The position numbers were made by a program, and so were the translations under genes. The notes beneath the pieces are model-generated. The model made no database searches. It had not been told where the DNA came from and worked only from the letters and a program-made list of their open reading frames with translations. DNA of 42,761 nucleotides, taken from the NCBI GenBank assembly GCA_027083035.1, contig JALWSY010000152.1:1-42761 (forward strand), in the 5' to 3' direction. How positions within the stretch are numbered: position 1 is the first letter of the stretch; every line of letters starts with the position of its first letter. Origin of the DNA: Sulfurimonas sp. Lineage in GTDB: Bacteria; Campylobacterota; Campylobacteria; Campylobacterales; Sulfurimonadaceae. Below, one piece after another: positions 1 through 42,761 of this stretch.

Positions 1-909
1 TGGAAGAATAAGGATGACCGAAAAGATAGATCCCATAGTCTGCATCCAATCAGGTACAGTAGAGTAAAGAAGGTGGTGACCACCAGCCCATAGATAAACA
101 AACATCAATCCCCAGAAAGAGAGAAGAGAGAGTTTATATGAGTAGATAGCCTGACCAGACTCTTTTGGTAAAAAGTAATAAATCATTGCAACGATAGGAA
201 CAGTAAAACCAAATGCAACTGCATTGTGACCATACCACCATTGAACAAGTGCATCATTTGTACCAGCATACATAGAAACAGAGTGATACCAAGCACCAAT
301 GCCACTCTCACCAGCTGCAGATGTTGCAAGCATAGTAGGAACTTCCATATTGTTGAAAAGGTAAAGCATAGCTATACCTAGGAAAGTCGCGATATAGTAC
401 CAGATAGAGATATAGAGTGACTTTTCACGACGAATACCGATAAGACCAAAAATACTCATACCGAAAAGTACCCATACAACAACGATAGCGATGTCGATTG
501 GCCACTCAAATTCAGCATACTCTTTTGATGTAGTAACACCAGCGAAAAGTGATACAACAACTGCTGCAACACCTACAATATATAACCAAAAGTGTAACTT
601 ACCAATAAACATCAAAAAGCCTGATTCTGCCATTGACACTTTAAGTACACGCTGACCAACATAATACCAAGTAGCAAAAATACCACTTAGTGTAAAACCA
701 AATATTACTGCATCCGTGTGCAGTGGACGAAGACGACTAAAGTTTGTAAACTCAGCCAAACCTGAACCTAGTATAGTGTTAACACTAGGGAATGCAAGTT
801 CAAATGCTAAAATTACACCGATGAGCATACCAACAATTCCTAAAAGAACTGTAGTTAGCATAAACATCTTTGCAACTGTATAGTCGTACTCTAATGGACG
901 ATTCTCCAT
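1..909 (-). CDS. ccoN: cbb3-type cytochrome c oxidase subunit I (5' part, runs off the window)
   Basis: Catalytic heme-copper subunit of the high-affinity cbb3 oxidase, which reduces O2 to water in the inner membrane. The ORF track misses it because the gene is open at the window edge. Reading the minus strand from the ATG at 909 gives 303 codons without a stop, starting MENRPLEYDY. Family landmarks are RLRPLHTDAVIFGFTLSGIF, KLHFWLY, the NNMEVPT segment, WWYGHNAVAF with its metal-ligand histidine, YYFLPKESG and AGGHHLLYST with the conserved HH pair. The RBS AAGGAGG lies 7 nt upstream of the ATG and supports the start. The ccoO/Q/P genes would be expected further left, outside the window. The 220-bp space upstream should hold its promoter. 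Confidence 0.95.
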   Translation of the reverse strand, partial: MENRPLEYDYTVAKMFMLTTVLLGIVGMLIGVILAFELAFPSVNTILGSGLAEFTNFSRLRPLHTDAVIFGFTLSGIFATWYYVGQRVLKVSMAESGFLMFIGKLHFWLYIVGVAAVVVSLFAGVTTSKEYAEFEWPIDIAIVVVWVLFGMSIFGLIGIRREKSLYISIWYYIATFLGIAMLYLFNNMEVPTMLATSAAGESGIGAWYHSVSMYAGTNDALVQWWYGHNAVAFGFTVPIVAMIYYFLPKESGQAIYSYKLSLLSFWGLMFVYLWAGGHHLLYSTVPDWMQTMGSIFSVILILP

Positions 910-964
910 ATATAGCCTCCTTAAGATTCAAAGCAATTAAGCTTAACAAATAATCAAAATATTC

Positions 965-1008
965 ATTAAACCAATTAACATTGTATATTAGCAATAGAAT
1001 GGTTTAAT
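965..1008. repeat. 9-bp inverted repeat in the ccoN upstream region
   Basis: The arms ATTAAACCA (965-973) and TGGTTTAAT (1000-1008) are perfect complements separated by 26 bp. They lie 60-100 bp upstream of ccoN, the only promoter-bearing space in this region. On the minus strand the spacer contains a TAATAT element that could serve as a -10. This could be a two-part operator for a regulator of the oxidase, but a repeat of this size in AT-rich DNA may be chance. The rest of 910-1131 holds only AT-rich sequence and the short hairpin listed separately. Confidence 0.25.
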
Positions 1009-1099
1009 TTATCTTAATTATAAGTTAAATTTTCATATTTATTATTTTTTTGTTTACTTTTGGAATTTTATATAAGTTTAAGTTCTGAGCGAAGGAGGT

Positions 1100-1117
1100 A
1101 GCAGTATAAATACTGCT
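1100..1117. terminator. short hairpin downstream of carA
   Basis: AGCAGTA and TACTGCT form a 7-bp stem around a TAAA loop, 15 nt past the carA stop codon. No T-tract follows on either strand, so an intrinsic terminator is only a weak call. It may instead be an mRNA 3'-end stabiliser. Confidence 0.3.
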
Positions 1118-1131
1118 TATAAAAAGAGAGA

Positions 1132-2292
1132 CTATCTTTTGATGAGAGAAAGAAACTCTTTAAAAATATAGCGACTCTCTTTAGGGCCGGGAGAGGATTC
1201 TGGGTGATGCTGTACTGAAAAGATAGGTGCATCATTATAACGCAAACCTTCAATAGTATTGTCAAAAAGGTTAGTATGTGTTATAGTCGCTATCTCAGTG
1301 ACACTATCAGGTACATTGTAGTTATGGTTTTGTGCTGTAATCTCTACTAGCCCAGTTTTTTCATTCTTTACAGGATGGTTGCCGCCATGATGTCCAAACT
1401 TTAGTTTAAATGTCTCATAGCCATGTGAGATTGAGAGCAGTTGGTGTCCCAAACAGATACCAAACATAGGTACTTTCGCTGTTATGAGTTTTTTTATCTG
1501 CTCTTGCTCTTTTTTAAGAACAAGTGGATCACCGGGACCATTTGATAGAAAAACACCATCAATCTTTTTATCTTGGTAGTCAGCTATTAAATCTTCAGCA
1601 TTAAAATTATTTGGAATAACTTCTACTCCTATCCCTGCACTTACAATTTCATTGAGAATATTTCTTTTCACACCAAAATCAACTACTACAATTTTTGCTT
1701 CTTGTTCTGGCGCTGCATCATATTCAAAACCTATTTTTTCTTCGTAAGTGCTAGATGTATGCGTGTATGCCTCTTTCGTGCTTACCTGCTCAATGTAGTT
1801 AATCTCTTCAATGCGTGGGGAGTCTGCTAAAACTCTTTTAAGCTCCTCTCTGTCGCTTATCTCAGTTGATGCCACCATCATCATAGCACCCTCTGAACGA
1901 ATCATTTTTGTTAAATATCTTGTGTCTATATCACAGATACCCATAACATTGTACTCTTTTAAGAAGCTAGATAAATCACCCTCTGCTCTAAAGTTGGAGT
2001 AGCGTTTTTGATACTTTCTGACTATCATCCCTTTTGCGTGTGCTGATTTGCTCTCCATATCTTGAGCATTTACTCCAACATTTCCAATCTCTGGCATTGT
2101 AAAAGTTACAAACTGCCCGGCATAAGAGGGATCAGACATAATCTCCTGATACCCACTCATAGATGTGTTAAAAACTATCTCGCCGACTAATGTGGTCTCT
2201 GCTCCAAAGCTATGAGCTTCTAAGTAGGTACCATTCTCAAGATAGATATAGACCTTTTTTAGGGACCCTTGTGCTACTTCATTTATACTCAT
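1132..2292 (-). CDS. carA: carbamoyl-phosphate synthase small (glutaminase) subunit
   Basis: CarA hydrolyses glutamine and channels ammonia to CarB for carbamoyl phosphate, which feeds pyrimidine and arginine synthesis in the cytoplasm. The 386-aa length is normal. The N-terminal small-subunit domain (about 12-150) contains GEIVFNTSMSGYQEI and DIDTRYLTK. The class I glutamine amidotransferase domain (about 200-385) has the nucleophile Cys280 in FGICLGHQ and the His363/Glu365 pair in QHHPESSPGP. Its ATG overlaps the stop of the DUF507 gene by one base (TAATG), which suggests translational coupling. carB is not in this window. The same carA-DUF507 neighbourhood is known from Helicobacter and Campylobacter. 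Confidence 0.97.
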   Translation of the reverse strand: MSINEVAQGSLKKVYIYLENGTYLEAHSFGAETTLVGEIVFNTSMSGYQEIMSDPSYAGQFVTFTMPEIGNVGVNAQDMESKSAHAKGMIVRKYQKRYSNFRAEGDLSSFLKEYNVMGICDIDTRYLTKMIRSEGAMMMVASTEISDREELKRVLADSPRIEEINYIEQVSTKEAYTHTSSTYEEKIGFEYDAAPEQEAKIVVVDFGVKRNILNEIVSAGIGVEVIPNNFNAEDLIADYQDKKIDGVFLSNGPGDPLVLKKEQEQIKKLITAKVPMFGICLGHQLLSISHGYETFKLKFGHHGGNHPVKNEKTGLVEITAQNHNYNVPDSVTEIATITHTNLFDNTIEGLRYNDAPIFSVQHHPESSPGPKESRYIFKEFLSLIKR

Positions 2293-2843
2293 TATTCCAT
2301 ACCTCTTTTCATCATCTCTTCCCGGTAAAGTTTCTCATGTAAAATCTCAAACTCATCAGTCCCCGGGATAAATTTACGCTTATATGAGCGAATCTTGTCC
2401 ATAACTGCATCTTCAATCTCAGAAGTGTCCGCAATAAAGTTTGTGATAGCAGAGTAGATGATGTTTTTAATACGATTTTCCGCTACATCAAAATGGATAA
2501 GATCCTCTTCGTAGAGTTCATCAAGTATTTTATGACTTACATCAGAAAAGCGCTCTTCATAGTTTAAGATAACGCCATACTCCGGAGCGATTTTTTTCTT
2601 TATCATGAAAAACAGTTGCCTCTCATCAGCGAGCATAAATTCTATCTCTTCCTCATTTTCATCGCAAATTTCATTTACTTTTTCTTCAAGGGCTATCTCT
2701 TTTTTGACATCCTCTTCAAGAATCTTTTGTGCCTCAAAAGCTACTTTTTCAAGCCCTTGAGTCATAGTAACGACACCACTTTTGTTTAAGTCAATTGCAA
2801 TTTTGTTTGATATATGGGGGATAGCTTTGAGCGATATTTTCAT
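2292..2843 (-). CDS. DUF507 family protein
   Basis: A 183-aa acidic, charged and largely helical protein beginning MKISLKAIPHISNKI. It matches the DUF507 family, which is conserved in Campylobacterota and has no assigned function. The middle region (about 35-75) is rich in Glu/Lys and probably helical. The C-terminal half has KIRSYKRKFIPGTDEFEI, a strongly conserved-looking block. No signal peptide or membrane segment is visible. It lies immediately upstream of carA with a 1-nt overlap, so the two are probably co-transcribed. The 75-bp gap upstream has a plausible minus-strand -10 (TAAAAT), but its RBS is weak (GGG about 12 nt before the ATG). Family assignment is from sequence resemblance; function is unknown. 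Confidence 0.8.
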   Translation of the reverse strand: MKISLKAIPHISNKIAIDLNKSGVVTMTQGLEKVAFEAQKILEEDVKKEIALEEKVNEICDENEEEIEFMLADERQLFFMIKKKIAPEYGVILNYEERFSDVSHKILDELYEEDLIHFDVAENRIKNIIYSAITNFIADTSEIEDAVMDKIRSYKRKFIPGTDEFEILHEKLYREEMMKRGME

Positions 2844-2918
2844 AATATGATGACCCTACTTATTTATTAAATTTGGACATTTTACAATATTTTAGGTAAA
2901 AGTCTGATTAGATGAGTC

Positions 2919-3428
2919 TTATTTATTTAAAAGTTGTGTGAGTGTTGATGCTTTTTTTGCATCCATTTTTGTAAGAATTTTACCAACGACTTTTGGTTTG
3001 AGTGATTGCAAGATAGCTACAGCTTCATTGGCTTGCATCTCAGAGAGAATACTTGCTGCAGAGGCTGCTTTCATTTTAGAAAAAGTTTGTGCTATCTTAC
3101 TCATCTTTGTACTTTTGAGTTCTTTTAAAATAGTCTCATTTTTTTGAAGCATACTTTTTACTTCTTTCTCTTTTTGTGTGATTTGAGAAAGTTTATCATT
3201 GAGAGCCTCCTCTTTGAGTTTGAGCTGTGCTTCTTTCTTCTTAAGTAGTTCCTCAGTTGCATTTTTTAAGGCACTGAGTGCTTGTTTTTGCTCATCGATG
3301 CGTTCAAGTTCAACTAGAAGCTCACTCTTTCTCTCTTTAAATATCTCAGTACACTCAAAGAGTCTATCACTTGTCTCTGCAGCGAAGAGGGAAGTGTAAA
3401 TGAAGAGAAGAAGGAGTAGGAGTTTCAA
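2919..3428 (-). CDS. MotE-like periplasmic protein (MgtE_N-type C-terminus)
   Basis: A 169-aa exported protein. The N-terminus MKLLLLLLFIYTSLFA is a cleavable signal peptide with a likely cut before AETS. Residues about 28-110 form a long Lys/Glu-rich coiled coil. The C-terminal 55 residues (KMKAASAASILSEMQANEAV, then VGKILTKM) resemble the MgtE N-terminal helical repeat found in MotE-type flagellar motor chaperones. In Campylobacter and Helicobacter the equivalent gene sits next to a FliJ-like gene and purA, as here. It overlaps the upstream fliJ-like gene by 4 nt (ATGA), so the two are probably translated together. A role in stator or motor assembly is inferred from the family and neighbours. 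Confidence 0.75.
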   Translation of the reverse strand: MKLLLLLLFIYTSLFAAETSDRLFECTEIFKERKSELLVELERIDEQKQALSALKNATEELLKKKEAQLKLKEEALNDKLSQITQKEKEVKSMLQKNETILKELKSTKMSKIAQTFSKMKAASAASILSEMQANEAVAILQSLKPKVVGKILTKMDAKKASTLTQLLNK

Positions 3429-3859
3429 AATTCTTCCTTGTATCTTGTAGGTTGTTTAAAGGTCATAAGCGCGACCTCGTCTAAATCTTTTGCCTCTTGA
3501 AGTTTTTTAGCATCTTCAATTTTTTTTATCTCTTGGACTTCAAGGTAGTTAAATTTTTCATACTCAATCATAGCAAATCTGAGATGTTCTTGAGCCTCTT
3601 TGAGCTTCGCTTCTATCTGCACTATGTGCAGTTCACAATCTTCTATAATCACTCTTTGTGAGGTTAAGAGTCTCTTTGCCTGTAACAGCTCTGCCATTTT
3701 TCCCGAACTAGGAGTATCTATTGTTTGGAGTATGGCTCTAGAACTCTCAAGTTCTGCATACATTTTATCGAGTTGTGCATGGATACTCTGCACAACTCTC
3801 TCACTCTTTTGCATAAGGTTTTTTTTGACCTGAAGCAAGGGAGTATATTTTGTTTTCAT
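3425..3859 (-). CDS. fliJ: FliJ-like flagellar export chaperone/ATPase stalk protein
   Basis: A 144-aa, almost entirely helical coiled-coil protein beginning MKTKYTPLLQVKKNLMQKSE. Length, heptad-like pattern and lack of a signal peptide fit FliJ, the small coiled-coil component that links the FliI ATPase ring to the export gate in the flagellar type III system. FliJ sequences diverge strongly, so the assignment leans on context. It lies 3 nt downstream of purA and overlaps the MotE-like gene by 4 nt, matching the purA-FliJ-like (HP0256)-HP0257 order I recall in H. pylori. No other flagellar genes are in the window. It could be another small coiled-coil protein, but the synteny makes FliJ the best reading. 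Confidence 0.65.
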   Translation of the reverse strand: MKTKYTPLLQVKKNLMQKSERVVQSIHAQLDKMYAELESSRAILQTIDTPSSGKMAELLQAKRLLTSQRVIIEDCELHIVQIEAKLKEAQEHLRFAMIEYEKFNYLEVQEIKKIEDAKKLQEAKDLDEVALMTFKQPTRYKEEF

Positions 3860-3862
3860 AAT

Positions 3863-5119
3863 CTAGAGGATGATAGTATCATCTCTCTCTGGTGAAGTGG
3901 AGATAATCCCCACCTTTGTTCTACTAATCTCTTCTATGGTTTTGACAAAGTCCTGTGCATCTTGAGGGAGTGCATCAAAGCTTCGCACACCTACTGAGCC
4001 ATTCCACCCTTTAAATGTTTTGTAGATAGGTGTAACAGCATCAAGGTTTGATGGCATATAATCTATCTCTTTACCCTCATACTCATAAGCTACACAGAGT
4101 TTTACCTCTTCAAAACCATCTAAAACATCAAGTTTCATAAGTGCTAACTCATCACATCCGTTGAGTCTTGCAGCGTGTCGCGTAGCAACTGCATCAAACC
4201 AACCACAACGACGAGCGCGTCCTGTTGTTGTTCCAAACTCATGCCCTTGCTCTCCTAAGCGTTTTCCATCTTCGCCAAAATCTTCAGATGGAAAAGGTCC
4301 ATTTCCAACACGCGTACAGTATGCTTTTACTATACCGATAACCTTGCCAATATCTTTTGGATTGATACCCAAACCTGTACAGGCACCCGCGCTAACAGTT
4401 GCAGAAGAGGTTACAAAAGGATAAGTTCCATGGTCAATGTCTAGAAGTGTACCTTGAGCGCCCTCTAAGAGAACACGCTTATTATCATCAATGGCTCTCC
4501 ATACAAGCTGGGTAGTGTCTGTAATGAAAGGTGCTAGTTTGCTCTTAAAGCCTTCAAGCTCGGCAAGTAGTTCAGACTCTATTGGTGTAGGAATTTCGTA
4601 AATATCAAAAATCGCACGATTCTGCTCAAAGTAGTCAATGATAGCATTTGCTAGTTTTGTAGGATTTAAAAGTTCGCCAACACGAAAACCGGTACGGTTA
4701 ATCTTATCAGCATAAGCAGGACCGATGCCTTTTCCTGTCGTACCAATAGCTTTATCACCCTTGAGACGCTCTTTTGCTTGATCTATAAGTGCGTGGTAGT
4801 AGAGATTAAGGTGTGCCTTATCAGAGATAAAAAGACGACCCTCAAGGTTTTCAAACTGCTCCATCTCTTTGATGATAGACTCAGGCGAGAGGACTACGCC
4901 ATTGCCTACAACATTAATGGCATCAGGGTTTAAAACACCCGATGGGATAAGGTGTAGAGCGTATTTTGTACCATCTACCCAGATAGTGTGGCCAGCATTG
5001 TGTCCACCCTGTGAACGGCAGACCATATCGTACTCACACGCTAATCTATCTACTATTTTACCCTTTCCTTCATCGCCCCATTGGATGCCTACAATTAAAT
5101 CTGCTTTACGACTCGGCAT
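3863..5119 (-). CDS. purA: adenylosuccinate synthetase
   Basis: PurA makes adenylosuccinate from IMP, aspartate and GTP, the first committed step of AMP synthesis. The 418-aa length is typical. The N-terminus carries [11 protein letters not shown] with the catalytic Asp16, and GHNAGHT with the catalytic His44. Further signatures are [14 protein letters not shown], the [20 protein letters not shown] segment, and the aspartate-binding loop [15 protein letters not shown]. The RBS GGGAGG is 6 nt before the ATG. A minus-strand TATAAT at 5155-5160 could give it its own promoter, though it follows the hisZ-like gene by only 50 bp. It heads the purA-fliJ-motE cluster. Confidence 0.97.
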
Positions 5120-5169
5120 TTAGTGCCTCCCTGCATTGAACTTTAGTTCTTATCATTATATATTTCCTA

Positions 5170-6018
5170 TTACTTTGTTAATTCTTCACAGAGTGCATCT
5201 GTGTATATGGCAAAACCTACGGATGTAAGGTCTGCATTTTTATATCTTCCACCGCGGGCATAGACTTCATTTCCTGCTATACATCTGAAAAAAAGCTCAT
5301 CATAGTAGAGCATTTTTGCATAGTACATCGGTGCGAGGACTGTGTTTTTGCACTCCATCTCTGAACATAAATCTTTCATCTTTTGAAGCTCATTTTTAAT
5401 AGCTTCCGGTGCGAGTGCCATCACTTCATCTATCTGCTCGATATACTGCAGATAGACGAGTTTTGTAAGCCACTCTACTTCAAGAGAGATAAATTTGTCA
5501 ATATTGATATGTCTAAAGTCATCAATACTCAAACTCTCAAACATCTCTACTAGCAGTTCAGGTATTTTTATGTTGGATATCTGCATCAAAGGCTGTACCT
5601 CTAACTTCTCAAAGATATCAAGGGCAAGGGAAGCAACTGAGGAGAGTTTTGCCTCTCCCATATACTCAACACCTACCTGATACTGCTCAGTTGTAGGATA
5701 GGTCACTACTGGTTGAATGTAGAACCATTTTTTTTGTGTTGTATTTTTCCCTAAACGCTTCTCAATAATTCGTACAACATCTATAGTAGAGTCAGCACGA
5801 AGGGAGAGAGCGTTATTCTTTGCATCATTGACACGAATCAACTCTCTTTGATCTGCGATGCTGAGGTGCTGGTGGTAGGAGAAGATAGGGGTAACAATCT
5901 CTTCGTACCCATTTGCATCAAGAATTTCACTTGCTACATTTTCTATACGGCGTTTTACCTTTGCAGACTCTCCAAAGTAGAGTTTAGTACCCTGAGGTAT
6001 CTCATGCTCTAGTATCAT
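5170..6018 (-). CDS. hisZ: HisZ-like ATP phosphoribosyltransferase regulatory subunit (HisRS paralogue)
   Basis: A 282-aa class II aminoacyl-tRNA synthetase-like core without an anticodon-binding domain, as expected for HisZ, the regulatory partner of short-form HisG in histidine synthesis. Visible landmarks are the motif-2 region LRADSTIDVVRIIEKRLG, KKWFYIQPVV, YQVGVEYMGE, and a C-terminal segment ARGGRYKNADLTSVGFAIYTD that mirrors the HisRS GGRYD...VGF block. Its stop abuts the start of the class V aminotransferase reading direction: the aminotransferase gene ends at 6019 and this one starts at 6018, so they read as one transcript. It cannot act as a tRNA ligase because the C-terminal domain is missing. 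hisG is not in the window. Confidence 0.8.
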   Translation of the reverse strand: MILEHEIPQGTKLYFGESAKVKRRIENVASEILDANGYEEIVTPIFSYHQHLSIADQRELIRVNDAKNNALSLRADSTIDVVRIIEKRLGKNTTQKKWFYIQPVVTYPTTEQYQVGVEYMGEAKLSSVASLALDIFEKLEVQPLMQISNIKIPELLVEMFESLSIDDFRHINIDKFISLEVEWLTKLVYLQYIEQIDEVMALAPEAIKNELQKMKDLCSEMECKNTVLAPMYYAKMLYYDELFFRCIAGNEVYARGGRYKNADLTSVGFAIYTDALCEELTK

Positions 6019-7131
6019 CTATGCTTCCATTGCAAAGGTGATTTCATTGAAGATTTTGTTTGCAGTTCCATCATAGGCTCTGCGACCGATTTTCGCAAGT
6101 GCAAGTTCAACAGCATTGACGACCCAAGCCATCTCATAATTTTCAATAAGTCCCATTTGATTAATTCTAAAAATCTTCCCTTTTAAGTGGTCTTGACCAC
6201 CGGCAATATTTACATCAAACTCCTCTTTTAAAATCTTTCTGATAGCACTTGCATCACTATCATCAATAGTTGTCATTGAGGGTGCAGGTCGTGTTGGATA
6301 GATATGCAAACCCAATGCTTTCAAGGCTTCTGTTACTGCTTTTGCTCGCGTTGCAGTTTTTGTGTAGAGTGCTTCGATACCGCCGTCGGCTTCAATAGTC
6401 TCTAAAACTTCTAAGAGACCGATAGTAAGGGTAGTTGCAGCAGTATAAGCAGTTGTGTTTTGTCGCTGCTTTTTTATCTCTGATGCAAGGTTAAGATAAT
6501 ACCCCTTCCCTTCACCTATCTTCTCTATCGCTGCACTACTTAAGCCGAGAAGTGAAAGCCCCGGAGGAAGCATTAACGCTTTTTGGCTTCCTGCTAGGAG
6601 TGCATCAATATGAGTTACATCAATACTCTCCACTCCAACAGCAGTAATTCCATCAGCAATAATCATAATTTGAGGGCTTATCTTTTTCGCAGCAGCTGCT
6701 ATCTCTTCAACAGAGTGACGCAATCCTCCTGCAGATTCACTTATCTGAATAGCAATTGCATCAATTTCTGGATTTTTTTCAAGGGCATCAACAACCGCTT
6801 CAACAGATGCGGGAGTATCCCACTCATTCTTTATCTCTACATTTTGAAGTCCGTGAGCAAGTGCTATTTTGCCAAAGCGTTCACCAAATTTTCCACTATT
6901 TATGCTTAGAAGTGTATTGTGACAGAGGTTTATGACAGCAGCTTCCATGGCACCTGTTCCACTTGAAGCAAGCATAATGACTTCATCTGTTTTAAAGAGT
7001 TTAAAAAGGTGTGAGCGAGTCTTCTCAAAGATGGCTTCAAATTCGGGTGTACGGTGATGCATAGTAGCATCACTCATTGCATTACGAACATTTTGTGGTA
7101 CTGGAGTTGGACCCGGTGTAAAAAGTAACAT
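6019..7131 (-). CDS. class V (alanine/serine-glyoxylate type) PLP aminotransferase
   Basis: A 370-aa fold-type I PLP enzyme. The N-terminal FTPGPTPVP and HHRTPEF motifs, the SSGTGAMEA loop, ADGITAVG with the pyridine-binding Asp160, and GSQKAL with Schiff-base Lys184 place it with the alanine-glyoxylate/serine-pyruvate aminotransferase family. In Campylobacterota the exact substrate is uncertain; phosphoserine, serine, alanine or aspartate transamination are all possible. A minus-strand TATAAT at 7170-7175 and the RBS-like TAGGAAA before the ATG support this start. It is the first gene of the run leading to hisZ and purA. Confidence 0.85.
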   Translation of the reverse strand: MLLFTPGPTPVPQNVRNAMSDATMHHRTPEFEAIFEKTRSHLFKLFKTDEVIMLASSGTGAMEAAVINLCHNTLLSINSGKFGERFGKIALAHGLQNVEIKNEWDTPASVEAVVDALEKNPEIDAIAIQISESAGGLRHSVEEIAAAAKKISPQIMIIADGITAVGVESIDVTHIDALLAGSQKALMLPPGLSLLGLSSAAIEKIGEGKGYYLNLASEIKKQRQNTTAYTAATTLTIGLLEVLETIEADGGIEALYTKTATRAKAVTEALKALGLHIYPTRPAPSMTTIDDSDASAIRKILKEEFDVNIAGGQDHLKGKIFRINQMGLIENYEMAWVVNAVELALAKIGRRAYDGTANKIFNEITFAMEA

Positions 7132-7169
7132 TTTTATATTTCCTACAAAGTTTAATTAAAAAACCTCGT

Positions 7170-7175
7170 ATTATA
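7170..7175 (-). promoter_or_regulatory. -10 element of the aminotransferase gene
   Basis: Perfect TATAAT on the minus strand, 39 nt upstream of the ATG at 7131. It lies back-to-back with the plus-strand TATAAT at 7199-7204, so the two divergent promoters share their upstream DNA. Confidence 0.6.
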
Positions 7176-7198
7176 TCGAAATATTTTTAAAGTTTGTA

Positions 7199-7204
7199 CT
7201 ATAA
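7199..7204 (+). promoter_or_regulatory. -10 element of the PAS-GGDEF-EAL gene
   Basis: Perfect TATAAT whose last T and A overlap the first in-frame ATG (7204). An ATG at this place would lie upstream of the transcription start, so the real start codon should be the next ATG at 7252, which has AAGGAAG 11 nt before it. Confidence 0.55.
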
Positions 7205-7251
7205 TGAGTGCAATAAAGTGTAACAATAATTTTAAGGAAGTAAATAGATCG

Positions 7252-8730
7252 ATGTTAAATGAGATTGAAAAAGCTAAAAATGAGATAGTCGATTTACATA
7301 ACACCCTAAAAGAGCTAGAAGAGAGTAAATTTTTTCTTAAAGAGATAGAGAAACTCGCACATATTGGATACTGGAAATTAAACCTTAAGGATAATAGTGC
7401 AATTTGGAGTGCAGAAATGTACCGACTTTATGGAGTGGATGCGAAAACTTTTCAACCATCTTTAGAGGGTGTATTTCCATTTTTAAGTAAAGCAGATATT
7501 AAGGTAGTGCAACAGGGGATTGAGCGTGCTGTTGCAACAGGTGAACGCCAAAAGATATTTTATACTATTCATCGCAAAGATGGGAGTGATATTCTTGTAG
7601 AGACTTATGGAAAAGTAGAGTTTGATGCTTCTGGAGTTCCGCACTATCTTATCGGTACTGCTATGGATATTACAGAGCGAGTAAAACTAGAACAAAACAA
7701 TAGTGAACTTGCACAATTAGTGGAAAACTCGAGTGCTGAGGTCTATATACTCTCTAAAGATACACTACAGTACCTCTACGCAAATAGAGGTGGTTTGAAA
7801 AATCTTGGTTATAGACTAGAAGAACTTCGAGGGTTGCACTATTCTGTCATCTATAGTGATATGAGTAATGAGGAAGCTAATCATATAAAAGAGGAAGTTG
7901 AACAATATTCGTCATATACTGCCTATATGCAATGTAAAAGAAAAGATACTAGTTACTATCCTATGCAGGCAAATATACAAAAGATAAAATATAAAAATCA
8001 GGATGCCTATGTAGTGTTTGGTACAGACATATCGCGACTTGAAGAGGTAAAGGAGCGACTTTTTTATCAGGCAAATTATGATTATCTTACAAAACTACCA
8101 AATAGAATACTCTTTTATGACCGTCTCAATGTTGCAATTAACAGAGCTACCCGAGATAAGCATAGTGTAGCACTTCTTTTTATTGATTTAGATAATTTTA
8201 AGCAGATTAATGACTCTATGGGACACGATGTTGGTGATATTGTTTTAAAAGAGGTTGCTCAGCGTTTACAAAGTTCGTTGAGAACATCAGATACTTTAGC
8301 GCGTTTAGGGGGAGATGAGTTTACTGTCATTATAGAGGATAGTACACAAGTAGAACAGCTTACAACTTTAGCACAAAATCTTCTTAAAACGCTTCAGCCA
8401 CCAATAGGCTATAAAGAGCAGCAGTTCTATCTTTCATGTAGTATCGGCATAGCACTCTATCCTAAAGATGGTGTGAATCGTCATGATTTACTCAAAGGAG
8501 CAGATGCTGCGATGTACAAGGCAAAAGAGTTAGGGAAAAATAGATTCCAATTCTTTACACCAAATATGACAAAATCGGCACATGATAGAGTAAAAATTGA
8601 AGCACAGTTGCGGCAAGCTATAGAGAATCAAGAGTTTGTTGTATATTACCAACCGCAGATAGATTTCGTAATCATTCTATTATCGGTCTTGAAGCACTTG
8701 TACGCTGGAAACATCCAAAAGATGGGATGA
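7252..8730 (+). CDS. PAS/GGDEF part of a frameshifted diguanylate cyclase/phosphodiesterase
   Basis: The ORF track starts at 7204 but I prefer ATG 7252 (MLNEIEKAKNEIVDL), because the upstream ATG overlaps a TATAAT. After a short coiled coil, PAS1 (IEKLAHIGYWKLNLKDNSAI onward) and PAS2 (LAQLVENSSAEVYILSKDT onward) sense an unknown signal. The GGDEF domain is intact, with LARLGGDEFTVIIED and the inhibitory RxxD site (RTSD) five residues before it, so diguanylate cyclase activity is expected. The last 15 codons after QPQIDF are out of frame and unlike any EAL sequence. Expressed alone, this would be an active cyclase without a phosphodiesterase. No membrane segment is visible, so it is probably cytoplasmic. 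Confidence 0.7.
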   Translation: MLNEIEKAKNEIVDLHNTLKELEESKFFLKEIEKLAHIGYWKLNLKDNSAIWSAEMYRLYGVDAKTFQPSLEGVFPFLSKADIKVVQQGIERAVATGERQKIFYTIHRKDGSDILVETYGKVEFDASGVPHYLIGTAMDITERVKLEQNNSELAQLVENSSAEVYILSKDTLQYLYANRGGLKNLGYRLEELRGLHYSVIYSDMSNEEANHIKEEVEQYSSYTAYMQCKRKDTSYYPMQANIQKIKYKNQDAYVVFGTDISRLEEVKERLFYQANYDYLTKLPNRILFYDRLNVAINRATRDKHSVALLFIDLDNFKQINDSMGHDVGDIVLKEVAQRLQSSLRTSDTLARLGGDEFTVIIEDSTQVEQLTTLAQNLLKTLQPPIGYKEQQFYLSCSIGIALYPKDGVNRHDLLKGADAAMYKAKELGKNRFQFFTPNMTKSAHDRVKIEAQLRQAIENQEFVVYYQPQIDFVIILLSVLKHLYAGNIQKMG

Positions 8731-9368
8731 TTGCCCCGTACCGCTTTATCCCTTTTGCGGAGGAGAGTGGTTTGATTGTTTCTATTGATAGATTAGTGAT
8801 GCAAAAGGCTATGCAGGAGGTCTCAATATGGATGAAAGAGGGACTTTTTTCTGGAATACTTTCGATAAATCTTGCTATTAAGCAGCTCAATCAGAAAGAT
8901 TTTATTCAAAAACTACAAGAGTATATGCAATGCACAAATTTTCCAGCAGACTCTTTAAAACTTGAAATTACCGAGGGAGATATTATGAAAGATCCTGAGA
9001 CTTCTATCTCTGTGCTTGATGAGATTACATCTTTAGGAATTAAGCTCTCTGTTGATGATTTTGGAACAGGATACTCCTCTTTGGCTTATTTGAAAAAGTT
9101 ACCGGTTTCACAACTTAAGATAGATAAGTCCTTTGTTGATGCACTTCCTGAATGCGAAGATGATGCTTCTATTGTAAAAACAATCATATCACTAGGAGAG
9201 GGACTAAACTTAAATATTATTGCAGAGGGAGTTGAGGAGGAGAAGCAACTAAATTTCTTAAAGGAAAATGGGTGCTATAATATCCAGGGTTATTACTACT
9301 CAGAACCTCTTAACACAGAGACGATGCACACTTATTTAAGAGTGCATCAAGAGAGCTTGACTAGTTAG
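8727..9368 (+). CDS. EAL-domain remainder of the same frameshifted gene
   Basis: 213 residues covering most of an EAL phosphodiesterase. Visible catalytic features are the metal-ligand Asn in LSINLAIKQL, EITEGDI, DDFGTGYSSLAYLKKLPVSQ, the Lys in QLKIDKSF, EGVEEEKQ and IQGYYYSEPL. The first metal ligand, the Glu of the EAL motif, is encoded just upstream in the same frame (LEALVRW, 8688-8708) but before any start codon. The separate ORF from 8727 would therefore lack an essential residue and no convincing RBS precedes it. It overlaps the end of the convergent CheY-like gene by 8 nt. Confidence 0.6.
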   Translation: MIAPYRFIPFAEESGLIVSIDRLVMQKAMQEVSIWMKEGLFSGILSINLAIKQLNQKDFIQKLQEYMQCTNFPADSLKLEITEGDIMKDPETSISVLDEITSLGIKLSVDDFGTGYSSLAYLKKLPVSQLKIDKSFVDALPECEDDASIVKTIISLGEGLNLNIIAEGVEEEKQLNFLKENGCYNIQGYYYSEPLNTETMHTYLRVHQESLTS

Positions 9369-9753
9369 ACATCCTTGCAGTAATAGTGTTGAGTGTTTTA
9401 AAGATGGCATCCTCTTGAAATGGCTTAACCATGTAGCCGTTAGCACCCTTTTTAATCATCTTAAGAACACTCGCTTTAGATCCCTCTGTTGTTGCCATAA
9501 TGATGCGTGTTTTATTCCACTCTTTGTTGGCTCTAACGGCATCAACAACTTCTTCTCCTGTCATGTTTGGCATATTCCAATCAAGAAGCATAATATCAAC
9601 TTTCTCTTTTTTCATAACCTCCATAGCCTCAAGTCCATCTTCCGCCTCAAAGATATTTAACTCTTTCCATTCAGGCGGCTTGAAGTAGCGTTTTATTGTA
9701 TTTGTAAGAACGCGTCTTACGATTTTACTATCATCTACGATTAATACATTCAT
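9361..9753 (-). CDS. single-domain CheY-like response regulator
   Basis: A stand-alone receiver domain (130 aa from the preferred start). It has the acidic pair in LIVDDSKIVRR, the phospho-acceptor Asp in MLLDWNMPNMTG, the switch Thr in MATTEGSK and the Lys in YMVKPF, so it should be phosphorylatable. There is no output domain, so it would act by protein contact, as CheY does at the flagellar switch. The track start at 9783 adds MYINIIKGKN. I prefer ATG 9753 (MNVLIVDD) because AAAGG precedes it and a TATATT -10 lies at 9775-9780, inside the longer ORF. No kinase gene is adjacent; its partner is unknown. Confidence 0.88.
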   Translation of the reverse strand: MNVLIVDDSKIVRRVLTNTIKRYFKPPEWKELNIFEAEDGLEAMEVMKKEKVDIMLLDWNMPNMTGEEVVDAVRANKEWNKTRIIMATTEGSKASVLKMIKKGANGYMVKPFQEDAIFKTLNTITARMSN

Positions 9754-9774
9754 ATTTTTACCTTTGATTATGTT

Positions 9775-9780
9775 AATATA
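9775..9780 (-). promoter_or_regulatory. -10 element of the CheY-like gene
   Basis: TATATT preceded by GTG (extended -10 like) on the minus strand, 22 nt before ATG 9753. It supports the shorter start. Confidence 0.4.
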
Positions 9781-9863
9781 CACTTTTAGAATTTTAACAC
9801 AAAAAATAAAATTTTTTCTATGAAATCTCTTTAAAAAAGATTAATCTAATTATTGGGGTATAA

Positions 9864-10631
9864 ATGAGTATATTTGATTCGATTTTACTAGGAGTTATAG
9901 AAGGATTTACAGAATTTCTTCCTATTTCATCGACTGGGCATCTCATTGTCGCGAGTCACTTTTTAGGGATAGACCAGACAAGTGTAACCAAAGCGTATGA
10001 GGTGATTATACAGTTTGCTGCTATTTTAGCAGTTATCTTTAACTACAAAGAGAAGTTTACTCTTCGAAAGATAGATCTCTGGAGTAAGGTTTTTTTAGCA
10101 TTTTTACCTATAGGAGTGGTGGGTTTCCTCTTTTCGCATCAGATTAAAGAACTCTTTAGTATAACTGTAGTAGCCATCATGTTTATTGTGGGAGGGGTAA
10201 TCTTTGTGCTTGTTGAGAAGTTTTTTATTCCCCAAGAGAAGTCTATGATAGAGGATGTTGAAGCGGTTTCATTTAAGCAGGCAATAATCATAGGAGTGGC
10301 GCAAGTTTTTGCTCTTGTTCCCGGTACAAGCAGGGCAGGCTCTACTATTATAGGCGCATTGCTTGTAGGTTTGAGCCGCAGGGCGAGTGCTGAGTTTAGT
10401 TTTTTACTTGCATTTCCTGTGATGGGGGCTGTCACAGCATATGATTTGTTAAAACATTATAAAGAGTTTAGTGATGCAAATCTACTCACTTTAGGGATTG
10501 GTTTTTTTGTTGCTTTTGGGGTGGCATATCTTACTATTAAACTTTTTTTGAAGTTTTTAGAGAAGTTTACTTTTCTTTTCTTTGGTATTTATCGAATAAT
10601 TTTTGGAGTAGTGTTGTTGTTATTATTTTAA
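9864..10631 (+). CDS. uppP: undecaprenyl-diphosphatase
   Basis: UppP (BacA) removes one phosphate from undecaprenyl diphosphate at the inner membrane so the lipid carrier can be reused for peptidoglycan and other wall polymers. The 255-aa hydrophobic protein carries both signature regions: [15 protein letters not shown] near the N-terminus and [20 protein letters not shown] in the middle with the essential Arg. About seven to eight membrane segments are visible. A GGGGT stretch lies just before the ATG. The gene is followed directly by a sigma-54-like promoter and a 30-codon ORF. It is alone on its strand on the left side, divergent from the CheY-like gene. Confidence 0.96.
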
Positions 10632-10632
10632 A

Positions 10633-10648
10633 TGGTACTTTTTTTGCT
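10633..10648 (+). promoter_or_regulatory. sigma-54 (RpoN) -24/-12 promoter candidate
   Basis: TGGTACTTTTTTTGCT has the GG (10634-10635) and GC (10646-10647) dinucleotides exactly 12 bp apart, as the sigma-54 consensus TGGCAC-N5-TTGC requires. It begins 2 bp after the uppP stop. The predicted start near 10659 lies about 17 nt upstream of a strong RBS and the small ORF at 10688. In Campylobacterota RpoN mainly drives flagellar rod-hook genes. Confidence 0.5.
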
Positions 10649-10687
10649 TGTATAGGGTGTAGATATCTGAAAAGTAAAGGAGATATT

Positions 10688-10780
10688 ATGCAAACTATCG
10701 GAAAATATACAGACAAACTATATGATTTTTTAGAAGATTTAGAGGAGAAGTTTTGTACTCTCTCTCTAAAATTTTTATAA
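10688..10780 (+). CDS. 30-aa small ORF (microprotein candidate)
   Basis: Too short for the ORF track. ATG at 10688, 30 codons, stop TAA at 10778. The RBS AAAGGAG ends 5 nt before the ATG, an excellent match and better than most genes in this window. The product begins MQTIGKYTDKLYDFLEDLEE and ends in KFCTLSLKFL. It is acidic in the middle and looks like one amphipathic helix with a single Cys and a hydrophobic C-terminus. It converges with rdgB and overlaps its last codons by 6 nt. The upstream sigma-54-like promoter suggests RpoN-dependent expression. I do not recognise a family and infer no function; it may prove non-coding. Confidence 0.45.
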   Translation: MQTIGKYTDKLYDFLEDLEEKFCTLSLKFL

Positions 10781-11362
10781 TGTTTTTAAGATTTTTTTCA
10801 TAAGGTAGAGAGCTTTGGATCGGTGAGAGAGTTTTTTCTTTATCTCATTGTCTAGCTCTCCTAAAGTCTTTGAATATCCCAAGGGTATAAACATCGGATC
10901 GTATCCGAAACCTCCATCTCCTCTTGCTTCACTCAGAGCAGTTCCATACATCCAGCCATGCACACTTCTCTCTATATCTTTTGTAACAATAGCAATAGCA
11001 GCTGTGTAGTGAGCAGGAGAGTGAGAAACCCCTGCTTTTTTGATATTTTCCATAAGTATTTGTAGATTCTCTTTATCAGAGGCACCCTCTCCGGCATAAC
11101 GGGCACTATAAATTCCCGGAGCACCATCAAGTACATCAACACTAATGCCACTATCATCAGCGATAACGATACTACTTGCATCATCAAGTGCTTTATAGAC
11201 TGCGCGTGCTTTTATAAGAGCGTTCTCTTTAAAAGTTTGGGCATCTTCGATGATTTCAAACTCCTCTATCAGTTCAGAGTAGGGTACTACCTTATATTCT
11301 GGGCATAACTCCTGTATCTCACGCACTTTTCCTTTATTAGATGTAGCTAAAACTAATTTCAA
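10775..11362 (-). CDS. rdgB: RdgB/HAM1-type XTP/dITP pyrophosphatase
   Basis: A house-cleaning nucleotide pyrophosphatase that removes dITP, XTP and dXTP before they enter DNA or RNA. The 195-aa length is usual. Motifs are the N-terminal ATSNKGKVREI phosphate-binding stretch, FKENALIKA, VIADDSGISVDVLDGAPG, IYSARYAG, and the C-terminal GDGGFGYDPMFIP and LSHRSKAL. The first residue is encoded by TTG (11360-11362), preceded by GAGGGAG with 5 nt spacing; no in-frame ATG gives the conserved N-terminus. It is divergent from the MFS gene and converges with the small ORF after uppP. Confidence 0.95.
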   Translation of the reverse strand: MKLVLATSNKGKVREIQELCPEYKVVPYSELIEEFEIIEDAQTFKENALIKARAVYKALDDASSIVIADDSGISVDVLDGAPGIYSARYAGEGASDKENLQILMENIKKAGVSHSPAHYTAAIAIVTKDIERSVHGWMYGTALSEARGDGGFGYDPMFIPLGYSKTLGELDNEIKKKLSHRSKALYLMKKILKTL

Positions 11363-11429
11363 ACTTGCTCCCTCTATTAATCATCTTTTGTATATAATTG
11401 CAAAATTATACTATATGTAAAGGTTTTAA

Positions 11430-12758
11430 ATGTTTAAAAAAGTACTTCCCTTATCATCTATTTTGTTTTTAAGATTCTTAGGACTCTTTCTTGTTTTGCC
11501 TGTTCTCTCTGTATATGCTCTTGATTTGGAGAATGCAACAGGTTTTTTAGTGGGTGTTATCGTTGGTGGATATGCCTTAACACAGGCAATATTTCAAATC
11601 CCTTTTGGAACTATGAGTGATAAGTATGGACGAAAGCCTACTATCCTTTTTGGACTGATTATCTTTCTTGTAGGCTCACTTATTTGTGCTTATTCTACTG
11701 ATATCTATACACTTATGCTTGGACGCTTCTTACAAGGTGCTGGTGCAATTGGTTCTGTTGTTACTGCGATGATTGCTGATTTGGTAGAGGAGAAGACTCG
11801 TGGCCATGCTATGGCTATTATGGGCGGTTTTATCGCTATGAGTTTTGCTGTCGCTATGGCACTTGGGCCTGTAATCGCAGCAAACTTTGGTGTAAGTGCT
11901 ATCTTCTTAATTACTGCTGCTTTAGCAATTCTAGCGATTGTGGTACTTTTTACAAAAGTACCAACACCTCCAAAGATTAAGCATATTTACCATAATAATT
12001 CAAAAACTTCAGACATCTTAAAAGATAATAATCTTCTTAATATGATTATTATCAACGCTATGCAAAAGGGTCTTATGACAGTTGCATTTGTACTTATTCC
12101 TATTTTGCTTACAAAACCAGAGTATGGGTTTGGCTGGGAGAAGGCAGAGCTTTGGAAAGTTTATGTTCCAGCTATGATTGCAGGGTTGATCGCTATGGGA
12201 CCTGCTGCTGTGTTTGGTGAGAAGAAAAATATACCAAAACAGATATTTTTACTTTCGATAGTTCTCTTTTTAGCATCATTTTTGATTATGGGATTTACTA
12301 CTTCAAGTGCGGTATTTGTCTTCGGAGTTATCTTCTTTTTTATCGGTTTTAATATGATGGAGCCACTCGTGCAGTCAATGATTTCAAAGTTTGCAAAAGT
12401 ACATCAAAAGGGTGCAGCTTTAGGTATAGCTAACTCTGCAGCATACTTTTTTACCTTTTTAGGAGGAACCTTTGCAGGTCTCTACCTTGATATAAGTGAC
12501 AGAGAGACGCTTGGCATTACACTCGGAGCTATCATAATTTTATGGCTTGTGTGGACTGCTTTTAAACTACAAAATCCTCTCAAACACTCACATCTTTATA
12601 TCGATGAGTCAAAAGTTGACTTTGATAAATTATACGCTTTAGAGAGTGAGCATATAGCGGAGTGGTTTATTAATGAGACAGAAAAAGTGGTAGTTATTAA
12701 GTATGTAACAGATAAAATGCAAGAAGATGATTTAAAAGCTAAAGTAGAAAAAGCGTAA
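11430..12758 (+). CDS. YajR-like MFS transporter with C-terminal soluble extension
   Basis: A 442-aa major facilitator. About twelve hydrophobic segments fill residues 8-385, with motif A between TM2 and TM3 (GTMSDKYGRKPTI) and the motif-B-like GRFLQGAGAIGS. After the last helix there is a soluble tail of about 55 residues (FDKLYALESEHIAEWFINET, then KVVVIKYVTD). It has an alpha/beta pattern, resembling a shortened YAM domain of E. coli YajR. Substrate is unknown; drug-type proton antiport is typical for the subfamily. The RBS AAAGG precedes the ATG, and TATACT at 11407-11412 may be its -10. It is 15 bp upstream of bamD and probably co-transcribed with it. Confidence 0.85.
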   Translation: MFKKVLPLSSILFLRFLGLFLVLPVLSVYALDLENATGFLVGVIVGGYALTQAIFQIPFGTMSDKYGRKPTILFGLIIFLVGSLICAYSTDIYTLMLGRFLQGAGAIGSVVTAMIADLVEEKTRGHAMAIMGGFIAMSFAVAMALGPVIAANFGVSAIFLITAALAILAIVVLFTKVPTPPKIKHIYHNNSKTSDILKDNNLLNMIIINAMQKGLMTVAFVLIPILLTKPEYGFGWEKAELWKVYVPAMIAGLIAMGPAAVFGEKKNIPKQIFLLSIVLFLASFLIMGFTTSSAVFVFGVIFFFIGFNMMEPLVQSMISKFAKVHQKGAALGIANSAAYFFTFLGGTFAGLYLDISDRETLGITLGAIIILWLVWTAFKLQNPLKHSHLYIDESKVDFDKLYALESEHIAEWFINETEKVVVIKYVTDKMQEDDLKAKVEKA

Positions 12759-12773
12759 AAGGATACTGTTGTA

Positions 12774-13523
12774 ATGAGAGAACAACTAAAATTACTCTGT
12801 GCATCATTAGCTATTGTACTGCTTTTTAGCTCTTGTGCAAAAGAGCTAGAGGAGTATAATAAGCCGGCCATGTATTGGTATGGGAAGATTATAGAGTCTA
12901 TTTCTGAAGGAAATATCGATAAGGCTGATAACTACTACTCCTCGTTGCAGAGTGAACACGTCGGCTCACCACTTCTGCCTGAAGCTACGATGATTTTAGC
13001 TATCTCTCATATGTATTATGAGGAGTATATACTTACTGAACACTATCTTGATGAGTACATAAAACGCTATGCGAACTATAATGAAAAAGAGGAAGCGGAG
13101 TTTTTAAAGATAAAAGCAAAATATATGTCACTTCCAAATCCAAGACGCGATCAGGTACTTATAAAAGAGGCTATAAGAGCATCTGAAAAGTTTAAAAGTG
13201 AGTACCCACACTCTATGTACTATAGTGTAGTGGATACAATGCTGACAAATCTCTACTTATCAGAAGCTTCTTTAAATGAGACAGTAGCGAGTCTGTATGA
13301 TAGGATAGATAAGCCAAAGAGTGCGGCTTATTACAGAGCAAAAGAAGCTGAACCATGGATAGTATGGAAGGATGTTGATAGAGCGAAGACACCTTGGTAT
13401 AGAGAGTGGTTTGAAGGGGATGGAACTGCGAGTTGGTATGGTTTTTTAATCCCAGATACGCGTAGTGTCGTCTCTCGAAACTCTGTAGTAGATACAAATG
13501 AAACTGAAATAGGAAATAGATAA
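12774..13523 (+). CDS. bamD: outer-membrane assembly lipoprotein BamD
   Basis: Essential lipoprotein of the BAM complex that helps insert beta-barrel proteins into the outer membrane. The 249-aa precursor has a hydrophobic signal (LKLLCASLAIVLLF) and the lipobox LFSSC with Cys21 as the lipidated residue. The following helical TPR-like region (GKIIESISEGNIDKADNYYS onward, with YSVVDTMLTNLYLSEASLN) fits BamD/ComL. The RBS AAGGATA precedes the ATG. The gene ends 1 nt before lon starts; the bamD-lon pair is also found in Helicobacter. The extreme C-terminus is polar and less typical. Confidence 0.9.
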   Translation: MREQLKLLCASLAIVLLFSSCAKELEEYNKPAMYWYGKIIESISEGNIDKADNYYSSLQSEHVGSPLLPEATMILAISHMYYEEYILTEHYLDEYIKRYANYNEKEEAEFLKIKAKYMSLPNPRRDQVLIKEAIRASEKFKSEYPHSMYYSVVDTMLTNLYLSEASLNETVASLYDRIDKPKSAAYYRAKEAEPWIVWKDVDRAKTPWYREWFEGDGTASWYGFLIPDTRSVVSRNSVVDTNETEIGNR

Positions 13524-13524
13524 T

Positions 13525-15942
13525 ATGAAACTTAGTAACTATGGTGAATTCCCTACTGATATCCCGGTAATAGCGGAAGATGAACTCTTTTTATATCCCT
13601 TTATGATAAGTCCGATTTTCTTAAATGATGCAAAAAATATAGCAGCTGCAACAGAGGCAATAGAGGATAATTCTTTAGTGATAGTATGCCCAACAAAGGC
13701 ATCTCGTGAGGGTGAGCGAGAGTATGATGCACTCTATGATGCGGGAGTTGTAGGTTCTATTATGCGTAAAGTTGCTCTGCCAGATGGTCGTGTAAAGGTG
13801 CTTTTTCAGGGCTTAGCAAGAGCAAAAAGTCTCTATAAAGTACAAGATGATCCCTTAGTTGCACATGTAGATATTATTGAGCCTACTGAGGTAAATGCAC
13901 TTAAAATCGATGCAATATTAGAGGTTGTAAGAGAGAAGGTGCGATTACTCTCTGGTGTAAGTAATTACTTTCCACCTGATTTACTACGAACAATAGAGGA
14001 GAATCATGATCATAATAGAATTATCGATTTAATCTGTTCAAGTATAAAACTTAAAAAAGATCAAGCATATAGACTTTTTGTTGAAAAGGATACAGAGAAG
14101 CGATTTTTGGATTTGATTGATCATCTTATAGATGAGATAGAGGCAAATAAACTGCAAAAAGAGATTCGTGCTAAGGCGCATACTCATATTGAAAAGGTCA
14201 ACAAAGAGTACTTCTTAAAAGAGCAACTCAAGCAGATTCAAAAAGAGTTAGGTACAGACACATCAAGAGATGAAGAGATTGAGGAGTATAGAAAAAAGCT
14301 TGAAGCCAAAAAAGGCAAAATAGATGAGGGCGCTTACAAAGAGATAGAGAAACAGCTAGAACGATTTGCGCGAATGCATCCTGATTCTTCAGATGCTTCT
14401 ATGACACAGACGTATCTGGATTGGGTACTTGAAATTCCTTTTGGAGAACTTGCAAAAAAACCTTTGCGTATTGAAGCAGTAGAGGCACAACTTAATAAAG
14501 ATCACTTCTCGCTTGAAAAACCAAAAAAGCGTATTGTTGAGTATTTTGCTGTAAAAGAGCTTTTAGCACTTCGAGGTGTATCAAATAAAAAAGGTGCTGG
14601 TGCGATTCTCTGCTTTAGCGGACCTCCGGGAGTTGGAAAGACATCTCTTGCAAACTCTATAGCAACAGCACTTAAGCGACCTTTGGTGCGTATAGCACTT
14701 GGTGGACTTGAAGATGTAAATGAGTTGCGGGGACACAGGCGTACTTATGTTGGTGCTATGCCGGGGCGAATTACGCAGGGTATCATAGATGCCAAAAAGA
14801 TGAATCCTGTAATCGTATTAGATGAGATAGATAAAGTCTCTCGCTCACAAAGAGGCGATCCAACATCAGTGCTGTTAGAAATCTTAGATCCTGAACAAAA
14901 TAGTGAGTTTAGAGATTATTATTTAAACTTCAATTTGGATCTCTCTAATGCTATTTTTATCGCTACTGCAAATGATGTAGGGCGTATTCCTGCGCCACTT
15001 CGTGATAGAATGGAGTTTATTACGGTTAGTTCCTATACCCCTCAGGAGAAGTTTGAGATAGCATCAAGATATCTTCTGCCTCAAGAGCTCAAAAAGCATG
15101 GGCTGAAAAAATCAGAGCTGAGTGTCTCAAAATCAGCGATGAAAGAGCTTATTCACAGTTACACCCGTGAGGCAGGGGTGAGAAATCTTCGTCGTCGTAT
15201 AGCTGATTTGTGTCGTAAAGTTGCCAAAGAGATACTACAAAATAGTGATATATCTAAGGTCTCTGTTACTATGAAAAATCTCAAAAACTATTTTGATAAG
15301 AGTGTCTTTGAGATTGAGAAGACAGATAAAGTTCCTGTAGTTGGTGTGGTTAATGGTCTTGCATGGACAGCAGTTGGTGGTGATGTACTCAAAATAGAGT
15401 CTATTCGCATCAAAGGTAAAGGAGCTATGCAGCTCACAGGAAGCCTTGGTGATGTTATGAAAGAGTCTGCACGCATTGCTATGAGTGTTGTGAAAACACT
15501 TATTGATACACAAAAGTTAAAGATTGATGCAAACAATATACCTATGACTTTCAAAGAGAAGGAAGAGGGTGTAAAAATTGACGCTAGTGAGGTCTATAAG
15601 CGTTATGATTTGCATATTCATGTTCCTGATGGGGCAACACCAAAAGATGGTCCTAGTGCAGGTATAGCTATGGTAAGTGTGATTGCTTCGATACTTAGTA
15701 GCAGAAAAATTCGCTCAGAAATAGCAATGACGGGTGAGGTCTCTTTGAGTGGGGATGTACTTCCAATAGGTGGTCTCAAAGAGAAGCTAATTGCTGCACA
15801 TAAGGCGGGCATGACAAAAGTGCTTATTCCTGTAAAAAATTACGAACGAGATTTAGAAGATATCCCTAAAGAGGTGCAAGAAGCTATGGAAATTGTTGGT
15901 GTGAAACGCATTGAAGAGGTGCTAAAACAAGTTCTAATATAG
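13525..15942 (+). CDS. lon: ATP-dependent protease Lon
   Basis: Hexameric AAA+ serine protease that degrades misfolded and regulatory proteins in the cytoplasm. The 805 residues comprise the N-terminal substrate-recognition domain (about 10-205), a coiled-coil linker, the AAA+ module with Walker A GPPGVGKTS (Lys372) and Walker B VIVLDEIDKV, and the protease domain with the catalytic dyad Ser711 (KDGPSAGIAM) and Lys754 (GGLKEKLIAAHKAG). All key residues are present. It is translationally close to bamD (TAATATG). A 13-bp perfect hairpin overlaps the stop codon and ends the transcript. Confidence 0.98.
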   Translation: MKLSNYGEFPTDIPVIAEDELFLYPFMISPIFLNDAKNIAAATEAIEDNSLVIVCPTKASREGEREYDALYDAGVVGSIMRKVALPDGRVKVLFQGLARAKSLYKVQDDPLVAHVDIIEPTEVNALKIDAILEVVREKVRLLSGVSNYFPPDLLRTIEENHDHNRIIDLICSSIKLKKDQAYRLFVEKDTEKRFLDLIDHLIDEIEANKLQKEIRAKAHTHIEKVNKEYFLKEQLKQIQKELGTDTSRDEEIEEYRKKLEAKKGKIDEGAYKEIEKQLERFARMHPDSSDASMTQTYLDWVLEIPFGELAKKPLRIEAVEAQLNKDHFSLEKPKKRIVEYFAVKELLALRGVSNKKGAGAILCFSGPPGVGKTSLANSIATALKRPLVRIALGGLEDVNELRGHRRTYVGAMPGRITQGIIDAKKMNPVIVLDEIDKVSRSQRGDPTSVLLEILDPEQNSEFRDYYLNFNLDLSNAIFIATANDVGRIPAPLRDRMEFITVSSYTPQEKFEIASRYLLPQELKKHGLKKSELSVSKSAMKELIHSYTREAGVRNLRRRIADLCRKVAKEILQNSDISKVSVTMKNLKNYFDKSVFEIEKTDKVPVVGVVNGLAWTAVGGDVLKIESIRIKGKGAMQLTGSLGDVMKESARIAMSVVKTLIDTQKLKIDANNIPMTFKEKEEGVKIDASEVYKRYDLHIHVPDGATPKDGPSAGIAMVSVIASILSSRKIRSEIAMTGEVSLSGDVLPIGGLKEKLIAAHKAGMTKVLIPVKNYERDLEDIPKEVQEAMEIVGVKRIEEVLKQVLI

Positions 15943-15953
15943 AACTTGTTTTA
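15923..15953. terminator. bidirectional terminator between lon and the receiver gene
   Basis: TAAAACAAGTTCT and AGAACTTGTTTTA pair perfectly (13 bp) around the loop AATAT. The lon stop codon lies in the loop and 3' arm. The A-rich and T-rich arm ends supply a U-rich 3' tail in both directions. It lies between convergent genes, the classic place for a shared terminator. Confidence 0.8.
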
Positions 15954-15959
15954 TAAAAA

Positions 15960-16337
15960 TTAGACAATAACAGTTGATATCTTAGCAAGAAGGTCTTCAT
16001 TGCGAATAGGCTTCATTAAAAAGCCATTTGCACCACACTCTAGTGCTTCTGCCTTTTTTGTCTCATCTGTGGTCAATACAATAATCGGTAGTTGGCGCAA
16101 GTTATCATCAGCACGTACAACTTTAAGCATATCTATTCCGCCCATTATAGGCATTATGATATCAAGCAGTATGATATCAATATCGTCACGGCTCTTTAGC
16201 ACTCCAATCGCATCAGAACCGTTTTTTGCCTCTATTACCTCTTTTACTTTTCCACTTTTATTGAGCATAGATTTCAGAAGTTTGAGATTTATCATATCAT
16301 CATCAACAGCTAAAACTACTAAATCATCTTTTGTCAT
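15960..16337 (-). CDS. single-domain response regulator of the phosphorelay operon
   Basis: A 125-aa receiver domain with no output domain. It has the acidic triplet in LAVDDDMINLKL, the acceptor Asp in ILLDIIMPIMGG, the switch Thr in VLTTDETK and the Lys in LMKPIRNE, so phosphorylation should be possible. It is the last gene of the PAS-Hpt-kinase-receiver operon, 11 nt after the kinase, and would be the natural final acceptor from the Hpt protein. With no DNA-binding or enzymatic domain, its output must be a protein contact, for example with the flagellar motor or another regulator. The bidirectional terminator at 15923-15953 follows it. Confidence 0.9.
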   Translation of the reverse strand: MTKDDLVVLAVDDDMINLKLLKSMLNKSGKVKEVIEAKNGSDAIGVLKSRDDIDIILLDIIMPIMGGIDMLKVVRADDNLRQLPIIVLTTDETKKAEALECGANGFLMKPIRNEDLLAKISTVIV

Positions 16338-16348
16338 TGGTTAAATCC

Positions 16349-19300
16349 TTAAATATATTTTGTTAATAATTCGCTAAGATCTGTTCTGTTAACAGTGCTT
16401 TCAATATCTTCACTTACAAACTTACTACTCTCTTGCCCTATGTTTTCCTTGTGAGTGTGCATTAGTATTATTTTACTCTCTTCATTAGTAGAGTGTAGCA
16501 AATCAGCTAACTCTTGCAGATTTAAATCTTTGAGTTCATTGTCAACTATAATAACTCTATAGTTGTTTCTTTGGATGCTTTTATTTAGCTCCTCGATATT
16601 ATTGCTAATATCACAAGTGTAACCTAAAGAGCTGAGTATTTTTACTAAAAACTTTGACTCAAAAGCACTCTTTTTAGCTACTAAAACATCTGCTCTGTAC
16701 TCTATAGGTGCTGGAGCTGTCATATCTTCTAAAGCCTCTTTTTGTTCAATTGTCTCTTGCTCTTCTACTTCTTCTTTTTCTGTATTTGTTTCTGCTTCTA
16801 GTGCTTCAGTAGGTGTGTCAAAAATCTCTTCTTTTGCAGGAGTAATTTCTTGCACAACTGTCTCTTCTTGAACCTCTGGAGCTACTTCAATAATAGATTC
16901 AGGTTCTGGTGTAGGGGTAGTAGGTTGAGGCTGAGGAGTTGCTTCTTTTTTGCTTTGTACTTCACTTGCTTCAACTATATGATCTGCTAAAAAGTGGTTG
17001 AGTAGTGAGATTATTTCTGAGCGAACAAGTGGTTTTGTTGTATATTCATCAAGTCCAGCTTCTAAGAACCTCTCTCTATCACCTTTGAGTGCATTTGCAG
17101 TAAGAGCAAGTATAGGAACATGGGGTTGATTATACTCCTCTTCATATTCTAAAATCTCCTTAGTGGCTTCCATACCATCTAAGAAAGGCATCTGAATATC
17201 CATAAAAATTAAATCAAAGTTTCCATCTTTACGTTTTTGAAAAGCTTCTAAACCATTTGAAGCGATGGAGATTGTTAATCCTAAATCTTCTAAAGTCCTT
17301 TTAATAAGCTTTTGGTTAATTATATTGTCTTCAGCAACTAAAACATTTGCATCAAATTTAGATGTATCTGCATTGAATTTTTTTCGATTTATCTGTTTTG
17401 CTTTTTTTGCACTAAAGTTTTCACTATGATAGTTCTCTAAAACTTGTTTGATTTTAGAGTTATTGAGTGGTTCATAGAGTGTTTTGAAGATATCTAAGTT
17501 CATTGACTCAATTTTCTTCATAAAGTATGATTTTGTTAGCATAATAAACTCTTGAGGCAGTACACTATATCTTCGCAGAGACTCCTCATCAGCATAATCA
17601 TAGTCAACGATAATCAGGTCATAGTTTACTTGGCGCTGGAGTGTCTCTAACTCATCAAAATCTTTAAATGTAGTAATGCTTACACCATAGAACTCTAAAT
17701 ATTCGCGAAGATAGATATCTTGGCGTTTTTGTTTATGAGCAGATTGTAGCACAAGTGCATTGATACTTGAGTATGTACCTCTGCTGCTCTCGTTAAGTGT
17801 TTCAATCTCTTCAAAGTCAAGTGTAAAGAAGAAAGTAGTCCCTTTACCCGGCTCACTTTCAAGATCGAGTTGTCCTCCCATAAGTTCAATAAAGCGTGAA
17901 GAGATGGTAAGACCAAGACCTGTACCACCGTACTTACGGGTAATTGAGGTGTCTGCTTGTGAGAAAGCTTCAAAAATTCTTGCTTTTTGCTCACTAGTAA
18001 CACCGATACCACTATCTTGTACTTCAAATCGGATACGGGTAATACCCTCTTTTTCAGAATCAAGTTTTCTGATATTGACATTTATCGCACCTGAACTGCT
18101 TGTAAACTTAACAGCATTTGAGAGAAGGTTAATAACAACCTCTTTAATCTTGGTAGGATCCCCTTTGATTGGGTTCTCTAGCTCTGGGTCAATAAAGAAT
18201 CCAAGGTCAATATGTTTCTCACTCGCACGAACAGCATAAACATCAACAGCTGATTCAAACTCTTCAATAGGATTAAAGGCAATATCTTCAATTTCTAGTT
18301 TGTTAGACTCAATTTTTGAGAGGTCAAGGATATTATTGATAATCTCAAGAAGATTCTCTGAAGATTTTTCGATAATCTCTACAAACTCTGTCTGCTCTTC
18401 AGCAAGACCTGTATCTTTTAGAAGTTCTGTAAATCCAACGATACCATTGAGCGGTGTACGAATCTCGTGAGACATATTTGCAAGGAACATCGATTTTGCT
18501 TCACTTGCCTCTTGAGCTGACTCTTTATCAAGGCGTGTTTGCTCAATAATCTTCTCTAGTAAATCATAAGCCTCTGCAGTACCTTTTGCAGTATGCAAGT
18601 TGATGTCAATAACCTCTTCACCTTCATTTGTATCTTCTGCAACGCGCTTAAGTACCTCTTCGAGTTTTTTGATATTTCTAGCAATCTCATTTGAGAGAAG
18701 ATAACCAAGAATAGCTAAGATGACAGATACGAGCCAAATAGTAAGAGTAATCGTGAGAAATTCTAGTGCGTCAGATTTTACTGTAACAGCACGCTTATCC
18801 ATTGCAGTTAAGATAATGTCTTCCGCTTTTGATATTAGATTTGTTTTCTCAGAAATCATGGTAAACCAGATACCAGAGGTGATATCATACTCACCACTCA
18901 TAGCAGCAGCCATAATACCTGTTCTTTCAGTATTTATATCATCAAAAAGTTCTTGGGCATCTTCTGTTTTGAAAATAGCATCGAGTTGTGAGACGATAAG
19001 TTTATCTTTAAGTGTAGCATAGTTGATAGCATCTGCTTTTGCAACAAGCGTAATCCAAGCATTTATCTCCTCTTCTTCAAACTCTGTAGCACGGGCAATA
19101 GCAAAAGAGATAAAGTCTCTTTCATCAGAGGTATATTCGTTTGCACGAACCAAAGAGATGTATTGTGTTGCAAGAGCATTTATCTTGGTGTCAAGTTGAT
19201 CATCGGTTATCTCTTCTAGTTGAGCAATTGCAACCTGCTGTGTCTTTCCATAAATCTCTTTATAGACCTCTTCAAAGTTTGTTTTATGCTCATCTACAGC

Positions 19301-19705
19301 TTTACGAATTTTTTTAATTTTTTCATACATTGCCTGAAGGGAAGCGATATTTCTACAAGTGTGACAATTCTCAACACCATGTGAATGGTCATGAAGTACA
19401 TCTTTTCGCTTAACGTGTTCTTCATATTCATGCATCTTCTCATCAACAACTTTACGTTGTTTCACAAGTGAACGAAGTGTATTTGGAGAGGAGTTTCCAA
19501 GATACATAACGGTCATACCGCGTTCACGCGAAATATTATTGATTAAGACATTAAGGTGTCTGTTTTGTGAGAGTTTATCTTGAAGAACTTGTGCAGCTCT
19601 GTAGTTTATAAACGAGTTATACACAAAGTAGCTTGTGATACCAAAGAGAATAATAATTGGTAAGAGACTGATAAGGCGAAGTCTATTTTTTAATCCTAAT
19701 TGCAT
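16349..19705 (-). CDS. NIT-domain hybrid sensor histidine kinase with three receiver-like domains
   Basis: A 1118-aa inner-membrane kinase. TM1 is about residues 10-30 and TM2 about 312-338. Between them lies a NIT (nitrate/nitrite-sensing) type helical domain, with the family-like [20 protein letters not shown] near its start. It contains an unusual His/Cys insertion, [13 protein letters not shown] (105-117). HisKA carries His413 in [12 protein letters not shown]. HATPase boxes are [22 protein letters not shown] and [10 protein letters not shown]. Then come a degenerate receiver (about 640-750, no acidic pair), a canonical receiver ([12 protein letters not shown], Asp836 in [15 protein letters not shown]), a Pro/Glu-rich linker (about 930-1000) and a second degenerate receiver. 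The ligand is inferred from the domain name only. It starts 4 nt after the Hpt gene. Confidence 0.93.
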
Positions 19706-19709
19706 CTAT

Positions 19710-21488
19710 TTATCCTTCTTTGTTAGATAACACTTCAAGTGTCTTCTTGATTGTATCAAGAGCATTTTGTAGCACTACCGTATCCTCAGAGGAGAGAAGT
19801 AGCTCCATCTCTTCTGAAAATGAAGTAACTCGCATATTTTCGCTCATGCCTTTAAGTTTGAGTGTCTCTTGTTGTAAAGTTTCGAAGTTTGCATCGTTGA
19901 GTGCTGTTGCGATTGTTTGAGTAATCATTTCTGCTTCTTCTATATAATCTTTGAAGAGTTCATTGAAACTCTCTATATCTAAACCTATCTCTTGTGCTAC
20001 ACTCTCTTTAGAGTAAGCTACATCTATACTTTGAGAAGACTCTTCACTTATAATGTCATTTTGTGTTTCTGTTTCAGGCTGCGTCTCTGTTTGAATATCT
20101 TCTGCAAAATCTATCTCTGGAGCTAAATCTAACTCCTCTTCACTCTTTTTCTCCTCTACAATATCATTCATAGTAACAGATTCTGTATCTTCTGCTAATT
20201 CAAGAGGCATATCATCGACTTCGTTAAAAGTGTCATCGGCAAGTTCTGGCATCTCTATCTTTTCAGGAACATCTGTATCATCAATTGACAAAGGATCAAT
20301 ATAAAGATCATCACTCTTCTGCGATACATCATTGAGTTCTTCGTGAGATGTAGTGTCTGTATTAGGAGTATCTGTAATCTCCTGTTCTACGACAACTTTT
20401 TCACCAGATAATTTAGCAATTATCTTGTAAAAGGTGTCTAAATTACGGTTGATAGTATCAATGTCTGAACTTGTATTTACAATGGTGATAGTTTCAAGGG
20501 CATCTTCAATTCTTAAGTTTGCTGCAACACCTTTAAGTTTGTGAGCAAGTATTTTTAGGCTATCTAAATCATTCTCTTGGAGGTGTTTATAGAGGTCATC
20601 TCTAAAATCATTAGCTTGTTCAATAAAGTCTTGAATAAACTCTTCTATTAAATCAAGTGGCAAACCAAGCTCCTCAGAAGCAACATGTGGGTCATACTCA
20701 TAGCCATTATCAAAGTTTTCTTCAACTTTTACTATAGGTGAACTAGGAGAGGCAGTATCTGTTTTTGGTGCCTCTTTGGTAAAGAGGTCATCTTCGAAAT
20801 TATCATCAATATCTATCTCTAATGGAATATCTAAGTTTTCTTCTTCTGTATCATCAAAGCTAATATCGAGTTTTTCTTCTTGATTAATTGGTTGGGAAGT
20901 AACTGTAGGCTCTTTGATAGGGATATCATCATCTAAGGAGATATCAAGAGGTGCTTCGTAAGGATCTGGTGTTACTGTTGGTTTTGGTGTTGCATCATAT
21001 GTATCTGTTATTGTTGCACTAGCAGGTGTAGTTGGCGTACTAAAGTTATCTATTGCTTTCTCATTTTTGCTTGTTGAGAAAATTTCTTGCGGCTCTTGTG
21101 CGTGCAGTGGCACTTCTCTTTGTCTAATATCTCCAGAAATTCTTTCACTTTCTGAAGCACTCAGTTCTCTAAGATTATGTAGCGTTACAAAGTATCCCTT
21201 AGATGAGGGGTTGTCAACTAAATAGGCAGTAGCAATTTGTACGATAGCCGTATAGTTTTTATTATTAACATTTATAATAACTTTTGATTCTTCGTTTGAT
21301 TCGGCACAGGCAATAAAGTCTATCCAGTGTACATGTTTAAAATTATGAACATATCCGGGAGTCTTTACAAACAAATCTGCAAAATCATGCACCTCCGCCC
21401 TAAGTCCACTTAAGTCTTGAAACCCCAAGGTTTTGAGATCTTTCTCATCTATTCCTATAAACTCTTTTTGAAAATTATAAATCAACAT
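19710..21488 (-). CDS. Hpt phosphotransfer protein with two Hpt domains (second lacks its histidine)
   Basis: A 592-aa soluble protein. Residues 1-110 form a PAS-like or unassigned input domain (FADLFVKTPGYVHNFKHVHW is a distinctive stretch). A long acidic, Pro/Thr-rich linker follows (about 120-270). Hpt1 (about 275-360) has the acceptor His316 in ILAHKLKGVAANLR. A second acidic linker (about 365-505) leads to Hpt2 (about 510-590), which reads TLKLKGMSENMR, with Leu543 where the histidine should be. Hpt1 can therefore relay phosphate; Hpt2 cannot. It lies between the Aer-type PAS gene and the NIT hybrid kinase (gaps of 13 and 4 nt), the obvious donor. The repeated acidic linkers suggest a flexible scaffold. 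Confidence 0.85.
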   Translation of the reverse strand: MLIYNFQKEFIGIDEKDLKTLGFQDLSGLRAEVHDFADLFVKTPGYVHNFKHVHWIDFIACAESNEESKVIINVNNKNYTAIVQIATAYLVDNPSSKGYFVTLHNLRELSASESERISGDIRQREVPLHAQEPQEIFSTSKNEKAIDNFSTPTTPASATITDTYDATPKPTVTPDPYEAPLDISLDDDIPIKEPTVTSQPINQEEKLDISFDDTEEENLDIPLEIDIDDNFEDDLFTKEAPKTDTASPSSPIVKVEENFDNGYEYDPHVASEELGLPLDLIEEFIQDFIEQANDFRDDLYKHLQENDLDSLKILAHKLKGVAANLRIEDALETITIVNTSSDIDTINRNLDTFYKIIAKLSGEKVVVEQEITDTPNTDTTSHEELNDVSQKSDDLYIDPLSIDDTDVPEKIEMPELADDTFNEVDDMPLELAEDTESVTMNDIVEEKKSEEELDLAPEIDFAEDIQTETQPETETQNDIISEESSQSIDVAYSKESVAQEIGLDIESFNELFKDYIEEAEMITQTIATALNDANFETLQQETLKLKGMSENMRVTSFSEEMELLLSSEDTVVLQNALDTIKKTLEVLSNKEG

Positions 21489-21501
21489 TGCAGACGCCCT
21501 C

Positions 21502-21915
21502 TTATTTTTCTGTTTCTAACATTTTTGCATATTTCTCTTGAACTTCACTAATATTTTTTCTAGAAGCCTCTTTTTTAACGGCAATATAGCCGGTTATCTC
21601 GTCGTTTTCATTTCGAATTGGTAAAATTTCAGTATCAACCCAGTAGTATTTTCCATCTTTACGCAGGTTTTTTATCAACCCATTCCAAGCTTGACCACCA
21701 GAAATTGTCTCCCACATGCGTCTAAATTCTGCTTTAGGCATATCTGGATGTCTTATGATATTGTGAGGTTGTCCCACAAGTTCATCCCTTGAATATCCAG
21801 AAACCTTACAGAATGCTCTATTTGCGTATGTAATAATGCCTTGCAAATCTGTTTGACTGATTATTGCATCACCATCTATCATATACTCTTCATTAATCGG
21901 TGTGATAGTACCCAT
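21502..21915 (-). CDS. Aer/CetB-type PAS-domain protein
   Basis: A 137-aa single PAS domain. The block ITYANRAFCKVSGYSRDELV, then NIIRHPDMPKAEFRRMW, GLIKNLRKDGKYYWVDTEI and ITGYIAVKKEASR, is the Aer-type PAS pattern. It usually binds FAD and reports redox state or energy status. The short helical C-terminus has no membrane segment or methyl-accepting domain, so it must signal through a partner, much as CetB does with CetA in Campylobacter. Here it is the first gene of the phosphorelay operon, so the Hpt protein and NIT kinase are likely partners. TAAGG precedes the ATG. FAD binding is a family-based inference. Confidence 0.85.
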   Translation of the reverse strand: MGTITPINEEYMIDGDAIISQTDLQGIITYANRAFCKVSGYSRDELVGQPHNIIRHPDMPKAEFRRMWETISGGQAWNGLIKNLRKDGKYYWVDTEILPIRNENDEITGYIAVKKEASRKNISEVQEKYAKMLETEK

Positions 21916-21974
21916 AAAAAAACCTTAAAAACTAGAATCGGCACAAATATAACATAAACAAAGCAAAATAAAAC

Positions 21975-23777
21975 TTAGTTATAAAAGTTTTTGATAGTTT
22001 TCGCGTCTTTTTTGCTTAAAATTGTACAAATTTCCTCATAACTTACTTTTTTGAGTGCCTCGAAGGTGCCAAAATGGTTGAGAAGTTTAATAACTTTTGC
22101 TTGCGAGATGCCATGAAGAGAGAGGAGTTGACTCTCTTGATCGAGCTTGAGTTTTGTTTTTTTATGAAAAGTGATAGCCGCTCTATGTGCTTCATCTCTT
22201 AGATTTTGTACCCATTGGAGTCTTTTATCACTATTTTTAAGTCGAAAACTCTCCTCCTTTGTGTAGATAATATCATTGGCTTTTCCTTTTGCGCGATGCG
22301 CTTTTGCATCAACTTTCTCTTTAGATATAGCGATAACATCAAGGTAGATACCATAAGAGTCAAGGATTTCGAGGGCAAGTTTGAGGAGCGTAGCGCCTCC
22401 ATCAAGAATCCAAAGATCAGGTGGAGAGTTCTTCTCAAAACTCGCTACTCGTCTTGAGAGCGTCTCACGCATTTGTGCATACTCATCTCTGGCTTCAAGA
22501 TGGTAGGTTCGATAGGATTTTTTATCAAACTTGCCACTCTCAAAGACAACCATCGCACCAACAGTTGCAACTCCAGAGATATGAGAGTTATCAAAGATTT
22601 CTACTCGGGATGGAACTCTGGTTAGTTTACAAAGTTCTTGAATTTGTAGCGGAATCGCTAAAAAATCCTCTTTTTTATCTTTTTTGAGAAGTTCGTTTGC
22701 ATTAAGCATTGCGAGATCTATCAGATCTTTGCGTTTTCCCCGTTTGGGAGCAAATAGTTTTGCCTTTTTTTCAAAAACCCTGCTCAAATGCTCCTCTAAA
22801 CTCTTCTGTGCCTCTATCTCTTTGCCAAGAAGAATAGGTGCAATGATAGGAGGCTTCTCCTCTTTATAAAAATCTAAAATAGCACGAAGATAGAGTTCAT
22901 CAGCATCGTAAGCATCTGTAATGTTAACAAAGTCATGTGAAGAGGAGATGATTTTTCCCTTGCGCATAAAGATACGCACGACCACTGCTCTTTTTAAACT
23001 GTTCTGCACGACAAAGATATCATAGTTCTCATCGGTAGCAAAGTCAATTTCACTTTTTATCTGTGATCGTTCGATTCGCTCAATCCTGTCTCGAAGCTCT
23101 GCCGCCTCTTCAAAGCGCATCTCCTCTGCATAAAACTCCATTTTTGTCTGCAGTTTTTTAATAAGCTCTTTTTTATTTGTTATAAGTGCAGTCGCTAGGG
23201 CAACCTCTTGGCTGTAACGCTCTTGCGATACTGGAAGTTCACAAGGTCCAAGGCATTTTTCTATCTGATAGTAGAGACAGAGTTGATGTGAACTCAGACA
23301 AGACTTTTTTTGTACCAACTTGCAAATCTCATACAGAGAGTCTAAAATATCTCTTGCACCAACGGAGTAGGGACCATAGTAGGTAATATCTCTACTTGGT
23401 AATATTTTACGAGTGATATCAAATCGGGGATACTTTTGCGAATAATCTATGTAAATGTAAGGATAAGTCTTGTCATCTCTAAGTAGTATGTTATACTTTG
23501 GATTGAGCTGTTTTATAAGAGAGTTCTCTAAAATGAGTGCATCATGTTCACTTTTTACGACGATGTAGTTAAGTGAAACACTCTGTTCTATCATAGATTT
23601 GATGCGTTGTGAGAGATTTGGATTTGGTCTGAGTTCAGGCGTAAATTGCCAATAACTCTTTACTCTGTTACTAAGATTTTTTGCCTTACCGATATAGAGG
23701 AGATGTCCATCTTTGTTAAAATATTGATAGATTCCGGGTTCAGCTGGAAGCTGTTGGATAGTCTCAAGAAGTTGCAT
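21975..23777 (-). CDS. uvrC: excinuclease ABC subunit C
   Basis: UvrC makes the two incisions around a UvrAB-marked DNA lesion in nucleotide excision repair. From ATG 23777 ([20 protein letters not shown]) it is 600 aa, the usual family length. The GIY-YIG nuclease domain (about 12-90) shows [18 protein letters not shown]. The UVR motif region is [20 protein letters not shown]. The C-terminal RNase H-like nuclease has FDNSHISG and WILDGG, with a terminal HhH pair. The track start at 23933 adds 52 residues that overlap the upstream DUF721-like gene and have no family resemblance, so I reject it. uvrC overlaps that gene by 14 nt, suggesting coupling. Confidence 0.95.
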
Positions 23778-24213
23778 TTTGATTCTCTCTGATGATATTT
23801 TGAATACTTTTGGCAAGTGCATATAATTTTGCATCTTTAATCCCAATGGTAAAATCCCCCTTTGCGCGTTCAGGGTAAAGAGGGTTTTTTTTTGGAGTAA
23901 AGAGTATCTCTTTTTGTGGTGTATGCGTAACAAATGCTTTAATATCAGAGATTAAAGTGTCACTACACTCCTCTGGAGTATAGAAGTTTAAAGCACTTTT
24001 AATACTTTGTATACTATTATCAAACTCTTGTTTGGCACCGGGGTGATTGAGAACGAAAAAAAGTATATCATTCTTGATGTAGGCAAATTTTATCATCTTT
24101 TGAAGAGCGGGGCTAAATGTGGACTCTATGCGTTTGATGCATTTATGTTTGGCGAGTCTAGAGAATTGGGGTTTATTTTGAAGATTAGTAATAATGTCTT
24201 GAGCATTTTTCAT
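23764..24213 (-). CDS. DUF721/DciA-like protein
   Basis: A 149-aa protein beginning [20 protein letters not shown]. Residues about 15-85, with [20 protein letters not shown] as a core strand-helix segment, resemble the DUF721/DciA fold; DciA helps load the replicative helicase in bacteria lacking DnaC. The match is by pattern only and the protein could be a Campylobacterota-specific relative. The C-terminal 50 residues are basic and probably flexible. It overlaps uvrC by 14 nt. The start is notable: TATAAT ends only 6 nt before the ATG and there is no Shine-Dalgarno, so the mRNA may be leaderless. Its 5' end overlaps the divergent lipoprotein gene. Confidence 0.5.
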
Positions 24214-24372
24214 ACGCTTATTATAGCAAGCTTTTTGTTAAGCCTAAATGGTTGTGGGTATAAAGCTGACCCATATTATCAAAAAGAAGTGCCTCATGGT
24301 GATAAGAGTGTCGAGTTTATTTTAGAAAAAAAAGAGATACAGATGAAAGAAAACAATGCGAGTTGTCAATAA
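24178..24372 (+). CDS. small lipoprotein, LptM/YifL-like
   Basis: The track ORF starts at 24007, but most of that is antisense to the DUF721-like gene. I prefer the TTG at 24178, preceded by GGGG at 6 nt spacing. This gives a 64-aa precursor starting MKIS with a hydrophobic stretch ([12 protein letters not shown]) and a lipobox SLNGC. The mature N-terminus CGYKADPYY recalls the CGxKGPLYxP start of LptM (YifL), a small lipoprotein that helps mature the LptD-LptE translocon. The tail is short, charged and variable. Its stop overlaps the nadB ATG (TAATG). Both the exact start and the LptM link are tentative; the lipoprotein call itself is firmer. Confidence 0.55.
   Translation: MKISNNVLSIFHTLIIASFLLSLNGCGYKADPYYQKEVPHGDKSVEFILEKKEIQMKENNASCQ
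24220..24225 (-). promoter_or_regulatory. extended -10 of the DUF721-like gene (leaderless start)
   Basis: TGCTATAAT on the minus strand is a perfect extended -10. Only six nucleotides (AAGCGT) separate it from the ATG at 24213, so transcription would begin at or beside the A of the ATG. Confidence 0.5.
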
Positions 24373-25823
24373 TGGTGCAGTATGATGTCATAATAATTGG
24401 AGCAGGGGTAGCAGGGCTGTATGCTGCTATGAAGCTTCCAAAAGAGAAGAAGGTGCTTATAATAAATAAGCGAGAGACCTTTAAGTGTAATACCTTTTAC
24501 GCACAAGGAGGGGTGGCACTCGCTCGTGATGCAGAAGATATTCCTGTACATATTCAAGATACATTAGATGCTGGTGATGGTCTCTGTGATAAGGAGGCTG
24601 TTGCAGTATTGAGTCAATACTCACGAGAGGTTATAGATGATTTGGTAGCGCATGGATTTGCCTTTGATAGAGATGACGCAGGGGAGCTTCTTTACACGAA
24701 AGAGGCTGCACACTCTTGTGAGCGTATCTTGCATGCAGGAGGGGACGCAACTGGTCGTTATCTGCATCACTTTTTACTCTCTCAAAATGAACACGCTATG
24801 CTTGGAGATGCAAGGGTAGTTGATTTGCTTATTAAAGATGGTGCCTGTTATGGAGTGACTGTTTTAGATCATCGAGAGCGACGCAATCTCTATGCAAAAG
24901 ATGTGATTATAGCGAGTGGTGGTGTAGGTTCTCTCTTTGAGTTTCATACAAATGCACCCTGCATTAGTGCGGATATTCAGGGACTCTGTATTGAGAAGGG
25001 CATTCCTCTTGATAGAATGGAGATGTTGCAGTTTCATCCCACTGTATTTGTAAACTCTAACAATGCCCAAAAGATGTTACTCACAGAGGCTCTGCGTGGT
25101 GAGGGAGCGACTATTGAGGATGAGAATGGCAAACGCTTTTTGTTTGAGTATGATGCACGAGGGGAACTTGCATCAAGGGATATAGTCAGTAAGTCAATTT
25201 ATCTCTACAAAAAGAAAACAGGACTACAGGTCTATTTGGCATTTAAGAATTTTGATGTAGAGTATTTTGAAAAGCGCTTTCCAAATATCTGTAAAAATTT
25301 GCGTGCTTTAGGTTTTAATGTGCCTACGCAACGAGTTCCTATATCTCCGGCATTTCACTATGCCATAGGTGGTATTAGAAGTAATCTTAAAGGGAGAGTT
25401 CCAAGTGTAAAAAATCTTTATGCAATAGGAGAAGTTGCATCAACGCGTGTTCACGGTGCAAATAGACTAGCTTCAAACTCTCTTTTAGAGGGGTTAGTTT
25501 TTGCTAAGCGTGCGGTTACTGATATCTTAGAGCAAGAAGATGTAGAGAAGGATTTTATAGAATTTGCTTTAGAAAAGAGGGTAATGAGTCTTAAAGAGGA
25601 TAAAGTTAAAAAAGATCAACTGCGTCGTATTATGTGGGAAAATGTATCTATTATTCGAACAAAAAGAGGCTTAAATGATGCTTTTGAAGCAATTAATGCT
25701 CTTTTAAATGAAAATATTGGTACACTTTTAAAATTTCGTTTATTAACGGCTAGAAATATTGTCCAAGGGGCAATTGCTAGGGAGAAATCAATCGGTGTAC
25801 ATACTATAGAAGAGGAGATATAA
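24372..25823 (+). CDS. nadB: L-aspartate oxidase
   Basis: FAD enzyme that oxidises aspartate to iminoaspartate, the first step of de novo NAD synthesis with NadA. From ATG 24372 it is 483 aa. The N-terminus has the dinucleotide-binding YDVIIIGAGVAGLYAA. Other family blocks are FYAQGGVALA, the HSCERILHAGGDATGR region, MLQFHPT, LLTEALRGEGA, SRDIVSKSI, and the C-terminal GEVASTRVHGANRLASNSLL. The track start (TTG at 24363) lies inside the lipoprotein gene; I prefer the ATG overlapping its stop. Its own stop overlaps the nhaD start (TAATG), so lipoprotein, nadB and nhaD form one operon. Confidence 0.95.
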   Translation: MVQYDVIIIGAGVAGLYAAMKLPKEKKVLIINKRETFKCNTFYAQGGVALARDAEDIPVHIQDTLDAGDGLCDKEAVAVLSQYSREVIDDLVAHGFAFDRDDAGELLYTKEAAHSCERILHAGGDATGRYLHHFLLSQNEHAMLGDARVVDLLIKDGACYGVTVLDHRERRNLYAKDVIIASGGVGSLFEFHTNAPCISADIQGLCIEKGIPLDRMEMLQFHPTVFVNSNNAQKMLLTEALRGEGATIEDENGKRFLFEYDARGELASRDIVSKSIYLYKKKTGLQVYLAFKNFDVEYFEKRFPNICKNLRALGFNVPTQRVPISPAFHYAIGGIRSNLKGRVPSVKNLYAIGEVASTRVHGANRLASNSLLEGLVFAKRAVTDILEQEDVEKDFIEFALEKRVMSLKEDKVKKDQLRRIMWENVSIIRTKRGLNDAFEAINALLNENIGTLLKFRLLTARNIVQGAIAREKSIGVHTIEEEI

Positions 25824-27169
25824 TGGAACAATCAACAGTCGTCGCACAGCAGATTGCAGAACAAGCGGCAATGGATGTAAACTTAGCTACTACATGGGTA
25901 GGTTGGTTAGGTTTAGCTGTCTTTGTAATAGCGTATTATTTTATTGCTACAGAGGATAAATATGAGATAAACAAAGCAAAACCTGCACTCTTCGCAGGTA
26001 CATTTATGTTTATGCTTATAGGGATTTATTTTTCAATTAACGGCATGAATCCTGACCCCCTTCATGATGAATTAGAACATCTTATTTTAGAAATTGCTGA
26101 GATATTCTTTTTCTTACTTGTCGCTATGACCTATATTGAAACACTTATAGAGAGGGGTGTCTTTGATTTGATGAAGTATAAACTCGTCTCTAAGGGATAT
26201 ACTTATAAAAAGCTCTTTTGGCTTACGGGTCTCTTAGCATTTTTTATCTCCCCTGTAGCAGATAACTTAACAACGGCACTTATCCTCTCTACAGTTTTGT
26301 TTACGATTGATAAGAAAAATCTTGCATTTTTGGTTCCGGGTGCGATAAATATCGTAGTTGCAGCAAATGCAGGTGGTGCATGGTCCCCTTTTGGAGATAT
26401 TACGACGCTTATGGCGTGGACGGCAAACAAGGGAGAGTTTGTCGATTTCCTATACCTTTTTCCTGCTTCAGTTGTGGGGTGGGGTGTTACAGCATTTTTA
26501 CTTAGTATGTCGGTACCAAGCGGACAGCCCCCTTTTGATGCATCTACAGAAGAGAAACCAAAGGTGCTTGATGGTGGAATGGGTGTAACCTATTTAGGTG
26601 TTGGAACTATCGTAACCGCAGTTCTTGGACATCAGTTTTTTCACTTTCCAGCGATGTGGGGAATGATGTTTGGTATGGCTGTATTAAAACTCTACTCCAT
26701 CCATCTTCAAAAGAGTGGTCAGAATGGATTTAATATCTATGTGAATATGCAAAAGGTTGAAAATGATACGCTTCTTTTCTTCTTTGGTATTCTCTCAGCA
26801 GTTGGAGCATTGCACTTTTTAGGTTTCTTACATTATATTCACAATGTATATGAAGTGGCTGGAGCAACGTTCACAAATATTGGTGTTGGTTTTCTTTCTG
26901 CAATTGTAGATAATGTCCCTGTAATGAGTGCTATCTTAAAATCCTCTCCAGATATGGATATAGCACAATGGATGCTTGTTACTATGACTGCAGGTATCGG
27001 TGGTAGTCTTATCTCTTTTGGTTCTGCCGCAGGTGTTGGTGTTATGGGCAGACTTCATGGAATCTATACTTTTGGTTCCCATATGAAACATGCATGGACT
27101 ATCTTGGTTGGTTACCTCGTTTCCATCTCAATCTGGTATGTTCAATTTGAAATTATGGGGCTTTACTAA
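25823..27169 (+). CDS. nhaD: NhaD-type Na+/H+ antiporter
   Basis: A 448-aa inner-membrane antiporter of the NhaD/ion-transporter superfamily, exporting Na+ (or Li+) in exchange for H+. About twelve hydrophobic segments are visible. The conserved core includes EIAEIFFFLLVAMTYIE, ISPVADNLTTALILS with the functional Asp-Asn pair, NAGGAWSPFGDITTLM, and the mirrored VGFLSAIVDNVPVMSAI late in the chain. This twin arrangement of Asp-Asn motifs is characteristic of the family. It is translationally coupled to nadB and followed by a strong hairpin at 27185-27209. A sodium-pumping role fits a marine or brackish lifestyle, which is an inference. Confidence 0.92.
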   Translation: MEQSTVVAQQIAEQAAMDVNLATTWVGWLGLAVFVIAYYFIATEDKYEINKAKPALFAGTFMFMLIGIYFSINGMNPDPLHDELEHLILEIAEIFFFLLVAMTYIETLIERGVFDLMKYKLVSKGYTYKKLFWLTGLLAFFISPVADNLTTALILSTVLFTIDKKNLAFLVPGAINIVVAANAGGAWSPFGDITTLMAWTANKGEFVDFLYLFPASVVGWGVTAFLLSMSVPSGQPPFDASTEEKPKVLDGGMGVTYLGVGTIVTAVLGHQFFHFPAMWGMMFGMAVLKLYSIHLQKSGQNGFNIYVNMQKVENDTLLFFFGILSAVGALHFLGFLHYIHNVYEVAGATFTNIGVGFLSAIVDNVPVMSAILKSSPDMDIAQWMLVTMTAGIGGSLISFGSAAGVGVMGRLHGIYTFGSHMKHAWTILVGYLVSISIWYVQFEIMGLY

Positions 27170-27184
27170 GCATCTCTAAAGCCG

Positions 27185-27209
27185 CTATCTCCTTTAAGAA
27201 AGGAGATAG
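27185..27209. terminator. hairpin after nhaD
   Basis: CTATCTCCTTT and AAAGGAGATAG form an 11-bp perfect stem with loop AAG, 15 nt after the nhaD stop. There is no T-tract directly after it; the next T-run is about 25 nt downstream (27232 onward). It is probably a transcript end or a 3'-protecting structure. Confidence 0.55.
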
Positions 27210-27284
27210 ATACCATAAAACCAAATATTAATCTTTTTTTTGCTATTCTTACACAACTAATACTATTTTTTTAAAGGTTTCTCC

Positions 27285-28835
27285 ATGACAAATGTTAGCA
27301 TCATCGTTCTTGATTTTGGTTCTCAATACACACAACTTATAGCGCGCCGTCTTCGTGAAGACAAAATTTATTGTGAAATTCTTCCTTACCACGCATCTCT
27401 TGAAGATATAAAGGCTAAAAATCCTAAAGGGATTATTCTCTCAGGTGGTCCATCTTCTGTTTACAATGAAGATGCCTATGAGGTAGATCAGGGTGTTTAC
27501 TCTATGGGTGTCCCTGTCCTTGGTATCTGTTATGGTATGCAGAGAATAGCTGTAGATTTTGGTGGGAGTGTAGTTCGTTCAGACCATCATGAGTATGGAA
27601 AAGCGGAGTTAAATATTTTACATACAGGTGATGCTTGCTCACCACTCTTTAAAGATTGTGATGATGGACGCATCGTGTGGATGAGTCACTCTGATAGAGT
27701 TGAGAGACTTCCTGAGGGTTTCGAGCCGATTGCAGTGAGTGACAACTCTCCTTATGCAGCGATTGCAAATGAAGAGAAGCGTATTTATGCTATGCAGTTT
27801 CATCCAGAGGTACAACACTCTGAAGAGGGGTATTTAATGCTGCGTAACTTTGCAAAAAATATTTGTGGAGTGAGTGAGAAGTGGAAGATGGAGCATTTCT
27901 TAAAAGAGCAGATTAAATCTATCCGTGAAAAAGTAGGTGATGCAAAGGTGCTGTGTGGACTCAGCGGCGGTGTGGACAGCTCTGTTGTGGCTGCTATGCT
28001 CTATGAGGCGATAGGAGATCAGCTTATCCCTGTTTTTGTAGATAATGGACTCCTTAGAAAGGGTGAGAGAGAGCAGGTTGAAGAGGTCTTTAAAATCAAT
28101 CTCAAAGCACCTTTAGTTGTTGCTGATGCACAGGAACTTTTTTTAGGACGCCTTGCAGGAGTAACAAATCCTGAAGAGAAGCGTAAAATTATTGGGCATA
28201 CTTTTATAGAGGTTTTTGAGCAAGAGGCTAAGAAACATGATGGTATCAAATTCTTGGCACAAGGTACACTCTATCCTGATGTTATCGAGTCTATCTCTGT
28301 AAATGGTCCATCAGAGGTTATCAAGTCACACCACAATGTCGGTGGACTTCCTGATTGGATGGATTTTGAGCTTATTGAGCCACTTCGTGAACTCTTTAAA
28401 GACGAGGTGCGTAAAATTGGACTTGAACTTGGTTTACCATCAGATATGATTAACCGTCATCCATTCCCCGGACCGGGTTTAGCGATTCGTATTATGGGGG
28501 ATGTAAATGTTCCTGATTTGAACCTGCTCCGTGAGGCAGATGTAATTTTACTTGATGAGCTTAAGGCGAGTGGTTACTATGCAAAAACATGGCAGGCGTT
28601 TGCTGTTCTTTTAAATGTAAAATCTGTTGGTGTTATGGGTGATAACAGAACTTATGATAATACAGTATGTGTACGTGTAGTAGAGGCAGTTGATGGGATG
28701 ACAGCGACATTTGCGCATCTTCCTCATGACCTTTTAGAGAGAATCTCTCGTCGCATCATTAATGAAGTAGATGGTATTAACAGAGTTGTTTATGATATCT
28801 CAAGTAAGCCACCTGCAACTATTGAGTGGGAGTAG
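27285..28835 (+). CDS. guaA: GMP synthase (glutamine-hydrolysing)
   Basis: Converts XMP to GMP with glutamine and ATP, the last step of guanine nucleotide synthesis. The 516-aa protein has an N-terminal class I amidotransferase domain ([15 protein letters not shown], the nucleophile in GICYGMQR, and [11 protein letters not shown]) and a PP-loop ATP pyrophosphatase domain ([17 protein letters not shown]). The C-terminal dimerisation domain shows [15 protein letters not shown] and the terminal [14 protein letters not shown] precedes the ATG at 9 nt. A plausible -10 (TAATAC/TACTAT) lies near 27259. A hairpin directly follows the stop. Confidence 0.98.
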
Positions 28836-28847
28836 TCGTTTTTTAAA

Positions 28848-28868
28848 GGGAGAGAGCAACTCTCTCCT
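28848..28868. terminator. hairpin between guaA and hemD
   Basis: GGAGAGAG and CTCTCTCC (8 bp) close a CAA loop 13 nt after the guaA stop. No T-tract follows. The structure ends 3 nt before the first possible hemD ATG, so it could reduce hemD translation as well as end guaA mRNA. Confidence 0.5.
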
Positions 28869-28870
28869 CC

Positions 28871-29530
28871 ATGAACTCCTCTAAAATTAAAACCATGAAA
28901 ACAATTTATCTCTTCTCTATTGCATCACATCCAAAAGCTAGACACATAAATCCACTAAAAATTACTTTATTAAAGCCTGAGATAGATTTTACTCAATATG
29001 ATAATATCATTATTACATCACAACAAGCCACAAAGGCTCTAAAACAGTATAATGCAGAGGAGTATTTAGATAAATCTGCTTTGTGCATATCACAAAAGAG
29101 TGCTGCAGCATTTAGGAAGATAGGAGGAGAGGTTTTAGCCATTGGGGATGGATATGGAGACAATTTAACGGGATTAATTCGAGAGTATCCAAAAAAGAAA
29201 AAGTGGCTCTACCTTCGTGCTGCTAAGATTGCAAGTGATTTTGTAGTGCAATGTAGAGAGGAAGGCTATAGAATTGATGAAGCAGTTGTTTATAAAAGTG
29301 AGTGTTCTGAGAAGTTGAAAAACATTCAAGTTTCAAAAGAAGCAATACTTATTTTTACCTCACCTTCAAGTATAGAGTGCTTCTTGCATCATAATCAAAT
29401 AGAGCCTACTCATAAAGTAATTGTTATAGGTGAGAGTAGTGCTAAAAGTCTTCCGACTTCCATAAAACCAATCATATCTAAAGAGAAGAGTATAGAAGCG
29501 TGTATGAATTTAGCTTTGGAAATAATATGA
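28871..29530 (+). CDS. hemD: uroporphyrinogen-III synthase
   Basis: HemD closes hydroxymethylbilane to uroporphyrinogen III in heme and siroheme synthesis. The 219-aa protein has the two-lobed pattern of the family: NIIITSQQATKALKQY in lobe 1, KKKKWLYLRAAKIASDFVV at the hinge, the EAVVYKSECSEKLK strand-helix, and IFTSPSSIECFLHH followed by VIVIGESSAKSL in lobe 2. HemD is poorly conserved, so these structural signatures carry the call. The start is unclear: ATG 28871 sits just behind a hairpin, and ATG 28895 (MKTIYLF) begins at the conserved core, but neither has a good RBS. Confidence 0.8.
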   Translation: MNSSKIKTMKTIYLFSIASHPKARHINPLKITLLKPEIDFTQYDNIIITSQQATKALKQYNAEEYLDKSALCISQKSAAAFRKIGGEVLAIGDGYGDNLTGLIREYPKKKKWLYLRAAKIASDFVVQCREEGYRIDEAVVYKSECSEKLKNIQVSKEAILIFTSPSSIECFLHHNQIEPTHKVIVIGESSAKSLPTSIKPIISKEKSIEACMNLALEII

Positions 29531-29543
29531 TGCAGAATTTTGC

Positions 29544-29549
29544 TATAAT
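29544..29549 (+). promoter_or_regulatory. extended -10 of the SPOR hybrid kinase
   Basis: TGCTATAAT is a perfect extended -10, 14 bp after the hemD stop. Predicted transcription start is near 29556, with RBS AAAGGG shortly before the ATG at 29577. Confidence 0.6.
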
Positions 29550-29576
29550 AGTGTCCAATTATTTTAAAGGGATAGT

Positions 29577-32216
29577 ATGAACACATTGAAGTTGCTGATA
29601 GTTTTATCTTTTTTAACGCTCAATACGCTTCATGCTGATTATATTAGAAGTATTCGTTTGGGTACCTACCCAAGTGAAGAGAGTGCAAAAAAAGCCCTAG
29701 AGAAAATTAATGAATTTGTAGAGACACACGATAATATTGTAGCGTTGATGCAAAAGAGAGATTTTATTTTTAAAGAGCGTAAATCTGGAAAGTATTATAT
29801 TACTTTAGTAGAACCCTTTACAGATAGAGCTATTTTACAAGAAGTACTCGATACATTACGTCTTGCATATCCTGATATTTATGTTACAAAACTAAAAAAG
29901 CTTCCTTTAGAAGAACCACGAACTATTCAAAAACAAGAAGAAGTTTTAGATGTAACTGATTTAGAAGAGGTAAACGAGCGAGAAGTTCCTCAAGTTACTC
30001 CAGAAACACTAAAAGTTACAGATGAAGCCTCTCTTAATGCTACTAAAGAGGAGGTTGTTGTTCAAGAAGATATACAGGCAGAAGAACCAACTGTGCTAGA
30101 GGCTGTAACCTTACCTACTCCAACACAGAGTAGCAGTAGTATGGAATGGAACTATTTTCAACTTCTCTCACTTATTCTTCTTTTCATTATTGGTATCCTA
30201 GTGAAATATCTTATTAAATACAAAAAAGAGAATGAACTTTATCTTAACAAAGAGATGATTTATCATGAAAAGATGGAGAAAATACACTCAGAATTAGTAA
30301 GCAAAGACAAACTACTCTCTCATGTAAGTCATGAACTTAGGACGCCAATGACTGCTATAATGGGTTTAACTCATTTGGTTTTAGAGAGTGATTTAACGAA
30401 ACTTCAAAAAGATTATATATTAAAAATAGAGAGTTCATCAGAACATCTTCTAAGTCTTATTAATGATATCTTGGATGTTTCAAAGATTCAGGCAGGTGAG
30501 TTGAAGCTTGAGCAGAGTGAGTTTAATATAAATGATATTTTAGAGTATGTCTTTAGCGTAAATGCAGTAAATGCGAAGCGTAATGAGAATACTTTTTTTA
30601 TGGATGTGGATTTAGATGTTCCATCTAAAGTTATTGGGGACTCACTACGCTTAGGGCAGGTACTGATTAATCTTATTGGAAATGCCGTAAAGTTTACACA
30701 TAAAGGAGAGGTCTCTTTACATATAAAAAAGATTGATTCTTTTGGAGATAATGTAAAGTTGGAATTTAGTGTTGCTGATACCGGTATAGGAATGACAACA
30801 GAACAGGTGAATAATATTTTTCACTCTTTTTATCAGGCAGATGAATCTATAAGTCGTGAATTTGGTGGCACAGGACTAGGTCTCTCTATCTCAAAAGAGT
30901 TAGTAGAGATGATGGGTGGTGAGATTAGGGTAGAGAGCCAAAAGGATATAGGTACAACTTTTATTTTTACAGTAGTCCTAAAACTAAAAGATCCTGAAAA
31001 TAAAAGATACTATCGTCTTCCATCCTCCTCTATGCTTCATAAAAAGATACTTATTGTAGAGTCGTCCAATAAAAATGTTATCTCTTTAATTAAATCATTA
31101 GGTTATTTTAACTACAAAACGAATACTATCCCTTCTTTTGAGGAAGCAGTTCTTGAAGAGGATACAAAATTTGACATTGTCATTATTAATCAATACAATT
31201 TAACAAAAATAGCAAAGGAAAAGATTGCTCTAATGCAAAGAGAGTATGATACAAAGCTAGTAGTGCTTAATGAAATCTATGCAGGGGTACATAGTGATTT
31301 GTTAGGTGATTTTAAAATTGATGCATTTTTACAAGTTCCTGCAACACAACAGAGTGTATTGAATATGATAGTTGATTTATATGTAGCAAAAAATCTTGAT
31401 AAACGTTCTCGAAAAACAACCCTCAAAGATAAACTCAAAGAGTTTGCAGGAAAGAAGATTTTAGTTGCCGAAGATAATGATGTCAATCAAAAAGTAATAT
31501 CAGGCCTTTTGGCAAAAACAGGTATTGAGATGACCTATGTGGATGATGGGCAAGAGGCGATTGATTTGATACGCAAGGATATCCCTTTTGATTTAGTGCT
31601 GATGGATATTAATATGCCAAACATGAATGGGTATGAAGCAGCGCGTGAGATACGTAAAAGTAATAAATACAAGACATTGCCGATTTTAGCACTTACAGGG
31701 GATGTTACGGACGCAGCAATTTCAAAGGCGATAGAGTCCGGAATGCAAGGGCATATCTCTAAACCGATTATTATTGATATTTTTTATAAAAAAATTTATA
31801 ATATGCTCTCAATGGAGGAGATGGACTTTGCAAAAGATACGCAAGCGTGTGCTTTAAGTAGTGCGATAGAAGATGGTTATGAAGAACTCTCTGTTTCGGT
31901 TGGTTTAGCTCGTTGTAACGGGGATAAGGAGTTTTATAAAACTATTTTACTTGATTTTAAAAGTATGTATGCAAACTCTGCACAATCATTGAAAGATTTT
32001 TGTGAAGCTCAAAAGTTTAAAGAGGCAAGACGAATGGCTATGGACATTAAAGATATAGCACTTAATATCGGGGCTTATAATCTTTGTGAAAGTGCTGCTA
32101 GTATGGAGTACGAGTTTGAGAAGGGAAGTCGCAGCAAGTGGAGAGAGCTAATTGCGTATTATGATAGTGTACTTGCAACTCTTTTTAAGGATATTGAAAA
32201 GTATTTGAGCAAGTAG
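29577..32216 (+). CDS. hybrid histidine kinase with periplasmic SPOR domain
   Basis: An 879-aa sensor kinase with an uncommon input. A signal peptide (MNTLKLLIVLSFLTLNTLHA) is followed by a SPOR-like domain (about 22-105): SIRLGTYPSEESAKKALEKI, then YITLVEPFTDRAILQEVLDT. SPOR domains bind glycan strands lacking stem peptides. An acidic linker leads to one TM (about 192-212). HisKA has His252 in HVSHELRTPM. HATPase shows LINLIGNAVKFT, ADTGIGMT and GGTGLGLSIS. A degenerate receiver without an acidic pair precedes a canonical one (LVAEDNDVNQKV, Asp677 in LMDINMPNMNG, SKPI). The C-terminus is Hpt-like (MAMDIKDIALNIGA) but has Met822 in place of the histidine. RBS AAAGGG precedes the ATG. The signal and output are unknown. 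Confidence 0.88.
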   Translation: MNTLKLLIVLSFLTLNTLHADYIRSIRLGTYPSEESAKKALEKINEFVETHDNIVALMQKRDFIFKERKSGKYYITLVEPFTDRAILQEVLDTLRLAYPDIYVTKLKKLPLEEPRTIQKQEEVLDVTDLEEVNEREVPQVTPETLKVTDEASLNATKEEVVVQEDIQAEEPTVLEAVTLPTPTQSSSSMEWNYFQLLSLILLFIIGILVKYLIKYKKENELYLNKEMIYHEKMEKIHSELVSKDKLLSHVSHELRTPMTAIMGLTHLVLESDLTKLQKDYILKIESSSEHLLSLINDILDVSKIQAGELKLEQSEFNINDILEYVFSVNAVNAKRNENTFFMDVDLDVPSKVIGDSLRLGQVLINLIGNAVKFTHKGEVSLHIKKIDSFGDNVKLEFSVADTGIGMTTEQVNNIFHSFYQADESISREFGGTGLGLSISKELVEMMGGEIRVESQKDIGTTFIFTVVLKLKDPENKRYYRLPSSSMLHKKILIVESSNKNVISLIKSLGYFNYKTNTIPSFEEAVLEEDTKFDIVIINQYNLTKIAKEKIALMQREYDTKLVVLNEIYAGVHSDLLGDFKIDAFLQVPATQQSVLNMIVDLYVAKNLDKRSRKTTLKDKLKEFAGKKILVAEDNDVNQKVISGLLAKTGIEMTYVDDGQEAIDLIRKDIPFDLVLMDINMPNMNGYEAAREIRKSNKYKTLPILALTGDVTDAAISKAIESGMQGHISKPIIIDIFYKKIYNMLSMEEMDFAKDTQACALSSAIEDGYEELSVSVGLARCNGDKEFYKTILLDFKSMYANSAQSLKDFCEAQKFKEARRMAMDIKDIALNIGAYNLCESAASMEYEFEKGSRSKWRELIAYYDSVLATLFKDIEKYLSK

Positions 32217-32224
32217 TATATCTC

Positions 32225-33043
32225 TTAGTGCATATGTTTTACTCTTAAGCGTTTGACAGCCCTTTGGAAAGGTTGTGCATCAAAGTTCTCTTGCATTAAG
32301 ATTTTTGTTGCATTCTCAACAGACTCTTCAGAGAGTTGCTCTCTTATATTTACTGCAGCTCTGACTACTCGAAGAGCGGTGACGATATCTACGATGCTCT
32401 TTGGTACATCTCTCTCATTATCTAGATATCGCATCGCTTGGGAGAAGGTGTCGTTTAAGTTAAGGTGTTCAAAAATAAGTGCATTAATTTGTGCTGTAGT
32501 CATCATAGTATAGAGATTTTCTACATAGGAGATATCGTTATACTCCGCGATATCTGCTATGAAAGCATCAGTTTTTTTACTCTCAATGATATCTTTTGCG
32601 ATTAAGACCTTCCCTGTTTCCATTAAAAAAGCGATGGGTGTAAGATTGCGTGCAGTATCAATATCAATGCTCATATACCATTGGAAAGCAAGTTCACTCT
32701 GCATAGTGCTTATTTTAGAAAATTCATATGTTGAAATATTGTAAGGTGTTAAATCTATGTCAAAACATCTCTCTATACTTGAGGCAAGAACAATAGAACG
32801 TATTTGAGCAGAACCAAAAAGGGTAACAGCTTGGAGAATGTCTATAATACTTTTTGAAAAACCATAATAGGGAGCATTAACTTTTGCAAGTACATCAGCT
32901 GTTAGAGAGGGATCGGCTTCTATAATTTTTACTATCTCATCTATGTCAGGATCTGGTTGCGTGAAGAGTGCTTCTATCTTTAAAACAGACTCTGGAAGTG
33001 GTGGAAGTGAATCAACACGTGCTATAAGTGGAATATATGCCAT
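32225..33043 (-). CDS. HDOD-domain signalling protein
   Basis: A 272-aa stand-alone HDOD protein. The N-terminal LPPLPESVLKIEALF, then IVKIIEADPSLTADVLAKVN and AVTLFGSAQIRSIVLASSI, are the standard HDOD blocks. HDOD domains resemble HD phosphohydrolases but lack the metal-binding His-Asp set, and they usually act through protein contacts in signalling. The C-terminal 100 residues are helical with no second domain. It converges with the SPOR kinase gene (8 bp between stops), so a link is only positional. A minus-strand TATAAT at 33072-33077 and AAGG before the ATG support the start. Confidence 0.88.
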   Translation of the reverse strand: MAYIPLIARVDSLPPLPESVLKIEALFTQPDPDIDEIVKIIEADPSLTADVLAKVNAPYYGFSKSIIDILQAVTLFGSAQIRSIVLASSIERCFDIDLTPYNISTYEFSKISTMQSELAFQWYMSIDIDTARNLTPIAFLMETGKVLIAKDIIESKKTDAFIADIAEYNDISYVENLYTMMTTAQINALIFEHLNLNDTFSQAMRYLDNERDVPKSIVDIVTALRVVRAAVNIREQLSEESVENATKILMQENFDAQPFQRAVKRLRVKHMH

Positions 33044-33071
33044 AAAATGTACCTTAATTAATGAATACCGT

Positions 33072-33077
33072 ATTATA
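33072..33077 (-). promoter_or_regulatory. -10 element of the HDOD gene
   Basis: Perfect TATAAT on the minus strand, 29 nt upstream of the ATG at 33043, with AAGG as RBS. Confidence 0.55.
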
Positions 33078-33115
33078 ATGAAATAATTCTAAAATTAAAT
33101 GAAGTATTCTTTTTG

Positions 33116-33121
33116 TATAAT
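33116..33121 (+). promoter_or_regulatory. -10 element of the 6S RNA gene
   Basis: TATAAT preceded by a T-rich stretch, the usual Campylobacterota housekeeping promoter form. Predicted RNA start is around 33127-33129. Confidence 0.65.
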
Positions 33122-33126
33122 GCTAC

Positions 33127-33329
33127 TTGAGTCTAGATAGTTCGAGTAATCGCACATATGAGGGTTCTACATATTCAAATTGTGAACTAGTAGTGTGGGC
33201 GTGTGTCGGTGTTATCGTTTGAGATATGTTCACTCTGTCGAGATAATGTCGCCGTTAGCCTTCACTCTCTTCACCCAAATTCGGCTTTGAGAACCGAACC
33301 AATCGCGTGACGGCTATCTGGGCTTTTTT
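33127..33329 (+). ncRNA. ssrS: 6S RNA (purD-motif RNA)
   Basis: About 200 nt with no ORF between a TATAAT and a T6 run, directly upstream of purD. GTCTAGATAG near the 5' end pairs with CTATCTGGGC at the 3' end (10 pairs, three of them G-U), followed by TTTTTT. Inside, GGTTCT pairs with AGAACC, AGTGTGGGC with GCCTTCACT (two mismatches), and TTATC with GATAA, giving one long rod with a central unpaired region. A small TTCGG/CCGAA hairpin is possible on the 3' side of that bubble. This architecture and position match the conserved purD motif of Campylobacterota, which was later recognised as 6S RNA. 6S RNA mimics an open promoter and binds housekeeping RNA polymerase. Ends are approximate. Confidence 0.8.
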
Positions 33330-33343
33330 GCATCATAATAAAG

Positions 33344-33385
33344 AGAAATTATTTTAGTCTATTTTTTAGCTTAAAATAATTTTTT
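33344..33385 (+). terminator. hairpin with T-run between 6S RNA and purD
   Basis: AAATTATTTTA (33346-33356) and TAAAATAATTT (33372-33382) are perfect 11-bp complements, with T residues continuing to 33385. It follows the 6S terminator and ends 18 nt before the purD ATG. It could stop readthrough from the 6S gene or attenuate purD. Being all A/T in the perfect stem, it is thermally weak. Confidence 0.4.
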
Positions 33386-33402
33386 AATTCAAGAGGTACT
33401 GT

Positions 33403-34668
33403 ATGAAGATTTTGATTTTAGGGAGTGGTGGTCGTGAATACTCTATAGGTAGGGCTATTAAAAATGAGGAGGGAGAGCATGAACTCTTTTTTCAACCGGG
33501 AAATGGGGCTACTAACCATCTAGGAACAAATCTTGATATTAAAGATTACAATGACTTAGCTGCCTTTGCAGAAGAAAATGGTATAGAATTAACTATAGTA
33601 GGACCAGAAGCTCCTTTAGTGGATGGTGTAGTTGATGTTTTTAAAGCAAGAGGGCTAACTATTTTTGGACCAAATAAAGAGGCTGCACAGCTTGAGGGTT
33701 CTAAAGTTTATATGAAAAATTTTTTAGCGAAATATAATATTCCAACTGCTGCATATATTGAGAGTGATAGCATAGAGGAACTTTATAAGTTTACAGACTC
33801 ATTAAGCACTCCTATTGTTGTAAAAGCAGATGGTCTATGTGGTGGTAAAGGGGTGATTATCGCTCAGAGTCATGATGAAGCGAAAAAAGCAATAGGTGAG
33901 ATGCTTAGTGGAAAGAGCTTTGGTGATGCAGGAAAGAAGGTAATCGTTGAGGAGTTTTTAGATGGCTATGAACTCTCTATGTTTGCCGTATGTGATGGAA
34001 AAGATTATATTTTACTCCCTGCTGCGCAAGATCATAAACGTGTAGGTGATGGAGATACAGGCCCAAATACAGGAGGTATGGGTGCATACGCGCCAACACC
34101 ACTAGTTGATGATGCACTCTATGCGAAAGTAAAAGAGAGAATCATTCGTCCGACACTTGATGGTATGCAAAAAGAGGGGGCGCCTTTTGAAGGTGTGCTT
34201 TTTATTGGCATCATGGTAGTCAATGGAGAACCGATTACTTTGGAGTTTAATGTTCGCTTTGGTGATCCTGAGTGCGAGATTTTAATGCCGCTTATGACTT
34301 CGAGTGTCAGCGATATGTTCTATAAGGCAGCAACGAATAGACTTGCAGATATCGAGGTGAGCTTCTCAGATCAGTATGCAGTTGGTGTTGTTATGGCGAG
34401 TGAAAACTACCCTTATGGGAGTTCAAAGCCTGCTGAGATTATTGTCGATGCAGTACATCACGAAGAGATAGAAAAAAATACTCATATCTCCTATGCGGGG
34501 GTAAGCTTGGAAGATGGCAAACTCTATGCAACCGGTGGACGCGTTTTAGTCTGTGTTGGTTTGGGAGATAGTATCAAAGAGGCACGCGATAGAGCTTATC
34601 TGAGATGTGGACAGGTTCACTTTGCAGGTAAAAAGATTCGTACAGATATCGCATATCAAGCACTCTAG
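33403..34668 (+). CDS. purD: phosphoribosylamine-glycine ligase
   Basis: GARS, the second step of de novo purine synthesis, joins glycine to phosphoribosylamine using ATP. The 421-aa protein has the ATP-grasp architecture: N-terminal [19 protein letters not shown], the [13 protein letters not shown] block, [16 protein letters not shown], the [20 protein letters not shown] signature, and [16 protein letters not shown] with metal-binding residues. The C-terminal segment ends in GKKIRTDI. The RBS AAGAGG lies about 8 nt before the ATG. It is the first protein gene after the 6S RNA and begins the purD-RDD-lptD-pnp-atpE run that is conserved in Helicobacter. Confidence 0.97.
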
Positions 34669-34677
34669 GCAAAAGAA

Positions 34678-35127
34678 GTGAATGAAGAGTTAGAAGAGAG
34701 ACTCTACAGAGAGGGCATCACTTTAGCAGATATAAAGAAGAGGGCGGTAGCTTTTTTTATTGATGAGATGCTGCTCTCTATGCTACTTATTTTTGCTTTG
34801 TGGGACTCTTTTGCATCGGTACAAACTACAGAAGAGGTAATAGCGCTTACAAATAGCTTTGTATTTGAATATATGCTCATGAAAATAGTCTATCAGGCTT
34901 TTTTTGTGATGCAGTATGGGGCTACTTTGGGAAAGATGGCGCTAAAGATTAGGGTTATAGAGATAGCTACCTTGGCAAATCCAAATGTCTTGGTATCACT
35001 CAATCGTGCAATTTTTCGAGTGATTAGTGAGATGTTTTTTTATCTCGGATTTCTTTGGGGAATGCTCAACCCTTCACGCCAAGCTTGGCACGATGTTACA
35101 GCAAAAACTTTGGTTGTAAATGCTTAA
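34678..35127 (+). CDS. RDD-family membrane protein
   Basis: A 149-aa membrane protein starting at GTG 34678; no in-frame ATG fits. The RDD signature is spread as expected: KRAVAFFIDEM (Arg and Asp) in the first helix, GATLGKMALKIRVIE in the middle, and RQAWHDVTAKTLVV near the C-terminus. About three hydrophobic segments are visible. RDD proteins are mostly uncharacterised; some have been linked to ion transport. It lies 9 bp after purD and overlaps lptD by 8 nt. The constant placement between purD and lptD in Campylobacterota hints at envelope involvement, which is only positional evidence. Confidence 0.88.
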   Translation: MNEELEERLYREGITLADIKKRAVAFFIDEMLLSMLLIFALWDSFASVQTTEEVIALTNSFVFEYMLMKIVYQAFFVMQYGATLGKMALKIRVIEIATLANPNVLVSLNRAIFRVISEMFFYLGFLWGMLNPSRQAWHDVTAKTLVVNA

Positions 35128-37282
35128 ACTACTTCTCTCTCTTCTACTATTGTCACTTGCTTTGATAGCAGGTGATAAGGTGGAAATATATGCTTCCTCC
35201 ATTGATTCTAAAGGTGATATTGTTACATCAAGTGGTGGTGTTACCTTGGTATATAAAGAGTATATACTTCATGCAGATAGAAGTGTCTATAATCGTAAAA
35301 CAGGTGATATGGAACTCTTTGGAAATATTCGTCTTAACCAAGGAAAATCCTATAAGGCACTGGGAAAATATGCAAAATTAAACTTAGCAAAAAAAGAGAG
35401 ACTCTTTCAACCCTTCTTTATGTCAGATAATGAGTCGCAACTCTGGATGAGTGCAGCTGAGGGAAGTACAACTGACAAAGATATTTTTATAAAATCAGGT
35501 GTACTAAGTGGGTGTAATCCGATAGATCCTATCTGGAAGATGGAGTTTAGTTCTCTTGATTATGATGCAAAAACAAAGTGGACAAATGCGTACAATGCAA
35601 GACTTTACATAGGAGATATCCTCCTTTTTTATACGCCTTACATCGGCTACTCTCTTGATCATACTCGAAGAACCGGTCTGCTTATACCCTCTGTGGGGTA
35701 TTCGGTAAATGAGGGAGTCTATTTTGAACAACCCCTCTACATAGCAGAGCAGAATTGGTGGGACTTACAGATAAAGCCACAGCTGAGAAGTTCTCGTGGA
35801 TATGGAGTCTATCAAACGTTTCGTTTTGTTGACTCTAAGATATCACATGGTGAGATTAGAGCTGGGTATTTTAAAGAAAATGAGAAATACTTTAGAGAGA
35901 ACAAACTTCAAAATAGTTCACATTATGGTTTTGAAGTTGATTATGATAATAGTGATTTTATAAATCAATGGTTCGGTACTGCTTTAGAGGGTCAATCTGG
36001 ACTCTATGCAGAGATAAAGCATATGAATGATGTTGATTATATTAACCTTGCAACAAATAATATTCAAAATAGCACTACGGCGACACAGATTCTTTCTCGT
36101 ATCAATATGTTTTACAATAAAGAGAAACACTATCTTGGAGCTTATCTGAAATATTATCAAGATTTAGCAGTAGCGAGTAATGCACAAACCTTACAAAAAC
36201 TGCCGACTCTGCAGTATCACTACTATCTTAATACCTTTTTAAAAGATCATTTTCTCTATAATTTTGATATTAAAGCAAATAATATAACAAGAACGCTTGG
36301 GAAAAAGGCACTCCAAACAGATATGAACCTGCCGCTTACCCTGCAGACATCGCTTTTTGATGAGTATATTACAGTCGCCTATGATGCAAATATATATATG
36401 CAAACTTCTCAATTTTTGGGAGAAGAGTACCCTTCAAGTGGAAATGAGTATAAGAATGGGTATCTTTTTAGAAATACACATACACTCTCCGCTGCATCTC
36501 AACTGATACGAAAGTATGATGAGTATTCCCATGTAGTAGGATTAAGAGTCTCATATAACAGAGCAGGCGTGGAATCAAAATCAGGTTTTTATGAGGATAA
36601 TGCGGAGTTTTGTGCAGATCCTGAAAATGTAAGGAATCCAAGGTGTGAATTTTATAATATCACACCAGTACAAGATGAGATGCAACTCGACTTTACACAG
36701 TACCTTTATGATAACAAAGCAAGGGAGGTAATTTACCATCGTTTGGCGCAAAAAATATTTTACTCTCATGCAGTAGAAAAGTATGGAGAATTGGAAAATG
36801 AGTTAGATTATAAAATAACCTCTTTTTTGAGCTATTATAATAATATGCTCTACAACTATACTCAAAAACGATTCTCCAAAATTTTCAATGAAGTTGGTTA
36901 TCATGATTATGGAGTAAATGTTCGTCTTTCACACCTCTACAAGGACTCCTTTATTGAGGCAACAGATACTTTGGCACGTTATACAAGCTACCTAACATCA
37001 ACAATAGGCTATACTTACGACACGCATTACTCTTTTAATGCACTCTATAACTATGATATAGAAGCAAAAGAGAAAAAGAGTATGGAAGTGGGTTTTTTGT
37101 ACAAACAGCGATGTTGGGATTTTGGTTTAAAGTATAGTGAAAACAGGCGTCCAATTCTTACAACAGAGGGTGATTCTTTCGTTGATGATAGATATATATA
37201 TCTCTCTTTAGTGCTGCGTCCTATAATGCAAGCGAGTGATGGTTCATCGCTGCTTACATGGCAACTTCCACAAAAAAAGTAA
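35120..37282 (+). CDS. lptD: LPS-assembly outer-membrane protein LptD
   Basis: LptD with LptE inserts lipopolysaccharide into the outer leaflet. The 720-aa precursor has a signal peptide (MLKLLLSLLLLSLALIAG). The N-terminal OstA/LptA-like jellyroll follows (ILHADRSVYNRKTGDMELFG, KYAKLNLAKKERLFQPFF). A large C-terminal beta-barrel begins around DILLFYTPYIGYSLDHTRRTG, with many alternating aromatic strands up to the end. The protein is slightly shorter than E. coli LptD but normal for this class. Few cysteines are visible, so the disulfide pattern of enteric LptD is not obviously conserved. It overlaps the RDD gene by 8 nt and is followed after 12 bp by the phosphoribosyltransferase. Confidence 0.93.
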   Translation: MLKLLLSLLLLSLALIAGDKVEIYASSIDSKGDIVTSSGGVTLVYKEYILHADRSVYNRKTGDMELFGNIRLNQGKSYKALGKYAKLNLAKKERLFQPFFMSDNESQLWMSAAEGSTTDKDIFIKSGVLSGCNPIDPIWKMEFSSLDYDAKTKWTNAYNARLYIGDILLFYTPYIGYSLDHTRRTGLLIPSVGYSVNEGVYFEQPLYIAEQNWWDLQIKPQLRSSRGYGVYQTFRFVDSKISHGEIRAGYFKENEKYFRENKLQNSSHYGFEVDYDNSDFINQWFGTALEGQSGLYAEIKHMNDVDYINLATNNIQNSTTATQILSRINMFYNKEKHYLGAYLKYYQDLAVASNAQTLQKLPTLQYHYYLNTFLKDHFLYNFDIKANNITRTLGKKALQTDMNLPLTLQTSLFDEYITVAYDANIYMQTSQFLGEEYPSSGNEYKNGYLFRNTHTLSAASQLIRKYDEYSHVVGLRVSYNRAGVESKSGFYEDNAEFCADPENVRNPRCEFYNITPVQDEMQLDFTQYLYDNKAREVIYHRLAQKIFYSHAVEKYGELENELDYKITSFLSYYNNMLYNYTQKRFSKIFNEVGYHDYGVNVRLSHLYKDSFIEATDTLARYTSYLTSTIGYTYDTHYSFNALYNYDIEAKEKKSMEVGFLYKQRCWDFGLKYSENRRPILTTEGDSFVDDRYIYLSLVLRPIMQASDGSSLLTWQLPQKK

Positions 37283-37294
37283 GGGTGGTTTTTT

Positions 37295-37951
37295 ATGCAA
37301 AAGTATAAAAATATACTGCGTGACAGAGAAGAAGCGGCAAAAAAACTTCTTGATGTGATTCCTATAAATAAGCTTAAAGAAGAAGAGTGGAGTATTATCG
37401 CAGTTTCTAGAGGTGGGCTTGAGTTGGGTTCTTTTATTAAAGGGAGATTACAAAATAGTTTGGATATTCTCTTTTTAGAGGCTATAATGGCACCACATAA
37501 TAGTGAATGTGAGATTGCTTGTGTAAGTGAGAGTGAAGAGATTGTCATCAATGAGCAACTCGCTTTTGCTTTTGAGATTCAGTATGATTACATTTATGGT
37601 GAAGCACATAGAAAACATGAAGAGAATATTTTAAGTAATATTTATCAGTACAGAAAAGGGCGTCCTTTTGCATCCGTAGAGAATCAAGTAGTTCTCTTAG
37701 TTGATGAGGGGAGTGAGAGTGGTAGTAAGTTTATAACTTCACTAAAAACAGTATTGGCGCAAAATCCAAAAGCGGTTTATATTGCTGTACCAGTACTCCC
37801 AAGTGATATACTTGAACAGTTAGAACCTTTTGTGGATGATATATACTTTTTGCATGATATTGATGATTATGTGGAGACGACTTTATATTATGAGGAGCTA
37901 GAGATGGTGTCTGATGAGCGTGTAGAAAAATTACTAGAGGAAAATAGATGA
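37295..37951 (+). CDS. phosphoribosyltransferase-family protein
   Basis: A 218-aa protein with the type I PRTase fold. IIAVSRGGLELGSFI is the N-terminal strand-loop, and VVLLVDEGSESGSKF is the PRPP-binding motif, where the usual acidic pair DD/ED appears as DE. YGEAHRKHEENIL may be the flexible hood. The substrate cannot be told from the sequence; family members include predicted xanthine/hypoxanthine-type enzymes and regulators. Its ATG-containing stop region overlaps pnp by 4 nt (ATGA), so the two are translationally coupled. The neighbour pnp degrades RNA to nucleoside diphosphates, making a nucleotide-salvage role conceivable but unproven. Confidence 0.8.
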   Translation: MQKYKNILRDREEAAKKLLDVIPINKLKEEEWSIIAVSRGGLELGSFIKGRLQNSLDILFLEAIMAPHNSECEIACVSESEEIVINEQLAFAFEIQYDYIYGEAHRKHEENILSNIYQYRKGRPFASVENQVVLLVDEGSESGSKFITSLKTVLAQNPKAVYIAVPVLPSDILEQLEPFVDDIYFLHDIDDYVETTLYYEELEMVSDERVEKLLEENR

Positions 37952-40128
37952 AATATGATATAAGTTTAGCATTAGAGAATAGAGAAGAGTCCTACTCTTT
38001 TGGGTATGTTGCAAAACAGGCAAATGGTGCGTGTTGGTTAAAGTCTGGTAAGAGTGTTATCTTAGCGACGGTGGTTATTGATGAGACAGAGGTTGTAAAA
38101 GATGATTTCCTTCCTTTAACTGTGCAGTATATAGAAAAGACATATGCAGCGGGAAAAATACCCGGTGGTTTTTTTAAGCGTGAAACAAAGCCAAGTGATT
38201 TTGAGACACTCACATCACGTATAGTTGACAGAAGTTTGCGTCCACTCTTTCCAAAAGGTTTTGGACACCCTACACAGATTACTATTATGGTCTTTAGTGC
38301 AGATGAGGAGTCTGATTTACAACTCCTTGCTCTCAATGCTGCTTCAGCAGCAATTTTTACATCAGATATCGATATTAACAAATCAGTCTCTGCTGTTCGT
38401 GCGGCGAAGGTAGATGGTGAGTTAGTTTTAAATCCTACACTCTCACAGCTAAAAAACTCTACACTAGATCTCTACCTTTCTGGAACAAAAGAGGATCTTT
38501 TGATGATTGAGATGCGTACTTTTGGTTCTGAGGAGGTAGAAGTTAACGATATGATAGTTGATCCTATGCTCGATCCTACCATGGCAGGTGCAGTTCTCGC
38601 ACGTCATACATCAAATGCGATGAATGAAGATGAACTAATAGAAGTATTTGAAAAGACACAAGAAGAACTCTTTGCAACTAATGCAAAGTATGAAGAGGCT
38701 TTTGAGAGTTTTAGAAAACCAGTTGTAGCACTTGATTTAAAAGCACACGCTATTAATGAAGAGATGGTTGCTTATGTAAGAGAGAATCATATGTCTGATA
38801 TTGCCGATGCTATGAATCAGATGGCAAAGTCTGAGCGCTCAACTGCTCTGCGTCAACTTCGCAAAAAGATTCTCCTCGCAAAAGAGGAGTGGTCGGATGT
38901 TGATGGTGAGGTAGCACTCAAAGATGCAATAGAGCGAGTAAAAAAAGAGCAGGTTCGCACACAAATCCTTAATGAAGGAGTTCGTGCAGATGGACGTGCT
39001 TTAAATGAAGTGCGACCGATTACAATAGATACAAATGTTCTTCCAAGCGCACACGCTTCATGTCTCTTTACCCGTGGACAGACACAGGCACTTGTGGTAC
39101 TCACTATGGGTGGACCAAAAGATGCACAGATGTTTGAATCACTTACAGACAGCGGTGCGCAAAATGAGAACTTTATGGTGCATTACAACTTTCCGGGATT
39201 CTCCGTCGGTGAGGCTTCACCGGTAATGGGAACAAAACGAAGAGAGTTAGGGCATGGAAATCTTGCAAAGAGAGCGTTAGAACCTATTGTAAATCTTGAT
39301 GGACAGACAGTTCGTTTAGTCTCTGAGATTTTGGAGTCAAACGGCTCTAGCTCTATGGCTACAGTATGTGGCGGTTACATGGCACTTAAGGCGGCTGATA
39401 TCGAGACAAGTGATACAATAGCAGGAATTGCTATGGGTATGGTGAGTGAGGGTGAGAAGTATGCTATTCTCTCAGATATCATGGGACTTGAGGATCATGA
39501 TGGCGATATGGACTTTAAAGTGACAGGATCAAAAGAGGGTATTACTGCTATGCAGATGGATATTAAACTTGGTGGTATCTCTTTAGATGTCTTAAAAGAG
39601 GCACTCTATCAGGCAAAAGAGGGGCGTTCTCATATTATTGATATTATGTTAGAAGCAGAGTCACAAATAGAGTTTAATGATGGTGTATTACCTAGTGTGG
39701 ATTTCTTTCATATAGATCCGAGTTTTATTGGTGAAATTATTGGTCAGGCGGGAAAAACTATTCGTGAAATGATAGAGAAGTTTGAAGTAGCTATAGATAT
39801 CGATAAAAAAGATGGAAAGGTGAAAATTACTGGTAAAAACAAATCAGGTGTACAGGCTGCAAAAGAGCATATACACAGTATAGTAAATGCTCCTAAAAAA
39901 GAGAAAATAAAATATGAAGTTGGTGGTGTCTATGATGGTGTTGTAAAGCGTATAGTTGATTTTGGTGCCTTTGTAGAACTTCCAGATGGTACAGATGGAC
40001 TGCTTCATATCTCTAAAATCTCTGATAAAAGAGTAGAGAAAGTGAGCGATGTGCTGAGTGAAGGGGATAAAATAAAGGTAGAAATTCTAGAATTTAAAGG
40101 AAATAAGATATCTCTTGGCCGAGCCTAA
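37948..40128 (+). CDS. pnp: polyribonucleotide nucleotidyltransferase (PNPase)
   Basis: Phosphorolytic 3'-5' exoribonuclease of the RNA degradation machinery. The 726-aa chain shows two RNase PH domains: the first with GGFFKRETKPSDFETLTSRI and RSLRPLFPKGF, the second with GVRADGRALNEVRPI, FTRGQTQALVV, GSSSMATVCGG and ITAMQMDIKLGGIS. These are followed by KH (FIGEIIGQAGKTIREM) and S1 (GGVYDGVVKRIVDFGAFVEL) domains. The catalytic core residues of the second PH domain (the Asp pair in GDMDFKVTGSKEGITAMQMD) are present. It lacks the long C-terminal tail of some homologues. A promoter and structured leader for atpE begin just after its stop. Confidence 0.97.
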   Translation: MKYDISLALENREESYSFGYVAKQANGACWLKSGKSVILATVVIDETEVVKDDFLPLTVQYIEKTYAAGKIPGGFFKRETKPSDFETLTSRIVDRSLRPLFPKGFGHPTQITIMVFSADEESDLQLLALNAASAAIFTSDIDINKSVSAVRAAKVDGELVLNPTLSQLKNSTLDLYLSGTKEDLLMIEMRTFGSEEVEVNDMIVDPMLDPTMAGAVLARHTSNAMNEDELIEVFEKTQEELFATNAKYEEAFESFRKPVVALDLKAHAINEEMVAYVRENHMSDIADAMNQMAKSERSTALRQLRKKILLAKEEWSDVDGEVALKDAIERVKKEQVRTQILNEGVRADGRALNEVRPITIDTNVLPSAHASCLFTRGQTQALVVLTMGGPKDAQMFESLTDSGAQNENFMVHYNFPGFSVGEASPVMGTKRRELGHGNLAKRALEPIVNLDGQTVRLVSEILESNGSSSMATVCGGYMALKAADIETSDTIAGIAMGMVSEGEKYAILSDIMGLEDHDGDMDFKVTGSKEGITAMQMDIKLGGISLDVLKEALYQAKEGRSHIIDIMLEAESQIEFNDGVLPSVDFFHIDPSFIGEIIGQAGKTIREMIEKFEVAIDIDKKDGKVKITGKNKSGVQAAKEHIHSIVNAPKKEKIKYEVGGVYDGVVKRIVDFGAFVELPDGTDGLLHISKISDKRVEKVSDVLSEGDKIKVEILEFKGNKISLGRA

Positions 40129-40151
40129 GAGAATTTTTAGATAAGTTTGTA

Positions 40152-40157
40152 TATAAT
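40152..40157 (+). promoter_or_regulatory. -10 element upstream of the atpE leader
   Basis: TATAAT preceded by TTTGTA, 24 nt after the pnp stop. Predicted start around 40164, which gives atpE a leader of about 100 nt. Confidence 0.55.
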
Positions 40158-40245
40158 TCGGACATCAATTGCAAGTAGGGAAATCTAGGCATTTATGTTT
40201 AGGTTGCTTCATTTTAGGATGAGGTTACGCTATCCGAAAGTTTTT
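40157..40245 (+). other. structured leader RNA or small RNA candidate before atpE
   Basis: TTCGGA (40157-40162) and TCCGAA (40233-40238) could close a domain of about 80 nt, followed at once by AG and TTTTT. If transcription starts at 40164, only part of this closing stem is in the RNA. Inside, CTTCAT and ATGAGG pair around TTTAGG. No ORF with an RBS lies here. It could be a cis-acting leader for atpE, whose product is needed in many copies, or the end of a small RNA. Confidence 0.35.
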
Positions 40246-40268
40246 GTAATACTCTTAAGGACAATTTT

Positions 40269-40583
40269 ATGAAAAAAATACTTTTTCTTTTAGTAGCATT
40301 AACTGCTGCTGCATTCGCTAATGAGGGTGAGGTTGCTAACCAAACAATCAAAGCATACTCTATGATTGCTGCTGGTATCGGTCTTGGTCTTGCTGCACTT
40401 GGTGGAGCTATCGGTATGGGTCATACTGCTGCTGCAACAATCGCTGGAACTGCTCGTAACCCGGGATTAGGTGCAAAACTTATGACTACAATGTTTATTG
40501 CTCTTGCAATGATTGAAGCACAAGTTATCTATGCACTTGTAATTGCGCTTATCGCACTTTACGCTAACCCATATTTAGGTTAA
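40269..40583 (+). CDS. atpE: F0F1 ATP synthase subunit c
   Basis: The proton-carrying c-ring subunit. The 104-aa precursor has a signal-like N-terminus (MKKILFLLVALTAAAFA), a feature common in Campylobacterota AtpE, followed by two transmembrane hairpin helices. The first is Gly/Ala-rich (GIGLGLAALGGAIGMG). The polar loop carries Arg63-Asn64-Pro65, which contacts the F1 stalk. The second helix has the proton-binding Glu83 in MIEAQVIYAL. RBS TAAGGA precedes the ATG. As in Helicobacter, atpE stands apart from the main atp operon, next to pnp, and has its own promoter and a strong terminator. Confidence 0.97.
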   Translation: MKKILFLLVALTAAAFANEGEVANQTIKAYSMIAAGIGLGLAALGGAIGMGHTAAATIAGTARNPGLGAKLMTTMFIALAMIEAQVIYALVIALIALYANPYLG

Positions 40584-40611
40584 TCTTTTAGATATCTAAA
40601 TACACCTCATT

Positions 40612-40647
40612 TGGTTTAACTCTCTTTTGAGTTAAACCACTTTTTTT
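40612..40647 (+). terminator. intrinsic terminator of atpE
   Basis: TGGTTTAACTC and GAGTTAAACCA pair perfectly (11 bp) with loop TCTTTT, followed by C and seven T residues. This is the clearest intrinsic terminator of the window. A 14-bp palindrome (TTTAGATATCTAAA, 40587-40600) lies just before it. Confidence 0.92.
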
Positions 40648-40659
40648 AAACCACAAAAT

Positions 40660-40743
40660 GCGATCGTGGTGGAACGGTAGACACGCAACGTTGAGGTCGT
40701 TGTGCCTTCGGGTGTGGGAGTTCAAATCTCCCCGATCGCACCA
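40660..40743 (+). tRNA. tRNA-Leu (anticodon GAG)
   Basis: 84 nt including an encoded CCA. The acceptor arms GCGATCG and CGATCGC pair fully. The anticodon arm is CAACG-TTGAGGT-CGTTG with anticodon GAG, reading CUC/CUU leucine codons. A long variable arm (TGCCTTCGGGTGT region) marks a class II tRNA. The T arm shows GGGAG-TTCAAAT-CTCCC. The D arm contains GGTGGAACGGTAGACAC. The gene starts only 12 nt after the T-run of the atpE terminator, and no clear promoter of its own is visible. Confidence 0.97.
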
Positions 40744-40760
40744 TCTTTTAAAATAAATCG

Positions 40761-41018
40761 CTAGATTTCATCACTACTCCAAGCTTCAATGGCTTCGCTA
40801 AGGCTCTCAAAACTATCAGCTTTTCCGATTATAAATACTTCATCAAATATATAACAGGTGATGCGTGTATTTGGTTCAAGTAAAAAGACAGCATACTCCT
40901 CAGGCGTTTTAGAGTGTACTGAGAGAACACGCATTCCATCTACCATATCTCCAACTGCAACAACTGTGTCATACTCAACATCTATAAGTTTTTTCCCATC
41001 ACTGTAGTAAATAGCCAT
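40761..41018 (-). CDS. 85-aa hypothetical protein
   Basis: I do not recognise a family. The product (MAIYYSDGKKLIDVEYDTVV onward) is acidic, with several short beta-like stretches (TVVAVGDMVDGMRVLSVHS, YAVFLLEP, ITCYIFDEVFIIG) and a C-terminal helix (SFESLSEAIEAWSSDEI). It looks like a small single-domain cytoplasmic protein without a signal peptide. AGAGAAG before the ATG is a fair RBS. It stands alone, convergent with the tRNA and divergent from cysK. The ORF is longer than expected by chance in AT-rich DNA and has no competing gene on the other strand, so I consider it real. Confidence 0.7.
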   Translation of the reverse strand: MAIYYSDGKKLIDVEYDTVVAVGDMVDGMRVLSVHSKTPEEYAVFLLEPNTRITCYIFDEVFIIGKADSFESLSEAIEAWSSDEI

Positions 41019-41111
41019 ATCTTCTCTTTTTTTAAAAAGATTTTACCCAAAAAAAGCAACTGTTTTACTATCTTAATGTAAAATGATGCAATCAAAAAAG
41101 GAAATAGATAT

Positions 41112-42035
41112 ATGAATATAGCAAATAATATAACTGAATTAGTAGGGAATACTCCTCTAGTACGCTTGAACAAAGCTTCAGAGATGAGTGGAGCAACAAT
41201 ACTGGGCAAGTGTGAATTTATGAATCCAACAAGCTCTGTAAAAGATAGAATAGGATTTAATATGATAAGACGCGGATTAGAGTCTGGAGTTATTGCAGAG
41301 GGAACGACGGTTATTGAGCCTACAAGTGGTAATACTGGTATTGCTCTTGCTGCAAACTGTGCCGCACAAAATATAAAACTTATTTTAACTATGCCAGAGT
41401 CTATGAGTGTTGAGCGAAGAAATCTCTTAAAAGCTTTAGGAGCAGAACTAGTGTTAACACCTGCTGCAAAGGGGATGAATGGAGCAATCGCAAAAGCAGA
41501 AGAGCTACAAAAGTCACTTGAAAACTCTGTCATCTTACAGCAGTTTGAAAACCCGACAAATCCAGAGATTCACGAGATTACAACAGCGGTGGAGCTGTTG
41601 CGTGACACAGATGGTAAAATAGATGCTTTTGTGGCTGCTGTAGGAACAGGTGGTACTATCACCGGGACTTCTCGAATACTAAAAAAAGAGATAGCACATA
41701 TAGAAGTTTTTGCAGTAGAGCCTGAAGCGTCTGCTGTTCTCTCTGGAGAAACAGCGGCACCACACAAGATACAAGGAATTGGTGCCGGTTTTGTACCTAA
41801 AATTTTAGATACCTCTGTTTACGATGAAGTGATTAAAGTAAGTAATGAAGATGCCATAGCGACTGCAAAAATGTTGGCAAAAACGGAAGGCTTACTTGTA
41901 GGGATTTCTGCTGGAGCAAATGTATACGCAGCGATGCAGGTAGCATCACGAGCAGAGTTTCAAGGTAAAACAGTTGTAACTATACTATGTGATACAGGTG
42001 AGCGCTATTTGAGTACAGAACTCTTTAGTGAGTAA
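41112..42035 (+). CDS. cysK: cysteine synthase (O-acetylserine sulfhydrylase)
   Basis: PLP enzyme that makes cysteine from O-acetylserine and sulfide. The 307-aa length is typical. Lys44 in NPTSSVKDRIG forms the PLP Schiff base. EPTSGNTGIALA is the substrate-binding loop, VGTGGTITGTSRIL holds the PLP phosphate, and GISAGAN is the C-terminal signature. A slightly divergent PTSSVKDR (rather than PGGSVKDR) is seen in related CysK/CysM forms. The RBS AAAGGAAA lies about 8 nt before the ATG. It overlaps the following pabC-like gene by 8 nt, giving a probable cysK-pabC operon. Confidence 0.95.
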   Translation: MNIANNITELVGNTPLVRLNKASEMSGATILGKCEFMNPTSSVKDRIGFNMIRRGLESGVIAEGTTVIEPTSGNTGIALAANCAAQNIKLILTMPESMSVERRNLLKALGAELVLTPAAKGMNGAIAKAEELQKSLENSVILQQFENPTNPEIHEITTAVELLRDTDGKIDAFVAAVGTGGTITGTSRILKKEIAHIEVFAVEPEASAVLSGETAAPHKIQGIGAGFVPKILDTSVYDEVIKVSNEDAIATAKMLAKTEGLLVGISAGANVYAAMQVASRAEFQGKTVVTILCDTGERYLSTELFSE

Positions 42036-42618
42036 CTTCTATCTTGAGACCATCAAGGCTCTTGATGGTCGTCTCTATCATCTTTCGTACCATCAAAGGC
42101 GTATGGAGGGTGTTTTAATATCGTTAGGTAGCAAAGCTACTTATGATTTAGCATCGCTGCTACAACCACCAAAAGAGGGGCTTTACCGTTGTAGAGTTCT
42201 CTACTCTGTATCATCATGTGAGGTAGAGTATATCCCATATATCAAACGAGTAGTGAAACGACTACGATTAGTTAGAGACGATAGTGTAGAGTACACTCAA
42301 AAATCTGCCAATAGAGAGGCACTCAATCTGCTCTTTGCACAAAAGAAAGAGTGTGATGATGTGCTGATAGTAAAAAATGGACTCATTACAGATACGACGA
42401 TTGCAAATGTAGCCTTTTTTGATGGCAAGAGATGGCTTACTCCTAAAACACCGCTACTTAAGGGTACAACGAGAGAGAGACTTCTTGAAGCAGGCATAAT
42501 AGTAGCAGAAGATATCACTCCCGAGATGATAAATGGCTTTAAAAAGCTTGCTTTGATGAATGCTATGATAGATTTTGATATAATAGCGCAAGAAAACAGG
42601 GGAGATGTGATTTGTTAG
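42028..42618 (+). CDS. pabC: class IV PLP aminotransferase, PabC-like (aminodeoxychorismate lyase)
   Basis: A 196-aa short class IV aminotransferase, starting at GTG 42028 inside the end of cysK. The start ETIKALDGRLYHLSYHQRRM matches the N-terminal family pattern. The PLP lysine should be in YTQKSANREALN. DDVLIVKNGLITDTTIANVA is the usual cofactor-binding strand, although the common Glu of this motif is Asp/Thr here. LTPKTPLLKGTTRERLLEAG is the C-terminal block. It is shorter than branched-chain aminotransferases and fits 4-amino-4-deoxychorismate lyase of folate synthesis, but the substrate is inferred. It overlaps the next ORF by 7 nt. Confidence 0.75.
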   Translation: MSNFYLETIKALDGRLYHLSYHQRRMEGVLISLGSKATYDLASLLQPPKEGLYRCRVLYSVSSCEVEYIPYIKRVVKRLRLVRDDSVEYTQKSANREALNLLFAQKKECDDVLIVKNGLITDTTIANVAFFDGKRWLTPKTPLLKGTTRERLLEAGIIVAEDITPEMINGFKKLALMNAMIDFDIIAQENRGDVIC

Positions 42619-42761
42619 AAAATGTAATCGATGAAAAAGGCTTTGCACAGATAATGAAGCGAAGTATGCAAGATGTGATTATTCACTTTTTTGAACTAGA
42701 ACAAAATTTTGGAATACTGTGTAAAATAGAGGAAGTCTCTTTTGATCCACCACTTCCAGAG
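42612..42761 (+). CDS. hypothetical protein, 5' end only
   Basis: Not in the ORF track because it runs off the window. A TTG at 42612 starts 50 open codons (LLENVIDEKGFAQIMKRSMQ onward). GGGGAG lies 7 nt upstream, a good RBS, and the start overlaps the pabC-like stop by 7 nt, in line with the other couplings here. The visible part is a helical segment ending in FDPPLPE. Internal ATG codons (42654, 42666) are alternative starts without an RBS. The family is not recognised. Confidence 0.55.
   Translation, partial: MLENVIDEKGFAQIMKRSMQDVIIHFFELEQNFGILCKIEEVSFDPPLPE

Follow-up and report, generated by a model that had tools for sequence, protein, structure and literature searches.

The open reading frame located at positions 29577-32216 of the forward strand of the window, i.e., the whole stretch of 42,761 nucleotides that was analysed, belongs to a Sulfurimonas-like bacterium and, from an ATG start codon, encodes a membrane signalling kinase of 879 amino acids, whose features are all given here on the + strand. 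The N-terminus of the protein (MNTLKLLIVLSFLTLNTLHA|DYIRS) exhibits a short hydrophobic core and fits a putative cleaved signal peptide (residues 1-20, 29577-29636), the predicted LHA/DY cleavage placing at position -1 the residue Ala20, whose conservation reaches 90% or more among 19 relatives of the locus. It is followed by a SPOR-related periplasmic domain (residues 24-103, 29646-29885), a variable periplasmic linker (residues 104-193, 29886-30155) and a single transmembrane helix (residues 195-213, 30159-30215; hydropathy 2.43). The kinase core consists of a HisKA domain (residues 243-307, 30303-30497; Pfam 2e-19) and a HATPase_c domain (residues 354-467, 30636-30977; Pfam 5e-29), and is prolonged by a degenerate receiver 1 (residues ~490-612, 31044-31412), which is unrecognised by Pfam and was delineated by orthologue alignment and motif position, a receiver 2 (residues 628-734, 31458-31778; Pfam 3e-24), and a C-terminal HPt-fold domain (residues 770-879, 31884-32213). 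The transmembrane helix, the kinase core and the receivers announced by the sequence-only reading are recognized in this product, by hydropathy, by Pfam and, for receiver 1, by alignment, together with the predicted signal peptide, and its central observation, namely that a hybrid kinase carries a SPOR-related domain in the periplasm, is confirmed. The linker, described as acidic, indeed looks so by eye in the window, but averages only 20% acidic versus 17% basic residues over the orthologues. The immediate neighbours of the gene in the window encode, according to Pfam, a uroporphyrinogen-III synthase and a HDOD protein and, further out, GMP synthase and PurD-like genes were identified by sequence. 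None of these neighbours is a response regulator or a wall gene, and no partner was found among the neighbouring genes, those identified being housekeeping genes; other members of the family adjoin different housekeeping genes.

The residues expected of a working kinase are intact in the window protein, namely H252 within the SHELRTP motif of HisKA, the DTGIGM (401) and GGTGLGLS (430) boxes of the ATPase domain, and the acceptor D677 of receiver 2. Two features come in addition to what had first been read from the gene. In receiver 1, the alignment of orthologues and the motif position show N538 where receiver 2 has D677. The C-terminal domain, which gives a weak Pfam Hpt match, is predicted to adopt a four-helix HPt fold (AF2 pLDDT 87.7; Foldseek match to 3myf with a TM of 0.85), and its phospho-His is replaced by M822. 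This His is absent from all 13 aligned proteins of the same locus type, its position being occupied by Met, Leu, Arg or Val in the relatives of the window's clade, and the more distant L054, L072 and L090 keep it (AHDIKG/SHDIKG). Both the Asp of receiver 1 and the His of the HPt domain having been lost, phosphotransfer within the molecule appears to go no further than receiver 2. The HisKA-HATPase-REC-HPt order is that of the BarA/ArcB/TorS-type hybrid kinases, and BarA is the best NCBIfam match of the protein (E 5.5e-113, 378.8 bits versus a cut-off of 890); the 25 best NCBIfam matches are all kinase models, those listed lying below cut-off, and the PHROGs matches fall on the kinase and receiver part. 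The present kinase differs from the BarA/ArcB/TorS type by its SPOR-derived input, its receiver 1 devoid of acceptor Asp and its HPt domain devoid of His. Among 13 orthologues, the linker varies from 64 to 101 residues with a mean pairwise identity of 0.21, as compared to 0.53 for the SPOR-related domain and 0.59-0.63 for the HisKA, ATPase and receiver 2 domains.

SPOR domains are cell-wall-binding domains, best known from cell-division proteins and regarded as markers of division sites. In FtsN, DamX and DedD the SPOR domain is located at the C-terminus, whereas the domain described here forms the mature N-terminus, ahead of the transmembrane helix. Taken alone, the window protein misses the Pfam SPOR (PF05036) cut-off of 21 bits both at full length (15.7 bits) and over residues 1-191 (20.8 bits, E 5e-4), and a family of the domain was therefore built. 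PF05036 matches occur in 16 of the 69 family members scanned, the best one reaching 31.4 bits and 2.5e-7 in L066. Aligned with 32 ordinary SPOR domains from the same and related genomes, the family gave a collinear hhalign match with a probability of 97.1 and an E-value of 5.7e-11. A search of 298 genomes of the phylum with the family profile recovered ordinary SPOR proteins, some of the matches being places already found with PF05036, e.g., G217:C56 and G031:C91 (locus L122). The AlphaFold2 model of the domain (pLDDT 91.7) displays the order of elements E-H-H-E-E-H-E, in which the RNP-like βαββαβ fold of SPOR is predicted together with an extra helix, corresponding to an insertion of about 14 residues after helix 1 that is also seen with hhalign. 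The two SPOR-like halves first distinguished in this segment are indeed SPOR-like, but they are the halves of a single SPOR fold, itself a pseudo-repeat. Foldseek matched the model to the SPOR domains of RlpA (6i09, bound to denuded glycan; TM 0.68) and CwlC (TM 0.63), both with a probability of 1.00; however, all of the E-values are weak and designed ferredoxin folds and other ferredoxin-like folds rank alongside SPOR, so that Foldseek alone is not decisive. A sequence search of solved structures gave nothing useful with the N-terminus alone and, with the family profile, retrieved the FtsN and CwlC SPOR domains at no better than E 0.48 and 1.3, with Tic22 and others listed next to them. A chance resemblance between SPOR and an unrelated ferredoxin-like sensor domain would agree with the sub-threshold score of the single protein and with these weak structural matches, but is very improbable in view of the Pfam match of L066 and the recovery of ordinary SPOR proteins by the reverse search, and was rejected on the collinear profile-profile result. 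On profile and model evidence, residues 24-103 are concluded to form one divergent SPOR domain, of a family that is clearly SPOR-related.

The surface of the domain is another matter. RlpA holds denuded glycan through a conserved Q270, a patch made of R302, R309 and R311, and main-chain contacts, which account for much of the interaction (PMC6895207). The Gln of strand β1, in the column of RlpA Q270, is found in none of the 72 family domains versus 31 of 32 ordinary SPOR domains of these bacteria; the column contains 20 Arg, in the window's clade, and 47 Val/Ile, predominant elsewhere, and is occupied by R27 in the window protein. The Lys/Arg of strand β3, present in 31/32 ordinary domains, occurs in 6/72 family domains, most of the others showing Ile, Val or Leu (I75 in the window), and the Gly of the GPF motif is a Glu in 61/72, giving EPF. 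Conversely, the β1 aromatic residue (F274 in RlpA) is a Phe or Tyr in 64/72 domains, and 58/72 have Arg or Lys at the position of R68. By hairpin spacing, R68 may stand for R302, the mapping of R302/R309/R311 onto the domain being putative. Eleven residues, M1, Y22, R24, I26, R27, E79, P80, Q88, D92, Y98 and Y102, are invariant in 19 proteins (the window locus and close homologues), a list biased to N-terminal columns by short members that leave gaps elsewhere; all except M1 and Y22 fall within the SPOR-related domain. As compared with PF05036 domains such as those of RlpA, FtsN and CwlC, the family thus shares profile-profile homology, the predicted strand/helix order and the aromatic residue, and differs by the extra helix, the EPF motif, the absence of the β1 Gln and the apparent absence of most of the basic patch. 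To judge from these alignments, the domain surface is conserved but not canonical, and the side chains that normally grip the bare wall sugar appear to be missing.

These residues weigh directly on the ligand. In an explanation that develops the first reading, the domain would attach to denuded septal glycan in the manner of FtsN, DamX or RlpA, and the kinase, brought to the division site, would report septation or amidase activity. The SPOR homology and fold, the match to glycan-bound RlpA, the retained aromatic and basic (R68) positions, the presence of R27 at the Gln position and the largely main-chain character of the RlpA contact (PMC6895207) all go in this direction; set against the β1 Gln lost throughout, the β3 base nearly so and the Gly-to-Glu replacement, they leave this explanation improbable, and neither a reading of denuded glycan nor one of septation by the kinase is supported as stated. 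Binding of peptidoglycan by another mode, or of another envelope ligand, is possible.

Among 200 genomes from the taxonomic family of the window, 87 gave matches to the N-terminal domain. The sample that was studied, made of 60 stretches, two named Sulfurimonas loci and the window, yielded 73 domains in 70 proteins, one protein being present twice (L034 and L036); the sample was picked by domain similarity and does not tell how often these forms occur in nature. The tree comprises 72 domains, of which 33 belong to proteins matching a kinase, 10 to receiver proteins devoid of kinase and 29 to other architectures, some of the latter being truncated by contig ends. The kinases bearing these 33 domains share the same signal peptide-SPOR-linker-TM-kinase order. 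Depending on the protein, the domain is carried by hybrid kinases, membrane-anchored receivers, small SPOR-TM proteins, tandem SPOR-TM proteins, a type II-like secretin, or ankyrin and TPR proteins. Other families of the order likewise possess hybrid kinases bearing the domain, namely L135 and L136-L138, of which L136-L138 score less well for the domain family. The SPOR tree, built on no more than 80 columns and with numerous unresolved forks, gives no firm count of gains and losses but supports a clustering of the output types (15 changes versus 30 when shuffled). The secretin, encoded at L066:3325-5502 (-), combines an N-terminal SPOR-related domain (Pfam SPOR 2.5e-7) with GspD N0 and Secretin domains and adjoins a T2SSE ATPase gene. 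Arrays of three SPOR-family genes beside a long gene occur at L060:1-2486 and L062:1822-5341; the long neighbour of the L060 array is a radical SAM protein (Pfam), and one of the three genes of the L062 array encodes a SPOR-TM-receiver.

The gene order guaA, hemD, X, (HDOD), purD, RDD-type protein, lptD-like is common to many relatives, guaA, purD, RDD and lptD being named from sequence, and hemD and HDOD from Pfam. In most of the relatives fetched at the guaA-hemD-X-purD locus, X is a full hybrid kinase. In several of them, it has another form with the reading frames still open: the ATPase boxes are decayed in L044, both the H-box and the receiver are absent from L047, two genes encoding SPOR-TM and SPOR-TM-HPt proteins occupy the place of X in L050, and in L053 and L056 X is a 329-residue SPOR-TM protein devoid of kinase. 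As far as the reading frames indicate, the SPOR-TM part persists at this locus without a working kinase. Since it outlives the kinase in close relatives, its role is probably not confined to that of a kinase input.

Such a distribution also suits a domain that is mainly a protein-protein module, clustering SPOR-TM proteins, kinases and receivers in an envelope complex and devoid of any saccharide ligand of its own. SPOR-TM-REC proteins adjoin a SPOR hybrid kinase in L064 and L072, SPOR proteins are arrayed by three in L060 and L062, a SPOR-TM protein lies beside a SPOR-TM-HPt protein in L050, kinase-free forms are kept and the glycan contacts are lost. However, a single member of the family was found in the window genome, where no in-family partner was seen, although a further member could be missed because the assembly consists of 192 contigs with 94.6% completeness. 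Such a clustering role is rather unlikely, if less so than septal glycan binding.

The favoured reading, to which we attribute a probability of about 0.45, ahead of each of these three alternatives, is that of an envelope-tethering input module with an altered ligand mode. The cleaved signal peptide would export the SPOR-derived module, which the flexible linker would hang from the single transmembrane helix. The altered SPOR surface would then bind a target in the envelope, probably the peptidoglycan or a protein associated with the wall, thereby tethering or positioning the kinase dimer, and occupancy or the state of the tether would set the kinase/phosphatase balance. The phosphoryl group would pass from H252 to D677 of the second receiver and, owing to the loss of the phospho-sites of receiver 1 and HPt, the output would come either from contacts made by phospho-D677 or by way of an HPt domain in another protein; the window genome contains 11 Hpt matches, the present one included. 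In favour of this reading are the SPOR homology and fold, the same order of parts on the kinases of the tree, the existence of kinases with the domain in other families of the order, and the intact HisKA, ATPase and receiver 2 motifs. A hypervariable linker between conserved SPOR and kinase parts is more readily understood as a tether than as a rigid signalling helix, and a general anchoring part would be expected, like this module, on proteins as varied as receivers, small TM proteins, a secretin and proteins with TPR or ankyrin repeats. The retention of the SPOR-TM part at the syntenic locus where the kinase is decayed or gone also counts for tethering. Counted against it are the loss of the Gln and, apparently, of most of the basic-patch residues binding denuded glycan, which leaves the wall target putative, and neighbours devoid of any response regulator or wall gene. 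A wider proposal, according to which the bacteria of this order have made SPOR a general periplasmic input/anchoring module for membrane phosphorelay proteins, which reads an envelope feature other than denuded glycan and whose function outlasts the kinase, is tentative, the odds leaning somewhat against it.

With WalK, and with PleC and its scaffold PodJ, the protein shares the general notion of a kinase tied to the cell wall or to division (PMC10746227, PMC8980812). The abstracts of these papers report no SPOR domain on the kinase; PodJ is a separate protein. A literature search on SPOR with kinases, two-component systems and Sulfurimonas, in which the coverage of subscription journals is thin, revealed no SPOR kinase described in titles or abstract openings, in agreement with the initial remark that such an architecture is not known as a described system. 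The recurrence of a divergent SPOR domain at the outer side of hybrid kinases and receivers suggests that two-component systems sense the state of the wall or envelope directly, and the natural variants with a kinase, a decayed kinase or no kinase represent a ready set to test the SPOR part by itself.

Several other proteins were encountered. An outer membrane efflux (TolC-like) protein encoded at L143:3189-5576 (-) (Pfam OEP 2e-42) has a sub-threshold SPOR-like C-terminus, and a TolC-like protein at L091:2504-4924 (+), the OEP reading of which comes from the single OEP count of the Pfam tally and the sequence, has a SPOR-like C-terminus with a family match at 715-793. The gene at L140:1478-3106 (+) encodes a D,D-carboxypeptidase of the S13 type that carries a SPOR domain at its C-terminus (5.7e-11). 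Adjacent ATPase-bearing genes at L139:1-4538 (-), a 476-aa frame and one of 860 aa, show weak family matches near both N-termini. Finally, a second phosphorelay occurs in the window at 16349-21488 (-), where a NIT-domain hybrid kinase (1118 aa) adjoins a 592-aa protein with Hpt matches.
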